NCBI RefSeq assembly: GCF_018882085.1
Contig: NZ_JACVPB010000001.1
Coordinates: forward strand, 1 to 64,000
Length of the DNA: 64,000 nt
Direction of reading: 5' to 3'
From: Polynucleobacter sp. AP-Reno-20A-A9
Lineage (GTDB): Bacteria; Pseudomonadota; Gammaproteobacteria; Burkholderiales; Burkholderiaceae
Shown here piece by piece: positions 1 through 64,000 of the stretch. Made by a program: the position numbers and the translations under genes. How positions within the stretch are numbered: the first letter of the stretch is position 1; every line of letters starts with the position of its first letter. The notes under the pieces were generated by a model, which was not told where the DNA came from, made no database searches, and saw only the letters and a list, made by a program, of their open reading frames with translations.

Positions 1-64
1 GTTCAACTACCTGTTTGACTGCCTCTAACTTGAACTCTTCAGTAAACCGTCTTCTTGTACTCAT
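1..64 (-). mobile_element. 5' end of an IS3-like transposase gene (orfA), cut by window edge
   Basis: Read leftward from an ATG at 62-64, the first 21 codons give MSTRRRFTEEFKLEAVKQVV and a further Glu. This is the typical start of the helix-turn-helix OrfA protein of IS3-family insertion sequences (motif RRRFTEEFKLEAVK). A good ribosome-binding site (AGGAGG, about 71-76 on the plus strand as its complement) precedes it. The rest of the element lies left of the window, so its integrity and terminal repeats cannot be judged. The IS end should lie between about 65 and 125. The family assignment rests on a short peptide but a characteristic one. Confidence 0.7.
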
Positions 65-124
65 GACACACCTCCTAATAGACTAAATATTAGGCTAGAA
101 AGTGTCTATAGAAGTAGTAGCGAT

Positions 125-559
125 TCAAAATCCTTTTCGCAAATTTACGCTTGCTGTTGCAATCTGCGTATCAAGCTCACCCAACTCCACAGCCGTTTTA
201 ATTTGCTCTAACGCTTTAATTAAACCTTGTGCTGTGTCGCACTCTACGCTGTGTTTACCTTTTGCCAACTCAATAAGCTGACTGCCATATTTAATGCTGA
301 CGCAGACTTTGCCAGCATCATTTTTAAACCACCACTCTCTCAACCTTTTGTTTACTTCCACACTTTTACGCAAACCAGTTTCTTTATCCTTTACTGTGCG
401 AAACTTTTTAACAGCAAAGCTAGTGCCGTTGATTTGGCTCTTAGCAAGCTCGATTTGCTCCCAAAGTTTATTAGACAGCTTATTGCGACGAAATACGACT
501 GCTGGTATATGTGCTGGTTTTTTTGCTGTGCTAAGTTTTAATCCATCTAATGTACTCAT
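125..559 (-). CDS. DUF6641-like hypothetical protein
   Basis: A 144-residue basic protein beginning MSTLDGLKLSTAKKPAHIPA, followed by VVFRRNKLSNKLWEQIELAK. I recognise it as resembling DUF6641, small proteins found in phages and integrative elements of proteobacteria; the function is unknown. I chose the ATG at 557-559, not the upstream one at 586, because an AGGAG Shine-Dalgarno sits just before it (complement near 565-569). No membrane segment or catalytic motif is visible. It lies directly behind the IS3-like fragment in the AT-rich left element. Family call from memory of the N-terminal motif, moderately sure; coding status is likely. Confidence 0.7.
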   Translation of the reverse strand: MSTLDGLKLSTAKKPAHIPAVVFRRNKLSNKLWEQIELAKSQINGTSFAVKKFRTVKDKETGLRKSVEVNKRLREWWFKNDAGKVCVSIKYGSQLIELAKGKHSVECDTAQGLIKALEQIKTAVELGELDTQIATASVNLRKGF

Positions 560-703
560 ATCAATCTCCTTTGTAAGTAAGTTCAATTACTGTAGTTTCG
601 GAAACGCTACGAGAACAACCTGAATTTGCCGTGCAATACCCAGTCATATGTAAGAAATGGACAGCAAATATTAAGGAATATTTGGTTGTTGATAAATATT
701 TGT

Positions 704-1045
704 ATGCGTAATGACGAACAAGTAGCAAATGATTGGTTAAAGCAAAACGGTATTGCAATAAAGCATATGGACAGAGTGGACTTATGCTTACAGCAAGCAC
801 AGATAGTTGCGACAAACTTACTCAAACATCACGCAGAATGGTTAAACAGCGACGAACGCGATTTACTAACGACATATACAAAAACCGTGCAGATAAGAGC
901 AAGACAGAACAAGGCTTGTAGGGCTATGTCTTACAAGGTGCTCAATTTAGGCAAACGGACGAACAGAAAATTATTTAGACAGCACACGCAAATAAGTCAT
1001 TGCGATAACAAAGGACAAAAACACGAAGTGGAATATAACGGCTAA
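704..1045 (+). CDS. hypothetical protein, accessory element
   Basis: A 113-residue, Lys/Arg-rich, soluble-looking protein beginning MRNDEQVANDWLKQNG. I do not recognise it. The frame is open from 626 (a TTG there would add 26 residues), but the ATG at 704 starts the part with ordinary amino-acid composition. No clear Shine-Dalgarno precedes 704, so the start is uncertain. Its stop codon overlaps the ATG of the next small ORF (TAATG at 1043-1047), an arrangement typical of translational coupling, which supports both being real. The function cannot be inferred. Confidence 0.45.
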   Translation: MRNDEQVANDWLKQNGIAIKHMDRVDLCLQQAQIVATNLLKHHAEWLNSDERDLLTTYTKTVQIRARQNKACRAMSYKVLNLGKRTNRKLFRQHTQISHCDNKGQKHEVEYNG

Positions 1046-1170
1046 TGACTTCGTGCTCGTATTGCAATTGCTGTAAAGGTTGCGATACATATGAGCGAGC
1101 CGCAGAATTACTGTTTAGCAAATCAATGCGAAAACTGGTTGAGAGTTTTAATACATTCGTCTCTCGTTAA
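1045..1170 (+). CDS. 41-residue cysteine-rich mini-protein
   Basis: A short ORF starting at the ATG of a TAATG stop-start overlap with the gene before it. The product begins MTSCSYCNCCKGCDTYERAA and has five Cys in the first 13 residues (C-x2-C-x-C-C-x2-C), then a mixed charged tail ending FVSR. The cysteine cluster could bind zinc or an iron-sulfur centre, or form a small zinc knuckle. I know no family for it. Short length means chance cannot be excluded, but the coupling and the clustered cysteines argue that it is translated. Confidence 0.4.
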   Translation: MTSCSYCNCCKGCDTYERAAELLFSKSMRKLVESFNTFVSR

Positions 1171-1417
1171 ATTCTTTTACAGTTGTATGCGATGGAATCA
1201 GAACATTACATACAAGCGACGACTATCAATGCTACTTCTTTAAGTCGCATATAGCCGTTGTTTACTCCAAAATCAGTCAAACAACAAAGCAAAAGCAAAT
1301 CAATAATGAGCCGAAGGAAATGTGACGAGCGAAAGCGATAGCTTTAGCGAAGACACAGCAAGCAACGAAGTAGCTTGCTTCGAATAACTGAGTTACTATG
1401 AAAGAAAGGAGTTTCAT
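1171..1417 (+). other. gene-poor interval with short inverted repeats
   Basis: No convincing coding region. Around 1320-1390 there are short, interleaved inverted repeats (for example the pairing of AGCGAAAGC with GCTTTAGC, and AAGCAACGAAG-type sequence with CTTGCTTCG), followed by the strong ribosome-binding site of the next gene. It may contain the promoter or a processing structure for that gene. No clear -35/-10 pair can be assigned. Confidence 0.3.
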
Positions 1418-1759
1418 ATGACTGAAAATCAAATTAGTGAATATACCCAAAAGCTATTAGATAGAGTAGTTGCTCTTACGCACGAAGTAGAGAATCTACG
1501 CACATCATATGGGATAGTGCGAGATAGATTAAATATGAACGCTGAACAGCTATTTGTTTTGGCAAAAGGATTTACTGACGAAGCAAAACTCATAGAACAA
1601 TTTGCCACACTATCCACACAAGCCGCAAGCATTACTGCGGATATGGCAATGCTTACTAAGAATGAAGCACTTATTATGTGTGCTAATGCTTCTCACCAAA
1701 CAGCAAAAGATTTAGACGAGCTTATTGCCAAGTTTAAGCAAGGACATTTGGATAACTAG
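1418..1759 (+). CDS. hypothetical helical protein
   Basis: A 113-residue, acidic, almost entirely helical protein beginning MTENQISEYTQKLLDRVVAL. Heptad-like spacing of Leu/Val/Ile in residues 5-60 suggests a coiled coil. No signal peptide or membrane helix. A strong Shine-Dalgarno (AAGGAG at 1406-1411) lies seven bases before the ATG, so the start is secure. It resembles small structural or accessory proteins of phages and conjugative elements, but I do not recognise a family. It converges on the HD-GYP gene; their stop codons are 8 bases apart. Confidence 0.65.
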   Translation: MTENQISEYTQKLLDRVVALTHEVENLRTSYGIVRDRLNMNAEQLFVLAKGFTDEAKLIEQFATLSTQAASITADMAMLTKNEALIMCANASHQTAKDLDELIAKFKQGHLDN

Positions 1760-1767
1760 CATTAGAA

Positions 1768-2811
1768 TTATTTAGTATGGGGGGGGGGGAATTGATAACC
1801 ATCTTCTCTAAACAACTTTAAGCAAGCATCAACAACCTCAGCATCAAATAGCTTTCCTTTGCCATTCTCAATTTCTTGCAATGCCGCATCTATACCAATT
1901 GCAGGACGATACGGACGAGCGTGAGACATTGCTTCAACAGTATCAGCTACAGCTAATATTCTTGCTTCCTTAATAATGCTATCGCCTTTTAAGTGATTGG
2001 GATAACCACTGCCATCAAGTCGTTCGTGATGTTGATAGATGGTTTGTGCAAGTGCCCATTCGAAGTTTATATTCTTAACAATATCAAAACCAGTTTGTGC
2101 GTGTCTATGCAATGCTTCAAGTTCGAAAGATTCTAATTTGGTTGGCTTGCTTAAAATTTCTGCTGGCACAGCAATCTTGCCAATGTCGTGTATCAACGCA
2201 CTTAGCTTTAATCCTTCAATCAGATTGATTGGTAAATTCATTTCTGTAGCAATTGCAACACACAAGTGTGCAACACTACATTGATGTTGGTAAGTGTATG
2301 CATCTCTCGCTACGATAACTTTAGTCAATGCCTCCACAACCTGATACATATTGAGTGCGAGAGCTTGTTGATAGCGGATTAAAGAACTTTCAGCATTCTT
2401 TCTGCTTGTAATGTCTCTAATGTTGCATTGAATAACTCTGTCGCCATTTACACCGTATACATTACTTACAAACTCAACGCTAATAATTTTTCCATCTTTT
2501 GTGCGTAATGGTAAATCGTTGTATTTAATATAGCCGTCCTTCTGTAATACAGCAAAGGCTTTAATGGACGCACTTTTATCAACCATTGCACCAATTTCCC
2601 ACAACTCCATACCAACAAGCTCTTCTTTTGTATAACCAAGCATCTGTATTAGGTATGGATTTACATCTTCAATTTTTCCTGTTTCAAATTCCAATATCAA
2701 AATGCCATCTTGCGCAGTTTCAAACAAGCGTCTGTAGCGAAGATTTAAGTCAGTATTAGTGTTTGTCATATTCTTATACTCTGCCCAATCGTTTAATTTG
2801 TCAAACAGCAC
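1768..2811 (-). CDS. PAS/HD-GYP domain cyclic-di-GMP phosphodiesterase
   Basis: A 347-residue protein with a PAS sensor domain (about 25-145, including the ETAQDGILILEFETGKIEDVNP start and a PAC tail NIRDITSRKNAE) and a C-terminal HD-GYP domain (about 155-340). The HD-GYP signature is complete: H176, H208-D209 (LIHDIGKIAVP), H261-H262 and GSGYP at 267-271. The family hydrolyses cyclic-di-GMP with a bi- or tri-nuclear metal centre, so this is probably a soluble, ligand- or redox-sensing second-messenger phosphodiesterase. The start is a GTG at 2811; an ATG at 2769 also precedes the PAS domain. The last codons are an uninterrupted run of 11 C (1779-1789) encoding Pro-Pro-Pro before HTK-stop. 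It is transcribed divergently from the small recombinase. Confidence 0.85.
   Translation of the reverse strand: MLFDKLNDWAEYKNMTNTNTDLNLRYRRLFETAQDGILILEFETGKIEDVNPYLIQMLGYTKEELVGMELWEIGAMVDKSASIKAFAVLQKDGYIKYNDLPLRTKDGKIISVEFVSNVYGVNGDRVIQCNIRDITSRKNAESSLIRYQQALALNMYQVVEALTKVIVARDAYTYQHQCSVAHLCVAIATEMNLPINLIEGLKLSALIHDIGKIAVPAEILSKPTKLESFELEALHRHAQTGFDIVKNINFEWALAQTIYQHHERLDGSGYPNHLKGDSIIKEARILAVADTVEAMSHARPYRPAIGIDAALQEIENGKGKLFDAEVVDACLKLFREDGYQFPPPHTK
1779..1789 (-). repeat. 11-bp homopolymer (poly-C on coding strand) at 3' end of the HD-GYP gene
   Basis: Eleven consecutive G on the plus strand, read as C in the gene, lie four codons before the stop. Tracts of this length are prone to replication slippage, which would replace the terminal HTK with another tail. 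The tract is unusual in this AT-rich region. It could also be a sequencing or assembly artefact. Confidence 0.8.
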
Positions 2812-2874
2812 CTCAAACCCACGCTATAAACACTTAACGAGTGACAGTGAATAGCAATACAGCAGAGATGTGCT

Positions 2875-3000
2875 CAAACAGCGTATAGACGCTGTACGCA
2901 AGTCTGCGTATTTCTGTAGTCAAAATCCCACACTATCAATAAATAGTTATATGTAAGGAAATACACATTTCATTACATTTCGTTACGCAAACAGCGTATC
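2875..3000. repeat. tandem hairpins and 12-bp direct repeats between the HD-GYP and recombinase genes
   Basis: Two adjacent perfect inverted repeats: ACAGCGT/ACGCTGT (2878-2884 and 2889-2895, 4-base loop) and TACGCA/TGCGTA (2895-2900 and 2905-2910, 4-base loop). The 12-mer CAAACAGCGTAT occurs at 2875-2886 and again at 2988-2999 in the same orientation. The whole set lies in the 215-bp divergent intergenic region in front of the small tyrosine recombinase. Possible roles are recombinase or regulator binding sites; terminator function is unlikely because no T-tract follows. Confidence 0.6.
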
Positions 3001-3026
3001 TCATTATTTTTAATAAGGAAAATATA

Positions 3027-3701
3027 TTGCTTACAAATTGGCATAAATCAGTCGCAGAAAGAAACAAAAGAAAGCAACATAGAGACATAGCAAAACTTTG
3101 GTTAGGTAAAGAAACTATGTCGAAACAAGCAAAAGTATTAAGTGGTGCAGAAATTCGCAGAGTATTGGATTACTGTGCAACAAGAAAGCATTCACAACGC
3201 AATAGAGCATTAGTAATGATTATGTTTAATACGGGAATGCGTGTAAGTGAAGTTGCCAGTCTACGCATTAAAGATGTTGTAGATAGCGAAGGCAATATAA
3301 AGAACGAAATACGCTTATTGGCAGAGAATACAAAGACGAATGAGGCAAGAACGGTATTTGTGAACGAGAAGTTGCGTAAAGAACTACAGCAATACGCAAA
3401 GGTATATGCCAACTCAAATCCAAGCAATAAGTTCTTCTATAGTCAAAAGCGTGATAGCGACGGCTTTACGGCAAATACGCTTACACAGCACTTTCACTAT
3501 TTGTATAAGCGTGTTGGGTTAGACGGAGCAAGCTCACATTCGTCTCGTCGCACATTTATTACAAAATTGGCAAATGATGGAATTGGTGTGCGTGTGATTA
3601 TGGGATTAAGCGGACACAAAGCACTTAGTAGCGTGCAATGCTACATCGACTGCAATAGTGAGCTTATGAGAAACGCTGTGGAGAATTTGGCTGTGGTGTG
3701 A
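3027..3701 (+). CDS. minimal tyrosine recombinase (catalytic-domain-only integrase)
   Basis: A 224-residue protein of the phage-integrase/tyrosine recombinase family. The catalytic residues are all visible: Arg in NTGMRVSEVASLRIKD, His-x-x-Arg in SSHSSRRTFITKLA, Gly-His in LSGHKALSSVQCYID, and the nucleophile Tyr in that same segment. The usual N-terminal core-binding domain is missing: only about 45 residues precede the catalytic domain, a size like FimB/FimE invertases. A TTG at 3027 is supported as start by AAGGA at 3015-3019; the first ATG is at 3117. It lies next to the inverted repeats at 2875-3000 and diverges from the HD-GYP gene. Role: either local DNA inversion or excision, or a partner of the larger integrase at 4557-5771. 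Confidence 0.85.
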   Translation: MLTNWHKSVAERNKRKQHRDIAKLWLGKETMSKQAKVLSGAEIRRVLDYCATRKHSQRNRALVMIMFNTGMRVSEVASLRIKDVVDSEGNIKNEIRLLAENTKTNEARTVFVNEKLRKELQQYAKVYANSNPSNKFFYSQKRDSDGFTANTLTQHFHYLYKRVGLDGASSHSSRRTFITKLANDGIGVRVIMGLSGHKALSSVQCYIDCNSELMRNAVENLAVV

Positions 3702-3708
3702 TGGATTT

Positions 3709-3824
3709 GATGGTTTGCTTGGTTTTGATGGTTAGGCACACAGCCGAAAAACAAGCATATGCAAGGCATATGGCTATTAGGCTTTATGTGTAGGTTTTTT
3801 AGCTGTGTAGTCAGCCAAACCATC
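3709..3824. terminator. long nested stem-loop between convergent genes
   Basis: Between two convergent stop codons lies a nested structure. The outer stem is GATGGTTTG (3709-3717) with CAAACCATC (3816-3824); the middle stem is ACACAGC (3738-3744) with GCTGTGT (3802-3808), continued after a 2-bp bulge by AAAAAC (3747-3752) with GTTTTT (3794-3799). The apex holds the palindrome GCATATGC (3755-3762). A bidirectional terminator is the simplest reading. It is long for that purpose, so another role in DNA or RNA structure is possible. Confidence 0.45.
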
Positions 3825-3825
3825 C

Positions 3826-4512
3826 TTACTTGCCTTGCTTCTTCAAGTTAGCAAGCATTCCTTTTAACTTCTCTGCTTGTTGTTGGTTTTGTTTTAACTC
3901 TGCTTCAATTTCTTCTGCTGTGCGCTCTTGCTTTGCCAATTCCTCTAACGCTAATGCCATTACATCTAACTTCACTTGTGCTTTTGTTTTCCATCCGTGT
4001 AATTGCTGTAATCGTCCTTGTGCCAAATTATTCGCACTCTTACTTGTAATCAAGCGTGGCATACCATCGCTATCTAAACTTATATCGCTGTCAAAACTAA
4101 AATCAATGCCTCTATCAAACCACATCACCAATGTTTTGTCGGTAGCAATAATTTCTTGTAGTTTTTCGTATGCACGCTCAAATAAGCCGTCAGCCTTATT
4201 TTTCATATCGTCCATCACTTGCTTGCGATTGACAATTACTTTGCCAACTTTGGGATTGCGTCCGCTATAGCTATCCAATTTTCCGTGCCACATCACTGCT
4301 TCTTGTAGCATTTGCTCATACTCTTTTACTTCTTGCGGTGGTTTTATTTCACGCAACTCTTGTTGCTCAGCCCAACGCTGTTTGTATAGTTTTGCAAAGT
4401 CTTTGCCAACCGCATTATTAAAGTCACGCGGCGAAACATCCAATCCTTTTTCCAACATACGCATTAGCTCTTTAATACGCTTCTTGCGTGTCTCGTTATT
4501 AAAGCGTGCCAT
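3826..4512 (-). CDS. hypothetical basic protein with coiled-coil C-terminus
   Basis: A 228-residue, Lys/Glu-rich protein starting MARFNNETRKKRIKELMRML. Residues 185-225 (LALEELAKQERTAEEIEAEL, then KQNQQQAEKLKGML) form an evident coiled coil. The middle has WHGKLDSYSG and DKTLVMWFDRGIDFSFDSD, with no catalytic motif that I know. No membrane segment. It is oriented with the 404-residue integrase behind it (44 bases upstream), so the two may be co-transcribed. It could be a DNA-binding or replication accessory of the element, but this is only context. Confidence 0.6.
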   Translation of the reverse strand: MARFNNETRKKRIKELMRMLEKGLDVSPRDFNNAVGKDFAKLYKQRWAEQQELREIKPPQEVKEYEQMLQEAVMWHGKLDSYSGRNPKVGKVIVNRKQVMDDMKNKADGLFERAYEKLQEIIATDKTLVMWFDRGIDFSFDSDISLDSDGMPRLITSKSANNLAQGRLQQLHGWKTKAQVKLDVMALALEELAKQERTAEEIEAELKQNQQQAEKLKGMLANLKKQGK

Positions 4513-4556
4513 AAGTCACATATATAAAAAGTAAGCAGATAACCAATATTACATTG

Positions 4557-5771
4557 TTATGCCAATCTCTCTGCTGCCATTGTTGCTGTCATTTTGCTGT
4601 AGTGCCGTTCAATCATATTCACGCTAGTTCCCATTTGCTTAGCAAGCGTATGTATATCAATGCCGCTTGCTAACGCAAAAGTAGCGTAGGTATGACGCAA
4701 GCTATACAGCGTTCGGTTTAAGCCACCACTATCCTTACGCATACTGCTTCGCACCATTAAGTTTCTAAATATATTTTCCATATTGCTTATCTGCGTGTTG
4801 TCAGGCAAACAAAAGATGGCTTTGTCTAACTTAGCTTCAATTAGTCCATTTAAGTTTGTGTAGTCCAACTTATGCCAACGCATTAGACGCTCAAATACTT
4901 TGATTACTTCGTGCTTAGCAATTAGGTAGCGTGGACCAGTCTTGCCACTTACCCAAACACGCAAATATTTTTTATTGCCTATCCAATGCCACTGCAAGTG
5001 TTTCCAACGCAAGCGTAGTGCTTCTGTGCCGTGTCTAACTCCAGTGTTTACCAAAAATTCTATGTAAGCAACACACAGCGTTCGCATTAGTCTTGTGCGT
5101 TCTGTATAGCTACTCCTTACCCAAGTCTCTGTATAACTTATCAACTCAATAATTTCTTCTTTACTAAAAGCTGGGCGAGGCTGACTACGCTTGCCTTTGC
5201 TGTCTAACATTGGCACAGCACGATTGTGTGCAACATAGCCACGCTCTCTCGCTAAATTCACAACACGAATATATGCACTTGCGTGATTGCGTTTCGTGCT
5301 TGCCATCGGTACTTTATTCATTTCAGTAATTCGCCACGCATCAAAATCTGCAAGCATCTCTGTTGTAATGTTTTCTATTTCGTAGGCGCCAAAAAAAGGA
5401 ATGAGATATTTATTGATTGCAAAAATATAATCTCTATAACAACGACGACCAATGTTGTTATTCAATGCTCTACTCATATTTGCAATTTCATCTAACGCAA
5501 TCTGCTTAAATGTTTTCGTAGTGATTGCCAAGCCAGCGTCTGTTTTTATTTTTACTGTTTCATATATTACAATCGCATTTATCTTTGCTTGCTCTATGTC
5601 AGTAGTATTTGTTGTCGTGCTATGCCACTTGTTGTTTGCCAACTTAAATCGCACTTGCCACTGTGATGACTGCGGACGCTTATACAGCAAGGCTTTGCCG
5701 TCCATCAGCTTTACTTGTTTAATAGTGTTTGCATCAAACTGTGTTGTGAATAATTGTTGTAGCGAACTCAT
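4557..5771 (-). CDS. tyrosine recombinase/phage integrase of the left element
   Basis: A 404-residue integrase with an N-terminal arm-binding region (FKLANNKWHSTTTN, about 40-60), a SAM-like core-binding domain (about 105-200) and a C-terminal catalytic domain. Catalytic Arg is in NTGVRHGTEALRLRW; the box II Arg and preceding His are in SLRHTYATFALASG; the Tyr nucleophile is in MIERHYSK near the C-terminus. The usual LGH of box II is MGT here, as in a common integrase subgroup. The gene lies about 200 bp from a split tRNA-Phe, the expected position for an integrase next to its attachment site. It probably drove integration of the 1-5972 element. Confidence 0.88.
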   Translation of the reverse strand: MSSLQQLFTTQFDANTIKQVKLMDGKALLYKRPQSSQWQVRFKLANNKWHSTTTNTTDIEQAKINAIVIYETVKIKTDAGLAITTKTFKQIALDEIANMSRALNNNIGRRCYRDYIFAINKYLIPFFGAYEIENITTEMLADFDAWRITEMNKVPMASTKRNHASAYIRVVNLARERGYVAHNRAVPMLDSKGKRSQPRPAFSKEEIIELISYTETWVRSSYTERTRLMRTLCVAYIEFLVNTGVRHGTEALRLRWKHLQWHWIGNKKYLRVWVSGKTGPRYLIAKHEVIKVFERLMRWHKLDYTNLNGLIEAKLDKAIFCLPDNTQISNMENIFRNLMVRSSMRKDSGGLNRTLYSLRHTYATFALASGIDIHTLAKQMGTSVNMIERHYSKMTATMAAERLA

Positions 5772-5971
5772 ACACGCAAGTATGTTTTCAAACGCCTACT
5801 TGGACGACGATTAGTTTTTTATCGTCGCAAAAATCCCACGCAATACTCTGCGAACAAAATTATGTGTGTGATTTTTTTATTGAGTGCCGCAGATATTTCT
5901 GCGAATTGAACGGCGCTGTGAAGAGAAGCTTTGAGCTAATGTTTACAACTGTCAAACATCGAAAAATATTT
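5772..5971. other. putative attachment-site arm region
   Basis: No coding region. The stretch is AT-rich and has a perfect small hairpin CGCAGA/TCTGCG at 5888-5893 and 5898-5903 (4-base loop). Related TCTGCG words also occur near 5850 and at 2904-2909. An A/T palindrome (GAAAAATATTTTTTTC, about 5961-5976) abuts the tRNA fragment. Repeated short words next to an integrase gene are consistent with arm-type binding sites, but this is inference. Confidence 0.35.
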
Positions 5972-6009
5972 TTTTCAATCCTCTGCTCTACCGACTGAGC
6001 TACCAGGCC
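5972..6009 (-). pseudogene. 5' half of a tRNA-Phe gene, interrupted at the anticodon loop
   Basis: Reading leftward from 6009: acceptor 5' strand GGCCTGG, TA, D-arm GCTCAGTCGGTAGAGC, A, anticodon stem GAGGA, then loop TTGAAAA with anticodon GAA (complement at 5974-5976). This matches bacterial tRNA-Phe. After the loop the expected stem partner TCCTC, variable loop, T-arm and acceptor 3' strand are absent, and A/T-rich element sequence follows. The break at the anticodon loop is a classical tyrosine-integrase crossover point. A functional tRNA-Phe must be rebuilt at the other end of the element or encoded elsewhere. Confidence 0.85.
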
Positions 6010-6109
6010 AAGAGCTGGAATTATAACGAATTGGCTTAGGGAGCCCTCAAATTTTCTTAGCCCCCCGTGATTTCTGGGTTTTGTGGTGCCTGCCCTTATT
6101 AGGCGGGGC

Positions 6110-6793
6110 TTAGCTTTCGCCTTTATTGCGCGATGTATCTATTCCCAAGGCTTTCAGTTTGCGATACAAATGGGTTCTTTCTAGGCCTGTGTACTCTGAA
6201 ATCTTGGTCATGCTGCCGCCCATGATTTGCATTTGATGCTCAAAATACGCCTTCTCAAATAAATCTCTTGCTTCCCTCAAAGGAAGATCAAAGTACGTTT
6301 TTGCAATTCCGCTGATGTATTCACCCTCAACAGCCGGGGCAGCCGATTCGGCAACCACCTGCTTTGGTGTAGCAACGGAGTTAGCGCTCGACTGAACGGC
6401 TCTAACCTGCTCTGGCTCTACATATTTAGGAGAGCTCTCCAAAGCTTTGCTAACCGTCTTTAAAAGCTTTTGCAGGGCAATTGGTTTTTCTAAAAAGTTG
6501 AGCGCTCCAATACGAGTTGCTTCAACAGCAGTATCAATCGTTGCATGACCAGACATCATCACTACCGGCATCGTGAGTTGTCCAGTATTGGACCACTCCT
6601 TTAATAAGGTAATGCCATCGGTATCAGGCATCCAAATATCTAACAAGACTAAATCGGGGCGCATTTGTTCGCGAATAGTGCGTGCCTGTATAGCGCTTTC
6701 TGCAGCGTACACAGTATGGCCTTCATCTGTGAGAATCTCATTGAGAAGCTCACGAATTCCCATCTCGTCATCAACAACCAAAATACTAGCCAT
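6110..6793 (-). CDS. ntrX: NtrX-like response regulator without AAA+ domain
   Basis: A 227-residue response regulator. The receiver domain occupies residues 3-120 with acidic pocket D8-D9, phosphoacceptor D52 (LVLLDIWMPD) and the conserved Lys in FLEKPI. A linker of about 45 residues leads to a Fis-type helix-turn-helix (about 180-222, GSMTKISEYTGLERTHLYRKL). The sigma-54 activating AAA+ domain of classical NtrX is missing; the short REC-Fis form is the usual partner of NtrY in many betaproteobacteria. It is co-transcribed with the kinase gene upstream (2-base gap) and probably receives phosphate from it. It is the last gene of the def-fmt-htpX-rsmB leftward cluster, close to the island junction. 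Confidence 0.85.
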   Translation of the reverse strand: MASILVVDDEMGIRELLNEILTDEGHTVYAAESAIQARTIREQMRPDLVLLDIWMPDTDGITLLKEWSNTGQLTMPVVMMSGHATIDTAVEATRIGALNFLEKPIALQKLLKTVSKALESSPKYVEPEQVRAVQSSANSVATPKQVVAESAAPAVEGEYISGIAKTYFDLPLREARDLFEKAYFEHQMQIMGGSMTKISEYTGLERTHLYRKLKALGIDTSRNKGES

Positions 6794-6795
6794 GC

Positions 6796-9105
6796 TTATG
6801 CTGCCTCTTTTGCTAGATTCATAAACAATATTGACACTTTCGCACCAACCACTTCTTCACCTTGCATACGGTTCCGAATTTCAATTTTGGCAGAGTGATC
6901 ATCAATGATTTTCTTAACTACCGCCAAACCCAGACCCGTACCCTTGCTCTTTGTTGTTACGTAAGGCTCAAAGGCCCTTGCCAATATCTTAGCTGGAAAT
7001 CCAACCCCACTATCACTTATTGTTAATCGCACAGCATTTTGAGCTATACCATTGTGCTCACCATAGGGGACTAACTCTGTCTTAACCTCCACCGGACTAC
7101 CAGGATGGGGCCCCTCAAGAGTGGCATCTTGAGCATTTTGTAGCAAGTTATGAATTACCTGCCTGAGTTGTGTGGGATCCCCCATGATGTCTGGGCAATG
7201 AGGATCTAACTGGGTACGTAATGGACTACCCTCGTATAGGCCCAAAATTTCTGAGGTGAGAGTATTGATGGAAACTGGCTTCAGTTGTGGAGTTGGCGTC
7301 TTCGCAAAATCTCTAAAATCATTCACCATCTCTTTCATGGCCTGTACCTGACCAATGATGGTTTCAGTACTGCGATTAATCATCTCTTCTTGCTCTGGGC
7401 TCAGCTTGCCTGCAAGCTTATGCTGCAATCTTTCAGCAGAAAGCTGAATAGGCGTTAGAGGGTTTTTAATTTCGTGCGCAAGGCGTCTAGCAACTTCGCT
7501 CCAAGCGATAGATCTTTGTGCGCTCACCACATCAGTAATGTCATCAAAAACAACCATGCGTAAATCGCCAGTCAGCTCTGTGCCACGCACGAACAGAGTT
7601 ACTCCTAATTCATTTTCAAATTCATTTGTCGTATGTAGTTGAATTTGTTTTTGCCACACTGGTGCATTAGTCTGTGCAGTCTTTTGTTCTGCATCCCCTT
7701 CGCCCAACACTGCGAGTTTCATGGTTGCAAAACCCTCTTTGATAGCCCCCTCAAACTCCAATAGGGCCGGGCTGCTACCGAGGGGCCTTCCATCAAGCAG
7801 AGTAAGGTCTTGACCAAAAATACGATCTGCGCCTGCATTGCTAGAAACAACGTTGTAGTTTTTATCAAAAATGCATACGCCTGCCGTAAGGCTTCCTAAT
7901 ACGCGCTCCAAGAACGCTTTGGACTCTTGCAAGGAAGTGCGGGTATCAGCCAGCTGCCTGGTCATGACGTTAAATTGTCGTGTAAGCATGCCAAGTTCAT
8001 CGCCAGTATCGAGCTCTGGCTTGGGCGACAAATCTCCCTGCGCAACTGCCTGGGTGCCTCTCAGAAGCATCAGGAGAGGGCGTGCAAGCTGCCTACCCAA
8101 CATCAAAGCCAAAGTAATGGCTACGAATACCGCAAAGAAAAGGGTGAGGGTTAATGTACCCACAAACATCTTACGAAGGCCAGTGCGCCCCAATGCTTTT
8201 TCTTGATACTCACTATATGCAGACTCCACAGCAAAAATGTTTTTTGCCAATGGGGTTGGTATGTAACGCACTAACTGCAAAAAATATTTGTCTTCAGCAT
8301 CTTTGCCAGAATCCAATTTGCTATGAATAGACTTTTTTCGTACAACGGGAACAATTGCCCGGATTCGATAGCCGCGTTGGCCGCCTTCCACCTCAATTTG
8401 ATCTAAAAAGGTCATGCCCTTCTTGCTAAATGCTTCTGCAACCACGTCGGCACTCGGCGCAGGAAAGTATTTTTTTGGCTTTAGCTCGCTCGTTAAAATC
8501 AGATTGCGCTGCATATTAAAGAGGCTAACTTCTTGAATGCCAAATTGATTGCGAATTTTCATGACTGTTGCAGCCACCTGCTCGGCGGAAGTTCCCGATG
8601 GAATTTGGACGATCTGTTCGGCGATGAAATTCCCTTCGCCCAAAATTTCTTCTTGGGCCACTCGCAAGGTAACACGCCCTAACTCTAATCCGGAGTTCAG
8701 CGCTGTCTCAACTTTGACATCAAACCAAGTCTCAATACTGCGCGACACAAACTGTAATGAAACGCCATACAAAATTAAGCCTGGAACGATTCCGACTAAG
8801 GCAAAAATCATGGCCAACTTTGCAATCAAACGTGTACCAAAGTGCCCTCGATACCAGCGCACGGCAATGACAGCCACCAAAGTCAAAATGACTAGGGTTA
8901 AACAAATTCCAATCACTACGTTGGCGGCATAGAGCCAAATAAAGTAGTTATCAAAAAATTCTGTGTTGGATGAGGCGATCGCCAATAAAACTAAAAGCAA
9001 TAAAGCAAAGGCACCGATCACACCGATCGTGACCGGAATGATTTTTTTACTCCAAGCTTTGGATGTAAAAAAACCCGGATCTAGCATGGCCGCTATCGAT
9101 CTCAT
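6796..9105 (-). CDS. ntrY: NtrY-like membrane sensor histidine kinase
   Basis: A 769-residue kinase. Membrane helices lie near residues 24-45, 58-84, 98-120 and 320-345, with an extracytoplasmic sensing region between about 125 and 315. A HAMP domain follows (about 340-395), then PAS (about 400-520), HisKA and HATPase_c. The phosphoacceptor is H544 in RRLAHEIKNPLTPIQLSAER. The ATP-binding N box (LLQNAQDA), G1 (ISDSGVGFP) and G2 (TKSKGTGLGLAVVKKI) are intact. Family knowledge links NtrY to nitrogen or redox and envelope sensing; the ligand here is unknown. The start overlaps the DUF4390 gene by 4 bases, indicating coupled translation. Confidence 0.9.
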   Translation of the reverse strand: MRSIAAMLDPGFFTSKAWSKKIIPVTIGVIGAFALLLLVLLAIASSNTEFFDNYFIWLYAANVVIGICLTLVILTLVAVIAVRWYRGHFGTRLIAKLAMIFALVGIVPGLILYGVSLQFVSRSIETWFDVKVETALNSGLELGRVTLRVAQEEILGEGNFIAEQIVQIPSGTSAEQVAATVMKIRNQFGIQEVSLFNMQRNLILTSELKPKKYFPAPSADVVAEAFSKKGMTFLDQIEVEGGQRGYRIRAIVPVVRKKSIHSKLDSGKDAEDKYFLQLVRYIPTPLAKNIFAVESAYSEYQEKALGRTGLRKMFVGTLTLTLFFAVFVAITLALMLGRQLARPLLMLLRGTQAVAQGDLSPKPELDTGDELGMLTRQFNVMTRQLADTRTSLQESKAFLERVLGSLTAGVCIFDKNYNVVSSNAGADRIFGQDLTLLDGRPLGSSPALLEFEGAIKEGFATMKLAVLGEGDAEQKTAQTNAPVWQKQIQLHTTNEFENELGVTLFVRGTELTGDLRMVVFDDITDVVSAQRSIAWSEVARRLAHEIKNPLTPIQLSAERLQHKLAGKLSPEQEEMINRSTETIIGQVQAMKEMVNDFRDFAKTPTPQLKPVSINTLTSEILGLYEGSPLRTQLDPHCPDIMGDPTQLRQVIHNLLQNAQDATLEGPHPGSPVEVKTELVPYGEHNGIAQNAVRLTISDSGVGFPAKILARAFEPYVTTKSKGTGLGLAVVKKIIDDHSAKIEIRNRMQGEEVVGAKVSILFMNLAKEAA

Positions 9106-9683
9106 CGCTTAATTAGATTAGGGCCACTAGGAGAAAATGGAAAACGATACCAATCGCTTGAAACATTCCAATCGCGGTTATTGAGTGCGTTTACTTGGAA
9201 TGGTTTTGGTAGCTTAGTAAGATCCAAACTCATGCGCATACTGGCTGTATAAGATTTGCTGGGATCTAGTTGAGAGCTATCAATGACTCGCCATCCACCA
9301 ATACTGCCCACCGCTTGCAATGCCTCAGACATAGTTCTGGCAGAAAAAGTAAATCCGTCTGAGGCGATTCGATACTGCTGTGTGAGTGGTTGATAAGAAA
9401 GACGAGCCTGCCTTTGCACAAGCGCAGACTTTTCATCAAACCAATACCAACGCGATCGAATTAAATCAAACTCGGTTTGGAAATAGAGAACGACCCCTTT
9501 TTGTACCGCATCCTCCAGTCCGGGAGATAGCTCAATCTGGAAAGTTGCGTTGAGAAGCCAGTCGTTATCCGCCTTCTCCAACTCAAAGGATTTGATCTTG
9601 ATTCCTTCGGCGCTAACGGTGGTTGAAAAAACTCCCAACACCATCAAGAACAAAAAGAGGAATTGTTTAATTCTTCGGCTCAT
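9102..9683 (-). CDS. DUF4390 family exported protein
   Basis: A 193-residue protein with an N-terminal signal sequence (IKQFLFLFLMVLGVFSTTVSAEG, cleavage probably after SAEG or SA). The mature part is a beta-rich DUF4390 domain (SFELEKADNDWLLNATFQIEL through RYWF-like YWFDEKSALVQRQARLSYQP). The function is unknown. In betaproteobacteria this family is conserved between rsmB and ntrY, exactly as here; it overlaps both neighbours by 4 bases. A periplasmic role linked to the NtrY sensor is plausible but not shown. Confidence 0.85.
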   Translation of the reverse strand: MSRRIKQFLFLFLMVLGVFSTTVSAEGIKIKSFELEKADNDWLLNATFQIELSPGLEDAVQKGVVLYFQTEFDLIRSRWYWFDEKSALVQRQARLSYQPLTQQYRIASDGFTFSARTMSEALQAVGSIGGWRVIDSSQLDPSKSYTASMRMSLDLTKLPKPFQVNALNNRDWNVSSDWYRFPFSPSGPNLIKR

Positions 9684-10996
9684 GGCCCATTTTTCTTAAA
9701 CAAAGCATAGTAAAAACCGTCGTTTAGTTCACTAGGCAAAATCTGGCCTGGAGCGCCTAATCGTAACGCATTGGCGTGTTGCTCAGCAAACCAAACAGCC
9801 TGCTCCTCGCCCTCCTCGGGAAATATCGAGCAAGTGACATACAAAAGGGTGCCTCCCACCTGGAGCATCTTCCATGCTTGATTCAAAATAGCCCGCTGTC
9901 TTTCTTGCAGAGCCCTGATGTCTGCTTCGCGCCTTAAAAATGGAATATCAGGATGTCGCGACACTATTCCAGAGGCTGAGCAGGGGGCATCGAGCAGAAT
10001 CTTGTCAAAAAGAACGCCGTCCCACCAGGCCGCCTTGGAAGCATCGCCGCGTAACACGCGTACTTTGTCGGACTGCAAGCGCAGGCGATCTAAGTTGCCG
10101 CCAATTTTTCCAATGCGCTCGCCATCTAACTCTAGAGCCCGCATTGAGCAATCTGCAATCTCCAATAGATGCGCTGTTTTTCCACCGGGAGCAGCACAGG
10201 CATCCAACACCAACTCCCCCGTCTGAGGGTTTAATAAGGCCGCAGCCAGCTGTGCACCTGCATCCTGTACAGACACAGCACCAGTATAAAAACCAGGTAG
10301 GTCGGATACGGGAACCGCTTCAGGTAACAGGAGAGCGGAAGGCAGTTGAACGCCAGCTAATTCTTCTATTGGTGCCGAAGAAATTCCGGCCTCAGCCAAT
10401 AAGGATTGATATTGCTCACGCGTATATTGTCTTTGATTTACACGCAAAATTAATGGCGCACGCTTGGCCTGTTGAAACAAAATCGATTGCCATGCTTTGG
10501 AATAATTGCGCTTCAGATTGGCGCGCCACCAAGCAGGCACATACATTGGAATTGGATCGGGCGGATAACGCTTCTCGCCCTCTGGTGGTTGCACCACAAG
10601 ACTTACTTTGCGTAGGACCGCATTCACTAAACCTTTGGCATACATGGTTTCGTCATATTCACCACAAGCCATCACCGCCTGATCCACAATCGTGTGAGCT
10701 GGATAGCCCTTGCTCTCGGTTGCGTCTTGCAAAAATAGAGCAATCGCGACGCTGAGCAAATGATCCACTTCAGGAGGTGGAGTCTTTGGAATAAATTGCT
10801 TAATGAATTCATGAGAGCGCACCCACTTACGGAGTGCATCAAAGCTCAGGCTCTGAACGATCGGGCGTTCGTGAGCCTCCAGCTGATCCAGAAGCTCAGT
10901 AAGCGATCTTCCGCTCATGACCTCGCTTACCGCTTGTGCAGCAATCGTGATTGCTTCAGAGAGCGGGAGACTGCGTGGTGTTTTTTGATCAGTCAA
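9680..10996 (-). CDS. rsmB: 16S rRNA m5C967 methyltransferase RsmB
   Basis: A 438-residue protein: N-terminal NusB-like RNA-binding domain (about 12-150), then a Fmu/NOL1 SAM-dependent methyltransferase. The SAM-binding motif is LDACAAPGGKTAHLLEIAD. The two family cysteines are present, in DAPCSASG and in VTCSIFPEEGEEQ (Cys near 389). RsmB makes 5-methylcytosine at position 967 of 16S rRNA. Length is normal for the family (about 430). It overlaps the DUF4390 gene by 4 bases, and htpX ends one base upstream of its start region, so this is a tight operon. Confidence 0.93.
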   Translation of the reverse strand: MTDQKTPRSLPLSEAITIAAQAVSEVMSGRSLTELLDQLEAHERPIVQSLSFDALRKWVRSHEFIKQFIPKTPPPEVDHLLSVAIALFLQDATESKGYPAHTIVDQAVMACGEYDETMYAKGLVNAVLRKVSLVVQPPEGEKRYPPDPIPMYVPAWWRANLKRNYSKAWQSILFQQAKRAPLILRVNQRQYTREQYQSLLAEAGISSAPIEELAGVQLPSALLLPEAVPVSDLPGFYTGAVSVQDAGAQLAAALLNPQTGELVLDACAAPGGKTAHLLEIADCSMRALELDGERIGKIGGNLDRLRLQSDKVRVLRGDASKAAWWDGVLFDKILLDAPCSASGIVSRHPDIPFLRREADIRALQERQRAILNQAWKMLQVGGTLLYVTCSIFPEEGEEQAVWFAEQHANALRLGAPGQILPSELNDGFYYALFKKNGP

Positions 10997-10997
10997 A

Positions 10998-11864
10998 TTA
11001 ATTTGCTCCGGGATATACCCCGTTTTTAGCCATACTCATTAAGCGTGCCACCCGCTCTTCAGTAGGTGGATGGGTTGAAAAAAGTTGTGCGAGGCCGCCG
11101 GCACTCAAAGGGTTGAGAATCATCATCTGCGCCGTTTCAGGATGCTGTTCAACCGCTTGAAATGGAATGCCTTGTGCATAGTTGTGGATTTTTTCTAATG
11201 CCTGCGCTAGCGCCTCAGGATCAGAACTAATTTCTGCGCCACCACGATCTGCCTCGTATTCTCTTGCGCGAGAAATACTCATTTGAATCAAGCTTGCTGC
11301 AATCGGGGCCAAAATTGCCACCATCAAGCTGGCAATCGGATTGCTGGGCCTGCCCTCAGAATCGCGCCCACCAAAGAACATGGCAAAGTTAGCCAATGCT
11401 GATATGGCTCCAGCCATCGTAGCGGCGACAGTTGAAATCAAAATATCGCGATGACGAACGTGGGCAAGCTCATGCGCCATCACGCCGCGTAATTCACGAT
11501 TCGAGAGAATTTTCAGAATGCCGGTGGTTGCAGCAACCGAGGCATTGTCTGGATTACGGCCCGTTGCAAAAGCATTGGGAGCATCCTCATCAATTAAAAA
11601 TACTTTAGGCATCGGTAAGCCAGCCTTCTCCGATAACTCTTTAACGAGCCCATAAAACTGGGGGGCAGATCTTTCGTCAACCTGCTGTGCATTAGTCATC
11701 TTCAACACCATGGTGTCAGAAAACCAATAGCTGAAAAAATTCATGCCGACGGCGAGCACTAAAGCCATCAACATGCCCTGCTCACCACCCAACATACCGC
11801 CAACCACAATAAAGAGCGCAGTAATTGCTGCCATCAAAACAGCAGTCTTTGCAAAATTAAACAT
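10998..11864 (-). CDS. htpX: membrane zinc metalloprotease HtpX
   Basis: A 288-residue M48B peptidase. Two N-terminal membrane helices (about 5-25 and 30-50) precede the cytosolic catalytic domain with zinc motif [11 protein letters not shown] (HExxH). Two more hydrophobic segments follow (about 150-170 and 180-205), and the third zinc ligand is the Glu of REYEADRGG. The family degrades misfolded membrane proteins, together with FtsH. Start ATG at 11862-11864 lies 2 bases from the end of fmt. Length and motifs are complete. Confidence 0.93.
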
Positions 11865-11866
11865 TT

Positions 11867-12865
11867 CTACTCCTTTGTTTGAAAGCGCAACAATTTTTCA
11901 CTATCACCAATTGACTGTAAACACGTTTTAGCATCTATTTTTTTACCGCCTGGTTTTTGCATTTCTAAAACCTCAAGCACCCCTTCACCACACTGAATAT
12001 ATGCGCCCTTATTACCATACCCAAGCACTTCGCCTACAGTACCGGTGACGCTTACGGCCTTGGGGTCTGCAAGTCTTGAATCCCAAAACTTCACCGCTAA
12101 CCCATTAAAGTCGCTGCTTGCCCCTGGGAAAGGATTAAAAGCCCGAATACGCAGATCAATTTCTTTGGCACTTAGAGCCCAATCGATCTCCGCCTCACTC
12201 TTCAGTATTTTTTTGGCGTAGGTGATGCCATCCTTTGCTTGCGGTACCCGAGATAAATCTTTGTCTTGGTCTAAGGAATTTAAAACATCAACAATCGATT
12301 TTGAGCCAAGCTGTGCTAATCGATCATGCAAGCTTACACTCGTCTCATTGCGAGTAATTTCAAGATCCGCAACTAAAACAGTGTCTCCGGTATCCAGCCC
12401 AGCGTCCATTTGCATAATGCAAACTCCCGTCTTGGAATCGCCCGCTTCAATTGCTCGCTGAATTGGTGCTGCACCACGCCAGCGCGGCAAGAGAGAGGCG
12501 TGAATATTAAAGCTGCCATGCCTTCCCGCTCTCTCGCTAATATCCAAAATGTCTTGGGGCAAGATCAAGCCATAGGCAACCACCACCATGGCGTCAAAGT
12601 CTGTTGAAGATAAGCGCTCATATGCGGCTTCTGCCTGCGCCTGCTTCTGCGAATCAGTGCTCGTGCGTCTTAATGTCTCCGGCTGCAACACAGGAATATT
12701 TTTTTGCAAAGCAAAGTCTTTTACCGGGCTTGCATGAAGATGCATACCTCTGCCGGCACGGCGATCGGGCTGAGTTAAAGCCAAAACAATTTCATGACCA
12801 GCATCGTAAATTGCGCGCATCGCTTGCGCAGCAAACTCAGGAGTTCCAGCAAAGACGACTTTCAT
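11867..12865 (-). CDS. fmt: methionyl-tRNA formyltransferase
   Basis: A 332-residue enzyme that formylates initiator Met-tRNA with 10-formyl-tetrahydrofolate. N-terminal formyltransferase domain starts [19 protein letters not shown] and has the catalytic region [20 protein letters not shown] (Asn, His) and [13 protein letters not shown] with its Asp. The C-terminal OB-fold domain (about 215-325) binds tRNA. Adjacent to def (8 bases), which removes the formyl group after synthesis, the usual pairing. Confidence 0.95.
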
Positions 12866-12873
12866 TAGTGCGC

Positions 12874-13389
12874 TTAGCGCTGACCCACTAATTCTTTAGC
12901 GCGCTTCTTCATTTTTTGTGAGATACGAGTTCTTTTAAGTATTGATAAATACTCAACAAACACTTTTCCTTGCAAATGGTCTAACTCATGTTGCAAACAA
13001 ACTGCCAACAAACCATCAGCCTCTATTTCGAATTCTTTACCATCAACGTTTAAAGCCTTCACTCGAATTTCGGATGGCCTCTCAACCTCATCATAAAATT
13101 CTGGAACAGATAAACAGCCTTCGCGCCAAGATTTTGTTTCAGGGCTTGCCCAAATAACTTCTGGGTTAATAAAAACCATCAATTCGTTTTGTTCATCGGA
13201 CACATCAATCACTACGATGCGCTCATGAATATCTACCTGCGTCGCTGCCAAGCCAACACCGGGAGCGTCATACATGGTGTCCGCCATATCAGCGACAATT
13301 TTTTTAATGCGCGCATCCACTTGCTCCACTGGTTTAGCAACCTTGTGCAAGCGCGGGTCTGGATAACAAAGGACGGGTAATAAGGCCAT
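12874..13389 (-). CDS. def: peptide deformylase
   Basis: A 171-residue iron or zinc enzyme that removes the N-formyl group from new proteins. All three motifs are present: [19 protein letters not shown] (Cys metal ligand) and [15 protein letters not shown] (two His ligands and catalytic Glu). I placed the start at the ATG giving [16 protein letters not shown], the normal family N-terminus, rather than the ATG five codons upstream. It is the first gene of the leftward def-fmt-htpX-rsmB cluster and diverges from dprA, so a promoter must lie in 13390-13460. Confidence 0.95.
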
Positions 13390-13460
13390 ATAAGAATTAT
13401 CCAACAGAGCTATCAGTCTGTCCTGATTGTCGCAATTCCCCCAAAGAACAAAATTGATTT

Positions 13461-14135
13461 ATGCAAACATCCTCGGTACCTAATTCTGTTCTCCAAATCG
13501 ATCGTAAGAGCCCTTATTACCCAATCCGCCTGCATGATTTATATGATCCCCCGGGGTGTCTTTATATATATGGGGACATTCGTCTTCTGAAGAGGCCCAT
13601 GATTGCGATCGTAGGTTCAAGAAACGCCAGCCCTGAAGGCTTAAAAAATGCAGGCCTGTTTGCCCAAGCATTATCGAAAGCGGGCGCCTTGATTGTTTCT
13701 GGCCTAGCAAAGGGGGTCGACAGCGCCGCCCATCAGGCGGTCATTGGGCTTGGGCCCAATCACTGCACTGCGGCAATATTAGGAACGGGCATAGATGTCG
13801 TCTATCCCCGTCAAAATGTCGACCTGTCACGGGCAATCAGCCAGCAGGGGTTATTGGTATCTGAACTCCCCCTAGGATCAGGGCCCAAGGCATGGCACTT
13901 TCCAAGAAGAAACCGCATTATTGCCGCTCTAGCACTTGGCGTCGTTGTAATAGAGGCGGCTGAAAAATCAGGCTCCCTCATTACTGCCCGCTTAGCCGCA
14001 GACCTTGGAAGGGAGGTTTTCGCCCTTCCCGGGCCCATCCATAGCGCCAATTCTGCCGGCTGCCATCTACTTATTCAGCAAGGTGCAAAACTAGCCTTTA
14101 GGCCAGATCATGTCCTTGAGGAGCTTTGTTTTTAA
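13461..14135 (+). CDS. dprA: DprA/Smf-type DNA processing protein, short form
   Basis: A 224-residue Rossmann-like DprA core. Family motifs: YPIRLHDLYDPPGCLYIYGD, then IAIVGSRNASPEG, VSGLAKGVDSAAHQ, GTGIDVVYPRQN, and FPRRNRIIAALALGVVVIEAAEKSGSLITA split across the core. DprA loads RecA on incoming single-stranded DNA during natural transformation. Family members are usually 350-400 residues, with an N-terminal SAM-like and a C-terminal winged-helix (DML1-like) domain; here both flanking domains are missing and the gene ends cleanly after the core. It is followed by an intrinsic terminator. Whether the core alone supports competence is unknown. Confidence 0.88.
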   Translation: MQTSSVPNSVLQIDRKSPYYPIRLHDLYDPPGCLYIYGDIRLLKRPMIAIVGSRNASPEGLKNAGLFAQALSKAGALIVSGLAKGVDSAAHQAVIGLGPNHCTAAILGTGIDVVYPRQNVDLSRAISQQGLLVSELPLGSGPKAWHFPRRNRIIAALALGVVVIEAAEKSGSLITARLAADLGREVFALPGPIHSANSAGCHLLIQQGAKLAFRPDHVLEELCF

Positions 14136-14207
14136 GCAAAAACTGCATTTAAAGGGCTTAGAAATGGGTTTTAATCTGAAAACCGGGAACCTCCACGCGC
14201 CCAAAAC

Positions 14208-14228
14208 TGCCTAAAAATAGGCATTTTT
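14208..14228 (+). terminator. Rho-independent terminator after dprA
   Basis: Perfect 6-bp stem TGCCTA/TAGGCA (14208-14213 and 14218-14223) with an AAAA loop, followed directly by five T. It lies 73 bases after the dprA stop and before topB. It separates the two genes, so topB needs its own promoter in 14229-14358. Confidence 0.75.
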
Positions 14229-14358
14229 GGACTTTTCCCAATTTATCGGTTAATAATAAAAAAGGGGTATGCAATTGGCCAAGTCCGATTTTGGTTTAAA
14301 TTGGCCATCCGTTTTATCCCAAAAACCATCATTTCTAGCTCAAATTTAGGCAAAACGC

Positions 14359-17031
14359 GTGGCAACTAAAGCAACTACCAAAAAAAGCAGCTCAAAGACT
14401 ACCGCCGGGGACCACCCTAAGGCGCTCATCATTGCGGAGAAGCCTTCTGTTGCCAATGACATTGCCAAAGCCTTGGGCGGTTTTACGAAGCACGAAGATT
14501 ATTTTGAGAGCGATGAATTCCTAATCTCTTCCGCGGTTGGCCATTTATTGGAAATTGCTGCCCCCGAAGAATTTGACGTAAAGCGTGGCAAATGGTCGTT
14601 TGCTAATTTACCGGTGGTGCCCCCTTATTTTGATTTGCGCCCGATTGTAAAAACAGAGTCGCGCCTCAAGGTTTTACAAAAGCTCATTAAGCGCAAAGAT
14701 GTGACTGCCCTTATTAATGCCTGTGACGCGGGGCGTGAGGGTGAATTAATTTTCCGCTTGATAGCACAACACGCAAAAGCATCGCAATCTATTAAGCGCT
14801 TATGGCTGCAATCGATGACTCCAGCAGCCATTCGCGAAGGCTTTACCAATTTACGCAGCGATGAAGACATGAAGCCTCTTGCTGATGCGGCTCGTTGTCG
14901 CTCAGAGGCTGACTGGTTGGTCGGCATCAATGGCACGCGCGCAATGACAGCCTTTAATAGCAAGAGTGGTGGCTTCTTCTTAACCACTGTAGGTCGCGTA
15001 CAGACTCCAACACTTTCTATTGTGGTGGAGCGCGAAGAGCTCATTCGCAAGTTCATCTCAAAAGATTATTGGGAAGTAAAAGCTGAATTTATCGCAGCTG
15101 CCGGCGTGTACGAAGGCCGCTGGTTTGATCCTAAATTCAAAAAGGATGTTGCCGAGCCTGATGCACGTGAGAACCGCCTGTGGAGCGAGGCTGCAGCTCA
15201 AAGTATTGTGGCTGCGTGCCGCGGCAAAAAAGCCAATGTCACGGAAGAAGCTAAGCCCGCTACACAGCTGGCCCCCCAGCTATTTGATTTAACCAGTTTG
15301 CAACGCGAAGCAAATGCGCGTTTTGGATTCTCTGCAAAAAATACATTGGGTCTTGCGCAAGCTTTGTATGAGCGCCATAAAGTATTAACTTATCCACGTA
15401 CCGACGCAAAAGCCCTTCCTGAAGACTATCTCGATACTGTTAAGCAAACCATGGAGACTCTTGCTGAGCACTCACAAGACTATCGTGCTTTTGCCAAACA
15501 AATCCTAAAGGGTGACCCAAAGGACCCCAAAGCTAAAGGAGGCTATGGCTGGGTCAAACCAAACAAACGAATTTTTGATAACTCTAAAATTTCTGATCAC
15601 TTTGCGATCATCCCAACATTAGAAACACCTAAAAATTTAAGCGAGCCTGAAGCTAAGCTTTACGACTTAGTTGTGCGTCGTTTCTTGGCAGTGTTTTATC
15701 CTGCAGCAGAGTTCCGCGTCACCACGCGCGTCACCGAAGTATCTGGACATCACTTTAAAACTGAGGGTCGTGTGCTTGTAAACCCAGGCTGGTTAACGGT
15801 TTACGGCAAATCAAAGCAAGCGGATGATGAGCTGGTTCCCGTCCAAGAGAGTGAAGCAGTACAAACGGAATCTATTGCGGCCGTGCCATTGAAAACCAAG
15901 CCGCCAGCACGCTATACAGAAGCAACCTTGCTCTCAGCAATGGAAAGCGCAGGCAAGTGGGTTGATGATGATGACATGCGCGAAGCCATGGCTGAAAAAG
16001 GTTTGGGTACACCAGCAACGCGAGCAGCCATCATTGAGGGACTACTCGCCGAAAAATATATGGTGCGCGAAGCTCGTGAACTCATTCCAACTGCAAAAGC
16101 GTTTCAATTGATGACTTTGTTGCGCGGCTTAGATGTAGAAGAATTAACTCGTCCTGACCTCACTGGCAGCTGGGAAAACAAACTGTCACTCATCGAGCAA
16201 GGCAAGATGAATCGCGACACTTTCATGCAAGAGATCGCGCAAATGACTCAGCGCATCGTCAAACGTGCCAAAGAATACGACAGCGATACCATTCCAGGCG
16301 ACTACGCCACTATGACCACGCCATGCCCGCACTGTAAGGGTCCGGTAAAAGAAAACTATCGTCGTTTTGCCTGTGAAAAGTGTGGTTTTACCATCAGCAA
16401 AACACCTGGTGGACGGGCATTTGAATATCCTGAAGTTGAAGAGTTGTTGCGTGAAAAAACCATTGGACCACTGCAAGGCTTCCGCAGCAAAATGGGGCGC
16501 CCATTTGCAGCGATTATTAAATTAAGCGAAATCCCCGAGGACGATAAAGATTATCCAAACGCGGGCTTCAAGCTTGAGTTTGATTTTGGTAATGCGCAAG
16601 ACGACGAAACAGAAGCGGTCGATTTCACTGGCCGTCTGGCGCTAGGTGTTTGTCCAAAATGTTCTGGTGCAGTGTATGAAGATGGCATGCGTTACGTTTG
16701 TGAAAACAATACTGGCCCTAATAAATCATGCGATTTCAAAACAGGAAAAGTAGTCTTGCAACAAGAAGTGTCACCTGAACAGGTTCAGAAATTGCTGAAA
16801 GAGGGCAAAACAGATCTTCTGACCAACTTTAAGTCGAACCGTACTGGGCGTGGCTTTAAGGCCTATTTAGCTTTGGATTCTGCTGGAAAAATTGGTTTCG
16901 AATTTGAGGCCAAGGCTCCTAAAGCTGAAGGTGCTGCCCCCGCAAAGAAACGGGCTGGTGCCAGCGCAGCAGCTAAGTCTGTAGCGAAACCAAAGCGCGC
17001 AAGCAAAGCAAAGTCATCCTCTAGTAGCTGA
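14359..17031 (+). CDS. topB: DNA topoisomerase III (type IA) with C-terminal zinc-ribbon extension
   Basis: An 890-residue type IA topoisomerase starting at a GTG. After a Lys/Thr/Ser-rich leader, the TOPRIM domain begins with ALIIAEKPSVANDIAKALGG and has the metal-binding D-x-D-type motif NACDAGREGELIF. The active-site Tyr is Y345 in LTYPRTDAKALP. The C-terminus has two cysteine clusters (PCPHC...CEKCG near 655-675 and CPKC...C near 765-790) and repeated topo C-terminal modules, then a low-complexity Ala/Lys/Ser tail. In betaproteobacteria this long TopB lies near dprA, usually with the DUF494 gene smg between them; smg is absent here. Its last 169 bases overlap the convergent mnmC2 gene. 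Confidence 0.92.
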   Translation: MATKATTKKSSSKTTAGDHPKALIIAEKPSVANDIAKALGGFTKHEDYFESDEFLISSAVGHLLEIAAPEEFDVKRGKWSFANLPVVPPYFDLRPIVKTESRLKVLQKLIKRKDVTALINACDAGREGELIFRLIAQHAKASQSIKRLWLQSMTPAAIREGFTNLRSDEDMKPLADAARCRSEADWLVGINGTRAMTAFNSKSGGFFLTTVGRVQTPTLSIVVEREELIRKFISKDYWEVKAEFIAAAGVYEGRWFDPKFKKDVAEPDARENRLWSEAAAQSIVAACRGKKANVTEEAKPATQLAPQLFDLTSLQREANARFGFSAKNTLGLAQALYERHKVLTYPRTDAKALPEDYLDTVKQTMETLAEHSQDYRAFAKQILKGDPKDPKAKGGYGWVKPNKRIFDNSKISDHFAIIPTLETPKNLSEPEAKLYDLVVRRFLAVFYPAAEFRVTTRVTEVSGHHFKTEGRVLVNPGWLTVYGKSKQADDELVPVQESEAVQTESIAAVPLKTKPPARYTEATLLSAMESAGKWVDDDDMREAMAEKGLGTPATRAAIIEGLLAEKYMVREARELIPTAKAFQLMTLLRGLDVEELTRPDLTGSWENKLSLIEQGKMNRDTFMQEIAQMTQRIVKRAKEYDSDTIPGDYATMTTPCPHCKGPVKENYRRFACEKCGFTISKTPGGRAFEYPEVEELLREKTIGPLQGFRSKMGRPFAAIIKLSEIPEDDKDYPNAGFKLEFDFGNAQDDETEAVDFTGRLALGVCPKCSGAVYEDGMRYVCENNTGPNKSCDFKTGKVVLQQEVSPEQVQKLLKEGKTDLLTNFKSNRTGRGFKAYLALDSAGKIGFEFEAKAPKAEGAAPAKKRAGASAAAKSVAKPKRASKAKSSSSS

Positions 17032-18092
17032 GCTGTAATAAGCTTGGCCGCTAGAGCAGACCACAAAATTCCTCTCGAACCCAGGGCGGTAGCTAAAAAT
17101 ATTCCTGGGCGCTGAGAGAGTGCGCCGATGATTGGCAAGCGATCTCCAGCAACACATCGAACGCCAACAAATTCTCCGATCTTTATTAATGAACAAAGAT
17201 CGCCTTCTGAATAATTCACTAAGCCTCTCGCTTGCTCACGATTGAAGTCATCACTGGATTCTCTCGGGGCAAGATCATCTTCGCCCTCATCAAAACTAGA
17301 TCCCACAATCCATTGATAGCCACCATCTTCAAGTTGCTTAGCGGGCAAGCAATAACCATCCCCAGAGATGCCAACATGGGGTAATTTTTTGGCCCAAGAA
17401 TCGCCATCCTGCACCTTAAAAATACTGAGCTGGCCGCGCACAGGCCTTAAGGGCAAACGAATGCCGATACTATTCATGAGGGCTTTGGCTTCCATGGCGC
17501 AGGCCACCACAACTTGATTTGCAGTCACAATCAGCTTGTTTGAGGCATCAAATAAATGCCATTGATTATCGAGCTCTTCTAAACGCGCGATGCGCGTATT
17601 CCACATACAAGTTAATTGCTGATGTTCTTGTAATAACTCTTTGCTTATTTTATGTAAATTTAAGCCGGCGCCGCGTGGCAACCAAACGCCGCTTTGCTCA
17701 ACCCCACAAAACTTTTTAGCCTCTTGGGCATCCATAGCAATCGCCATATCTTCATCGAGATCCAATGAACGAAGATGTTCTATTGTTTCGGTGCGATCAA
17801 AAACTCTATCTTTCTTAGTGGGCTGAAATATGCCATGCTGGTCCCACACATTTTTCCAGCGTGCTTCCGCAAGTAAAAAAGCAATGCGCGTTAAGCGCAG
17901 TAAACGTGGGGAGCCCTTACCAATATGAGGATGGGCAATTGCATAAGCATGGCTTGAACAAGCGGTAGCAGGGGAGGGAGCTGCGTCGACAATGCAGACT
18001 GCCTTGCCACGCTCGAGCAACTCATTTGCAATGGTTGCTCCGCAAATGCCTGCCCCAATCACCACTATTTCATGGTGTTGGGGTTTGGTCAT
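16863..18092 (-). CDS. mnmC: FAD-dependent cmnm5s2U34 oxidoreductase, MnmC C-domain only
   Basis: A 409-residue FAD oxidoreductase starting at a DAO-type Rossmann motif (IVVIGAGICGATIANELLERG). Residues 300-360 match the C-terminal half of E. coli MnmC (GVRCVAGDRLPIIGAL, ATALGSRGILWSAL), and the AALAPARFF end is typical. MnmC(o) converts cmnm5s2U34 to nm5s2U34 in tRNA; the N-terminal methyltransferase domain of the fused enzyme is missing. MnmE (20097) and MnmG (35802), which make its substrate, are in this window. The last 169 bases lie antisense to the 3' end of topB, yet the C-terminus looks family-like, so the overlap is probably real. A different DAO-family substrate cannot be excluded. 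Confidence 0.8.
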   Translation of the reverse strand: MTKPQHHEIVVIGAGICGATIANELLERGKAVCIVDAAPSPATACSSHAYAIAHPHIGKGSPRLLRLTRIAFLLAEARWKNVWDQHGIFQPTKKDRVFDRTETIEHLRSLDLDEDMAIAMDAQEAKKFCGVEQSGVWLPRGAGLNLHKISKELLQEHQQLTCMWNTRIARLEELDNQWHLFDASNKLIVTANQVVVACAMEAKALMNSIGIRLPLRPVRGQLSIFKVQDGDSWAKKLPHVGISGDGYCLPAKQLEDGGYQWIVGSSFDEGEDDLAPRESSDDFNREQARGLVNYSEGDLCSLIKIGEFVGVRCVAGDRLPIIGALSQRPGIFLATALGSRGILWSALAAKLITAQLLEDDFALLARFGFATDLAAALAPARFFAGAAPSALGALASNSKPIFPAESKAK

Positions 18093-18140
18093 TGAATAAA
18101 TCTAGATAAAACGCTGGGTATTAATAAAGTCTTTTGTAAC

Positions 18141-20006
18141 TTAAGCATTCAAGCGTTGTTCGATCTTGGAACGAGTTTCTTTCATCTCTTTTGGCAAGCG
18201 ATCGCCAAGGTGCTCGAACAATTCTGTGTGCAGCTTAAGTTCATTCTTCCAATCATCAATTCCAACAGTGATGGCCTTGGTGAACTTTTCTGCGGAATAG
18301 TCGAGACCACCCCAATGCATATCGTTGTACTCTGGGGTAATGCCAAACGGAGTTTCTTTACCGCTTGCTTTGCCTTCTGCGCGACCCAAAATCCAAGAAA
18401 GAACGCGCATGTTTTCACCAAAGCCAGGCCATACAAACTTGCCATTCTCATCTTTACGGAACCAGTTCACGCAATAGATCTTAGGCAATACTGCGCCTTC
18501 AGCTTCGAGCTTCTCACCAATATTGAGCCAATGCTGGAAATAGTCGCTCATGTTGTAACCAGCAAATGCAATCATTGCAAATGGGTCGCGGCGCACAACG
18601 CCAATTTGGCCTGTAATTGCTGCGGTTGTTTCTGAGCCCAATGTTGCAGCCATGTAAACGCCCTCAACCCAATCACGCGCCTCGCTAACCAAAGGTACTG
18701 TATTTGAACGGCGACCGCCAAATAAGAACGCATCGATAGGAACACCAGCAGGATCATCCCAGTTTGGATCAACCGCTGGGTTGTTCGTAGCAGCAACAGT
18801 AAAGCGTGAGTTTGGATGTGCAGCTTTGCGGCCAGCAGCGCCATCAGCAGGGGTCCAATCCTTGCCTTGCCAGTCGATCAAATGTGCTGGTGGAGTTTCT
18901 GTCAAACCCTCCCACCAAACATCACCATCATCAGTCAAACCAACGTTTGTGAAAATCACATCTTGATTGAGAGAGTCGATACAGTTTTGATTTGTTTGGC
19001 GATTTGTTCCAGGAGCTACGCCGAAGTAGCCAGACTCTGGGTTAATCGCGAACAAACGGGTTTTGCCAGTGACAGCATCTTTGCGCGGCTTGATCCAAGC
19101 AATGTCATCACCAATGGTGGTTACTTTCCAACCCTCGAATCCTTTTGGGGGAATCATCATGGAGAAGTTGGTTTTGCCACATGCAGATGGGAATGCAGCT
19201 GCGATGTGATATTTCTTACCTTCGGGTGAAGTTACACCGAGAATCAACATATGCTCAGCCAACCAACCCTGATCGCGGCCCATATTGGAGGCGATACGCA
19301 ATGCGAAACATTTTTTACCCAACAATGCATTGCCGCCGTAGCCTGAACCGAAAGACCAAATCTCGCGTGTTTCTGGGTAGTGAACAATGTATTTGTTTTT
19401 GTTGTTTGGCCATGCAACGTCTTTTTCACCAGCAGCCAAAGGCTTACCAACCGTGTGAACGCAAGGAACAAACTCGCCGTCTGAACCAAGCTGATCAATC
19501 ACCGCTTTACCCATACGAGTCATTAACTTCATGTTGATTGCTACATAAGGGCTATCAGATAACTCAACGCCAATGTGTGCGATTGGTGAGCCAATTGGGC
19601 CCATTGAGAAAGGCACTACGTACATAGTTCTACCGCGCATACAACCATCAAACAGTGGATTCAATGTTGCGCGCATTTCGCTTGGCTCAACCCAGTTGTT
19701 GGTTGGACCAGCATCTTCTTTCTTTGCTGAGCAGATAAAGGTGCGATCTTCGACACGGGCAACATCCTCAGGATCAGACAAAGCTAAAAATGAGTTTTTG
19801 CGCTTAGCCGGGTTAAGGCGCTTAAACACACCAGCATTAACCAACAACTCGCACAATTCGTCGTATTCAGCTTGAGAACCATCACACCAACGAATAGCGT
19901 CAGGCTTGGTAAGGGCGGCCACTTCGCCAACCCACTCAATTAAACGCTTGTTTTTTACGTAAGCTGGCGCATTTACATTCATCTGGCCGTTGGTAGTTGA
20001 AGTCAT
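18141..20006 (-). CDS. pckG: phosphoenolpyruvate carboxykinase (GTP)
   Basis: A 621-residue GTP-dependent PEPCK, full length. It shows the kinase-1a P-loop [13 protein letters not shown] with the hyper-reactive Cys, the kinase-2 motif GDDIAWIKP, and the signature [14 protein letters not shown]. It converts oxaloacetate and GTP to phosphoenolpyruvate, the first committed step of gluconeogenesis, fitting growth on organic acids. It is a single gene: mnmC2 ends the same strand 48 bases downstream, and the mnmE stop lies 91 bases upstream of its start. No riboswitch-like structure is obvious upstream. Confidence 0.96.
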
Positions 20007-20096
20007 ATGATTCCTTATGAAGATTAAATTTTTTAATCCGACAATTTTATCATTTTGGGCAAATTTTTACCCTTTCTCGGGTACAGCACAAACCCT

Positions 20097-21461
20097 TTAC
20101 TTGCCAATACAGAACTGGCTGAAGATTTTCCCTAAAAGGTCATCTGGAAGCAGCTTTCCGGTAATTTCACCCAAGTGTCTTTGAGCCAAAGAGAGCTCTT
20201 CTGCAAATAATTCGAGGGAATTATTCCCATTTGCTGCGAATTCTTCTGATTTTTCAATATGTTCGGCGGCACGCTCTATGCAGTCCAAATGCCTTCTGCG
20301 AGCCAAAATAGCGCCCTCCTGGGGCCCAGCCCAACCCACAAGCTCCAAAATCTTCTGTTTTAGCTCCTCAATTCCCTCTCCAGTTTTGGCGGAAATCAAC
20401 AAGGCTTCACTTGATGCTGTTTTTGATGATTTGTCGAGCAAATCGGCCTTATTGACGAGCTCAAGCACGGCACATTTAGGAGGAAGTTCTCTCAAAATCT
20501 GGGTTTTTAAGTCGTCCTGTTGGGAAGTCGAATGGGCGTCAGTCAAAAAAATCACCAAATCGGCCAAACGAATGGCATCCCAGGATCTTTCAATGCCTTT
20601 TGCCTCCACAACATCTGTTGTTTCGCGCAGACCAGCCGTGTCAATAATATGCATTGGCACACCGTCAATGGTGATGCTTTCTTTAACTCGGTCTCGGGTT
20701 GTCCCGGCAATAGGGGTAACAATGGCCACCTCTTCGCCTGCCAAGCGATTCAGCAAAGAGCTTTTCCCAACATTCGGCGCACCAGCCAACACCAGCTGAA
20801 TCCCATCGCGCAAAATTTTTCCCTGCTTAGCTCCAGCACGTAAAGCTTGTAACTTTTCTTTAACGGCGGTTAAGCGCTGGCGCGCCTGAGCATTTTCTAA
20901 GAACTCAATTTCTTCTTCTGGAAAATCCAAAGTCGACTCAACCAAAATTCTGAGTTGGGTAATTTCATCAATGAGGTTATTAATGTCATCAGAAAAAGCC
21001 CCCTGTAGGGAGCGTGCTGCGCCGCGAACAGCCGCCTCGCTTTGCGCATCAATTAAGTCCGCAATAGCCTCGGCTTGGGTTAAATCAATCTTGTTGTTGA
21101 GATAAGCGCGAAGAGTAAATTCGCCTGGCTCTGCAATAACAAGCCCTTCGTCTTTGCCCAACTCGAGACAGCGCTTCATCACCAACTCAAGCAGTTGTGG
21201 TCCGCCATGACACTGAAGCTCTAAAACATCCTCACCCGTAAAAGAGGCTGGCCCAACGAAATAAATTGCAATGAGTTGATCAATGGCTTGGCCATGCTCA
21301 TCACAGAGCGTTAATAGGTTTGCCTGTCTTGGGGAAAGATTTCTTTGAAAAAGCGCATTCGTCATGGCGCTCAAATTTTTTCCGCTAATGCGAATAACCC
21401 CGACGCCAGCCTTGCCGGGCGCGGTTGCAACAGCAATGATGGGCAATTTTCTCGTCATCAT
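20097..21461 (-). CDS. mnmE: tRNA modification GTPase MnmE
   Basis: A 454-residue, three-domain protein: N-terminal folate-binding domain (about 1-120), helical domain, and an inserted Ras-like G domain (about 215-375) with P-loop GAPNVGKSSLLN, IAGTTRD, DTAGLR and NKADLL. It ends in the family motif FCIGK with the C-terminal Cys. With MnmG (35802-37724) it installs the cmnm5 group at U34 of tRNA. Start ATG at 21459-21461; the next ATG follows immediately. It sits 40 bases downstream of yidC, as in many proteobacteria. Confidence 0.96.
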   Translation of the reverse strand: MMTRKLPIIAVATAPGKAGVGVIRISGKNLSAMTNALFQRNLSPRQANLLTLCDEHGQAIDQLIAIYFVGPASFTGEDVLELQCHGGPQLLELVMKRCLELGKDEGLVIAEPGEFTLRAYLNNKIDLTQAEAIADLIDAQSEAAVRGAARSLQGAFSDDINNLIDEITQLRILVESTLDFPEEEIEFLENAQARQRLTAVKEKLQALRAGAKQGKILRDGIQLVLAGAPNVGKSSLLNRLAGEEVAIVTPIAGTTRDRVKESITIDGVPMHIIDTAGLRETTDVVEAKGIERSWDAIRLADLVIFLTDAHSTSQQDDLKTQILRELPPKCAVLELVNKADLLDKSSKTASSEALLISAKTGEGIEELKQKILELVGWAGPQEGAILARRRHLDCIERAAEHIEKSEEFAANGNNSLELFAEELSLAQRHLGEITGKLLPDDLLGKIFSQFCIGK

Positions 21462-21501
21462 TGCTGTTTATTTATTGCAAGCGTGTTATGCCGCGCTCAA
21501 A

Positions 21502-23175
21502 TTACTTGGCGAGCTTTTTTCCAAACATCTGATTAATCTGCCACTGCTGTGCAATAGATAGAAGGTTATTAGTAACCCAATATAAAACCAAGCCAGCAGG
21601 GAAGAAGAAGAACATGATTGAAAAGACGATCGGCATGTACATCATCACCTTCGCCTGAATTGGATCTGGAGGGGTTGGGTTCAACTTGGTTTGCACAAAC
21701 ATAGACACAGCCATGATGACCGGCAGAATGTAGTACGGGTCAGGAACTGAGAGGTCGTGAATCCACAAAACCCATGGTGCGCCACGCATCTCAACCGATG
21801 ACAATAGCACCCAGTACAAAGAAATAAACACAGGAATCTGAATCACAACCGGTAAACACCCACCCAGCGGATTGATCTTTTCCTTGCGATACATCTCCAT
21901 CATGGCTTGATTGAGCTTTTGTGGTTCGCCCTTGTACTGCTCCTTCATCGCTACCAGGCGTGGTTGCACCTCCTTCATGCGAGCCATCGATTTGTAGCTT
22001 GCAGCAGACAGAGGGAAGAACACCAACTTAATTAAGATGGTCAACAAGATGATTGACCAACCCCAGTTGCCAACATAACCATGAATTTTTTCTAACAACC
22101 AGAAAATAGGTTTAGCAATGATGGTCAGGTAACCGTAGTCCTTAAGCAACTCAAAGCCTGGAGCAATAGTCTCCAAGACCTTTTCTTCTTGAGGGCCAAC
22201 AAATAATCTAGCTTTCTCTACAACGGTTGACCCTGGAGCAACGACACCGAGGGGTGTTTGCATACCAATTCGGTACAAGCCATTATCAATTCTTCCAGCA
22301 TAAATATCCCGCGCATCTTTGTCGCCTGGAATCCAGGCGCTCGCAAAGTAATGCTGCACCATTGCGATCCAAGCCGGCTCACCAGCAGCAACTTGCGTTG
22401 GGATGGTGATTTTGTTTTTATCTATTGCTGAGAATTCGAGCTTATTAAACTTTTCTTTGTCTGTGTATGCAGCAGGTCCGGTAAAAGTACTGGCTGAGAA
22501 GGCTCCGCCAAATGGGCCGATTTTTTGTTCCTGTGAAGCATCGCGCACAATTTCTGTGTAAAGAACAAGTGGGTTTGGATTGTTTGTTGTTTGTGTAACG
22601 CGATGGCCAACATCTACAACGTAGCTGCCAGGATTAAGGATAAAAGTTTTTTCAAGCTTAACGCCGTTACGCTCGCTGGCCAAAACTGCAAAAGGCCTAC
22701 CCGAACCATCTTTTCCCGACTGCACCAATTTAAACGCGCTTGTGTGGTTAGGAAGATCGTTATTGTTTAAAGAAATTAAACCGGAGCGTGCAAAGTATTT
22801 GTGTGTTGGGGTGTATTGAAAGAGCTCAACTGGGGTTTTCTCGGCAGTTAACTCTTTTAACAACTTAGCATCAATTACATTAGCTCCACTAGCGCTGATT
22901 TCCAATATTAAGACGTCATTTTGGAGTGTGAATTTTTCTGCGCCCTCTATGGTGCCACCATTAAGAGCTGGTGCCGCAGCAATAGCTGGTGCACCCGCAG
23001 TCTGCATAGGGACATCAGCCTTGTTTCCCGCTGCGGCTTTATCAGTCGCCACTGGGGCGCTTGTTGGGGTGCCACCAAATAAAGATGGCTTGCCTTCATG
23101 AACTTGCCAATTGTTGTAGAGCATGAGACCCGACATCGAGAATACTGCCCATAGAATTGTTTTTTTAAAGTCCAT
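21502..23175 (-). CDS. yidC: membrane protein insertase YidC
   Basis: A 557-residue Gram-negative YidC. An N-terminal membrane helix (about 5-22) is followed by an Ala/Pro-rich linker and the periplasmic beta-supersandwich domain (about 75-340). Five helices then follow (from about 350) with GWSIILLTILIKLVFFPLSA and the positively charged Arg in SYKSMARMKEVQPRL. It inserts inner-membrane proteins alone or with SecYEG, including ATP synthase subunit c, encoded at 41615. It is in the conserved rpmH-rnpA-yidD-yidC-mnmE order. Confidence 0.96.
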   Translation of the reverse strand: MDFKKTILWAVFSMSGLMLYNNWQVHEGKPSLFGGTPTSAPVATDKAAAGNKADVPMQTAGAPAIAAAPALNGGTIEGAEKFTLQNDVLILEISASGANVIDAKLLKELTAEKTPVELFQYTPTHKYFARSGLISLNNNDLPNHTSAFKLVQSGKDGSGRPFAVLASERNGVKLEKTFILNPGSYVVDVGHRVTQTTNNPNPLVLYTEIVRDASQEQKIGPFGGAFSASTFTGPAAYTDKEKFNKLEFSAIDKNKITIPTQVAAGEPAWIAMVQHYFASAWIPGDKDARDIYAGRIDNGLYRIGMQTPLGVVAPGSTVVEKARLFVGPQEEKVLETIAPGFELLKDYGYLTIIAKPIFWLLEKIHGYVGNWGWSIILLTILIKLVFFPLSAASYKSMARMKEVQPRLVAMKEQYKGEPQKLNQAMMEMYRKEKINPLGGCLPVVIQIPVFISLYWVLLSSVEMRGAPWVLWIHDLSVPDPYYILPVIMAVSMFVQTKLNPTPPDPIQAKVMMYMPIVFSIMFFFFPAGLVLYWVTNNLLSIAQQWQINQMFGKKLAK

Positions 23176-23181
23176 TTACAT

Positions 23182-23424
23182 TCACTTATGTTGGTGTTTT
23201 GTATCTTTTACAGCAGGATCATAACCGCCGTGTGACAAAGGGTTGCAGCGCAAAATGCGCCACACCATTAGCCCAAAGCTTTTAATAAATCCGTAATGAC
23301 TAAAGCAGTCACATGCATATTGCGAGCAGCTAGGTACATACTTACAGTGCATACCTAAATATGGGCTTAAAGCTAGTTGATATATTTTTACTAGCTTAAT
23401 TGCCGTACTGTTTAAAGCTTGCAC
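23182..23424 (-). CDS. yidD: membrane protein insertion efficiency factor YidD
   Basis: An 80-residue protein with the complete YidD signature: IKLVKIYQLALSPYLGMHCK, YVPSCSQYACDCFSHYG, and WRILRCNPLSHGGYDPA. It is a small amphipathic, membrane-associated factor acting with YidC. It lies 6 bases before yidC and 1 base after rnpA, in the standard order. Confidence 0.94.
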   Translation of the reverse strand: MQALNSTAIKLVKIYQLALSPYLGMHCKYVPSCSQYACDCFSHYGFIKSFGLMVWRILRCNPLSHGGYDPAVKDTKHQHK

Positions 23425-23425
23425 C

Positions 23426-23743
23426 TTAAAGCAGCCCCGTTATTTGAGAGCGCAAAATTTCTTTTTCTTTTTTTCTAAGTCTGCCTCGAGTTTCACGGCC
23501 GATTGGTTTTTTGAGCTTAACCACAACATCTTTATTTAATGTGCTGGCTTGAGCCGTCCAAACCAATTCGCGAATCATCCGCTTTAGGCGATTTCGATCA
23601 ACCGCTCTTTTGGCTAACTTCTTTGCTACTGCAACCCCCAAGTCAGGCTTAACGCCCTCTTGAGTGGATGCAACATACATACCCCAGTACAAACTTGTCT
23701 TGGGGCGTGCTTTTAGTAATTCAGAAATCCTTGCGCTATTCAA
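23426..23743 (-). CDS. rnpA: ribonuclease P protein component
   Basis: A 105-residue basic protein with the RNR motif in AKRAVDRNRLKRMIREL, the signature of the RNase P protein subunit that binds M1 RNA for tRNA 5' maturation. The length is somewhat short of the usual 110-130, because the N-terminus starts directly before the fold. It lies 8 bases from rpmH, the conserved pairing. Confidence 0.93.
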   Translation of the reverse strand: MNSARISELLKARPKTSLYWGMYVASTQEGVKPDLGVAVAKKLAKRAVDRNRLKRMIRELVWTAQASTLNKDVVVKLKKPIGRETRGRLRKKEKEILRSQITGLL

Positions 23744-23751
23744 TGGCTAAA

Positions 23752-23886
23752 TTAAACAGCCAAACGCTTGCGACCTTTTGCACGACGAGCATTTAATACT
23801 GCACGTCCGCTTTTGGTTTTCATGCGAATACGGAAACCGTGTGTACGCTTGCGACGGGTTACTGAGGGTTGGTAAGTTCTTTTCAT
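23752..23886 (-). CDS. rpmH: 50S ribosomal protein L34
   Basis: A 44-residue, highly basic protein: [20 protein letters not shown], then [20 protein letters not shown] and RLAV. This is the invariant bacterial L34. The ATG is at 23884-23886. It is the first gene of the leftward rpmH-rnpA-yidD-yidC-mnmE cluster, divergent from dnaA, so its promoter lies in the 222-bp region shared with dnaA. Confidence 0.97.
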
Positions 23887-24108
23887 GTTCGATCCCTGGA
23901 AAACCAAGTATTTTCCTTGTTGCAGGGCAAAAGGTCAATCTATCTTGATGAATATGTAGGTGTTTTTCTCTATTTTTCCTTAAATTTCTCTTAAATCATT
24001 AATTTAAATAGAGATTTTCTTATTATTCACAAGTTATCCACAGCTTTTCCACGTTTTTCTTGCTTGTGGATAACTTTGGAGCATCGCTACAATGGATCCT
24101 CCAAAAAT
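23887..24108. promoter_or_regulatory. rpmH-dnaA intergenic region with DnaA boxes
   Basis: This AT-rich divergent region holds two perfect DnaA boxes in opposite orientation, TTATCCACA at 24034-24042 and TGTGGATAA at 24065-24073, and a TTTTCCACG variant at about 24045-24053 between them. An A/T-rich stretch covers 23960-24030. This cluster probably serves autoregulation of dnaA and may be one half of a bipartite origin with the boxes downstream of dnaA. Confidence 0.75.
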
Positions 24109-25536
24109 ATGAGCAACTTACACAATCCTCCCGCCTTGAATTCAATTAGCCCACTGGGGTTCTGGGATGATGCTATTGGCATTTTATCCCGCGAACTGTC
24201 GCCCCAACAGTTTAAAACATGGATTCAACCCCTTACTTTATTGTCTTTTATTGAAAGTGATGACTCACTAACAATAGGAGCCCCCAATCGATTTAAGCTG
24301 GATTGGACCAAAAAGACTTTTGCCGATAGATTCCAAGAGTTGGCCTCCCAGTATTTTGGGCGTCCCATAAATGTTGGTTTTACCCTCGCGATCGAGGGTG
24401 GCACAACCAACACAGCCCCCACCACAACGGCGGAAGAGCCTATAGAAAAAATTGTTTCTATCGAGACCCTCGAGCCAAACATATCGGTAGAGGAAAGTGC
24501 TTTTGAGATTGAAGATCACTCCAAGCTCAACCCGAACCTCACTTTTGACACGTTTGTTACCGGTAAAGCCAACCAGCTTGCTAGAGCAGCTTCGATACAG
24601 GTAGCCCACAACCCCGGAACCTCCTACAACCCTATGTTTTTGTATGGTGGGGTGGGCTTAGGTAAAACCCACTTAATTCACGCAATTGGAAATCACCTTC
24701 TAAAAGAGAAGCCGAACGCCAGAATTCGATATATCCACGCTGAACAGTATGTTTCTGATGTGGTTCGCGCCTACCAACAAAAAGCGTTTGATCGTTTTAA
24801 GCGTTACTACCACTCCTTGGACCTTCTATTAATTGATGATATTCAATTCTTTAGCGGTAAATCCAGAACTCAAGAAGAGTTTTTCTACGCCTTTGAGGCG
24901 TTACTAAGCAACAAAGCCCAGGTAATTATTACCAGCGATACCTATCCCAAGGAAATGGCGGGTATTGATGATCGCCTTATTTCACGCTTTGATTCTGGAC
25001 TAACAGTTGCAATTGAGCCACCAGAATTAGAGATGCGTGTAGCTATTTTGATGAAAAAGGCGATTAGTGAAGGCATCCCCATGAGCGAGGATGTTGCGTT
25101 TTTCGTAGCAAAACACTTGCGCTCAAACGTTCGCGAGTTAGAGGGTGCTTTGAGAAAGATTTTGGCGTTTGTTCGCTTCCATGGCCGTGAAGTCACAATT
25201 GACGTTGCCAGAACAGCACTAAAAGACCTGCTTTCCATCCAAAATCGTCAGATTTCTGTCGACAACATTCAAAAGGCGGTGGCCGATTTCTATAGCATCA
25301 AGGTTGCGGATATGTATTCCAAAAAGCGTCCCGCCAATATTGCTCGGCCGCGCCAAATTGCGATGTTTATGGCCAAAGAGTTAACACAAAAAAGCCTTCC
25401 CGAGATTGGTGAATTATTTGGTGGTAGAGACCATACAACCGTCCTTCACGCTGTTCGAAAGATAGCGGATGAGCGAGCCCATGATGGACAGTTAAACCAC
25501 GAAATTCACGTTATTGAGCAAACCTTAAAGGCGTAG
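24109..25536 (+). CDS. dnaA: chromosomal replication initiator DnaA
   Basis: A 475-residue DnaA. Domain I begins [21 protein letters not shown]; a short acidic linker (domain II, about 95-135) follows. Domain III is the AAA+ core with Walker [13 protein letters not shown] and Walker [11 protein letters not shown]. Domain IV ends with the DnaA-box binding signature [16 protein letters not shown] set the start at ATG 24109 ([19 protein letters not shown]); an in-frame TTG at 24064 would place a DnaA box inside the gene. It heads dnaA-dnaN-gyrB. Confidence 0.97.
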
Positions 25537-25800
25537 CTTTTTGCCTGTGGATAAGTTTGTGGACAACCCTAGGGATAAGTTTGGGGATTAGATGTGGATA
25601 AATTGTGGAAAGAGTCGGCTTCATGCAAAAATAGGGTGTTGATGAAAAGTTATCCCCTTTTTATGCAGTGCTTATACAAAAGTTTTCCACAGGTTTTTTA
25701 GTCTTCAATGTGTTGTTTTATAAGGGGTTTTTGACTTATCCACGGAAATTCGAACCCTTATTACTATTACTACTAAGATATATACAAGGATTTAAAAGCA
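25537..25800. other. oriC: replication origin (oriC) between dnaA and dnaN
   Basis: Perfect DnaA boxes TGTGGATAA are at 25546-25554 and 25593-25601. Close variants are TGTGGACAA (25558-25566), TTTTCCACA (25683-25691) and TTATCCACG (25736-25744). The last box is followed after 13 bases by six in-frame triplets TTA/CTA at 25758-25775 (TTATTACTATTACTACTA) and then AT-rich sequence up to dnaN. Box, short GC-richer spacer, then 3-bp repeats is the layout of the basal unwinding element described with the DnaA-trio in Bacillus subtilis. Strand opening would therefore start just left of dnaN. Origin location is well supported; the trio is inference from pattern. Confidence 0.85.
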
Positions 25801-26916
25801 ATGCAACTCGTTAACACTTCTCGCGATAGCCTACTAAAACCACTTCAGGTTGTTAGTGGAATTGTTGAACGTAGACACACGCTGCCAATTTTGGCAAACC
25901 TTCTATTTAAAAAGGTTGGAGAAAAAGTTTCATTCATCTCTACCGATATTGAAATTCAAATTACAACAAACGCCAATTTTGGTGTGGGTACAGAAGACGT
26001 CACAACAACTGTTGCGGCTAGAAAACTTTTAGATATTTTGCGTGCTCTACCAGAAGGGCCCGTTTCTTTAAATCTTAAAGATAACAAGATGGTTGTTCAA
26101 AGTGGCAAAAGCCGTTTCTCTTTGCAAACACTTTCTGCAACTGAGTTTCCGGTAATGCAAAGTGTTGGCGAGGTAACTGCTGCTTGGAAAATGTCACAAA
26201 AGAGTTTCCGTCAATTAATTAGCCAAGTACATTTTTCAATGGCTCAACAAGACATTCGTTATTACTTAAATGGAATGTTGTTGGTAATCGAGGGTAAAGA
26301 GGTGGTTGCGGTGGCAACAGATGGTCATCGCCTTGCTTATTCCCAGGTTGAGTTGGCAGAGGCCCCATCAGGCTCTGGTCAAAAACAAGAAATTATTATT
26401 CCTCGCAAAACAATTTTAGAGTGTCAACATTTGCTTGAGGATTCTGATGAACCTTTGGAAATTAGTTTGACAGCCAACCAAGTCAAATTTTCATTTGGCG
26501 ACATTGAGCTAATCTCAAAATTAGTTGAAGGTAAATTTCCAGACTTTCAAAGAGTTATCCCAAAAGGCCACAAAAATTCATTGGTGGTCGGGCGCGATGC
26601 CCTTCAATCAGCGCTCCAACGTGCGGCAATTTTGACGACAGATAAATTCAAAGGTGTTCGCTTTTCTCTTTCTCCAAATCGCATCACAATTCAATCAACC
26701 AACGCCGAGCAAGAAGAGGCTCAGGAAGAAATTGAGACTGAATACGCTGGTGATGCAGTAGAAATCGGATTTAACGTGAGTTATTTACTGGATGTTCTAT
26801 CAAACCTAAAGAATGAAAAGATTCAAATTAGCTTGGGTAATGCAAATAGTAGTGCTGTGATTACTCTGCCTGGCTCAGAGAGCTTCAAGTATGTTGTGAT
26901 GCCAATGCGTATTTAA
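25801..26916 (+). CDS. dnaN: DNA polymerase III beta clamp
   Basis: A 371-residue sliding clamp with the three repeated clamp folds. It opens MQLVNTSRDSLLKPLQVVSG and VERRHTLPILANLL and ends with the conserved YVVMPMRI, which forms part of the peptide-binding pocket. It encircles DNA and tethers polymerases and Hda. It starts directly after the oriC repeats and is followed by gyrB after 11 bases, so the two are probably co-transcribed. Confidence 0.97.
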   Translation: MQLVNTSRDSLLKPLQVVSGIVERRHTLPILANLLFKKVGEKVSFISTDIEIQITTNANFGVGTEDVTTTVAARKLLDILRALPEGPVSLNLKDNKMVVQSGKSRFSLQTLSATEFPVMQSVGEVTAAWKMSQKSFRQLISQVHFSMAQQDIRYYLNGMLLVIEGKEVVAVATDGHRLAYSQVELAEAPSGSGQKQEIIIPRKTILECQHLLEDSDEPLEISLTANQVKFSFGDIELISKLVEGKFPDFQRVIPKGHKNSLVVGRDALQSALQRAAILTTDKFKGVRFSLSPNRITIQSTNAEQEEAQEEIETEYAGDAVEIGFNVSYLLDVLSNLKNEKIQISLGNANSSAVITLPGSESFKYVVMPMRI

Positions 26917-26921
26917 CTTAG

Positions 26922-29426
<2,505 letters not shown>

Positions 29427-29429
29427 TTT

Positions 29430-29930
29430 ATGACAGCCAAAAAATTAAAACCACCTAAGGTGGACCGATCTTCTATTGTTGTGAAGTCTTCGCCCATTCA
29501 TGGGAAAGGCGTCTTTGTTGCTAAGCCGATTAAAAAAGGTCAGGCCATTATTGAGTACAAGGGCGAGCGCATCAGTTGGAAACTTGCTGAAAAGCGCCAC
29601 CCGCACGACCCCAAAGATCCCAATCACACCTTTTATTTTTCACTAGAAGATGGTCGTGTGATTGATGCGAAATATGGCGGCAACGCGGCACGCTGGATCA
29701 ACCACTCATGTAAGCCTATTTGCGAAACCCGTGAAGACAGTTTTGATGGTGAGCCGCGAGTATTTATTTATGCAAAGCGCGCCCTTAAGGTTGGTGAAGA
29801 GCTGTTTTACGACTACTCACTCGATATTGAGGGGAAAATTACCAAGCAAATGAAAAAAGATTACGAATGCCGTTGTGGTGTAAAAAAATGCCGTGGCACC
29901 ATGCTTGCAACTAAAGACAAGTCAAAATAA
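29430..29930 (+). CDS. SET-domain lysine methyltransferase-like protein
   Basis: A 166-residue protein made almost entirely of a SET domain (about 15-132). Visible are the SAM-binding GKGVFVAKPIKKG region, WINHSC at 89-94 (NHSC pseudoknot motif), and FYDYS at 126-130 with the catalytic Tyr. A post-SET-like cysteine cluster follows at C147, C149 and C154 (YECRCGVKKCRGTM). Such proteins are typical of eukaryotes and appear in some bacteria, including Burkholderiales; they methylate protein lysines, but the target here is unknown. It follows gyrB by 3 bases, suggesting co-transcription. Confidence 0.9.
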   Translation: MTAKKLKPPKVDRSSIVVKSSPIHGKGVFVAKPIKKGQAIIEYKGERISWKLAEKRHPHDPKDPNHTFYFSLEDGRVIDAKYGGNAARWINHSCKPICETREDSFDGEPRVFIYAKRALKVGEELFYDYSLDIEGKITKQMKKDYECRCGVKKCRGTMLATKDKSK

Positions 29931-29935
29931 TTTTC

Positions 29936-30151
29936 ATGCTGTTTGTAACAATCCAAGAGTTAGAGGCTGCCATCAACTACTGGCGCAGCCAATCTCCATC
30001 AGAGGGTGACGAGTTACGTCTCTGCCCCGAAGCTTCCGCCCTAGCAAAGCCATATGCGCTAATGATTGTCCAAGGCGCCCAGAGGGTGCCGGTCGATGTC
30101 TTGGAAGAATTGGCTCGCTCAGCAATTCAGCGATTTCAAAAAATTTCCTAA
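29936..30151 (+). CDS. DUF3717 domain protein
   Basis: A 71-residue acidic protein: TIQELEAAINYWRSQSPSEG, then LCPEASALAKPYALMI. This resembles DUF3717, a small family of betaproteobacteria with unknown function. It starts 5 bases after the SET-domain gene, in the same direction. No membrane segment or catalytic motif. Confidence 0.75.
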   Translation: MLFVTIQELEAAINYWRSQSPSEGDELRLCPEASALAKPYALMIVQGAQRVPVDVLEELARSAIQRFQKIS

Positions 30152-30256
30152 TATTTTTTATTTGCACACCCTGCAATGTTTAGGGTTATTGCTATATAAA
30201 GCGATGCTATCTTGGGGTATTCTCATATTCTTGCTCCCAAGTAGGGGGTAGAGGGC

Positions 30257-31024
30257 ATGAGATTGCAAGAAACAATATTAAAAACAATTGGACTGGGTAA
30301 ATCTTTTAAGGGATTTTCTGCGGTCACTAATGTGAACCTAGATGTCGCCCGGGGAACCATTCATGCTTTGATTGGACCCAATGGAGCTGGCAAAACAACC
30401 TGCTTTAACTTATTAACTAAGTTTTTAGAGCCTAGCAGCGGCCAAATCTTATTTAACGGTTTTGACATTACCAATGAGGCCCCCGCACAAATTGCGCGAC
30501 GGGGCGTTATCCGCTCTTTTCAGATTTCCGCTGTTTTCCCGCATTTAACGGTTATTGAAAATGTTCGTGTTGCATTGCAGCGTGGGTTGGGCACCGAGTT
30601 TCACTTTTGGAAATCGGGCAACTCTTTAAACGTGCTGAATGAGCGCGCTTTAGAGCTTTTACATGAGGTTGGTTTGGAGGATTTTGCCAACGAGGAAACC
30701 CTTAATCTGGCCTATGGCCGTAAAAGGGCGCTTGAAATTGCAACAACTTTAGCAATGGAGCCAGAGTTGATGTTGTTGGATGAGCCCACCCAGGGTATGG
30801 GCCATGAAGATGTTGAGCGTGTAACGGAGTTGATTGATCGGGTGGCCAAGGGCCGCACCATTCTGATGGTTGAGCACAATATGAAGGTGGTTTCTTCTAT
30901 TGCTGATCGTATTACTGTTTTACAGCGCGGCTCTGTGCTGGCTGAGGGTTCTTATCATGAGGTTTCAAGCAACCCGCTGGTTGTTGAGGCCTATATGGGT
31001 AGCCATGGGGGAGACAACCTATGA
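30257..31024 (+). CDS. livG: branched-chain amino acid type ABC transporter ATPase LivG
   Basis: A 255-residue ABC ATPase. Walker A GPNGAGKTTCFNLLT (about 41-48), Q-loop QISAVFPHLTVIENV, and Walker B ELMLLDEPTQGM. The ABC signature position reads NLAYGRKRALEIATTL, the usual degenerate LivG form. It energises import by the LivHM channel. It overlaps livF by 4 bases (ATGA). The operon order livG-F-K-H-M points to amino acid or amide uptake; the true substrate is set by the binding protein and cannot be read from sequence. Confidence 0.88.
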   Translation: MRLQETILKTIGLGKSFKGFSAVTNVNLDVARGTIHALIGPNGAGKTTCFNLLTKFLEPSSGQILFNGFDITNEAPAQIARRGVIRSFQISAVFPHLTVIENVRVALQRGLGTEFHFWKSGNSLNVLNERALELLHEVGLEDFANEETLNLAYGRKRALEIATTLAMEPELMLLDEPTQGMGHEDVERVTELIDRVAKGRTILMVEHNMKVVSSIADRITVLQRGSVLAEGSYHEVSSNPLVVEAYMGSHGGDNL

Positions 31025-31725
31025 GCACTATGGCATTAGAGGTTAAAAATTTAGAGTCTTGGTATGGCGAATCTCATATCTTGCACGGCGTAAATTTTGC
31101 CGTCCGTGATGGCGAGGTTGTTACTTTGCTTGGAAGAAATGGCGCCGGTCGAAGCACCATTCTGAAGACTATCTTGGGATTAACTAGCAAGAGAACTGGT
31201 TCTGTAGAGGTTTATGGAACAGAGACTATCGCTATGCCTACCTATAAGATTGCTCGTTTAGGCGTTGGTTTTTGCCCTGAAGAAAGAGGTATTTTTGCAA
31301 GCCTTAGTACAGAAGAAAACCTTTTGCTTTTGCCAGAGATTGCTCCTGGCGGCATGGGCTTGGATGAGATTTACGAAATGTTTCCCAATCTGTATGAGAG
31401 AAGACATAGCCCTGGCACCCGCCTATCTGGTGGTGAGCAGCAAATGCTGGCGATGGCGCGAATCTTGAGAACTGGCGCAAAGCTATTGTTATTAGATGAG
31501 ATTACCGAAGGGTTGGCGCCCGTGATTGTGCAAAAGCTCGGCGAAGTTGTTACTAGCTTGCGCAACAAAGGTTTCACGATTGTGTTGGTTGAGCAGAATT
31601 TCCGTTTTGCTGCGCCCTTGGCTGATCGTCATTATGTAGTTGAGCACGGAAATGTAGTTGAGGTGGTGCAACAAAGCGAGCTTGCCGAAAAAGCAACTTT
31701 ATTAAATGAGTATCTTGGTGTTTAG
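31021..31725 (+). CDS. livF: branched-chain amino acid type ABC transporter ATPase LivF
   Basis: A 234-residue ABC ATPase, partner of LivG. The Walker A segment reads LGRNGAGRSTILKTILG, with Arg (R44) where the catalytic Lys is expected. The signature motif RLSGGEQQMLAMARIL and Walker B LLLLDEITEGLAP are intact. Arg at this position occurs in a subset of LivF-like proteins, so it is probably not inactivating, but it may make one ATP site unusual. It overlaps livG by 4 bases. Confidence 0.87.
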   Translation: MSTMALEVKNLESWYGESHILHGVNFAVRDGEVVTLLGRNGAGRSTILKTILGLTSKRTGSVEVYGTETIAMPTYKIARLGVGFCPEERGIFASLSTEENLLLLPEIAPGGMGLDEIYEMFPNLYERRHSPGTRLSGGEQQMLAMARILRTGAKLLLLDEITEGLAPVIVQKLGEVVTSLRNKGFTIVLVEQNFRFAAPLADRHYVVEHGNVVEVVQQSELAEKATLLNEYLGV

Positions 31726-31747
31726 TGGATTTCTATAGGAGACGGTA

Positions 31748-32974
31748 ATGAAGTTAAAGCAAATAACCGCGTGTCTGGTTGCGGCGACCATGTTTGGTAC
31801 AAACCCAGCATTTGCACAAAGTGGATCTAAGGTAAGTGGCGATGTTGTAAAGATTGGGGTATTGACCGACCTTTCATCAACCTACTCTGATTTGGCTGGC
31901 CCTGGCGCAGTGATTGCGGCAAAAATGGCGATTGCTGATTTCTCAAAAGACGGCACCGTTATTGGTAAGAAGATTGAGCTTGTTAGCGCGGATCACCAGA
32001 ACAAGGCTGATATTGCTGCAAACAAAGCGCGCGAATGGTACGACAAAGACGGCGTCGACGTGATTGTTGAGTTGGTTTCAACTAATGTGGCCTTGGCTGT
32101 GATGGAAGTGGCAGAACAAAAGAACAAAATTACCTTGGTGTCTGGCGCAGCCTCTCTGCCAATTACCAATGAAAAATGTACAGCGAACAATGTACATTGG
32201 ACTTACGACACTTATGCGCTTTCTAACGGCACAGCGAAGGCTGTTGTAAAACAGGGCAAAAAGAACTGGTACTTCATTACTGCTGACTACGCTTTCGGCG
32301 CCGCTTTAGAGAAGGATTCAACCAACGTTGTTAATGCAAACGGCGGCAAAGTATTGGGAACTAGCAAGCACCCATTTCCAAATAGTGACTTTTCTTCTTA
32401 CCTCTTGAAGGCCCAAGCTAGTGGAGCGGATGTGGTTGCTTTGGCAAACGCTGGTCAAGATACCATCAACAGCGTCAAGCAAGCATCAGAGTTTGGTATC
32501 AACAAAAAACAAACAGTTGTTCCTTTGTTGATGTTCATTTCCGATGTTCACTCTTTAGGCTTGCCTGCTGCACAAGGCATGTATCTCACGGAAGGTTTCT
32601 ATTGGGACAAGGATGACAAGACCCGTGCCTTTGCAAAACGCTTTATTTTGCAACATAAGCGTATGCCAACCAGTGTTCAGGCTGGTGTTTACTCATCAGT
32701 TCTGGCTTACTTAAATGCCGTACAAAAGGCCGGCACTGACGACACGCAAGCTGTGATGAAGGCGCTTAAATCCACCAACATTGATGACGGCCTCTTCAAA
32801 GGCAAGATTCGTGCCGATGGCAAGTTTGAGCATGACATGTATTTGCTGGAAGTGAAGAAGCCGGCTGACTCTAAGAGCCCATGGGATTATTACAACGTTA
32901 AAGCAGTGATTCCTGCTGCTGAAGCAACGCAACCACTTTCATTGTCACGATGCAAGTTGGTTACTAACAAGTAA
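31748..32974 (+). CDS. periplasmic amino-acid/amide binding protein (LivK-like)
   Basis: A 408-residue type I periplasmic binding protein with an N-terminal signal peptide (QITACLVAATMFGTNPAFAQS, cut after AFA). The Leu/Ile/Val-binding fold is clear: VKIGVLTDLSSTYSDLAGPG, then KIELVSADHQNKADIA, and NWYFITADYAFGAALEKD. It captures the substrate and delivers it to LivHM. The family also includes binders of urea, amides and aromatic compounds, so branched-chain amino acids are only one option. Ribosome-binding site TAGGAGACGG precedes the ATG. Confidence 0.88.
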   Translation: MKLKQITACLVAATMFGTNPAFAQSGSKVSGDVVKIGVLTDLSSTYSDLAGPGAVIAAKMAIADFSKDGTVIGKKIELVSADHQNKADIAANKAREWYDKDGVDVIVELVSTNVALAVMEVAEQKNKITLVSGAASLPITNEKCTANNVHWTYDTYALSNGTAKAVVKQGKKNWYFITADYAFGAALEKDSTNVVNANGGKVLGTSKHPFPNSDFSSYLLKAQASGADVVALANAGQDTINSVKQASEFGINKKQTVVPLLMFISDVHSLGLPAAQGMYLTEGFYWDKDDKTRAFAKRFILQHKRMPTSVQAGVYSSVLAYLNAVQKAGTDDTQAVMKALKSTNIDDGLFKGKIRADGKFEHDMYLLEVKKPADSKSPWDYYNVKAVIPAAEATQPLSLSRCKLVTNK

Positions 32975-32990
32975 TTGATCCTTATCTAGT

Positions 32991-33911
32991 ATGTTCGAAC
33001 TTCTTGGAATTACCCCACAAGGGCTGGTGGCCCAGCTCTTGGTGGGGCTTATCAATGGCTCGTTTTATGCCATATTAAGTTTGGGGTTGGCCATTATCTT
33101 TGGCCTTCTCAACATCATTAATTTTGCACATGGTGCTCAATACACCATGGGTGCATTTGTTGCTTGGATTGGCTTAACTCAGATTAGCCAATGGCTTGGC
33201 TTCCCTGATCTATCTATTAACTATTGGTTCGCGCTTATTGTTGTGCCATTGGTTCTGGCTGGTTTCGGCTTAATTCTGGAGCGCACAATGTTGCGCCGCC
33301 TGTATCACCTTGATCACTTATATGGTTTGTTGCTGACCTTTGGTTTGGCTCTCATTATTGAGGGTATGCTCCGTCATTGGTATGGCATCTCTGGCGAGAG
33401 TTATCCAGCCCCAGAGATATTGCAAGGTGCGATTCCCCTTGAGTCTCTCGGCATCATTCTGCCGAAGTATCGCGTTTGGGTGGTGGTTATCTCTCTAGCG
33501 GTTTGTTTCTCCACTTGGTATGTAATTGAAAGAACGAAGTTGGGCGCCTATTTGCGTGCGGGAACTGAAAATCCTAAATTGCTACAAGCGTTTGGTATTA
33601 ATGTCCCATTAATGATTTCTTTGGCCTATGCCTATGGTGTGGGCCTTGCCGGTTTTGCTGGTGTATTAGCGGCGCCTATTTTCCAAGTGAACCCGTTGAT
33701 GGGTTCGAATCTCATCATCGTTGTGTTTGCGGTGGTGGTGATTGGTGGCATGGGTTCCATCATGGGCGCCATCCTCACTGGTCTAGGTCTGGGTCTGGTT
33801 GAGGGTTTGACCAAAGTCTTTTATCCAGAGGCCTCCGGTGTTGTGATTTTTGTAATCATGGCAGTAGTTCTTTTGATTCGTCCTGCTGGGCTATTTGGGC
33901 GGGAGAAATAA
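32991..33911 (+). CDS. livH: ABC transporter permease LivH
   Basis: A 306-residue integral membrane protein with about eight helices. The family's opening LLVGLINGSFYAILSLGLAIIFGLLNIINFAHG and the ATP-ase coupling loop (RAGTENPKLLQAFGIN) are typical. It forms the transport channel with LivM. It starts 16 bases after livK and ends 2 bases before livM. Confidence 0.9.
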   Translation: MFELLGITPQGLVAQLLVGLINGSFYAILSLGLAIIFGLLNIINFAHGAQYTMGAFVAWIGLTQISQWLGFPDLSINYWFALIVVPLVLAGFGLILERTMLRRLYHLDHLYGLLLTFGLALIIEGMLRHWYGISGESYPAPEILQGAIPLESLGIILPKYRVWVVVISLAVCFSTWYVIERTKLGAYLRAGTENPKLLQAFGINVPLMISLAYAYGVGLAGFAGVLAAPIFQVNPLMGSNLIIVVFAVVVIGGMGSIMGAILTGLGLGLVEGLTKVFYPEASGVVIFVIMAVVLLIRPAGLFGREK

Positions 33912-33913
33912 GC

Positions 33914-34843
33914 ATGAATCCAAAAACAAAATTGCTTTATGGCATCTTGGTTTTGATTGCCCTATTGTTGCCGTTTCAGGATTTTATTTATCTCGTGTTT
34001 GCAATGAAGGTGCTTTGCTTTGCCCTTTTTGCATGTGCCTTCAACTTGCTTTTGGGTTTTACCGGCCTACTGTCTTTCGGGCACGCAGCATTTTTTGGAA
34101 CTGCCTCCTACATCACCGCCTATTTGTGTAAAGAGGCTGGTCTTTCGCCCGAGCTTGGAATTGTGTTGGGTGTTGTTGGGTCTGGTGCTCTAGGGTTCTT
34201 AATTGGATCCTTGGCTATTCGCAGACAAGGCATTTACTTTGCGATGGTGACTTTGGCCCTTTCGCAAATGGTTTACTTTTTAGCTGTTCAGCTTCCTTTT
34301 ACGGGTGGCGAAGATGGAATACAGGGCGTTCCCCGCGGCATGTTATTTGGCTTGATTGACCTAAAAGATGACGTCGCGATGTATTACTTTGTTTTGGCGG
34401 TTTTCTTATTCGGTTTTGCCGTCATCATGCGCGCAGTGCACTCCCCGTTTGGTCAGGTCCTTAAGGCAATTCGTGAGAATGAGCCCCGTGCAATTTCCCT
34501 GGGTTATGACGTTGACCGTTTTAAGTTGATGTCTTTTGTACTTTCGGCCGCATTATCTGGTTTGGCTGGATCCATGAAATCTTTGGTGTTCCAATTAGCA
34601 ACGCTGACTGATGTTCATTGGCATATGTCTGGTGAGGTTGTGTTGATGACCTTGCTTGGTGGCATGGGAACCATTCTGGGTCCGGTTGTTGGCGCAGGAA
34701 TTGTTGTTGGCTTGCAAAACTATCTTGCCAATATTGGTTCATGGAGCACGATTGCAACGGGCTTTATTTTTGTCATTTGTGTCTTGGCCTTCCGTCGCGG
34801 CGTTGTTGGTGAAATTGCTGCGCACTATAAAAACAAAAACTGA
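33914..34843 (+). CDS. livM: ABC transporter permease LivM
   Basis: A 309-residue membrane protein with about eight to ten helices. Conserved features: FNLLLGFTGLLSFGHAAFFG near the start and the coupling loop IRENEPRAISLGYDVDRFK. Second channel subunit of the livGFKHM transporter. The stop codon lies within an AAAAACAAAAAC-TGA-GTTTTTGTTTT inverted repeat (34829-34854). Confidence 0.9.
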   Translation: MNPKTKLLYGILVLIALLLPFQDFIYLVFAMKVLCFALFACAFNLLLGFTGLLSFGHAAFFGTASYITAYLCKEAGLSPELGIVLGVVGSGALGFLIGSLAIRRQGIYFAMVTLALSQMVYFLAVQLPFTGGEDGIQGVPRGMLFGLIDLKDDVAMYYFVLAVFLFGFAVIMRAVHSPFGQVLKAIRENEPRAISLGYDVDRFKLMSFVLSAALSGLAGSMKSLVFQLATLTDVHWHMSGEVVLMTLLGGMGTILGPVVGAGIVVGLQNYLANIGSWSTIATGFIFVICVLAFRRGVVGEIAAHYKNKN

Positions 34844-34874
34844 GTTTTTGTTTTCCTTTTATTATTTGGTTTTT

Positions 34875-34896
34875 AGTGCGGCGCTCTTGCCGCACT
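34875..34896 (+). terminator. hairpin after livM
   Basis: Perfect 7-bp stem AGTGCGG/CCGCACT (34875-34881 and 34890-34896, 8-base loop). It is preceded by a T run, but the sequence after it (CATTTAA) has no real T tract. A second A/T inverted repeat overlaps the livM stop. Together they probably end the liv operon. Confidence 0.5.
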
Positions 34897-34903
34897 CATT
34901 TAA

Positions 34904-35695
34904 GTAAAAGAGACTCTCATCGAATTTTCAATTCTCATATGGCCACTGCTTTTGGCAATGGCTTTCTTTGCTGGGCTGGTTGATGCTGTAGCTGGGGGTG
35001 GTGGCCTGATTCAGGTGCCGGCCTTGTTCGCTGCCTACCCTAATGTTCCGCCCGCAACTTTGCTGTCGACAAATAAGGTTGCCGCGGTTGGCGGGACTTT
35101 TAATGCTGCGCGTAAATTTTTGCGCCATGTTTCTTTGCCTTGGGCAATTGTTTTGCCAGCAATCGTGGCGGGTTTTGTTGGATCTCTTTTGGGTGCAAAT
35201 GCAGTTAGTAACTTCCCCGCGGAGCCTTTGCGCAAAGCATTGCCATTTGTTTTGTTGTTTCTGTTGCTATACACCTGGTTTCAACCTTCTCTTGGGGAGG
35301 CACACGCCCCGAAAATTCTTGGGCGCCTTCAACAGATCAAGGGTGTAATTCTTGGCTTAACAATTGGTTTTTATGACGGCTTCTTTGGCCCCGGTACCGG
35401 CAGCTTTTTATTGTTTGGTTTTGTGCGCTTTTTTGGCTTTGATTTTCTCCATGCGTCTGCGGCAACAAAATTGGTAAACGTGGCAACCAATCTGGCAGCT
35501 ATTTTGATGTTGGCTAGTCTCGGTCAAATTAATTGGCCACTTGGGTTTGCAATGATGATTGCTAATATTGCAGGCAGTCAGTTTGGTAGTCGCTTGGCAA
35601 TTAAGCATGGCAGCGCCTTTGTGAGAAAGGCCTTTTTGCTTATTGTTAGTGTGCTGATATTGAAGTCAGCCTGGAATGCTTATTTTATCAATTAA
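34904..35695 (+). CDS. TauE/SafE family membrane permease, start codon unclear
   Basis: A membrane protein with about seven to eight helices and two repeats of the TauE/SafE (DUF81) family: GLVDAVAGGGGLIQVPALFA and the second GFYDGFFGPGTGSFLLFG. The family exports sulfite, sulfoacetate or other organosulfur anions, or works in cofactor homeostasis. The frame is open from 34904. No ATG or GTG exists before the first helix; the first common start is TTG at 34952, which would cut into that helix (EFSILIWPLLLAMAFFAGLVD). Translation probably begins upstream at a rare codon such as ATC at 34919 or ATT at 34931. The stop at 35693-35695 is secure. Confidence 0.8.
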   Translation, partial: VKETLIEFSILIWPLLLAMAFFAGLVDAVAGGGGLIQVPALFAAYPNVPPATLLSTNKVAAVGGTFNAARKFLRHVSLPWAIVLPAIVAGFVGSLLGANAVSNFPAEPLRKALPFVLLFLLLYTWFQPSLGEAHAPKILGRLQQIKGVILGLTIGFYDGFFGPGTGSFLLFGFVRFFGFDFLHASAATKLVNVATNLAAILMLASLGQINWPLGFAMMIANIAGSQFGSRLAIKHGSAFVRKAFLLIVSVLILKSAWNAYFIN

Positions 35696-35746
35696 ATCAA
35701 GTACTTATAAATATATCCATTGTTTTCCTAAGATTTTTTGATCTTT

Positions 35747-35762
35747 TGTTTCACGTGAAACA
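35747..35762. promoter_or_regulatory. parS: parS centromere site upstream of mnmG
   Basis: TGTTTCACGTGAAACA, a perfect 16-bp palindrome identical to the consensus bacterial parS bound by ParB. It lies 40 bases before the mnmG ATG and about 3.5 kb from parB. Confidence 0.95.
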
Positions 35763-35801
35763 AACAAAATGCTATGATCATCGCCCTATCTGAGGCAAAT
35801 C

Positions 35802-37724
35802 ATGCGTTATTCCAAAAGTTTCGATGTCATTGTTGTTGGCGGCGGTCACGCTGGGACCGAGGCCGCGCTTGCGTCAGCACGCATGGGTTGCGATACCTTA
35901 TTAATTACCCATAGCATTGAAAACCTAGGCGCTATGAGTTGCAATCCTTCTATTGGCGGGATTGGCAAGGGGCATTTAGTCAAAGAAATTGATGCCATGG
36001 GCGGCGCAATGGCTGCCGCGACAGATGAGGCTGGTATTCAGTTTCGCATTCTAAATTCTAGTAAGGGCCCTGCTGTTCGTGCTACTCGTGCTCAGGGTGA
36101 CCGAGTTCTATATAAAGCTGCCATTCGCCGCCGTCTAGAAAATCAACCTAATTTAAGTCTCTTTCAGGCTGCTGTTGATGATCTATTAGTTAAGGGTGAT
36201 GAGGTCCAGGGCGTTGTTACCCAAATGGGCTTGGAGTTTATTGCCAAAAAAGTGGTGCTGACTGCCGGCACCTTTTTAGATGGAAAGATCCATGTTGGTT
36301 TAAATAACTATGCCGGTGGGCGTGCTGGTGATCCAGCAGCCGTTTCCTTATCCGCTAGACTAAAAGAGCTAAAGCTTCCCCAGGGAAGATTGAAGACTGG
36401 CACTCCACCACGTATTGATGGTCGAACAATCGACTTCTCAGTCATGCTTGAGCAGCCCGGAGATTTAGATCCGGTACCAGTATTCTCCTATTTGGGCCGC
36501 CCAGAGCAGCATCCTAAGCAGGTTCCTTGTTGGATTTCTCATACAAACGAAAAGACTCACGACATTATTCGGGGCGGCTTAGATCGTTCCCCGATGTATA
36601 CCGGCGTTATTGAGGGGGTTGGCCCCCGCTACTGCCCTTCTATTGAGGACAAGATTCATCGGTTTGCATCTAGAAATAGTCACCAGATCTTTTTGGAGCC
36701 AGAGGGCCTAACAACTAATGAGTTTTATCCCAATGGCATTTCTACGAGCTTGCCTTTTGATGTTCAGTGGGATCTGGTTCGCAGTATTCGGGGTATGGAG
36801 TCTGCGGTGATTGTCCGCCCAGGCTATGCGATTGAATATGATTTCTTTGATCCGCGCCAATTGCGCCATAGCCTTGAGACCAGGGCTATTGGCGGTCTTT
36901 ACTTTGCTGGACAGATCAATGGCACTACGGGCTATGAAGAGGCTGCAGCGCAGGGTATGTTGGCTGGAATTAATGCTGGCTTGGCTGCTAAGGGTAAAGA
37001 GCCTTGGCTGCCTAAACGTAGCGAGTCCTATATTGGTGTTTTGGTAGACGATCTGATTACCCGTGGCGTCCAGGAGCCGTATCGCATGTTTACAAGCAGG
37101 GCAGAATATCGCCTGAGCTTGCGTGAAGATAACGCAGATATGCGCCTAACCACGATTGGGCGTGAGCTTGGTTTGGTGGATGACTATCGTTGGGAAGTGT
37201 TTTGTAGAAAACAAGAGGCTGTTTCACGTGAAACATCTCGTTTGCAGGATATTTGGATTGGCCCCAAACACGAGGCGGCGCCACTGGTTTCCCAATTATT
37301 AGGGCAAGACCTGTCGCACGAATGCAATTTAACGGAGCTCTTGAGACGTCCGGGCGTTACTTACGAGGCAATTACAGCTTTGGGTGATGGAATATGGGCC
37401 CCGGAAGCTCTGGATGAAGATCTTGGTTTGGCGGCTCAAATTAGTGACCAGGTAGAGATCTCTATCAAGTACCAGGGTTACATTGACCGTCAAGCAACAG
37501 AAATTGCTCGTCAAGAACACAATGAGTCATTCCCCCTCTCGGAATCGTTGGATTATTCTCAGGTTGTTGGTTTATCTAAAGAGGTTCAGCAAAAGCTGAA
37601 TTTGCATAAACCCGAAACCTTGGGTCAGGCAGGCCGTATTTCAGGGGTCACGCCTGCAGCCCTATCCCTCTTGTTGGTGCATCTAAAAAAGGGCTTGGGA
37701 CGCACTCAAGAAACTCATGAGTGA
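35802..37724 (+). CDS. mnmG: tRNA uridine-5-carboxymethylaminomethyl modification enzyme MnmG
   Basis: A 640-residue FAD protein. FAD-binding motif [21 protein letters not shown] near residue 10, [18 protein letters not shown], and conserved Cys segments; C-terminal helical domain that binds MnmE and tRNA. Forms the MnmE-MnmG complex that modifies wobble U34. It carries a perfect parS at 37220-37235 inside the coding sequence. Its end overlaps rsmG by 8 bases. It has the classical mnmG-rsmG-parA-parB order. Confidence 0.97.
37220..37235. promoter_or_regulatory. parS: parS centromere site inside mnmG
   Basis: A second perfect TGTTTCACGTGAAACA, identical to the site at 35747, lying within the mnmG coding sequence where it encodes the in-frame peptide VSRET. 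The sites are 1,473 bp apart and within about 12 kb of the origin. Confidence 0.95.
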
Positions 37725-38385
37725 GGGGCTCCTTGCTTTGGGGATTGAGGAGCTTGGCCTCGAATTAAGTACAAGTAATATTGCTGATTTAGAGCTTTTT
37801 TTGCAGGAAATGGGGCGCTGGAATCAGGTTCACAATCTCACGGCAATTGAGGGCGAGAGAGATTCTGTTAGGCTGCATCTCATTGATTCTATTGCGGTTT
37901 TGCCTGTCTTAAGGCAGTTTTTAAAAGGCCCCTCACCCAAAATAGCGGACTTAGGTTCCGGGGGTGGATTGCCAGCAATTCCAATTGCGATTGTTCACCC
38001 AGAGTGGCGGCTTTCACTGATTGAGGCAATTCGCAAGAAGACGGCGTTTTTGCAGCATGTACGCGGAAAATTAAAGCTTAAAAATATTGAAGTGCTCTGT
38101 GAGCGAGTTGAAGATGCTGCAGTGCAACAACCAGCGCAATTTGATGCGGTGATTTCTCGCGCTTTTACCAACCTTGCACGCTTCTTGGATTTATCGTTAC
38201 CCTTCCTAAAGCCTGATGGCCTGGTATTTGCGATGAAAGCTAAGCGTGCAGACGATGAAATGAAAGATGTTTCCACGGAAGATTGGCGCTTGGTCGCCGA
38301 TGAACCCCTGCATATTCCGAATTTAGCGGTGGAGCGACGCCTTTTGGTGTTAGCCCCCGTGAGAAAATCCACCCTCACCTCTTAA
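37717..38385 (+). CDS. rsmG: 16S rRNA m7G527 methyltransferase RsmG
   Basis: A 222-residue SAM-dependent methyltransferase. SAM-binding motif [17 protein letters not shown]; the family's [24 protein letters not shown] and [15 protein letters not shown] regions are present. Methylates G527 of 16S rRNA; loss gives low-level streptomycin resistance in other bacteria. Overlaps the end of mnmG by 8 bases. Confidence 0.95.
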
Positions 38386-38403
38386 GTAAACGCAAAAGTA
38401 GCC

Positions 38404-39174
38404 ATGGCAAAAATTTTCTGTATTGCAAATCAAAAAGGTGGTGTTGGTAAGACCACTACTGCTGTTAATTTGGCGGCAGGCTTAGCCGGACTGCAGCAGC
38501 GTGTTTTGCTGGTTGACCTTGATCCTCAGGGCAATGCCACCATGGGCTCTGGAGTGGAGAAGGCAGACTTAAACGCAAGCGTATATCAGGTGTTAATTGG
38601 CATGACATCAGTTAAAGAATGTATGCAACGTTGCGAAAGCTCTGGGTATGACGTGTTGCCTGCTAATCGTGATTTAGCTGGCGCCGAAATTGAATTGGTG
38701 GAGTTGGATTTGCGCGAAGCTCGCTTAAAAGATGCGCTTGCTGAAGTTGCAAATGATTTCGACTTTATTTTAATTGACTGCCCGCCCGCCTTATCTTTAT
38801 TAACGCTCAATGGATTGTGCGCAGCAAACGGCGTGATCGTGCCAATGCAATGTGAATATTTTGCATTGGAAGGCTTGTCTGATTTGGTGAACACTATCAA
38901 GCAGGTACATGCGAATTTAAACCCGGATTTAGTCATCATTGGTTTATTGCGAGTTATGTTTGATCCGCGCATGACTTTGCAGCAACAAGTTTCTGATCAA
39001 CTGCTTGAGCACTTTGGCGACAAAGTATTTAAGACGATTATTCCGCGCAATGTGCGTCTTGCTGAGGCTCCATCTTATGGGCTTCCTGGTGTGGCGTTCG
39101 ATAAATCATCGCGTGGTGCAAAAGCCTATTTAGAGTTTGGCGCCGAGATGGTTGAGCGCATCAAGCACATGTAA
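38404..39174 (+). CDS. parA: chromosome partitioning ATPase ParA
   Basis: A 256-residue ParA/Soj-type ATPase with deviant Walker A KGGVGKTTTAVNLA (residues about 11-20), switch DLDPQGNATMG and Walker B FILIDCPPALSLL. It binds DNA non-specifically as an ATP dimer and moves ParB-parS complexes. There is no N-terminal helix-turn-helix, as expected for a chromosomal ParA. Followed by parB after 24 bases. Confidence 0.95.
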   Translation: MAKIFCIANQKGGVGKTTTAVNLAAGLAGLQQRVLLVDLDPQGNATMGSGVEKADLNASVYQVLIGMTSVKECMQRCESSGYDVLPANRDLAGAEIELVELDLREARLKDALAEVANDFDFILIDCPPALSLLTLNGLCAANGVIVPMQCEYFALEGLSDLVNTIKQVHANLNPDLVIIGLLRVMFDPRMTLQQQVSDQLLEHFGDKVFKTIIPRNVRLAEAPSYGLPGVAFDKSSRGAKAYLEFGAEMVERIKHM

Positions 39175-39198
39175 TTTTTAGAAAGAACAATAAAGATC

Positions 39199-40089
39199 AT
39201 GGTTGCCATTAAGAAAAAAGGGTTGGGTAGAGGCCTTGAGGCTTTGCTTGGGGAGAAGGCGCAACAAGCAAATCCATCTACCGATATCAATCGTTTACCG
39301 CTAACCGCTTTGCAGGCTGGCAAATATCAGCCGCGTCAAAAAATGGAAGCCGGCGCATTACAAGAGTTAGCAGAAAGCATTCGCGAGCAAGGTGTGATGC
39401 AGCCCCTATTGGTTCGCCTGGTATCCCCTGGTAAATACGAAATTATTGCAGGTGAAAGACGTTTTCGTGCGGCAACTATTGCGGGTTTAAAAGAGGTTCC
39501 TGTTTTGGTTTCTGGCGCCGATGATCAGGCTGCGGCAGCAATGGCCCTTGTGGAAAACATGCAGCGAGAGGATTTGAATCCTCTCGAAGAGTCGCAAGGT
39601 TTAGCCCGGTTAATTGATGAGTTTGGTTTTACACATGAGCAGGCTGCCAAAGCCGTAGGAAAGTCTCGCAGCGCCATCACTAATCTATTGCGCCTCGCTC
39701 AGCTGGCTAAGCCGGTGCAAGCCATGTTGTTGGCTGGAGACATAGACATGGGCCATGCACGCGCACTTTTGCCTCTTCCAGGAGCAAGCCAAGTGGCGTT
39801 GGCTCAGAGAATCTCTGCTCAAGGCCTCTCGGTTCGTGAGGCCGAGCGCATGACGGCCGCTTTGGTAATTGCTGGCGGTCAAATTGGTGACAAAAAAGCC
39901 AAAACTAAGCCTGGCACTTCTTCGCCGAGTAGTGATCCTGATATGCAGCGTTTGACGCAAGAAATTGCAGATTTGATTGGCCTAAGCACGGAATTTAAGC
40001 TTAAAGGCAAAGGCGGAGAGCTCAGGCTTCGGTTCAGCCAATTCGATGAATTAGATTCCCTACTAAAAAAATTGGGCATTGAGTCATAA
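39199..40089 (+). CDS. parB: chromosome partitioning protein ParB
   Basis: A 296-residue ParB. N-terminal CTPase domain with GERRFRAATIAGL and ENMQREDLNPLEES; central helix-turn-helix (TNLLRLAQLAKPVQAML region, preceded by QAAKAVGKSRSAI) that recognises parS; short C-terminal dimerisation domain (from about 250). It spreads from the parS sites at 35747 and 37220. Confidence 0.95.
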   Translation: MVAIKKKGLGRGLEALLGEKAQQANPSTDINRLPLTALQAGKYQPRQKMEAGALQELAESIREQGVMQPLLVRLVSPGKYEIIAGERRFRAATIAGLKEVPVLVSGADDQAAAAMALVENMQREDLNPLEESQGLARLIDEFGFTHEQAAKAVGKSRSAITNLLRLAQLAKPVQAMLLAGDIDMGHARALLPLPGASQVALAQRISAQGLSVREAERMTAALVIAGGQIGDKKAKTKPGTSSPSSDPDMQRLTQEIADLIGLSTEFKLKGKGGELRLRFSQFDELDSLLKKLGIES

Positions 40090-40158
40090 ATTAGGTCGAA
40101 AAATGTCCCCAAATCCTTTGACATATTGCACTGCAAACACTAAACTTCCGGGGCTAAA

Positions 40159-40653
40159 TTGATTCCTCAAAAAAATCAATTTTCCGAGACAAGCGAATGG
40201 GATGAGCCCGAAGAAGAAATTATTCGGGTTTACAGCAAGGAAGAAATTGTTGCGCTGCAGCAAAGTAATGCGACAAAGTATCGAGCCCTTTCGCCTTGGA
40301 AAATTATTTTGGCCCAAGTGTTGATTACAGCTATCAGCATGCTGTTTTGGTCAATTTTTGGGGAGCCGGTTCGGGTAAGCCTTTATACTCAGTCGGCCTT
40401 TTTAGGTGGTTTAATTAGCGTCTTGCCTACAACCCTGTTTTTAACAAGGCTGGAGTTGGCAAAAAAATCGCAAAGATTAAATCCAGGAAGATTTTTGGCG
40501 GCATTGGTTTCTGGCGAATTTATCAAAATCGCAGTGACATTAATGCTGTTTATAGGGATTGCATATTTTGTCCCTGGCGTGCTTTGGGTCCCGCTGTTGG
40601 TGACTTACCTGCTTGCTTTGAAGTGTGTATGGCTAGTGTGGTTGTGGCGCTAA
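40159..40653 (+). CDS. atpI: ATP synthase subunit I-like protein
   Basis: A 164-residue protein starting at a TTG. A hydrophilic N-terminus (about 1-55) is followed by four membrane helices (about 58-75, 80-97, 115-135, 138-160). Position directly before atpB and topology fit AtpI, a poorly conserved assembly factor for the c-ring. No good Shine-Dalgarno is seen before the TTG, so the start is uncertain. Confidence 0.8.
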   Translation: MIPQKNQFSETSEWDEPEEEIIRVYSKEEIVALQQSNATKYRALSPWKIILAQVLITAISMLFWSIFGEPVRVSLYTQSAFLGGLISVLPTTLFLTRLELAKKSQRLNPGRFLAALVSGEFIKIAVTLMLFIGIAYFVPGVLWVPLLVTYLLALKCVWLVWLWR

Positions 40654-40690
40654 GTAGTGACCATTGAGATTGAAACAAAGGACTAGTTAA

Positions 40691-41881
<1,191 letters not shown>

Positions 41882-41944
41882 TTGTTTTGGCGTGGATGAC
41901 CAACGAGTCATCCAACTGTTCTCAACAATACTGAAAGGAATATC

Positions 41945-42415
41945 GTGAATCTGAACGCGACCCTATTCGCGCAAATGATCGTTTTCTTCGTCTTATGGTG
42001 GGTTGTTGCACGCTTTGTGTGGCCGCCACTAGTTAAGGCGTTAGATGAGCGTTCAAGCAAAATTGCTGATGGTTTAGCTGCTGCCGAGCGTGGTAAAGAA
42101 GCTCTCGCATTAGCCAGCAATGAAGCTGAGCAAGAATTAACAAAAGCACGCCAAGAAGGTGTTCAACGCGTTGCTGAAGCTGAAAAACGTGCACAAATGT
42201 CAGCCGAAGAAATTCGCGCTAACGCACAAGCTGAAGCCGCACGCATCATCTCTCAAGCGCAACAAGACGCAGCCCAACAAGTAACGCGTGCCCGCGAAGT
42301 TCTGCGTGCTGAAGTAGCTGTTCTCGCTGTTAAAGGCGCCGAGCAAATTTTGCGTCGCGAAGTTGATGCAAAAGCGCATGGCCAATTACTTGACCAACTA
42401 AAGGCAGAACTTTGA
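41945..42415 (+). CDS. atpF: ATP synthase F0 subunit b
   Basis: A 156-residue protein starting at GTG: one N-terminal membrane helix ([21 protein letters not shown]) followed by a long Ala/Glu/Gln-rich coiled coil. It forms the peripheral stalk with AtpH. An AAAGGA ribosome-binding site (41934-41939) supports the GTG. Only one b gene is present, so the stalk is a homodimer. Confidence 0.96.
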
Positions 42416-42416
42416 T

Positions 42417-42953
42417 ATGGCTGAATTAGCCACTATTGCACGTCCTTACGCGGAAGCGCTTTTTCAAAGTGCTAAGCCGGCTGAGCTCGCTGGTTGTTTA
42501 GAGCAGCTAAACGAATTGGCACAGCTTGCTGCTTTGCCAGAAGTTGCTGCTTTATCAAACAACCCAAAAGTATCCGCCGATGATTTAAGTAAGTTGCTTT
42601 CCGGCATGGTGAAGACCAAGCTAGATGGCAAGGTTGCCAGCTTTTTAAATCTCGTGAATCAAAACCACCGCTTAGCGGCTGTTCCTGAAATTGCGCATCA
42701 ATTTGAAGCAATGAAGAACAAAAGCGAAGGTGCTGCAGAAGTAAATATTACTAGCGCATTCCCTTTAGAGGGTTCTGCGTTAAATGATTTGTTGTCAAGT
42801 TTGAAGAAGCGCTTTGGGGGTAAAGAATTGCGCCCAACTATTCAAATTGACCCAACATTGATTGGCGGAGTGCGCATTCAGGTTGGCGATGAAGTAATGG
42901 ATAGTTCAGTGAAGTCCCAGTTAGCTCAAATGCAAGCAAGTCTTGGCGCATAA
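42417..42953 (+). CDS. atpH: ATP synthase F1 subunit delta
   Basis: A 178-residue soluble subunit with typical opening TIARPYAEALFQSAK and C-terminal PTLIGGVRIQVGDEVMDSSVKSQL. It links the b-dimer to the top of F1. One base separates it from atpF. Confidence 0.96.
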   Translation: MAELATIARPYAEALFQSAKPAELAGCLEQLNELAQLAALPEVAALSNNPKVSADDLSKLLSGMVKTKLDGKVASFLNLVNQNHRLAAVPEIAHQFEAMKNKSEGAAEVNITSAFPLEGSALNDLLSSLKKRFGGKELRPTIQIDPTLIGGVRIQVGDEVMDSSVKSQLAQMQASLGA

Positions 42954-42998
42954 GTGATCCCTATTAAGAACATACGAAATAAGACCCAGGAGTAAGTA

Positions 42999-44540
42999 AT
43001 GCAACTCAACCCTTCCGAGATCAGCGAGCTGATCAAAAGCCGAATTAGCGAATTGGGCGTTGACTCCCAAGTTCGCAACGAAGGCACTGTTATTTCAGTG
43101 ACCGACGGTATTTGCCGCGTACATGGCTTGTCAGGCGTTATGCAGGGCGAAATGTTGGAGTTTCCAAACAACACTATCGGCCTAGCATTAAACCTTGAGC
43201 GTGATTCTGTTGGCGCCGTAGTGTTGGGTGAATACACCCACATTAAAGAAGGCGACCCAGTGAAATGTACTGGCCGAATTTTGGAAGTTCCAGTTGGTCC
43301 AGAGTTGCTCGGTCGCGTTGTAAACGCACTCGGCCAACCAATTGACGGCAAAGGCCCAATCAATACCAAGTTAACTGACTTTATCGAAAAAGTTGCTCCA
43401 GGCGTTATCGCACGTCAATCCGTTAGTCAGCCAGTACAAACTGGATTGAAGGCGATTGATGCAATGGTTCCAATTGGCCGTGGTCAGCGCGAGTTGATCA
43501 TTGGTGACCGCCAGACTGGTAAGACAGCTGTTGCGGTTGACGCGATCATTAACCAAAAAGGTAAAGGCGTTTATTGCGTTTACGTGGCGATCGGTCAAAA
43601 AGCTTCCACTATTGCTAACGTTGTTCGCAAGCTCACAGAATTGGGCGCGATGGAGTACACCGTTGTTGTTGCAGCGAGTGCTTCTGAGTCTGCAGCGATG
43701 CAGTACCTCTCGGCTTACGCAGGTTGCACCATGGGCGAATACTTCCGCGATCGCGGCGAAGACGCTTTGATTGTTTACGATGACTTAACTAAGCAAGCAG
43801 TTGCTTATCGTCAAATCTCCTTGTTGCTCCGTCGCCCACCAGGCCGCGAAGCTTATCCTGGCGACGTTTTCTACCTCCACTCACGCTTGCTCGAGCGCGC
43901 TGCTCGTGTAAATGCTGAGTATGTTGAGAAGTTCACCAATGGGGCTGTAAAAGGTAAGACCGGTTCATTGACTGCATTGCCAATCATTGAAACTCAAGCT
44001 GGTGACGTTTCTGCATTCGTTCCAACTAACGTAATTTCGATTACTGACGGTCAGATCTTCTTGGAAACTGACTTGTTTAACGCCGGCGTACGTCCTGCGA
44101 TTAACGCCGGTATTTCTGTTTCCCGCGTTGGTGGTGCTGCACAAACTAAAGTGATTAAGAAGTTGTCTGGCGGTATTCGTACAGACCTGGCGCAATATCG
44201 TGAATTGGCGGCGTTTGCCCAGTTCGCATCTGATCTTGACGAAGCAACCCGCAAGCAGTTAGAGCGCGGTCGTCGCGTTACTGAATTGTGTAAGCAAGCT
44301 CAATACAAGCCACTCCAAGTTTGGGAAATGGCTGCTTCACTTTATGCTGTTAATAACGGCTACTTTGATGATCTCGAAGTGAAGAACGTATTGGCATTCG
44401 AAAAAGGTTTGCAAGATCACTTGAAATCCAAATATGCTGACTTGGTTGCGCGTATTGAAGAGACTAAAGATTTAAGCAAAGATGACGAAGCCGCTTTGCG
44501 TGCTGCGATTGAGGATTACAAGCGTTCTGCCTCTTTCTAA
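42999..44540 (+). CDS. atpA: ATP synthase F1 subunit alpha
   Basis: A 513-residue non-catalytic nucleotide-binding subunit. P-loop [13 protein letters not shown], and the alpha-type [22 protein letters not shown] before it; Arg finger in [10 protein letters not shown]. Full length. The CAGGAGTAAGTA ribosome-binding site is strong. Confidence 0.97.
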
Positions 44541-44557
44541 GAGGGCTCGCATAAATC

Positions 44558-45427
44558 ATGGCAAGCACAAAAGAGATACGGTCTAAGATCAAGAGCGTGC
44601 AAAACACGCGCAAGATCACGAAGGCAATGGAAATGGTCGCCGCATCCAAGATGCGTCGCGCTCAAGAGCGCATGCGTAATGCGCGTCCATATGCTGAAAA
44701 AATTCGTGAGATTGTTGCTAACCTTTCCAAGGCAAATCCTGAGTTCCGCCCTGCTTACATGGCAACTCGTGAAGTGAAGAAGGTTGGCACGATTTTGGTT
44801 ACAACAGACAAAGGCTTGTGCGGAGGTTTAAATACCAACGTCTTGCGTTTGATTGCTAACCAAGTGCGTGATTTGCAGGACAAAAATGTTGAGATTGCGT
44901 ACACCGCAATTGGTTCTAAAGGCCTGCAATTCTTGAACCGCTCAAAAGCAAAACTCATTTCTCAAACGATCCAAATTGGTGACACACCCCACATGGATGT
45001 TTTGATTGGTGCAATTGTTGCCCAGTTAGAAGCGTTTGAGCGTGGCGAGATTGATGCTGTTTATTTGGCGTACACCCGCTTTGTAAATGCAATGAAACAA
45101 GAGCCTGTTTTAGAAAAACTCTTGCCTTTGGAGCCAGCGGCTTTGACTCCACAAGAAAAAACAGGCAATTCTTGGGATTACATCTACGAACCCGATGCGG
45201 AGTCCATTTTGAATGGCTTGCTAAAGCGTTATGTAGAGGCAATGATTTATCAAGCTGTTGCTGAAAATATGGCTTCAGAACAATCTGCACGCATGGTCTC
45301 AATGAAGGCCGCTTCAGATAATGCGAAGAATGTAATCGGCGAATTGCAATTGGAATACAACAAGACACGACAGGCTGCTATTACTAAAGAGTTGTCAGAA
45401 ATTGTTGGCGGAGCGGCTGCGGTTTAA
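44558..45427 (+). CDS. atpG: ATP synthase F1 subunit gamma
   Basis: A 289-residue central-stalk subunit: N-terminal helix [20 protein letters not shown], Rossmann-like middle with [14 protein letters not shown], and C-terminal helix [32 protein letters not shown]. Rotates within alpha3-beta3. Confidence 0.97.
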
Positions 45428-45467
45428 GCAGTCAGCGTTTAGGAATACGAAAGAATTCAGGAATTAA

Positions 45468-46883
<1,416 letters not shown>

Positions 46884-46895
46884 TCTAGGGAAATT

Positions 46896-47312
46896 ATGTC
46901 AACCATACGCGTCGATGTAGTAAGTGCTGAGCAATCTATTTTCAGCGGGGAAGCCAAGTTTGTTGCGCTTCCTGGCGAAAGTGGTGAGCTCGGTATTTTG
47001 CGCGGCCACACTCCTTTGATTACACGTATTCGTCCAGGCTCAGTTCGCATTGAAAAAGCCGATGGTGATGAAGAGTTTGTTTTCGTAGCAGGTGGCTATT
47101 TAGAAGTTCAGCCAGATCGCGTTACTGTTTTAGCGGATACCGCTATTCGTGGACATGATCTTGATGAAGCTAAGGCTATTGAGGCTAAGAAACGTGCTGA
47201 AGAAGCTATGCAAAACCGTGGCACTGACTTTGATTTGGCTCTGGCTCAATCTGAGTTTGCAATGGCGGCCGCACAGTTGGCTGCAATTGCTCGTTTCCGT
47301 CGCAAAAAGTAA
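46896..47312 (+). CDS. atpC: ATP synthase F1 subunit epsilon
   Basis: A 138-residue subunit: beta-barrel domain ([39 protein letters not shown]) and a C-terminal helical hairpin that can inhibit ATP hydrolysis. Last gene of the atp operon; hemE follows after 15 bases. Confidence 0.96.
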
Positions 47313-47327
47313 TAGCCGGTCATCTCC

Positions 47328-48440
47328 TTGCTGTTAAATGATCGGTTTTTGAAGGCCTGCCTGGGCGAAGCGGTTGATCAAACACCGCTTTGGCTCATGC
47401 GACAAGCTGGCCGATATCTTCCCGAGTACAACGCTACTCGAGCTAGAGCCGGAAGTTTTTTAGGGCTCGCTAAAAATCCTGCATACGCTACTGAAGTAAC
47501 CCTTCAGCCTTTAGATCGCTATCCTTTGGACGCGGCGATATTATTCTCTGATATTTTGACTATTCCAGATGCAATGGGGTTAGGTCTTAAATTTACCGCA
47601 GGCGAAGGCCCAAGCTTTGAGCGCCCTCTTCGCACTGAAGAGGCAGTCAAAAAACTGCATGTAGCTGATATGGATCAGCTGAAATATGTTTTTGATGCAG
47701 TTTCAGAAATTCGTAAAGCATTAATACAAGATGGCAAGCAAAGGGTTCCGTTGATTGGGTTCTCCGGAAGTCCTTGGACATTGGCTTGCTACATGATTGA
47801 TGGCTCAAGTGCCGATGATTTTCGTCACGCCAAAACAATGATGTTTAGTCGTCCAGATTTGCTCGAACATATCTTGGATATCAATGCCCAGTCTGTAGCC
47901 GCTTATCTGATTGAGCAAGTAAAGGCAGGCGCGCAAGCTCTGATGATTTTTGATACCTGGGGCGGAATGCTCCCAGATGGCTGGTATCAAAGAATGTCTC
48001 TAGCCTCAATGCAAAAAGTGATTTCTTTATTGCCACGCGAGCATGAGGGTAGAAAAATTCCCGTAATCATGTTCACCAAGGGTGGCGGGATTTGGTTGAA
48101 CGATATGGCACAAGTTGGTGCCGACGTTATTGCAATTGATTGGACAATGTCTCTGAGTTGCGCACGCAAACAATTGCTGGCTCTGAATAAGCCGCTAGCA
48201 TTGCAAGGTAATTTAGACCCGCTTATTCTGTTTTCAGAGCCAAAACAAATTGCGCAGCAAGCTAACCTCCTGCTTGAGGATTTGGCGAGTGCTCCAGCCC
48301 TTAAGTCGGGTTTACATCCCCTAGACGGACATGTCTTTAATCTTGGGCATGGAATTTCTCAATTTACCCCCCCTGAAAGTGTCACAGCTCTCGCCGAAGC
48401 GGTCATTGAGCGCTCAAGGGCCCTCAGGACAAAGTCGTAA
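47328..48440 (+). CDS. hemE: uroporphyrinogen decarboxylase
   Basis: A 370-residue enzyme that decarboxylates uroporphyrinogen III to coproporphyrinogen III in haem synthesis. Signatures: [32 protein letters not shown], and GNLDP near the end. The start is a TTG at 47328 ([14 protein letters not shown]); a TAG 13 bases upstream prevents a longer form. The link to the ATP synthase operon is only by position. Confidence 0.95.
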
Positions 48441-48705
48441 TACTGAGTGATTGCTAACTTGCCATTAGAATTTTTGATGAAAGTTATGCACAGATAGCGG
48501 GAAAATTCGAAATTCAGTGAGATTGCGAATAAAGATGAAAATTCACTTTCGAATATCATTGTAAGTTATTGAATTATATAAACAATTACTAAAAAGCTTT
48601 AAAAGGGTGCAGAATCCGAAAGCTGATAAATTAGCTTATAAATCAGATTCTTTGGATGATATCCACAGACTTATCCACAAGCAAACTAGAGATTTGAAGT
48701 AAATC
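48441..48705 (+). promoter_or_regulatory. hemE-priA intergenic region with DnaA boxes
   Basis: AT-rich, non-coding. It holds a perfect DnaA box TTATCCACA at 48671-48679 and a consensus-fitting variant TTATGCACA at 48485-48493. The near box lies 27 bases before the priA ATG, where bound DnaA could affect priA transcription. Palindromic TAAAAAGCTTTTAA-like sequence occurs near 48590-48604. No gene seen. Confidence 0.55.
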
Positions 48706-50832
48706 ATGCCCCCTCCAATCGTTGTTCAAGTTGTTGTTGATAAGCCCCTTGCTCAGGGCTTTGACTACTTGTGGGACAAGGAGGCATTGGGTGGTGCACC
48801 AGAGGTAGGAGTAATAGTTGAGGTCCCCTTTGGGCGCAGCACCCTCGTTGGATTAGTAATTAAAGTAAGCGCTCACTCAGATTATGAGTTAGACAAGTTA
48901 AAGTCAGTAACTAAGGTGGCGCCACTTCCCCCTTTGGATCCAGCCGTCTTGAGGCTGATGAACTTTGCAAGTCAGTACTACACACATGCGCTTGGTGAGA
49001 CCATCATTCCCGCTATTCCACAGATGTGGAAAAAGTCAGATGACTGGGAAAAGATTCCCAAAAAATTAGCTGCAGATGAAGAAAAACAAAAGAAAAAAAT
49101 CAAGCAAGAGGCAGCTGAGGGATTTATTGATGAGGCCCATTTGAATGACGGCCAAAAGCTTGCCTTAGAAAAATTACGCACCATCCATTCGAATGAATTT
49201 AAAGCGGTTCTTTTGCAAGGACAAACTGGTAGTGGAAAGACGGCTGTATTTTTAAATTGGTTGAGCGGAATTTTGGAGGATGCAAGTGCACAAGTTTTGC
49301 TCTTGGTTCCAGAAATTAACTTAACGCCACAGCTAGAGCGAAGAGTGCGCGCTTATTTTCCAGATAAAAAAATGGTTGTGCTTCACAGTGGCGTGAGTGA
49401 AAAAGTTAGAGGTATTGCCTGGTATGAGGCGATGACTGGTAAAGCCCAAATTATTTTGGGAACAAGATTGGCTGCATTAACTCCCTTGCCCAATCTACGC
49501 GCCATTGTTGTCGATGAAGAGCATGATCCATCCTATAAACAACAAGATGGTATTCGTTACTCCGCACGGGATCTTGCGATATGGCGTGCCCATGACCTCA
49601 GGGCGCCGATCTTATTGGCCTCGGCTACACCATCGCTTGAGACTTGGATGGCTGCTCGGGCTGATCGTTATGACTACATTCGTCTTGATCAACGCGCCCA
49701 AGGCGCAAGCCTGCCAAGAGTGCATTTGATTAATACGCGCGATCCACAAACGCAATTTAGTCCGGGCGATATAGAGAAGCCCAAATCCAAAAGTTTGATT
49801 ACTAAAACCCTCGCCAATGCGGTCAGTCAGAATTTAGAAAACAAGCAGCAAAGTCTCATACTCATCAACCGGCGAGGGTATGCCCCCGTTCTCAGTTGCG
49901 GCGCTTGTTCTTGGCTCTCAAGGTGCGAGCAATGCAGTTCTTATATGGTGCTGCATAAAGCAGGTGCCCTTGGTAGGAGGTCAGCTTTAAGTTGCCATCA
50001 CTGTGGTCTGGTGAAATCAATTCCAAATCATTGTCCTGATTGTGGCAATGCAGACTTGAAGACCTTGGGGCAAGGAACTCAAAAGATCGAAGATGCTATT
50101 GAGGAAATGTGGCCAGGCGCAAGAGTACTGCGAGTTGATACAGACTCCAGTAGAAAGAGTAAGGGTGCGGAAGAGCTCTTTCAGGAGATTCATGAAGGCA
50201 ATGTCGATATTGTTGTTGGAACCCAGATGATTGCCAAAGGACATGATTATCAAAATATTGGCTTAGTAGCTGTATTGGATGCTGATAGTAGATTGTTTTC
50301 TCAAGACTTTAGGGCTGCAGAGCGATTATTTGCGCAGTTAGTTCAAGTTGCAGGACGCGCCGGACGATCCAACAAGGATGGCGAAGCGGGTGGCGCTATT
50401 TATATAGAAACCCAGTTTCCGGAATCTGCGGTCTTTCAGTTTTTATTGCGCCATGACGTAGATGGATTTTTAAGTTTTACTGCCAATGAAAGAAAAGAAG
50501 CGGGCCTGCCGCCATTTGCATACCAGGCTCTCATCCATGCTGAGGCTAAAAGCTTAGACAGGGCAATTCAGTTTTTGAGTGCCCTGAAGGGGCATTTAAA
50601 GTCTCGGGGGCTGATAGCTAAAGGCCTCAGAATCTATGATCCAGTTCCCAAGCCAGTTATGAGAGTAGCGGGCTCGGAACGCGCCCAACTTCTGGTGGAG
50701 TCTGACGATCGCAGAAACCTCCAAGAAATCTTAGAGGCAATGGATCTTTATTTGCGAGAGAATTCTCAGGGGCGCATTAGCAAAGAGGGGCGCATTCGTT
50801 GGTTAATTGAACGCGATCCTATTTCAATCTAA
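48706..50832 (+). CDS. priA: primosomal helicase PriA
   Basis: A 708-residue superfamily-2 helicase for replication restart. N-terminal 3'-DNA-binding domain (VVQVVVDKPLAQGFDYLWDK), Walker A GQTGSGKTAVF, DEEH box in VVDEEHDPSYKQQDG, and the zinc-binding cysteines (CGAC, CEQC, CHHC, CPDC between about 397 and 445) are all present. Length is typical. Confidence 0.95.
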   Translation: MPPPIVVQVVVDKPLAQGFDYLWDKEALGGAPEVGVIVEVPFGRSTLVGLVIKVSAHSDYELDKLKSVTKVAPLPPLDPAVLRLMNFASQYYTHALGETIIPAIPQMWKKSDDWEKIPKKLAADEEKQKKKIKQEAAEGFIDEAHLNDGQKLALEKLRTIHSNEFKAVLLQGQTGSGKTAVFLNWLSGILEDASAQVLLLVPEINLTPQLERRVRAYFPDKKMVVLHSGVSEKVRGIAWYEAMTGKAQIILGTRLAALTPLPNLRAIVVDEEHDPSYKQQDGIRYSARDLAIWRAHDLRAPILLASATPSLETWMAARADRYDYIRLDQRAQGASLPRVHLINTRDPQTQFSPGDIEKPKSKSLITKTLANAVSQNLENKQQSLILINRRGYAPVLSCGACSWLSRCEQCSSYMVLHKAGALGRRSALSCHHCGLVKSIPNHCPDCGNADLKTLGQGTQKIEDAIEEMWPGARVLRVDTDSSRKSKGAEELFQEIHEGNVDIVVGTQMIAKGHDYQNIGLVAVLDADSRLFSQDFRAAERLFAQLVQVAGRAGRSNKDGEAGGAIYIETQFPESAVFQFLLRHDVDGFLSFTANERKEAGLPPFAYQALIHAEAKSLDRAIQFLSALKGHLKSRGLIAKGLRIYDPVPKPVMRVAGSERAQLLVESDDRRNLQEILEAMDLYLRENSQGRISKEGRIRWLIERDPISI

Positions 50833-50845
50833 TTGATTTCAGATA

Positions 50846-51238
50846 TTAGGCGCCAGGGCCCGCGCTATATATTTCTGGGGTCAAGAGTTGATTGAGTTCT
50901 TCAGCAAGAATTTTATCGGAAGCGGGTTTGATTTTGAATAACCAAATACCGTATGGATTTTCATTCACGATCTCAGGCGATGCATCCACTTCTTCATTGA
51001 GGGCAACAATCTCTCCGCTTATGGGCGCATGAATATCACTAGCGGCCTTCACTGACTCAATCACAGCAATAGCCTCGCCCTGCTTTACTTGTTGCCCAAG
51101 CTTTGGGGCTTGAAAGAACATCACATCGCCTAGCGCCTCTTGCGCATGATTACTAATGCCAACCCACACTAAGCCATCACTTTCCTGATCGGCCCATTCG
51201 TGAGTTTCTGCAAATTTAAATGTATCTTGGCTATTCAT
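50846..51238 (-). CDS. gcvH: glycine cleavage system H protein
   Basis: A 130-residue lipoyl carrier. I chose the ATG giving MNSQDTFKFAETHEWADQES because an AAGGA site precedes it; an ATG 7 codons upstream is less likely. The lipoylated lysine is K64 in AIAVIESVKAASDI. H protein shuttles the aminomethyl group between the P, T and L proteins. No gcvT or gcvP is adjacent, so it is separated from its partners or acts also as a lipoate relay. Converges on priA (13 bases). Confidence 0.93.
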   Translation of the reverse strand: MNSQDTFKFAETHEWADQESDGLVWVGISNHAQEALGDVMFFQAPKLGQQVKQGEAIAVIESVKAASDIHAPISGEIVALNEEVDASPEIVNENPYGIWLFKIKPASDKILAEELNQLLTPEIYSAGPGA

Positions 51239-51318
51239 TGTTTTATCCTTTGAGTACATTTTATGCCGACTCCCATAAACTAGTTTTCTCCAAACGATTC
51301 ACTTAACCACTTGAACGT

Positions 51319-51963
51319 ATGCCAATTAAATTAGGAATTGTTCCCGTTACACCCTATGAGCAAAATTGCTCGATTTTGGTATGCCAGGAGACTGGCGACG
51401 CTGCTGTAGTTGATCCTGGTGGGGATATTGAAAAGATTCTTGAGGGCGTAAAGCAGATGGGTGGCAAGGTCAAAAAGATATTGCTGACGCATGGACATTT
51501 AGATCACTGCGCTGCCGCCAAAGACTTGGCTGATCAGCTTGGCGTGCCTATTGAGGGACCACAAGAAGACGAACGTTTTTGGATTGATCAGCTGCCAGAA
51601 CAAACAGTGCGCTTTGGTTTTGGGCATGCAAAAGTATTTGAGCCTGATCGTTGGTTAAATAATGGCGATCATGTGCAGGTTGGCAATGTTGATCTGGAGG
51701 TATTGCATTGTCCTGGCCATACGCCTGGGCACGTTGTATTTTTTGACAAAGAAGATCGCCTAGCAATTGTTGGGGACGTTTTGTTTGCAGGTTCAATTGG
51801 CAGAACAGATTTTCCACGCGGCAATCATGCGGATTTAATCAATGCGATTAAAACGAAATTGTGGCCTTTAGGCGATGATGTGCAGTTTGTTCCGGGGCAT
51901 GGTCCAATGTCTACGTTCGGAAAAGAACGTAAAACCAATCCCTATGTTGGGGATGGTGCTTAA
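51319..51963 (+). CDS. metallo-beta-lactamase fold hydrolase (glyoxalase II-like)
   Basis: A 214-residue MBL-fold enzyme with metal motif THGHLDHCAAAKDL (HxHxDH), downstream His in HCPGHTPGHVVFF, the bridging Asp in VGDVLFAGSIGRTD, and final His in VPGHGPMST. This pattern matches YcbL-type single-domain hydroxyacylglutathione hydrolases. Substrate is probably a thioester but cannot be fixed. It diverges from gcvH. Confidence 0.88.
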   Translation: MPIKLGIVPVTPYEQNCSILVCQETGDAAVVDPGGDIEKILEGVKQMGGKVKKILLTHGHLDHCAAAKDLADQLGVPIEGPQEDERFWIDQLPEQTVRFGFGHAKVFEPDRWLNNGDHVQVGNVDLEVLHCPGHTPGHVVFFDKEDRLAIVGDVLFAGSIGRTDFPRGNHADLINAIKTKLWPLGDDVQFVPGHGPMSTFGKERKTNPYVGDGA

Positions 51964-51984
51964 AACTTTTTACTTCAGGTGAAT

Positions 51985-52170
51985 TTAGGTTTTTGCTGAA
52001 CCGGTACGATGTGTACGGTTGTATAAACAACTGGCGCAGATCCAGCGCTGCTTGCGATTACTTGTCGGAATCCATGTGCCACCCTCAAGTCGTTTTTCGC
52101 GACTGCAAGAAGAGCAAAATTTCAGGCTCTGGGAGGTGTCTTGGGTAGCTGCTGGAGTCGAGGTAGTCAT
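51985..52170 (-). CDS. small zinc-ribbon protein
   Basis: A 61-residue protein beginning MTTSTPAATQDTSQ. It has two CxxC pairs, FCSSCSREK and WICASCLYNR, about 26 residues apart, enough for a zinc ribbon. The tail is basic (RTHRTGSAKT). I know no function. The start at 52168-52170 is the second of two close ATGs. It converges on the MBL-fold gene and lies 41 bases after the desaturase stop. Confidence 0.65.
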   Translation of the reverse strand: MTTSTPAATQDTSQSLKFCSSCSREKRLEGGTWIPTSNRKQRWICASCLYNRTHRTGSAKT

Positions 52171-52211
52171 GGGCAATCCGGGTAAGGCAAATCTTATACA
52201 GAAGATCTATT

Positions 52212-53354
52212 TTACCCGTTTTGTCCCGCTGGGGCTGGGCTGAGCACAACTCGGACTGAATCAGCTGTTTTGTTGCCATCGAAATCCAACCAGGCCTTGT
52301 TTTCAAAGTCATAGAGCTTGCATTTACGCGCTGTATCGAAATACCAACCCCAAGAGAACTTTTGCACAAAAATACGGTCTGGAAGAATGGTTTCTAAGGT
52401 CTGTTGGGCCTCTGGCAGGCGATAAAGGGGTACGCTCATGTCTACATTGTGCGCAGTATGCTCCATGATGTGGTGCATCAATTTGCCCCAAATCCAGTTA
52501 AAAGTCAGATGAACGGTTGTGGATACAAATGGCTGGGCGCGTAACCACTCCGATTTCTTGTCATACCAAGAAACTTTTGGATGGGTGTGGTGCACATAAA
52601 CCACAAATCCAATCATGCCGTTCCAGAACAAGAATGGCACTGCAAAGCCAGTGATGAGGCCAAGCAAAATGGACTGACCTGTAGCAATTGCACCCGCGAT
52701 CAAACAACCAATCCAAATGATGGCAAATGCGGTAACGAGCAAGTTATCTTTCAAGAAGATCGGACGATCACCAGGTTTGTTTTTGGCGTTTGGGAAGTAC
52801 TCACGTCTCCACCAAATTTCAATGAGGTAATAAAAAACAGGACCCCATCCGCTACGGTATAGGCGCTCTAGAGCCTTACGCCATGCGGGAAGCGCGTCAT
52901 ATTCTGATTTTGATAAGGGCGCCCATACAAAGTCAAAGCCTTTTAGATTGGTTTGACCATGGTGCACAACGTTATGACCAACATCCCACAGACTATATGG
53001 CGTGAGAGATGGCAAGAACGCAATGCGACCCAATACTTTGTTAAGTTCACGATTAGGCGTGTAACTTTGATGGCAAGCATCGTGGCCCAAAATAAAGATG
53101 CGACCCGTTACAAAGCCAGCAATTAGACCAAAAACAATTTTGAGCAAAACGCTCTCTACGAAGATCGTTCCCGCGATACAGCCTAGCCATAGTAGGGAAT
53201 CGATTACTAGGAGCAAGATTGCGCGCCCAGTTTCGCCCTGCGCCATTGGAATTAGCCAGCTTCGAATGATTTTTCGATGCGGTAATGGTGCCTCTGGGTG
53301 CAAAGGATTAGTTAAGGAGGGCTCTGAAAGGGCTGAATTTAGATGTGTAGACAC
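52212..53354 (-). CDS. membrane fatty acid desaturase
   Basis: A 380-residue integral membrane di-iron protein. Three His boxes: GHDACHQSYTP, DVGHNVVHHGQTN and HHIMEHTAHNVDMS. About four to six membrane helices lie between them. The family introduces double bonds into acyl chains (or hydroxylates lipids) and often serves cold adaptation. The GTG at 53354 (VSTHLNSALSEPSL) is a plausible start; the open frame extends to an ATG at 53399, which adds a hydrophobic but non-family segment. It is the last core gene before the right-hand island. Confidence 0.85.
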   Translation of the reverse strand: MSTHLNSALSEPSLTNPLHPEAPLPHRKIIRSWLIPMAQGETGRAILLLVIDSLLWLGCIAGTIFVESVLLKIVFGLIAGFVTGRIFILGHDACHQSYTPNRELNKVLGRIAFLPSLTPYSLWDVGHNVVHHGQTNLKGFDFVWAPLSKSEYDALPAWRKALERLYRSGWGPVFYYLIEIWWRREYFPNAKNKPGDRPIFLKDNLLVTAFAIIWIGCLIAGAIATGQSILLGLITGFAVPFLFWNGMIGFVVYVHHTHPKVSWYDKKSEWLRAQPFVSTTVHLTFNWIWGKLMHHIMEHTAHNVDMSVPLYRLPEAQQTLETILPDRIFVQKFSWGWYFDTARKCKLYDFENKAWLDFDGNKTADSVRVVLSPAPAGQNG

Positions 53355-53436
53355 GATAAGAATCAATAAGTTAGGTGCAAATGATAGCGGTTTTCGCAAT
53401 TTTCCGCATGATGTAAGTCAAAAACCCCTTGATTTT

Positions 53437-53476
53437 TGGCGCGCCCGGCAGGAATCGAACCTGCGACGCTTCGGAG
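53437..53476 (-). pseudogene. 3' half of a tRNA-Arg gene at the island boundary
   Basis: Reading leftward: a TCCGAA segment, GCGTC, T-arm stem GCAGG, loop TTCGATT, stem CCTGC, acceptor 3' strand CGGGCGC, discriminator G and encoded CCA (ends at 53437). This is the 3' part of a tRNA-Arg. The D-arm and 5' acceptor strand are absent to the right, where AT-rich sequence follows. A 3'-fragment at one end and an intact tRNA at the other is the classical footprint of integrase insertion in a tRNA 3' half. The visible CCG could be the anticodon, or CCGAA the 3' anticodon stem, so the isoacceptor is uncertain. Confidence 0.85.
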
Positions 53477-53770
53477 ACCTCAACCGACAAAAAACATACA
53501 AATACTTTAAATAACTGTACATTGTCTAAAACGTCTTAAGCCCATATAGATAAAGGCTTTATAGTTAAAAAACTTGTTTTAATAGAGACTAAAAACAACG
53601 TTTAATAGCGGTTAATTTTTCAAGTAGATATTTCTCGAATAATTCGCAAAATAGGCTTGTTAGACCCCTAGCCTCAATGCTCAACAACCTTATTTTACGT
53701 TAAACGGCGTTCGTAAATATTTTATCAACCCCTGCTATTAAGGCGGTTATCAGTGCGGAGCTATTGTTTA
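53477..53770. other. AT-rich non-coding left end of the right-hand island
   Basis: No convincing ORF. Short words recur (GTCTAAAAC at about 53524, GACTAAAAAC at about 53586), which may be integrase arm sites, and there is a GCTATTAAGGC-type stretch near the toxin gene stop. It separates the tRNA-Arg fragment from the toxin-antitoxin genes. Confidence 0.4.
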
Positions 53771-54652
53771 TCACTTCGAGCTAAAGCCTTTATAAAAGAG
53801 ATCAAGATAAGCATGAACCTTCAGCACAGAATCCTCATCGCCGATGGAGAGGCTACTGCTGGTTAGTTGGTCGGTCAGTCGTCGTCTTAGTGTGGAGTCT
53901 GAAAATATAGCATCGATACCCTGCTTGGTTGAGTCTAAGCAAATCTTGGCAACATCTTTTCCCAACATCTGAATACCTGCCAACTCTGGGTCATATTCCA
54001 ATGATTCTAGTAGCGCCATTTCCTCCGTATAAATGCGATCCTCATTTCCGGCGTCGTGATGGCTTTTGGCGATAAGAAGAAAGTCGACGGCATCTTTACC
54101 TTGGTTTTCTTGGCCCCGGTCTTGCCAGGCAATTAGCTTGAGTGCGGCCATGCCCGCTAGCGATGCAACCCGTATAGAGAAATTCTCAGCAATCTTTAGC
54201 AAAATAGCTGATCTTAGGGCCTCAGAAAATCCAGAGACGTTCATAACCACATTCATTTCGGGTGGCCATTCAATCGTTGAATCTAAATTTTCAACTCCGC
54301 CAAATGGAATGAGATCAAGTGGTGTGGAGTATTGGTCCTGCGGTCTTTTAAAGTGCATTTTCTGTGGTGCCTTACCCTGGGTAAAGCAGCCCATGGAAAT
54401 CAAGCTTGATTTAAGTTTGTCAAACTTAGCCCAGTCTTCTAAGCAGATGCCCAGATCAAGATCATAGGTGGCCTGTCCGGTTCGCTTGTTAAATACATGC
54501 CCCAAGATAAGATCCCTTGCCTGGGCTCCAGCTAAAAAATAGTCAATATTTAAAGACCGTGCCACGTCATCAAAAATTCGTAAGATGGCCAAATGCTCCG
54601 CTTTTAAAGGGCGGTCAGGGCTAATTTCAAGCTTGAGTGAGATATCGGTCAT
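53771..54652 (-). CDS. AbiEii-like nucleotidyltransferase toxin
   Basis: A 293-residue protein of the AbiEii/DUF1814 nucleotidyltransferase type. The polymerase-beta-like core has the GAQARDLILGH motif (about 42-52), the D64-x-D66 pair in TYDLDLGI, and the third acid D113 in STPLDLIPFG. Such toxins transfer nucleotides, for example to tRNA acceptor ends, and stop growth; AbiE was first found as a phage abortive-infection system. It overlaps the antitoxin gene upstream by 26 bases, so translation is coupled. Likely toxin of a type IV system, and may also stabilise the island. Confidence 0.85.
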   Translation of the reverse strand: MTDISLKLEISPDRPLKAEHLAILRIFDDVARSLNIDYFLAGAQARDLILGHVFNKRTGQATYDLDLGICLEDWAKFDKLKSSLISMGCFTQGKAPQKMHFKRPQDQYSTPLDLIPFGGVENLDSTIEWPPEMNVVMNVSGFSEALRSAILLKIAENFSIRVASLAGMAALKLIAWQDRGQENQGKDAVDFLLIAKSHHDAGNEDRIYTEEMALLESLEYDPELAGIQMLGKDVAKICLDSTKQGIDAIFSDSTLRRRLTDQLTSSSLSIGDEDSVLKVHAYLDLFYKGFSSK

Positions 54653-55637
54653 AAATTAGTCTAGCTGTTTCAATATTGCGTGGATTGGTGGTGGCCAATA
54701 AATCTGCATATACCAGTAGCGCCGGCACAACTCCGTTCATTTGCAGTTCTGTATCTACTGCCCAAAAGGCTTCCAAAATTTCAATATCGCCGTTAACGTC
54801 AGGGCGCAGCCGATTTTCTACAATGAGTCGATCTAGGTTTTTACGGGCATAAATGGTGATCTTTGCAGGCTTGAGATAGCCGGTGAGCTTTTCTGCCGCG
54901 ACTTCCCCGCCCCAATAGGCGTCGTACTGCTCAATATTGACATCTCGATACCAATCTTCTTTGGCAGCAGTAAAGCGACGTGCATTTAGTTTTGGTCGTA
55001 ATTTAATGGGGTAGTGAGCCACCCATTCCTCTTCTAGTCGTTTCTTATCAAGAATTCGCCGTGGACCTAAGTCAGTAGGAGTGAGAAAACCGCGGTTTTC
55101 TAAATTCGTTAATACGGGGCCTACAGTTCCAAGAGCTACTTTGGCAAAAGTGGCTATTTCGCGATAAGTTTGGGGGGTGATGATTTTTTGATTAAGTAAT
55201 GCAAAGACAATTTTTAACCCGCCGGTTGTTAAGGCTGTGAATTCTGGCTTTTCATGAGTGCGCTCTGGACGAGCTTGACCAACAACATATACAAATAGCC
55301 CCGGAGTCTTAATATAAGCATTTCCAGCTTCATCAATGAAGGGCAAATCTAGCTCGCGACACTGGGTTGCAATTTCTTTGGTGATATAGGGAGCTACAAG
55401 CAAAACGGGCTTTGTGCGAGTTCCTAGCTCTCTGATATGCGTAAGCGTTTTGAAGCGATCGATTACCCCCTTAATTTCCGCCTCAAAATGAACGGGGTGA
55501 TCAGGGGTTTGAATAGTTAACAAGGCATCTGCTGGCCCTCCTTCCCAAACATGGTGGATCTGTAGGCCAGTAGTTCTCTGAAAAGCATCAATTGCTTTAG
55601 CGAGAATGAGCTGTTCTTTAGTTTCTAGGTTCATCAT
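54627..55637 (-). CDS. AbiEi-like antitoxin / autorepressor
   Basis: A 336-residue protein. An N-terminal region (about 5-125) resembles a restriction-like fold with FEAEIKGVID and the PFIDEAGNAYIKTPGLFVYVVG segment. A winged helix lies at about 140-195 (GGLKIVFALLNQKIITPQTY; KVALGTVGPVLTNLENRGFL). The C-terminal part resembles AbiEi-family antitoxins. It would block the AbiEii enzyme and repress the promoter by binding the two palindromes just upstream (55658-55674, 55722-55738). First gene of the operon; two ATG codons in a row allow a start at 55634 or 55637. Confidence 0.8.
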   Translation of the reverse strand: MMNLETKEQLILAKAIDAFQRTTGLQIHHVWEGGPADALLTIQTPDHPVHFEAEIKGVIDRFKTLTHIRELGTRTKPVLLVAPYITKEIATQCRELDLPFIDEAGNAYIKTPGLFVYVVGQARPERTHEKPEFTALTTGGLKIVFALLNQKIITPQTYREIATFAKVALGTVGPVLTNLENRGFLTPTDLGPRRILDKKRLEEEWVAHYPIKLRPKLNARRFTAAKEDWYRDVNIEQYDAYWGGEVAAEKLTGYLKPAKITIYARKNLDRLIVENRLRPDVNGDIEILEAFWAVDTELQMNGVVPALLVYADLLATTNPRNIETARLIYDRYLTQA

Positions 55638-55657
55638 TTTGTACGTAAAATTTAAAT

Positions 55658-55738
55658 GTTCACGTTACGTGAACGATATGCTTAATTGAACGCACCCCAC
55701 TTGTGTTCAACATATTTTATTGTACACGTTACGTGAAC
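55658..55738. promoter_or_regulatory. paired palindromic operators of the abiE-like operon
   Basis: The 17-bp palindrome GTTCACGTTACGTGAAC is at 55658-55674, and GTACACGTTACGTGAAC, with one difference, is at 55722-55738. Their centres are 64 bp apart, about six helical turns, and the first is 20 bp before the antitoxin start. This is what is expected for cooperative autorepression by AbiEi-type antitoxins. They lie in the 141-179-bp space shared with the divergent giant recombinase gene and may repress it too. Confidence 0.75.
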
Positions 55739-55816
55739 AATAGTCAATACTGAACAAACAAGATTCGGTCATATTGCTTGATTTGCAAACCGTCCTCTTT
55801 CGGTTTAAATGGTGGA

Positions 55817-58800
55817 ATGGGGAAATCAGGAAAAAGCAAAAGATCTGTTATTCGGATTTATGAAGAGAGCCCTGAGATTGAATTATTGCGAGAGCAATTC
55901 CCACCCCGCGCAAATTTACAAGCTGACGAAGTCGACCGACTATCTCGAGAGGACCTTAATCAATTTCTCTGGTTAGTTAGGCCAGAGCCTAAATTTCGGG
56001 CATTAGCACCAGCAATCGGTCGCCTTGCAGCCGTGTGTAAGGAAATGCAAAAACCTGAAACTGGAGGCCCAAAGATAGATTGGGCGCTTCTCTTGCGCGT
56101 GGCTAATGAGATTTACCGATTGGGTATTTGGGCCCACAAGGTAAATCCATCTCTTTTTGAAAATATGGGGGAATCAGATGATGCCGTTTCGGGCAGCCTC
56201 GAGGACGCTAGCGGTAAACCTCCCGTCAATCCCATTTTGCATCACGGATCTTCAGCATTTCCAATTTACTCAATATTAAGTAACGATATTTGGCTCAAGG
56301 GCGTTATCGATGCTGCGGACAGGCAAGACGACCCCAGGATGGTTGCCATGCGTCGATTGGCCGGATTTGCCATTATGCGAAATTTGGAGCTGCTCGACAT
56401 TACTAGGCAAATGCAAACAATTGAGGGTGAAGAGGAATCTGCCTTAAAGAAGATTACTGCAGTGCAGCAAAAGTTTACAGATCCTGTGTTGTTCCAGTGC
56501 GTGGATGTTGAAAAAGATCGATATCACTTTTACTTTGTGGGGGTTGAGCAAGCGATTCGGGAGTGGTCGCGGGATTGGGAGGGTGTTGATGAGGCAAATC
56601 AGTTGTTCCAATGGGCGCAATTGCCTTACCCCAAATTTAAAGAGCAGTGTCTTGACGAGTATTTGCATTTACAAGGCGCTCCCGGTAAAGAAAAAGTCAC
56701 ATTAACTAAATCACAAGCAAAGTTCAAATCGGTTTGTAGGGCATTTTCTAGTAGCGTTCGCAAATCAAAAATGAGCACATCGAAGTCCGGCTCTGGAGAG
56801 CGCTCAAGGGAAAAAGAAAATCCCGGTATTCAGTACCACGGCCTATATCGAGATATTTGGCTTAGTGAGGGCGATCTTCGGGGTAACGAGTTTGAGATTA
56901 TTCCCATTGATGACGCCACCATCACCGATGAATACATCGAAACACTAATAGAGCCTGGCGACGATGTTGGCGAAGAAATCGAAGATGATCGATCCGATGC
57001 GCCCCAGTTAAGGTGGGTTGCCCCGCAGGTGGGAAAGAGTCGGTTAGAGCTTGAAAGAGATTCTAGTTATACGCAACGGTTTATAGCTAAGCTTAACCAG
57101 CGATTGTATTGGGGCACCAATGTCGCTTCCTGGAAAGAAATGGAGCTGTTCAAAAACTATTTGGACAGTCTTGAGCGTGTGCTCAAGGGCGGCAATAAAG
57201 ACGTATCAGAGCGAGCCACCCAATTGAGCGCAATTATGACGCTGCGCCTAATGTATGTCTTGGGGGTCGATATTCACACGGCATTGAGCGCGCAAATCAT
57301 CTTGCGAGAGCGCGAGACTTGGCGCAGCGCCTATTCAAATTTTGAAGTTGGGGATGAGTTGCCTAAAGGTGATAAACCCAAATTGGGTAGCCAAACCTTG
57401 CACCTAGTAAAAGCCAATGCAATGCCCGTGAATCAGCCTCCAAGCTATATTTATTTGTGGAGATTATCGGTTCCCAATTACGCTTGGTCTGAACTGGTCA
57501 ATGTGCAGGCAGAGGAGTATGCGCCACACCTAGGGGCGATTGTTTTTCGAGACCTGTCGGGGGTGGCTAGCCAGATAGTGGCAGCCAATTCCCAAATATC
57601 AGAAACGCCCTCTCCCATATTTGCTCCCAGTGCACGACTGGAAATTGAAAAAAATTGTGAAAGCTTGCTTGCTCAATTTAATCGCGAGATGGATTTATAT
57701 AAGGCCAAGCGCCCGTTGACCTTGCTGAAGATCAGGGAGTGGAGCAAGCACCAAATGGTTGCGCAGAAATACGATCCAAAACTTCTAGATGTTTTAGATC
57801 CCCATACTCCAAGGGCTTTTAGGTCGGATTCACATTACTACACCCATAATTATTTTAAAGAAACAAGGCAACTAGGTTCTATTGATAAGTACTTAGAGGC
57901 CAGCATGGATGTGGGTGATATTCATGGGGCAGCAGCTTCGCAAGCAAGCAAAACAAGTATTTCTGACCTCTTCTCACAAAGAACGAAGCTACTCGGCGGC
58001 GATGTTGCAAAAGCACCCTTTAGGGGTATGAGGCCGAGCGTGGTGGGCGCAACGGGATTGGTTGCAATTGATGAGAATGAGAATCCAAAAGCCTTGATTG
58101 AGCAGATACAAGAATTAAAAAAGCAGATTGATATTCCGCGCTTGGCAAACGGAAGGGCTCAAGACTACAAGCAATTTTGTGATGCCTTTAATCAACTCAC
58201 CCTTTATTGCGCGGTTTGGTTTGCATGTGAAACTTCACAGCGTCCGCACCATCTTCCTTATGTAGACATTGCCTCAGTCGATCCATTCTTGGGTCTTACT
58301 CGTATCGGCGATAAAACCAATCGCGCCGGTGATCGGCTACGAGTCATTTGGTTAAGCCCGTTATTGCAAAAGCAAATGTGGGTATATGAACAACTGCGTC
58401 GCAAGTTGCTTAAAAAATTGCTCCCCGATGTCACGCAGCATGCTTTGTATGGGGAGCTAATCTGGCTTGAGGAGGTGCCCGTCTCAAAAAAACAAAAGAG
58501 CAATAAAAAAGGGGATGCCCTTAGCATGGCCGCATTGCCATTGGCCATTGAGAAATGGAGTAAGACCAAAATGCGGCGGCACTTTAGAGGCTATATTGAA
58601 AGCTCGATTGTTGCTCAGCCCAATTTTCACCGTAAGCTCATGCCCGCCTTATTAAAAAATTGGGGGATGAGTCAGACGGATATCAGCACTTGGCTTGGTC
58701 ATTGGCAAACGGGTACAGCGCCCTTTCATCAGTTTAGTTCTCATAGCTATTTAGAGTACATCGAGCGGATCGAAAACCCCATTCAAAAAACTATCAAGGG

Positions 58801-58858
58801 TTTGGGTTTTGAGCTTGTCACGTTGGCCATGCCAGCTTGGCCAAAGGAACAAAAGTAA
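55817..58858 (+). CDS. giant tyrosine-recombinase-like protein 1
   Basis: A protein of 1013 residues from the ATG at 55817 (MGKSGKSKRSVIRIYEE); the frame is open 13 codons further up. The C-terminal 230 residues have tyrosine recombinase landmarks: Arg near 808 in ETSQRPHHLPYVD, Lys in IGDKTNRAGDRL, an N-x-x-R box (NFHRKLM, near 935; Asn instead of the first His), Gly-His near 959 in STWLGHWQTG, and Tyr near 976 in HSYLEYI. The 800 preceding residues are unlike normal integrases: helical, with an acidic part (residues about 390-410) and no recognised domain. It is immediately followed by a second giant recombinase. Resembles large integrases of island-mobilising modules such as gamma-mobile-trio systems, but this is only analogy. 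Confidence 0.75.
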   Translation: MGKSGKSKRSVIRIYEESPEIELLREQFPPRANLQADEVDRLSREDLNQFLWLVRPEPKFRALAPAIGRLAAVCKEMQKPETGGPKIDWALLLRVANEIYRLGIWAHKVNPSLFENMGESDDAVSGSLEDASGKPPVNPILHHGSSAFPIYSILSNDIWLKGVIDAADRQDDPRMVAMRRLAGFAIMRNLELLDITRQMQTIEGEEESALKKITAVQQKFTDPVLFQCVDVEKDRYHFYFVGVEQAIREWSRDWEGVDEANQLFQWAQLPYPKFKEQCLDEYLHLQGAPGKEKVTLTKSQAKFKSVCRAFSSSVRKSKMSTSKSGSGERSREKENPGIQYHGLYRDIWLSEGDLRGNEFEIIPIDDATITDEYIETLIEPGDDVGEEIEDDRSDAPQLRWVAPQVGKSRLELERDSSYTQRFIAKLNQRLYWGTNVASWKEMELFKNYLDSLERVLKGGNKDVSERATQLSAIMTLRLMYVLGVDIHTALSAQIILRERETWRSAYSNFEVGDELPKGDKPKLGSQTLHLVKANAMPVNQPPSYIYLWRLSVPNYAWSELVNVQAEEYAPHLGAIVFRDLSGVASQIVAANSQISETPSPIFAPSARLEIEKNCESLLAQFNREMDLYKAKRPLTLLKIREWSKHQMVAQKYDPKLLDVLDPHTPRAFRSDSHYYTHNYFKETRQLGSIDKYLEASMDVGDIHGAAASQASKTSISDLFSQRTKLLGGDVAKAPFRGMRPSVVGATGLVAIDENENPKALIEQIQELKKQIDIPRLANGRAQDYKQFCDAFNQLTLYCAVWFACETSQRPHHLPYVDIASVDPFLGLTRIGDKTNRAGDRLRVIWLSPLLQKQMWVYEQLRRKLLKKLLPDVTQHALYGELIWLEEVPVSKKQKSNKKGDALSMAALPLAIEKWSKTKMRRHFRGYIESSIVAQPNFHRKLMPALLKNWGMSQTDISTWLGHWQTGTAPFHQFSSHSYLEYIERIENPIQKTIKGLGFELVTLAMPAWPKEQK

Positions 58859-61800
58859 GTGAGCGCCAAGCCAACTACCGCCAAAGAAGTGCAAAAGGCG
58901 CATGAGGTGATGTGCGCCCAATTAAGGGCCCATCTGCGCGCGTTACCAACCAACCCGCATTTACTTGCAATCATTACGCAGATTGCTCGTCCCCACCAAG
59001 ATGCCAATCAAATCCTAAACACTTCTCCTGAGCAGATTGGCGCAATGATTTGTTCCAAGATTCGAGAATGTATTGAAAAAGAATACTTGGCTAGGGGCGA
59101 GCTCTCTCAGATTGGTTGCGCTCTATTGGGCATTTCTCGGCAAGCTCTGGGCGCCTCTTTGCAAAAAGCGTTACAAGGCCACTTCCTGCCAGATGAGCGG
59201 TTGCGTAACGTGGACACGTTGCGCCTGGAAAATCCTGCCCACTATATGCCGGGCGTGCAGACGCTTTTCAAAGCGCTGTTTAGTTTGTCCGATGGTTTTC
59301 TAAGTTGGAAAAAATGGTTATTTGATGTGGTTGATGCAGATCTCTGCGCCCAGCAAAAACTCGAGTGGCCTGGGCTGGGAACTATTGAAGTCGTTTTGCC
59401 AGAGCCCAATCCTTATCGACACTTTGATTACAAAAAAGCGGGGGAGGGTTTACCTGCCGGGGTGAAAAAAGAAAGGTTGGAGAAAGAAGCGCAGCAGGCG
59501 TTGGCACTTCGCCTCATCATTGCGGCCTTTACCAATCAGCGTTTTGGAAAATTTGATTGGGAGGCATTACAGCCAAAAGCACAGTTTGGTGGTTATCTAT
59601 TTAGCGCCATCGTTTTTTCTGGGGTGCAAGATTTGGGGAGGCTCAAGCAAATTGCAGATCTTAGTCTGGCTAAGGAGGAGTTAGACGCGCCCTATTCCAG
59701 TCTACTGTTGCCACGCAATCAAAAGCTCCGAATGGATGCTGCCTATGTCGCGCTTGAAAAGGCTCGCAAGGAAAGTAAGAACAAAGCACCTAGACATACA
59801 AAAGAGTATGGGCCCGATCTCTCACGCTGGATTGCCGATCCACTGACCGCTGCCCTGCATTCTCACTATCGGGAAAATTGGATCTTTACTGATCGAGGAC
59901 CTAAGTTTGCAAGTGAGTGCTTGAAGGCATTTATGGGAGCGGTAAAAGGCGAGTTGCGCATTCAAAAAACAGCTAATGAAATGGGGATGGATGAAGAGGC
60001 TTTGTTTGAAGCAATTGATTTACTCTCCACACGTAAGGCATTGATGTATGCCACGCAATCTTGGCAAGAAGATACCTTGCCTACATTTATTGCGCGCTAT
60101 TTGGCGGGAAGAATTTCTACCAAAGATCTGCAGATTGAAAACTTGCTTCAACTAGGCATGTCAGATGCGAAGATGCCAACAGCCAAAATCGCAAAAGAAA
60201 ATCTTGATGATGCTTGGTCTGATAGTGAAGATGAGATCGAGGTTCGGGAAGGCGAAGCCGAAAGCCAGGCGCCCTCTCCAGTGGCAATGCAGTGGATTGA
60301 GCAAATCCTTGAGGCTATCTCGCACTTGAGTTACGAAGTCCCGGCAACCCAAGAGCGATGCTTGGGCGCGATTGAGGAAATAGAAAAGCGCTATCAACTG
60401 TCCGAGCAAAGATTGACTCGCAGCTTATTGAAGTGGGTGCGTCATTTAATTGTGCAAGACTGGGCATCTAAAGGCCTCACCTCAGAAATGCTCACGAGCT
60501 ATCTCCAGTTAATGTTACCGCTGGCCATGGCTGATTGGGATTTAGATGAAGGCTTAGAGGAATTTACATCTGAAGATTGGGGTGAGGAATTCGTAGAGCT
60601 TTACGTTCAATTAACAACACCAAAAGATCAAAAAATCTTTAAAGCAGCTTGGGAAAGTTTGCGAAAAAGTCAGTTAACCGAAGCAGAAAAAGGCTTAAGA
60701 CCTGAATCACAAGTTGATGTTGGTTATTTAACGGAGCTTGAATTTCGCTGGACTCAGATTGACCTTTACACAGTTGCTTGTCGTAAGTTACCGACTGAAT
60801 ATAAGAACGCCTGCCTGATCATTTTCACGCTTGGCTATCGCTTGGGCTTACGAAGATCTGAGGTGCTTAAGCTTGCCACTAGCCATGTGCATATCAAAAC
60901 AGGCTGGCCCACTGAAATTTCCGTACAGTGGTGGAAGCATCGCCGCTTAAAGACAGCCTCTTCAGTGCGCATACTGCCTGTCGAGGCTCTGCTTGATCCC
61001 AGAGAATTGAACTGGTTAAAGTTGTGGGCTGCTGCTCGTGAGCAAGGCGCTTTATGTGTTGATGAGCTGATCAAAATTGAAGCGCCTGAACACAAAGCGA
61101 GCCCTTTAGGTGGACAAACCAAGGTACCTGAACCTGGGCTGTATACGGCAGACGAGTTGGAATTCTTATTCCCGGTGCCAATGAGCGCTAAAGCGCGCGA
61201 GGAGCATTCCCTAGAAATAACGAGCAACACCGAGCGCGACAAAATCATTGACTATATTCATGAGTCGATGAGGCGGGTCACAAAAAATCGCTATATCCGC
61301 TTTCATCATCTGCGGCACTCAGCGGCGATGAATACCTTAATGCTTTTATGCGCGCCGCGATTGCCTAATTCTGAGCGCTTCATACTTGATCACCTTTATG
61401 GCAATACGGAAATCCAGGCGCGCATTGCGAGGGATCATGCAGCTGTTGGAATGGCCGATGGAAGTAATCCCATTTTGCAGATTAGAAATCTCAAGCGTCG
61501 CATGGGATATGCCCGTTATTTTTTACTCAATGATTCACGGGCAAGTCCATCTGAACTTTATGTCGTATCTACTTTGCTTGGGCACTCTTCGCCTGCAACT
61601 ACTCTATATAGCTACATCCACGTGATTGATGTATTGACCGGCGCTTTTTTGCATGAACGTTTGTTGCGCTTAAACCCGGGGCTACTAAATGCACTCTATC
61701 CTGGCACCAAACGTAATTTAGACATCAGACGTAAGCGGTGCAAAACGCCATTTGATGACCCAAAGGCTGGGCTAGATAAAGTTCCGGTGTTACTTAATGA

Positions 61801-62521
61801 GGTGATGAGTCCAGGGCCAAAGATTCAGAAGCAGGATTCAAAGCATTTAAACCTTGTGCAGATATTGAATCCTCAAGCTGGACGAGGCATGGAATGGGCT
61901 TGCGATAGTTTTGAGAGACTTCTCGGCTCACAAGAAAAGCAGTTTGCTAAAACGGCGGCGCTACTTGACATTCCGAAAGAGCTTGCTCGCCAGTGGATTG
62001 GCAATGCCACACAGTTCACCAATAAAGCCGATCTATATTCATCAGATAGAAAGTATCTTTACGAAAATTTACCCGATACCTTGCCCAAGGCTTTTATTGT
62101 CAAAAAGCCGCGTATGCGAGGAGGGATCAAGAAGGCTGATCAATGGCTTACAAAAGCAATTGCGTATTTTGAAATGCATCCTGACGATATCTTCTTATTA
62201 CTTGATTACGCCAGAGAGCGGATTCGGGCTAGAGCCGAGACGATTAAATTTACTCAGAAAGAATTGGGTACGGGGCAACACAAAAGAAAGGGTGCGGTAA
62301 TTTCAAACCCAATCAACCAAATTTATATGAGATTTCTTGATGCTTTGGAAATTAAATATGCACCGACTGGTAAGAATAGCCTGGAATTGAGGTGTGAGGG
62401 AAAGGCGGCGGATGATTTGCCATTTGCTTTCAGGCAGACGATGATTTTGTTGGGGATGTTGTTATATTTTCAGGCAGCCGTTAACCCTATTTTAGTCATT
62501 CAAGATCAAATACGTGGATAG
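58859..62521 (+). CDS. giant tyrosine-recombinase-like protein 2
   Basis: A 1220-residue protein beginning at GTG, directly after the stop of protein 1, with AAAGGAAC upstream as ribosome-binding site. Complete tyrosine recombinase core: Arg near 664 in LGYRLGLRRSEVLKL, His-x-x-Arg near 815 in FHHLRHSAAMNTL, Gly-His near 906 in TLLGHSSPATTLYSYIHV with the Tyr near 915. About 650 residues precede the core and 300 follow it, ending in a hydrophobic segment; both are far beyond normal integrases. An acidic stretch (DDAWSDSEDEIEVREGEAE) is at about 450-470. The pair probably acts as a complex on the tRNA-Arg att sites. Confidence 0.8.
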   Translation: MSAKPTTAKEVQKAHEVMCAQLRAHLRALPTNPHLLAIITQIARPHQDANQILNTSPEQIGAMICSKIRECIEKEYLARGELSQIGCALLGISRQALGASLQKALQGHFLPDERLRNVDTLRLENPAHYMPGVQTLFKALFSLSDGFLSWKKWLFDVVDADLCAQQKLEWPGLGTIEVVLPEPNPYRHFDYKKAGEGLPAGVKKERLEKEAQQALALRLIIAAFTNQRFGKFDWEALQPKAQFGGYLFSAIVFSGVQDLGRLKQIADLSLAKEELDAPYSSLLLPRNQKLRMDAAYVALEKARKESKNKAPRHTKEYGPDLSRWIADPLTAALHSHYRENWIFTDRGPKFASECLKAFMGAVKGELRIQKTANEMGMDEEALFEAIDLLSTRKALMYATQSWQEDTLPTFIARYLAGRISTKDLQIENLLQLGMSDAKMPTAKIAKENLDDAWSDSEDEIEVREGEAESQAPSPVAMQWIEQILEAISHLSYEVPATQERCLGAIEEIEKRYQLSEQRLTRSLLKWVRHLIVQDWASKGLTSEMLTSYLQLMLPLAMADWDLDEGLEEFTSEDWGEEFVELYVQLTTPKDQKIFKAAWESLRKSQLTEAEKGLRPESQVDVGYLTELEFRWTQIDLYTVACRKLPTEYKNACLIIFTLGYRLGLRRSEVLKLATSHVHIKTGWPTEISVQWWKHRRLKTASSVRILPVEALLDPRELNWLKLWAAAREQGALCVDELIKIEAPEHKASPLGGQTKVPEPGLYTADELEFLFPVPMSAKAREEHSLEITSNTERDKIIDYIHESMRRVTKNRYIRFHHLRHSAAMNTLMLLCAPRLPNSERFILDHLYGNTEIQARIARDHAAVGMADGSNPILQIRNLKRRMGYARYFLLNDSRASPSELYVVSTLLGHSSPATTLYSYIHVIDVLTGAFLHERLLRLNPGLLNALYPGTKRNLDIRRKRCKTPFDDPKAGLDKVPVLLNEVMSPGPKIQKQDSKHLNLVQILNPQAGRGMEWACDSFERLLGSQEKQFAKTAALLDIPKELARQWIGNATQFTNKADLYSSDRKYLYENLPDTLPKAFIVKKPRMRGGIKKADQWLTKAIAYFEMHPDDIFLLLDYARERIRARAETIKFTQKELGTGQHKRKGAVISNPINQIYMRFLDALEIKYAPTGKNSLELRCEGKAADDLPFAFRQTMILLGMLLYFQAAVNPILVIQDQIRG

Positions 62522-62579
62522 GCCTGACCGGTCGAGATTGGCCGCTAAGAGGACATCGATAGCTCAAGAAATTAAAAAT

Positions 62580-62610
62580 ATATGCAGAGGACTAAAACAG
62601 TTCTGCATAT
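62580..62610 (+). terminator. hairpin after the recombinase operon
   Basis: Perfect 9-bp stem ATATGCAGA/TCTGCATAT (62580-62588 and 62602-62610) with a 13-base loop, 59 bases after the second recombinase stop and before the convergent gene. No T tract follows on the plus strand (TAGGTC). On the minus strand it is followed by TTTTTAATTTC, so it may better end the leftward cassette. Confidence 0.55.
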
Positions 62611-62703
62611 TAGGTCTTAGCTGGTTGTGACCTACCGCCCTACAAGCACCGAATCTATTGGCTCCCAGCGGTTTCGAATATTTCCCGAATGGTATCGACA
62701 GTA

Positions 62704-63612
62704 TTACTTTGGAAGACCAACTGTTGCTTCAATTCGAGCTTTAAGTTTTTGTTTTAAATCCGCTAGATTGTTTGGCTCCCAAACAAGAAAGTTGTATTGA
62801 CGATTATCAAAATGTATTTTTTTAAGATCTTTTTTTCTAACCATCCAAATTACTGGAATGTTTAGTCCAAGAGCATAGCCAGCTTCAAAATAAACTCCGC
62901 CCCGATTGCCGCTAAAGTCTGCAAGTATAAATCTGCTCTTTTTGATTGCGGTAATAATTTCATCATCGATTTTATTGTTGTGTTGGCGCTCATCAATTCG
63001 AATGGGATCGTAGCCAAGTTCGGATATGGCTGGCGATATTGATTTAGCCCAGAGAGGCTTGACTGAATCATCAAACCACATAGCGCAGAAAGCCTTTTTG
63101 CTATCCGAATTTATTCGACTTAATTCATGTATGTGATCCCAGCCGGCTGGGGAGATAACGAACGGTTGACCACCATGCTGTGGGTTGGAAATGTAGTGTT
63201 TATAGTCCTTTAAATACCTACTGAAAATATAGCTTGCTTCATCTTTGTCAATTGCATAGCAACAAGAGAGCTCTTGACCACAAGCCTGAAAAGCCAACTC
63301 TTGATTTGGTTTCGGGAATTTTTTTGTAAGGTATAGCAATAACAAGTCTGACTTTTCGCCAACGCTAGGATTATTTTTTGATGCAATTTGACTCCAGCAG
63401 GCTTCGTCCAAAATAATTCCAGGATTGTTATAAACCCAGCCACTTGCCTTGGCAATTTCTTCGGGCGTGGGATTTTCAGGTGAAGAATGTAGGAACGAGG
63501 CGTCTGCTTTATATTCTCCACACCTGAAACAATTAACTTTAAGAATTAGCCTCGGGGCATTTTCTATCTCTTCTTCGCTGGCGCTTAGATTCAAGCAAAC
63601 TGGACATTTCAT
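62704..63612 (-). CDS. zinc-finger plus nucleoside deoxyribosyltransferase/TIR-like fold protein
   Basis: A 302-residue protein. An N-terminal zinc finger has C3-x2-C6 and C28-x2-C31 (MKCPVCLNLS, VNCFRCGEYK). A middle segment ends in a winged-helix-like FVISPAGWDHIHEL (about 151-164). The C-terminal part (about 172-280) matches the nucleoside 2-deoxyribosyltransferase/TIR-like fold: FCAMWFDDSVKPLW, ERQHNNKIDDEIITAIKKSR, FILADFSGNRGGVYFEAGYA with D232 and probable catalytic E243. The fold cuts N-glycosidic bonds of nucleosides or NAD. In bacteria such proteins are often defence effectors. Cotranscribed with a small membrane protein (8-base gap). Substrate unknown. Confidence 0.75.
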   Translation of the reverse strand: MKCPVCLNLSASEEEIENAPRLILKVNCFRCGEYKADASFLHSSPENPTPEEIAKASGWVYNNPGIILDEACWSQIASKNNPSVGEKSDLLLLYLTKKFPKPNQELAFQACGQELSCCYAIDKDEASYIFSRYLKDYKHYISNPQHGGQPFVISPAGWDHIHELSRINSDSKKAFCAMWFDDSVKPLWAKSISPAISELGYDPIRIDERQHNNKIDDEIITAIKKSRFILADFSGNRGGVYFEAGYALGLNIPVIWMVRKKDLKKIHFDNRQYNFLVWEPNNLADLKQKLKARIEATVGLPK

Positions 63613-63620
63613 ACTTAAGC

Positions 63621-63902
63621 CTAGGAGCAGTTCTGAGTAGTTAAATTTTGAATGATTAAATTAATCACAACAAGAATGGCTGTAATCACCGCCCAAAATG
63701 CGGCAATTTTATTTAATTTAGTTTGATCGCGAATCGTTCCAACGACTTCCCATGGTGGTTCTGTTCCATCTCCATTGCAGATTATTTCTACATCCCTTTC
63801 CCCGCCAGTTCCTGGGCCTACAAGCACTTTGGAGCTTTTGTACCAATAGAACCCAGAGATTAAGGTGGTGATGGCTATCAATACATCAAATAATAGTTTC
63901 AT
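63621..63902 (-). CDS. small two-helix membrane protein
   Basis: A 93-residue protein with membrane helices at about 3-22 (LLFDVLIAITTLISGFYWY) and 66-86 (AAFWAVITAILVVINLII), separated by a soluble loop of about 40 residues (GTGGERDVEIICNGDGTEPP). I do not recognise a family. It is directly upstream of the zinc-finger/deoxyribosyltransferase-like gene, stop and start 8 bases apart, so they form an operon. The layout, small membrane protein plus nucleotide-active enzyme, resembles several anti-phage cassettes with a membrane partner. The right side of the operon up to the window edge shows no further gene. Confidence 0.6.
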   Translation of the reverse strand: MKLLFDVLIAITTLISGFYWYKSSKVLVGPGTGGERDVEIICNGDGTEPPWEVVGTIRDQTKLNKIAAFWAVITAILVVINLIIQNLTTQNCS

Positions 63903-64000
63903 AAGGCCCCGTGTGTTTCGTTGATCTTCCCACTTTTAGCGGGATTCATCAATCCAGCCCGATTCCATCAAGCCTCGATAGATAGAGGATAGTTAATTGC
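63903..64000. other. right-edge intergenic sequence
   Basis: Ninety-eight bases upstream of the two-helix protein gene. A small inverted repeat (CCTCGATAGATAGAGG, about 63974-63989) is visible. It probably contains the promoter of the leftward cassette. Nothing coding can be supported before the edge. Confidence 0.3.

Follow-up and report, generated by a model that had tools for sequence, protein, structure and literature searches.

The tandem genes P1 and P2 of the analysed window (the whole stretch of 64,000 nt, G000:C11:1-64000, of a genome of 2.18 Mb) encode two giant proteins with a tyrosine recombinase region, and we lean towards the reading that they form a multi-protein module for site-specific recombination, joined in many relatives by a small gene S and resembling the GInts and the strand-biased circularizing elements (SE), in which P2 would be the catalytic and P1 a non-cleaving component, on an island probably inserted by a separate integrase. 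As read from the sequences, this module would mark one end of mobile islands and of plasmid cargo regions. The relevant features are:

53437-53479, minus strand: 3′ remnant of tRNA-Arg(CCG), island end and att copy
53771-54652, minus strand: AbiEii-like toxin gene (Pfam AbiEii, 1.3e-5), cargo between att and P1
54627-55637, minus strand: AbiEi-like antitoxin gene (Pfam AbiEi_2, 2.6e-40)
55817-58858, plus strand: P1, putative giant pseudo-recombinase, 1013 aa, with R809, K833, N936, R939 and H962, and Phe973 at the likely Tyr position
58859-62521, plus strand: P2, giant tyrosine recombinase, 1220 aa, GTG start, with R665, K698, H816, R819, H820, H909 and Y919 in the catalytic region
62440-62454, plus strand: GATGATTTTGTTGGG, last conserved stretch of P2, the DNA of relatives diverging after 62454
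62704-63612, minus strand: first cargo gene past P2, TIR / nucleoside-deoxyribosyltransferase-like
contig C11:69656-69731, beyond the window: intact tRNA-Arg(CCG), located with ARAGORN

As described in the initial annotation, P1 (1013 aa from its ATG; 1026 aa from an alternative TTG start at 55778) and P2 (1220 aa) are encoded on the same strand and abut directly, with 0 bases between the two frames. Tyrosine recombinases are usually 300-450 aa long, and P1 and P2 are about two to three times this size. The recombinase region that had been noticed in both proteins was recovered, for P2 by a PHROG integrase match (2.6e-8, residues 654-826) and a Pfam Phage_integrase match (5e-4, under the gathering score), with all recombinase-domain matches lying within residues 641-826, and for P1 by a 17-member alignment only, in which its catalytic boxes are visible; NCBIfam, Pfam, PADLOC and PHROG-type profile searches gave no direct match of P1 to an integrase family, and the PDB sequence profiles gave no match. 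The large extensions beyond the catalytic region are real in both proteins, and the C-terminal extension of P2 comprises about 300 aa. In the structure prediction that had been suggested for them, residues ~470-1201 of P2 reached a mean pLDDT of 35.0 and P1 one of 32.9; both models are unusable and do not explain the extensions.

The catalytic residues were compared in two alignments, with lengths of 725-1017 aa for P1 and of 947-1274 aa for P2 when the broken P2 of G782 was left out; in a separate survey of 20 stretches, P2 was as short as 732 aa. The full catalytic set ascribed to P2 at the outset was found again: the protein carries the Arg, Lys, His-x-x-Arg, His and Tyr of tyrosine recombinases, and its alignment shows no exception to Arg, Lys, Arg, His and Tyr (17/17), with the box-II His in 15 and the second His in 16 of the 17 rows. 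These rows include a Sphingobium protein (L019) whose upstream gene is not established as P1, and the alignment rows are not all independent because those of the window and of L013 are close relatives. For P1, Arg-Lys-Asn-Arg-His is invariant (17/17), and the Asn replacing the first box-II His, noticed earlier in the window protein and located at N936, is thus a property of every P1 compared. Eleven residues after the last His, six of the 17 rows have Tyr and eight have Phe, the other three having His (two rows) or Ser (one row); no invariant tyrosine column was found across them, and some rows have another Tyr further on. P1 might have a nucleophile at another position in the protein.

Since the set of P2 is invariant and P1 is without an invariant tyrosine, P2 looks catalytic and P1 looks like a pseudo-recombinase partner. 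From its invariant Arg, Lys, Arg, His and Tyr, P2 is predicted to be an active tyrosine recombinase that carries out the catalysis. P1, for which the sequence suggests a tyrosine-recombinase fold, keeps the phosphate-binding residues but no invariant nucleophile and would for this reason probably take part in a mixed synaptic complex as an inactive protein that holds the DNA and does not cleave it. With the invariant Asn and the absent Tyr, the role of dead recombinase partners becomes directly testable.

The module recurs in other bacteria. Of 299 family genomes, only one, the own genome, gave a P2 match, and a DNA-pattern scan detected P2 at 6 loci. Among 369 class genomes the P1 and P2 profiles matched three each, the own genome being included in both counts, and the 17-member P1 profile matched 19 of 398 phylum genomes (own included) from 13 of 212 genera. 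Among named relatives, those nearest to the window are Polynucleobacter records and MAGs of uncultured beta-proteobacteria. A P2 with ~30% identity lies on the same tRNA-Arg island in G686 and G704, and that of G782 has two TGA stops and is located far from its integrase. Distant pairs were detected with tblastn and profiles in plasmid-collection records of Vibrio, Aeromonas, Ketogulonicigenium and Acinetobacter.

For the survey of gene neighbourhoods, 21 of 26 listed P1 places were covered by 20 stretches, with the own place and four others left out. Downstream of P1, 19 of these stretches have P2 in the same orientation, including one with a single fused P1-P2 frame of 1862 aa and one with a P1 broken in two, and the twentieth is cut by a contig end. 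No third partner had been visible initially, and this is true for the window, but many relatives carry a small gene upstream of P1. In 14 of the 20 stretches this gene S, a frame of 139-226 aa, lies immediately upstream of P1; the count is limited to frames that have an HMM match or reach 110 aa, so that a shorter S would escape it; in G686 and G704 it encodes 185 aa. The S proteins are barely alike (among nine compared, three pairs at a blastp E of at most 0.01), and S might act as an accessory DNA binder. It was not seen in the window lineage, where the module may consequently be impaired or S dispensable. The idea that P1 is a fusion of S and P1 was rejected because the alignment of the window P1 with that of G686, where S is separate, begins at residue 1.

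The truncated tRNA-Arg reported beside the pair is confirmed, as positions 53437-53479 match the 3′ part of the intact tRNA-Arg(CCG) at 88% in the same direction, with a repeat core of 35 bp at 97%; Rfam gave only a chance-level tmRNA fragment (E 0.22) on this remnant. An island of ~16.2 kb lies between the remnant and the intact gene, with P1-P2 at the remnant end, and an intact tRNA gene, a displaced 3′ direct repeat and an integrase adjoining the tRNA are all present, as in tRNA-type genomic islands. The AbiEii-like cargo between att and P1 is shared by the islands of the window and of G667 and is absent in the other four compared. The integrase is a 533-aa frame beside the intact tRNA with Arm-DNA-bind_2 and Phage_integrase domains, overlapped by an 82-aa frame that is called Xis-like by position and size only. 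Because these two genes adjoin the intact tRNA, it is unlikely that the pair serves as the tRNA integrase. Of the earlier proposal that the pair mobilises the island, the two-recombinase unit is supported, being conserved and located on a tRNA-Arg island, but action of the pair at the tRNA is doubtful, and insertion at tRNA-Arg would probably be due to the ordinary integrase.

The opposite assignment, in which P1-P2(-S) would be the island's own integration machine at tRNA-Arg, like Gin, and the ordinary integrase foreign or cooperating, is considered unlikely. The module is located at the tRNA-remnant end in six islands, a tRNA-Val lies near S or the 5′ side of P1 in L145 and L074, and GInt operons, in the available part of their description, likewise mark one island end, with cargo from the last stop codon (PMC5385486), all of which fits such a machine. 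Against it, the same integrase adjoins the intact tRNA in five islands (window, G667, G668, G686 and G704), with the Xis-like gene in two of the four others than the window, the frame lists of the remaining two holding only frames of at least 90 aa, and in G685 this integrase lies beside tRNA-Arg with no P2 match. Within the genus, the ordinary integrase occurs in 11 of 151 genomes (own included); five of the ten others have a P2 match, two of which appear from their coordinates to be the L013 and L012 assemblies and the other three are G686, G704 and G782, and five have none, one of these being only 79% complete.

The pair might also be an accessory of the ordinary integrase, serving directionality or replication-linked excision without sites of its own, which we regard as improbable. 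Such a role would be in line with the recurrence of the same integrase family near the module, often in convergent orientation: an HMM built from seven integrases matched 7 of the 20 stretches (E 1e-129 to 8e-166), four times convergent with the P2 3′ end, twice downstream in tandem and once on the S side. In G410 and G353 the integrase 3′ end faces P2 with little or no DNA between, and in five Polynucleobacter-type islands it faces P2 across the cargo, which thus lies between two operons. A gene with an HD domain follows the integrase in G410, as in the G668 island, and HD-profile matches were found near the integrase-bearing stretches L139 and L146. However, no integrase matching the HMM was present in 13 of the 20 stretches (3 to 19.5 kb, several of them short), and the 17/17 conservation of R, K, R, H and Y in P2 speaks against a purely accessory function. 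This conservation, together with the repeated placement at island ends, also makes it improbable to the same degree that the two genes are hitch-hikers or defence genes with recombinase folds in a non-mobility role, although their neighbours are often of defence type (AbiE, TIR-like, BREX); PADLOC profiles gave nothing for P2 and a single P1 match at E 0.036.

In the favoured reading of a recombination module, P1-P2 would govern recombination tied to the cargo region that starts at the P2 3′ end, and this DNA substrate is suggested by the border found there. P2 is common to the window, G667, G668 and G669 as far as GTTGGG (62454), after which they diverge, with one mismatch just ahead of GTTGGG in G668, and the contig of another relative ends at GTTGGG. 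Because the DNA after 62454 differs in the three relatives that extend past it, the window P2 owes its stop and its final ~21 codons to the cargo side. In Acinetobacter, NZ_CP083948 and NZ_CP093969 diverge from NZ_CP089040 just past the P2 stop, at 2 bp when judged by eye and at 18 bp by the ends of the blastn segments, after a backbone of 96-97% identity; from each other they diverge 44 bp past the stop, with an insertion-sequence-like end versus a 19.7-kb insert. G686 and G704 diverge about 91 bp past the P2 stop, not at the stop, and the differing C-terminal tails of distant P2s are ordinary divergence. The border alone is no proof of a crossover at this place, since GInts show the same cargo border and have their att sites elsewhere according to the available part of their description (PMC5385486). 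No second copy of the window-type border sequence was found at up to 2 mismatches in four close islands, and no orphan P2 tail in Polynucleobacter-type islands. A circular form, an empty site or activity of the module was likewise not encountered. Attempts to find attC-like repeats between Polynucleobacter-type cargo genes were given up, as the borders lie mostly at gene ends with no common motif by eye, and a palindrome 3′ of every P2 was rejected because the arms lie at varying places with nothing consistent.

A candidate site was recognised in Acinetobacter plasmids. The core GRAATAGCCTAAGC is present at the P2 end of 8 of the 11 plasmids searched, and ten extra copies of it with at most 1 mismatch occur in the 11 plasmids, about one being expected by chance according to an estimate; at up to 2 mismatches, 34 matches were counted versus 10 for the reversed control. 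Seven plasmids have an extra copy that is directly oriented relative to P2, at distances of 1.8 kb to about 77 kb on its downstream side, including two in which the P2 end itself is without the core, and in three of the 11 an extra copy is inverted. The translation of one orphan copy gives 24 residues that are similar to the C-terminus of P2 (tblastn E 1e-3), and the other extra copies gave no match to the P2 C-terminus at that level. Moreover, five Acinetobacter plasmids have a 15-bp inverted pair ~30-80 bp past P2, two of these five having only its left arm; the spacer between the arms is inverted in one plasmid (18/19 bases), and two cargo junctions lie inside the spacer, one of which may have been made by an insertion sequence, as an IS3 transposase gene adjoins it. 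On the basis of the ten extra cores, the seven plasmids with a direct copy and the arms with junctions in the spacer, S-P1-P2 could tentatively be seen as a self-contained cargo port, in which the recombinases would act at the P2 3′ end and elements would dock there, renew the P2 end and push the old tail to the far side; we consider this rather doubtful. The Acinetobacter plasmids are related to one another, which is a weakness of the cargo-port reading, as are the three plasmids with an inverted copy, the two P2 ends without the core and the IS3 gene at one of the junctions. The module could help to explain the swapping of BREX, AbiE and TIR-like defence genes in freshwater bacteria and Acinetobacter plasmids.

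The gamma-mobile-trio (Gmt) is a recombinase trio on defence-rich islands, and the likeness to its GmtY/GmtZ that had been proposed was confined to the idea of a recombinase trio. It did not survive the profile searches: NCBIfam gave no match for P1 and P2 at E up to 1 and, at E up to 10, none for one S and seven relatives of P1 or P2, nothing in the own genome was above the GmtY cut-off, and the GmtY model has only 441 positions versus the 1013 and 1220 aa found here, so that membership in Gmt was rejected. The searched open literature contained no account in which the P1-P2 module was recognised, which is weak evidence of absence. The following comparisons were made by layout for GInts and by description for the other systems, each in the available parts of the cited sources. 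Tn554-type elements (TnpA, TnpB, TnpC) also have tandem recombinases and in many cases a small third protein, and the actinobacterial kind has one abnormally long recombinase of 611-828 aa; however, both of their recombinases carry a catalytic motif (PMC3414803), whereas P1 has no invariant Tyr and the aligned P1 and P2 measure 725-1017 and 947-1274 aa. RIT elements (RitA-RitC) share neighbouring, overlapping recombinase genes with the module but have a third recombinase, and a possible catalytic motif is present in all three (PMC3414803), compared with two recombinase genes here. The SE operon IntA-Tfp-IntB-Srap resembles the module in that Tfp, a recombinase fold without the catalytic set, lies beside active recombinases and a small auxiliary gene at the element end; it encodes two active recombinases, in contrast to one active-looking and one degenerate recombinase plus S in another gene order (PMC10214605). 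GInts (ginABCD) likewise are tyrosine-recombinase operons with one degenerate member and a small gene, located at one island end with variable cargo from the stop codon of the last gene (PMC5385486), and here too the recombinase operon lies at the island end and the cargo follows from the last stop codon. They differ in that three recombinase genes precede the small gene, whereas here the small gene comes ahead of two giants or is absent, and in that GinC lacks the first Arg, which P1 keeps while lacking an invariant Tyr (PMC5385486). With its giant proteins, one of them a conserved pseudo-recombinase, this recurrent module would be a new variety among the mobile elements with several recombinases, of which GInt and SE, set against it by their descriptions, are nearest in organisation and differ in gene number and order.

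The following genes were annotated alongside those of the inferred pseudo-recombinase P1 and the giant tyrosine recombinase P2:

Window 53771-55637: type IV toxin-antitoxin pair of the AbiEi/AbiEii-like kind, flanked by the tRNA-Arg(CCG) remnant and P1
Window 62704-63612: TIR or nucleoside-deoxyribosyltransferase-like gene, immediately 3′ of P2
Contig 64058-65310 (59-1311 of L010, the stretch just beyond the window): two neighbouring genes, one HTH-like by eye

The gene at 62704-63612 was matched to a TIR effector by PADLOC (E 1.3e-14), and the two neighbouring genes at contig 64058-65310 were found in 5 of the 6 islands compared. The AbiEi/AbiEii-like pair was present in the islands of the window and of genome G667 and absent from the other four of the six. 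A palindromic CACGTTACGTGAAC motif occurs twice at window 55661-55738, with the AbiE genes on one side and P1 on the other. In genome G1013, P1 and P2 are fused in a single frame of 1862 aa (L143:6288-11876).

In the Acinetobacter plasmids L084 and L153-L156, a spacer flanked by 15-bp inverted arms, or in two of the plasmids by the left arm only, is located directly 3′ of P2, and in one of these plasmids the spacer is flipped relative to the others. BREX or BREX-associated genes, DUF1819/DUF1788 being linked to BREX, were located within about 12 kb downstream of P2 in several Acinetobacter plasmids (L153, L154, L155, L158 and L082).
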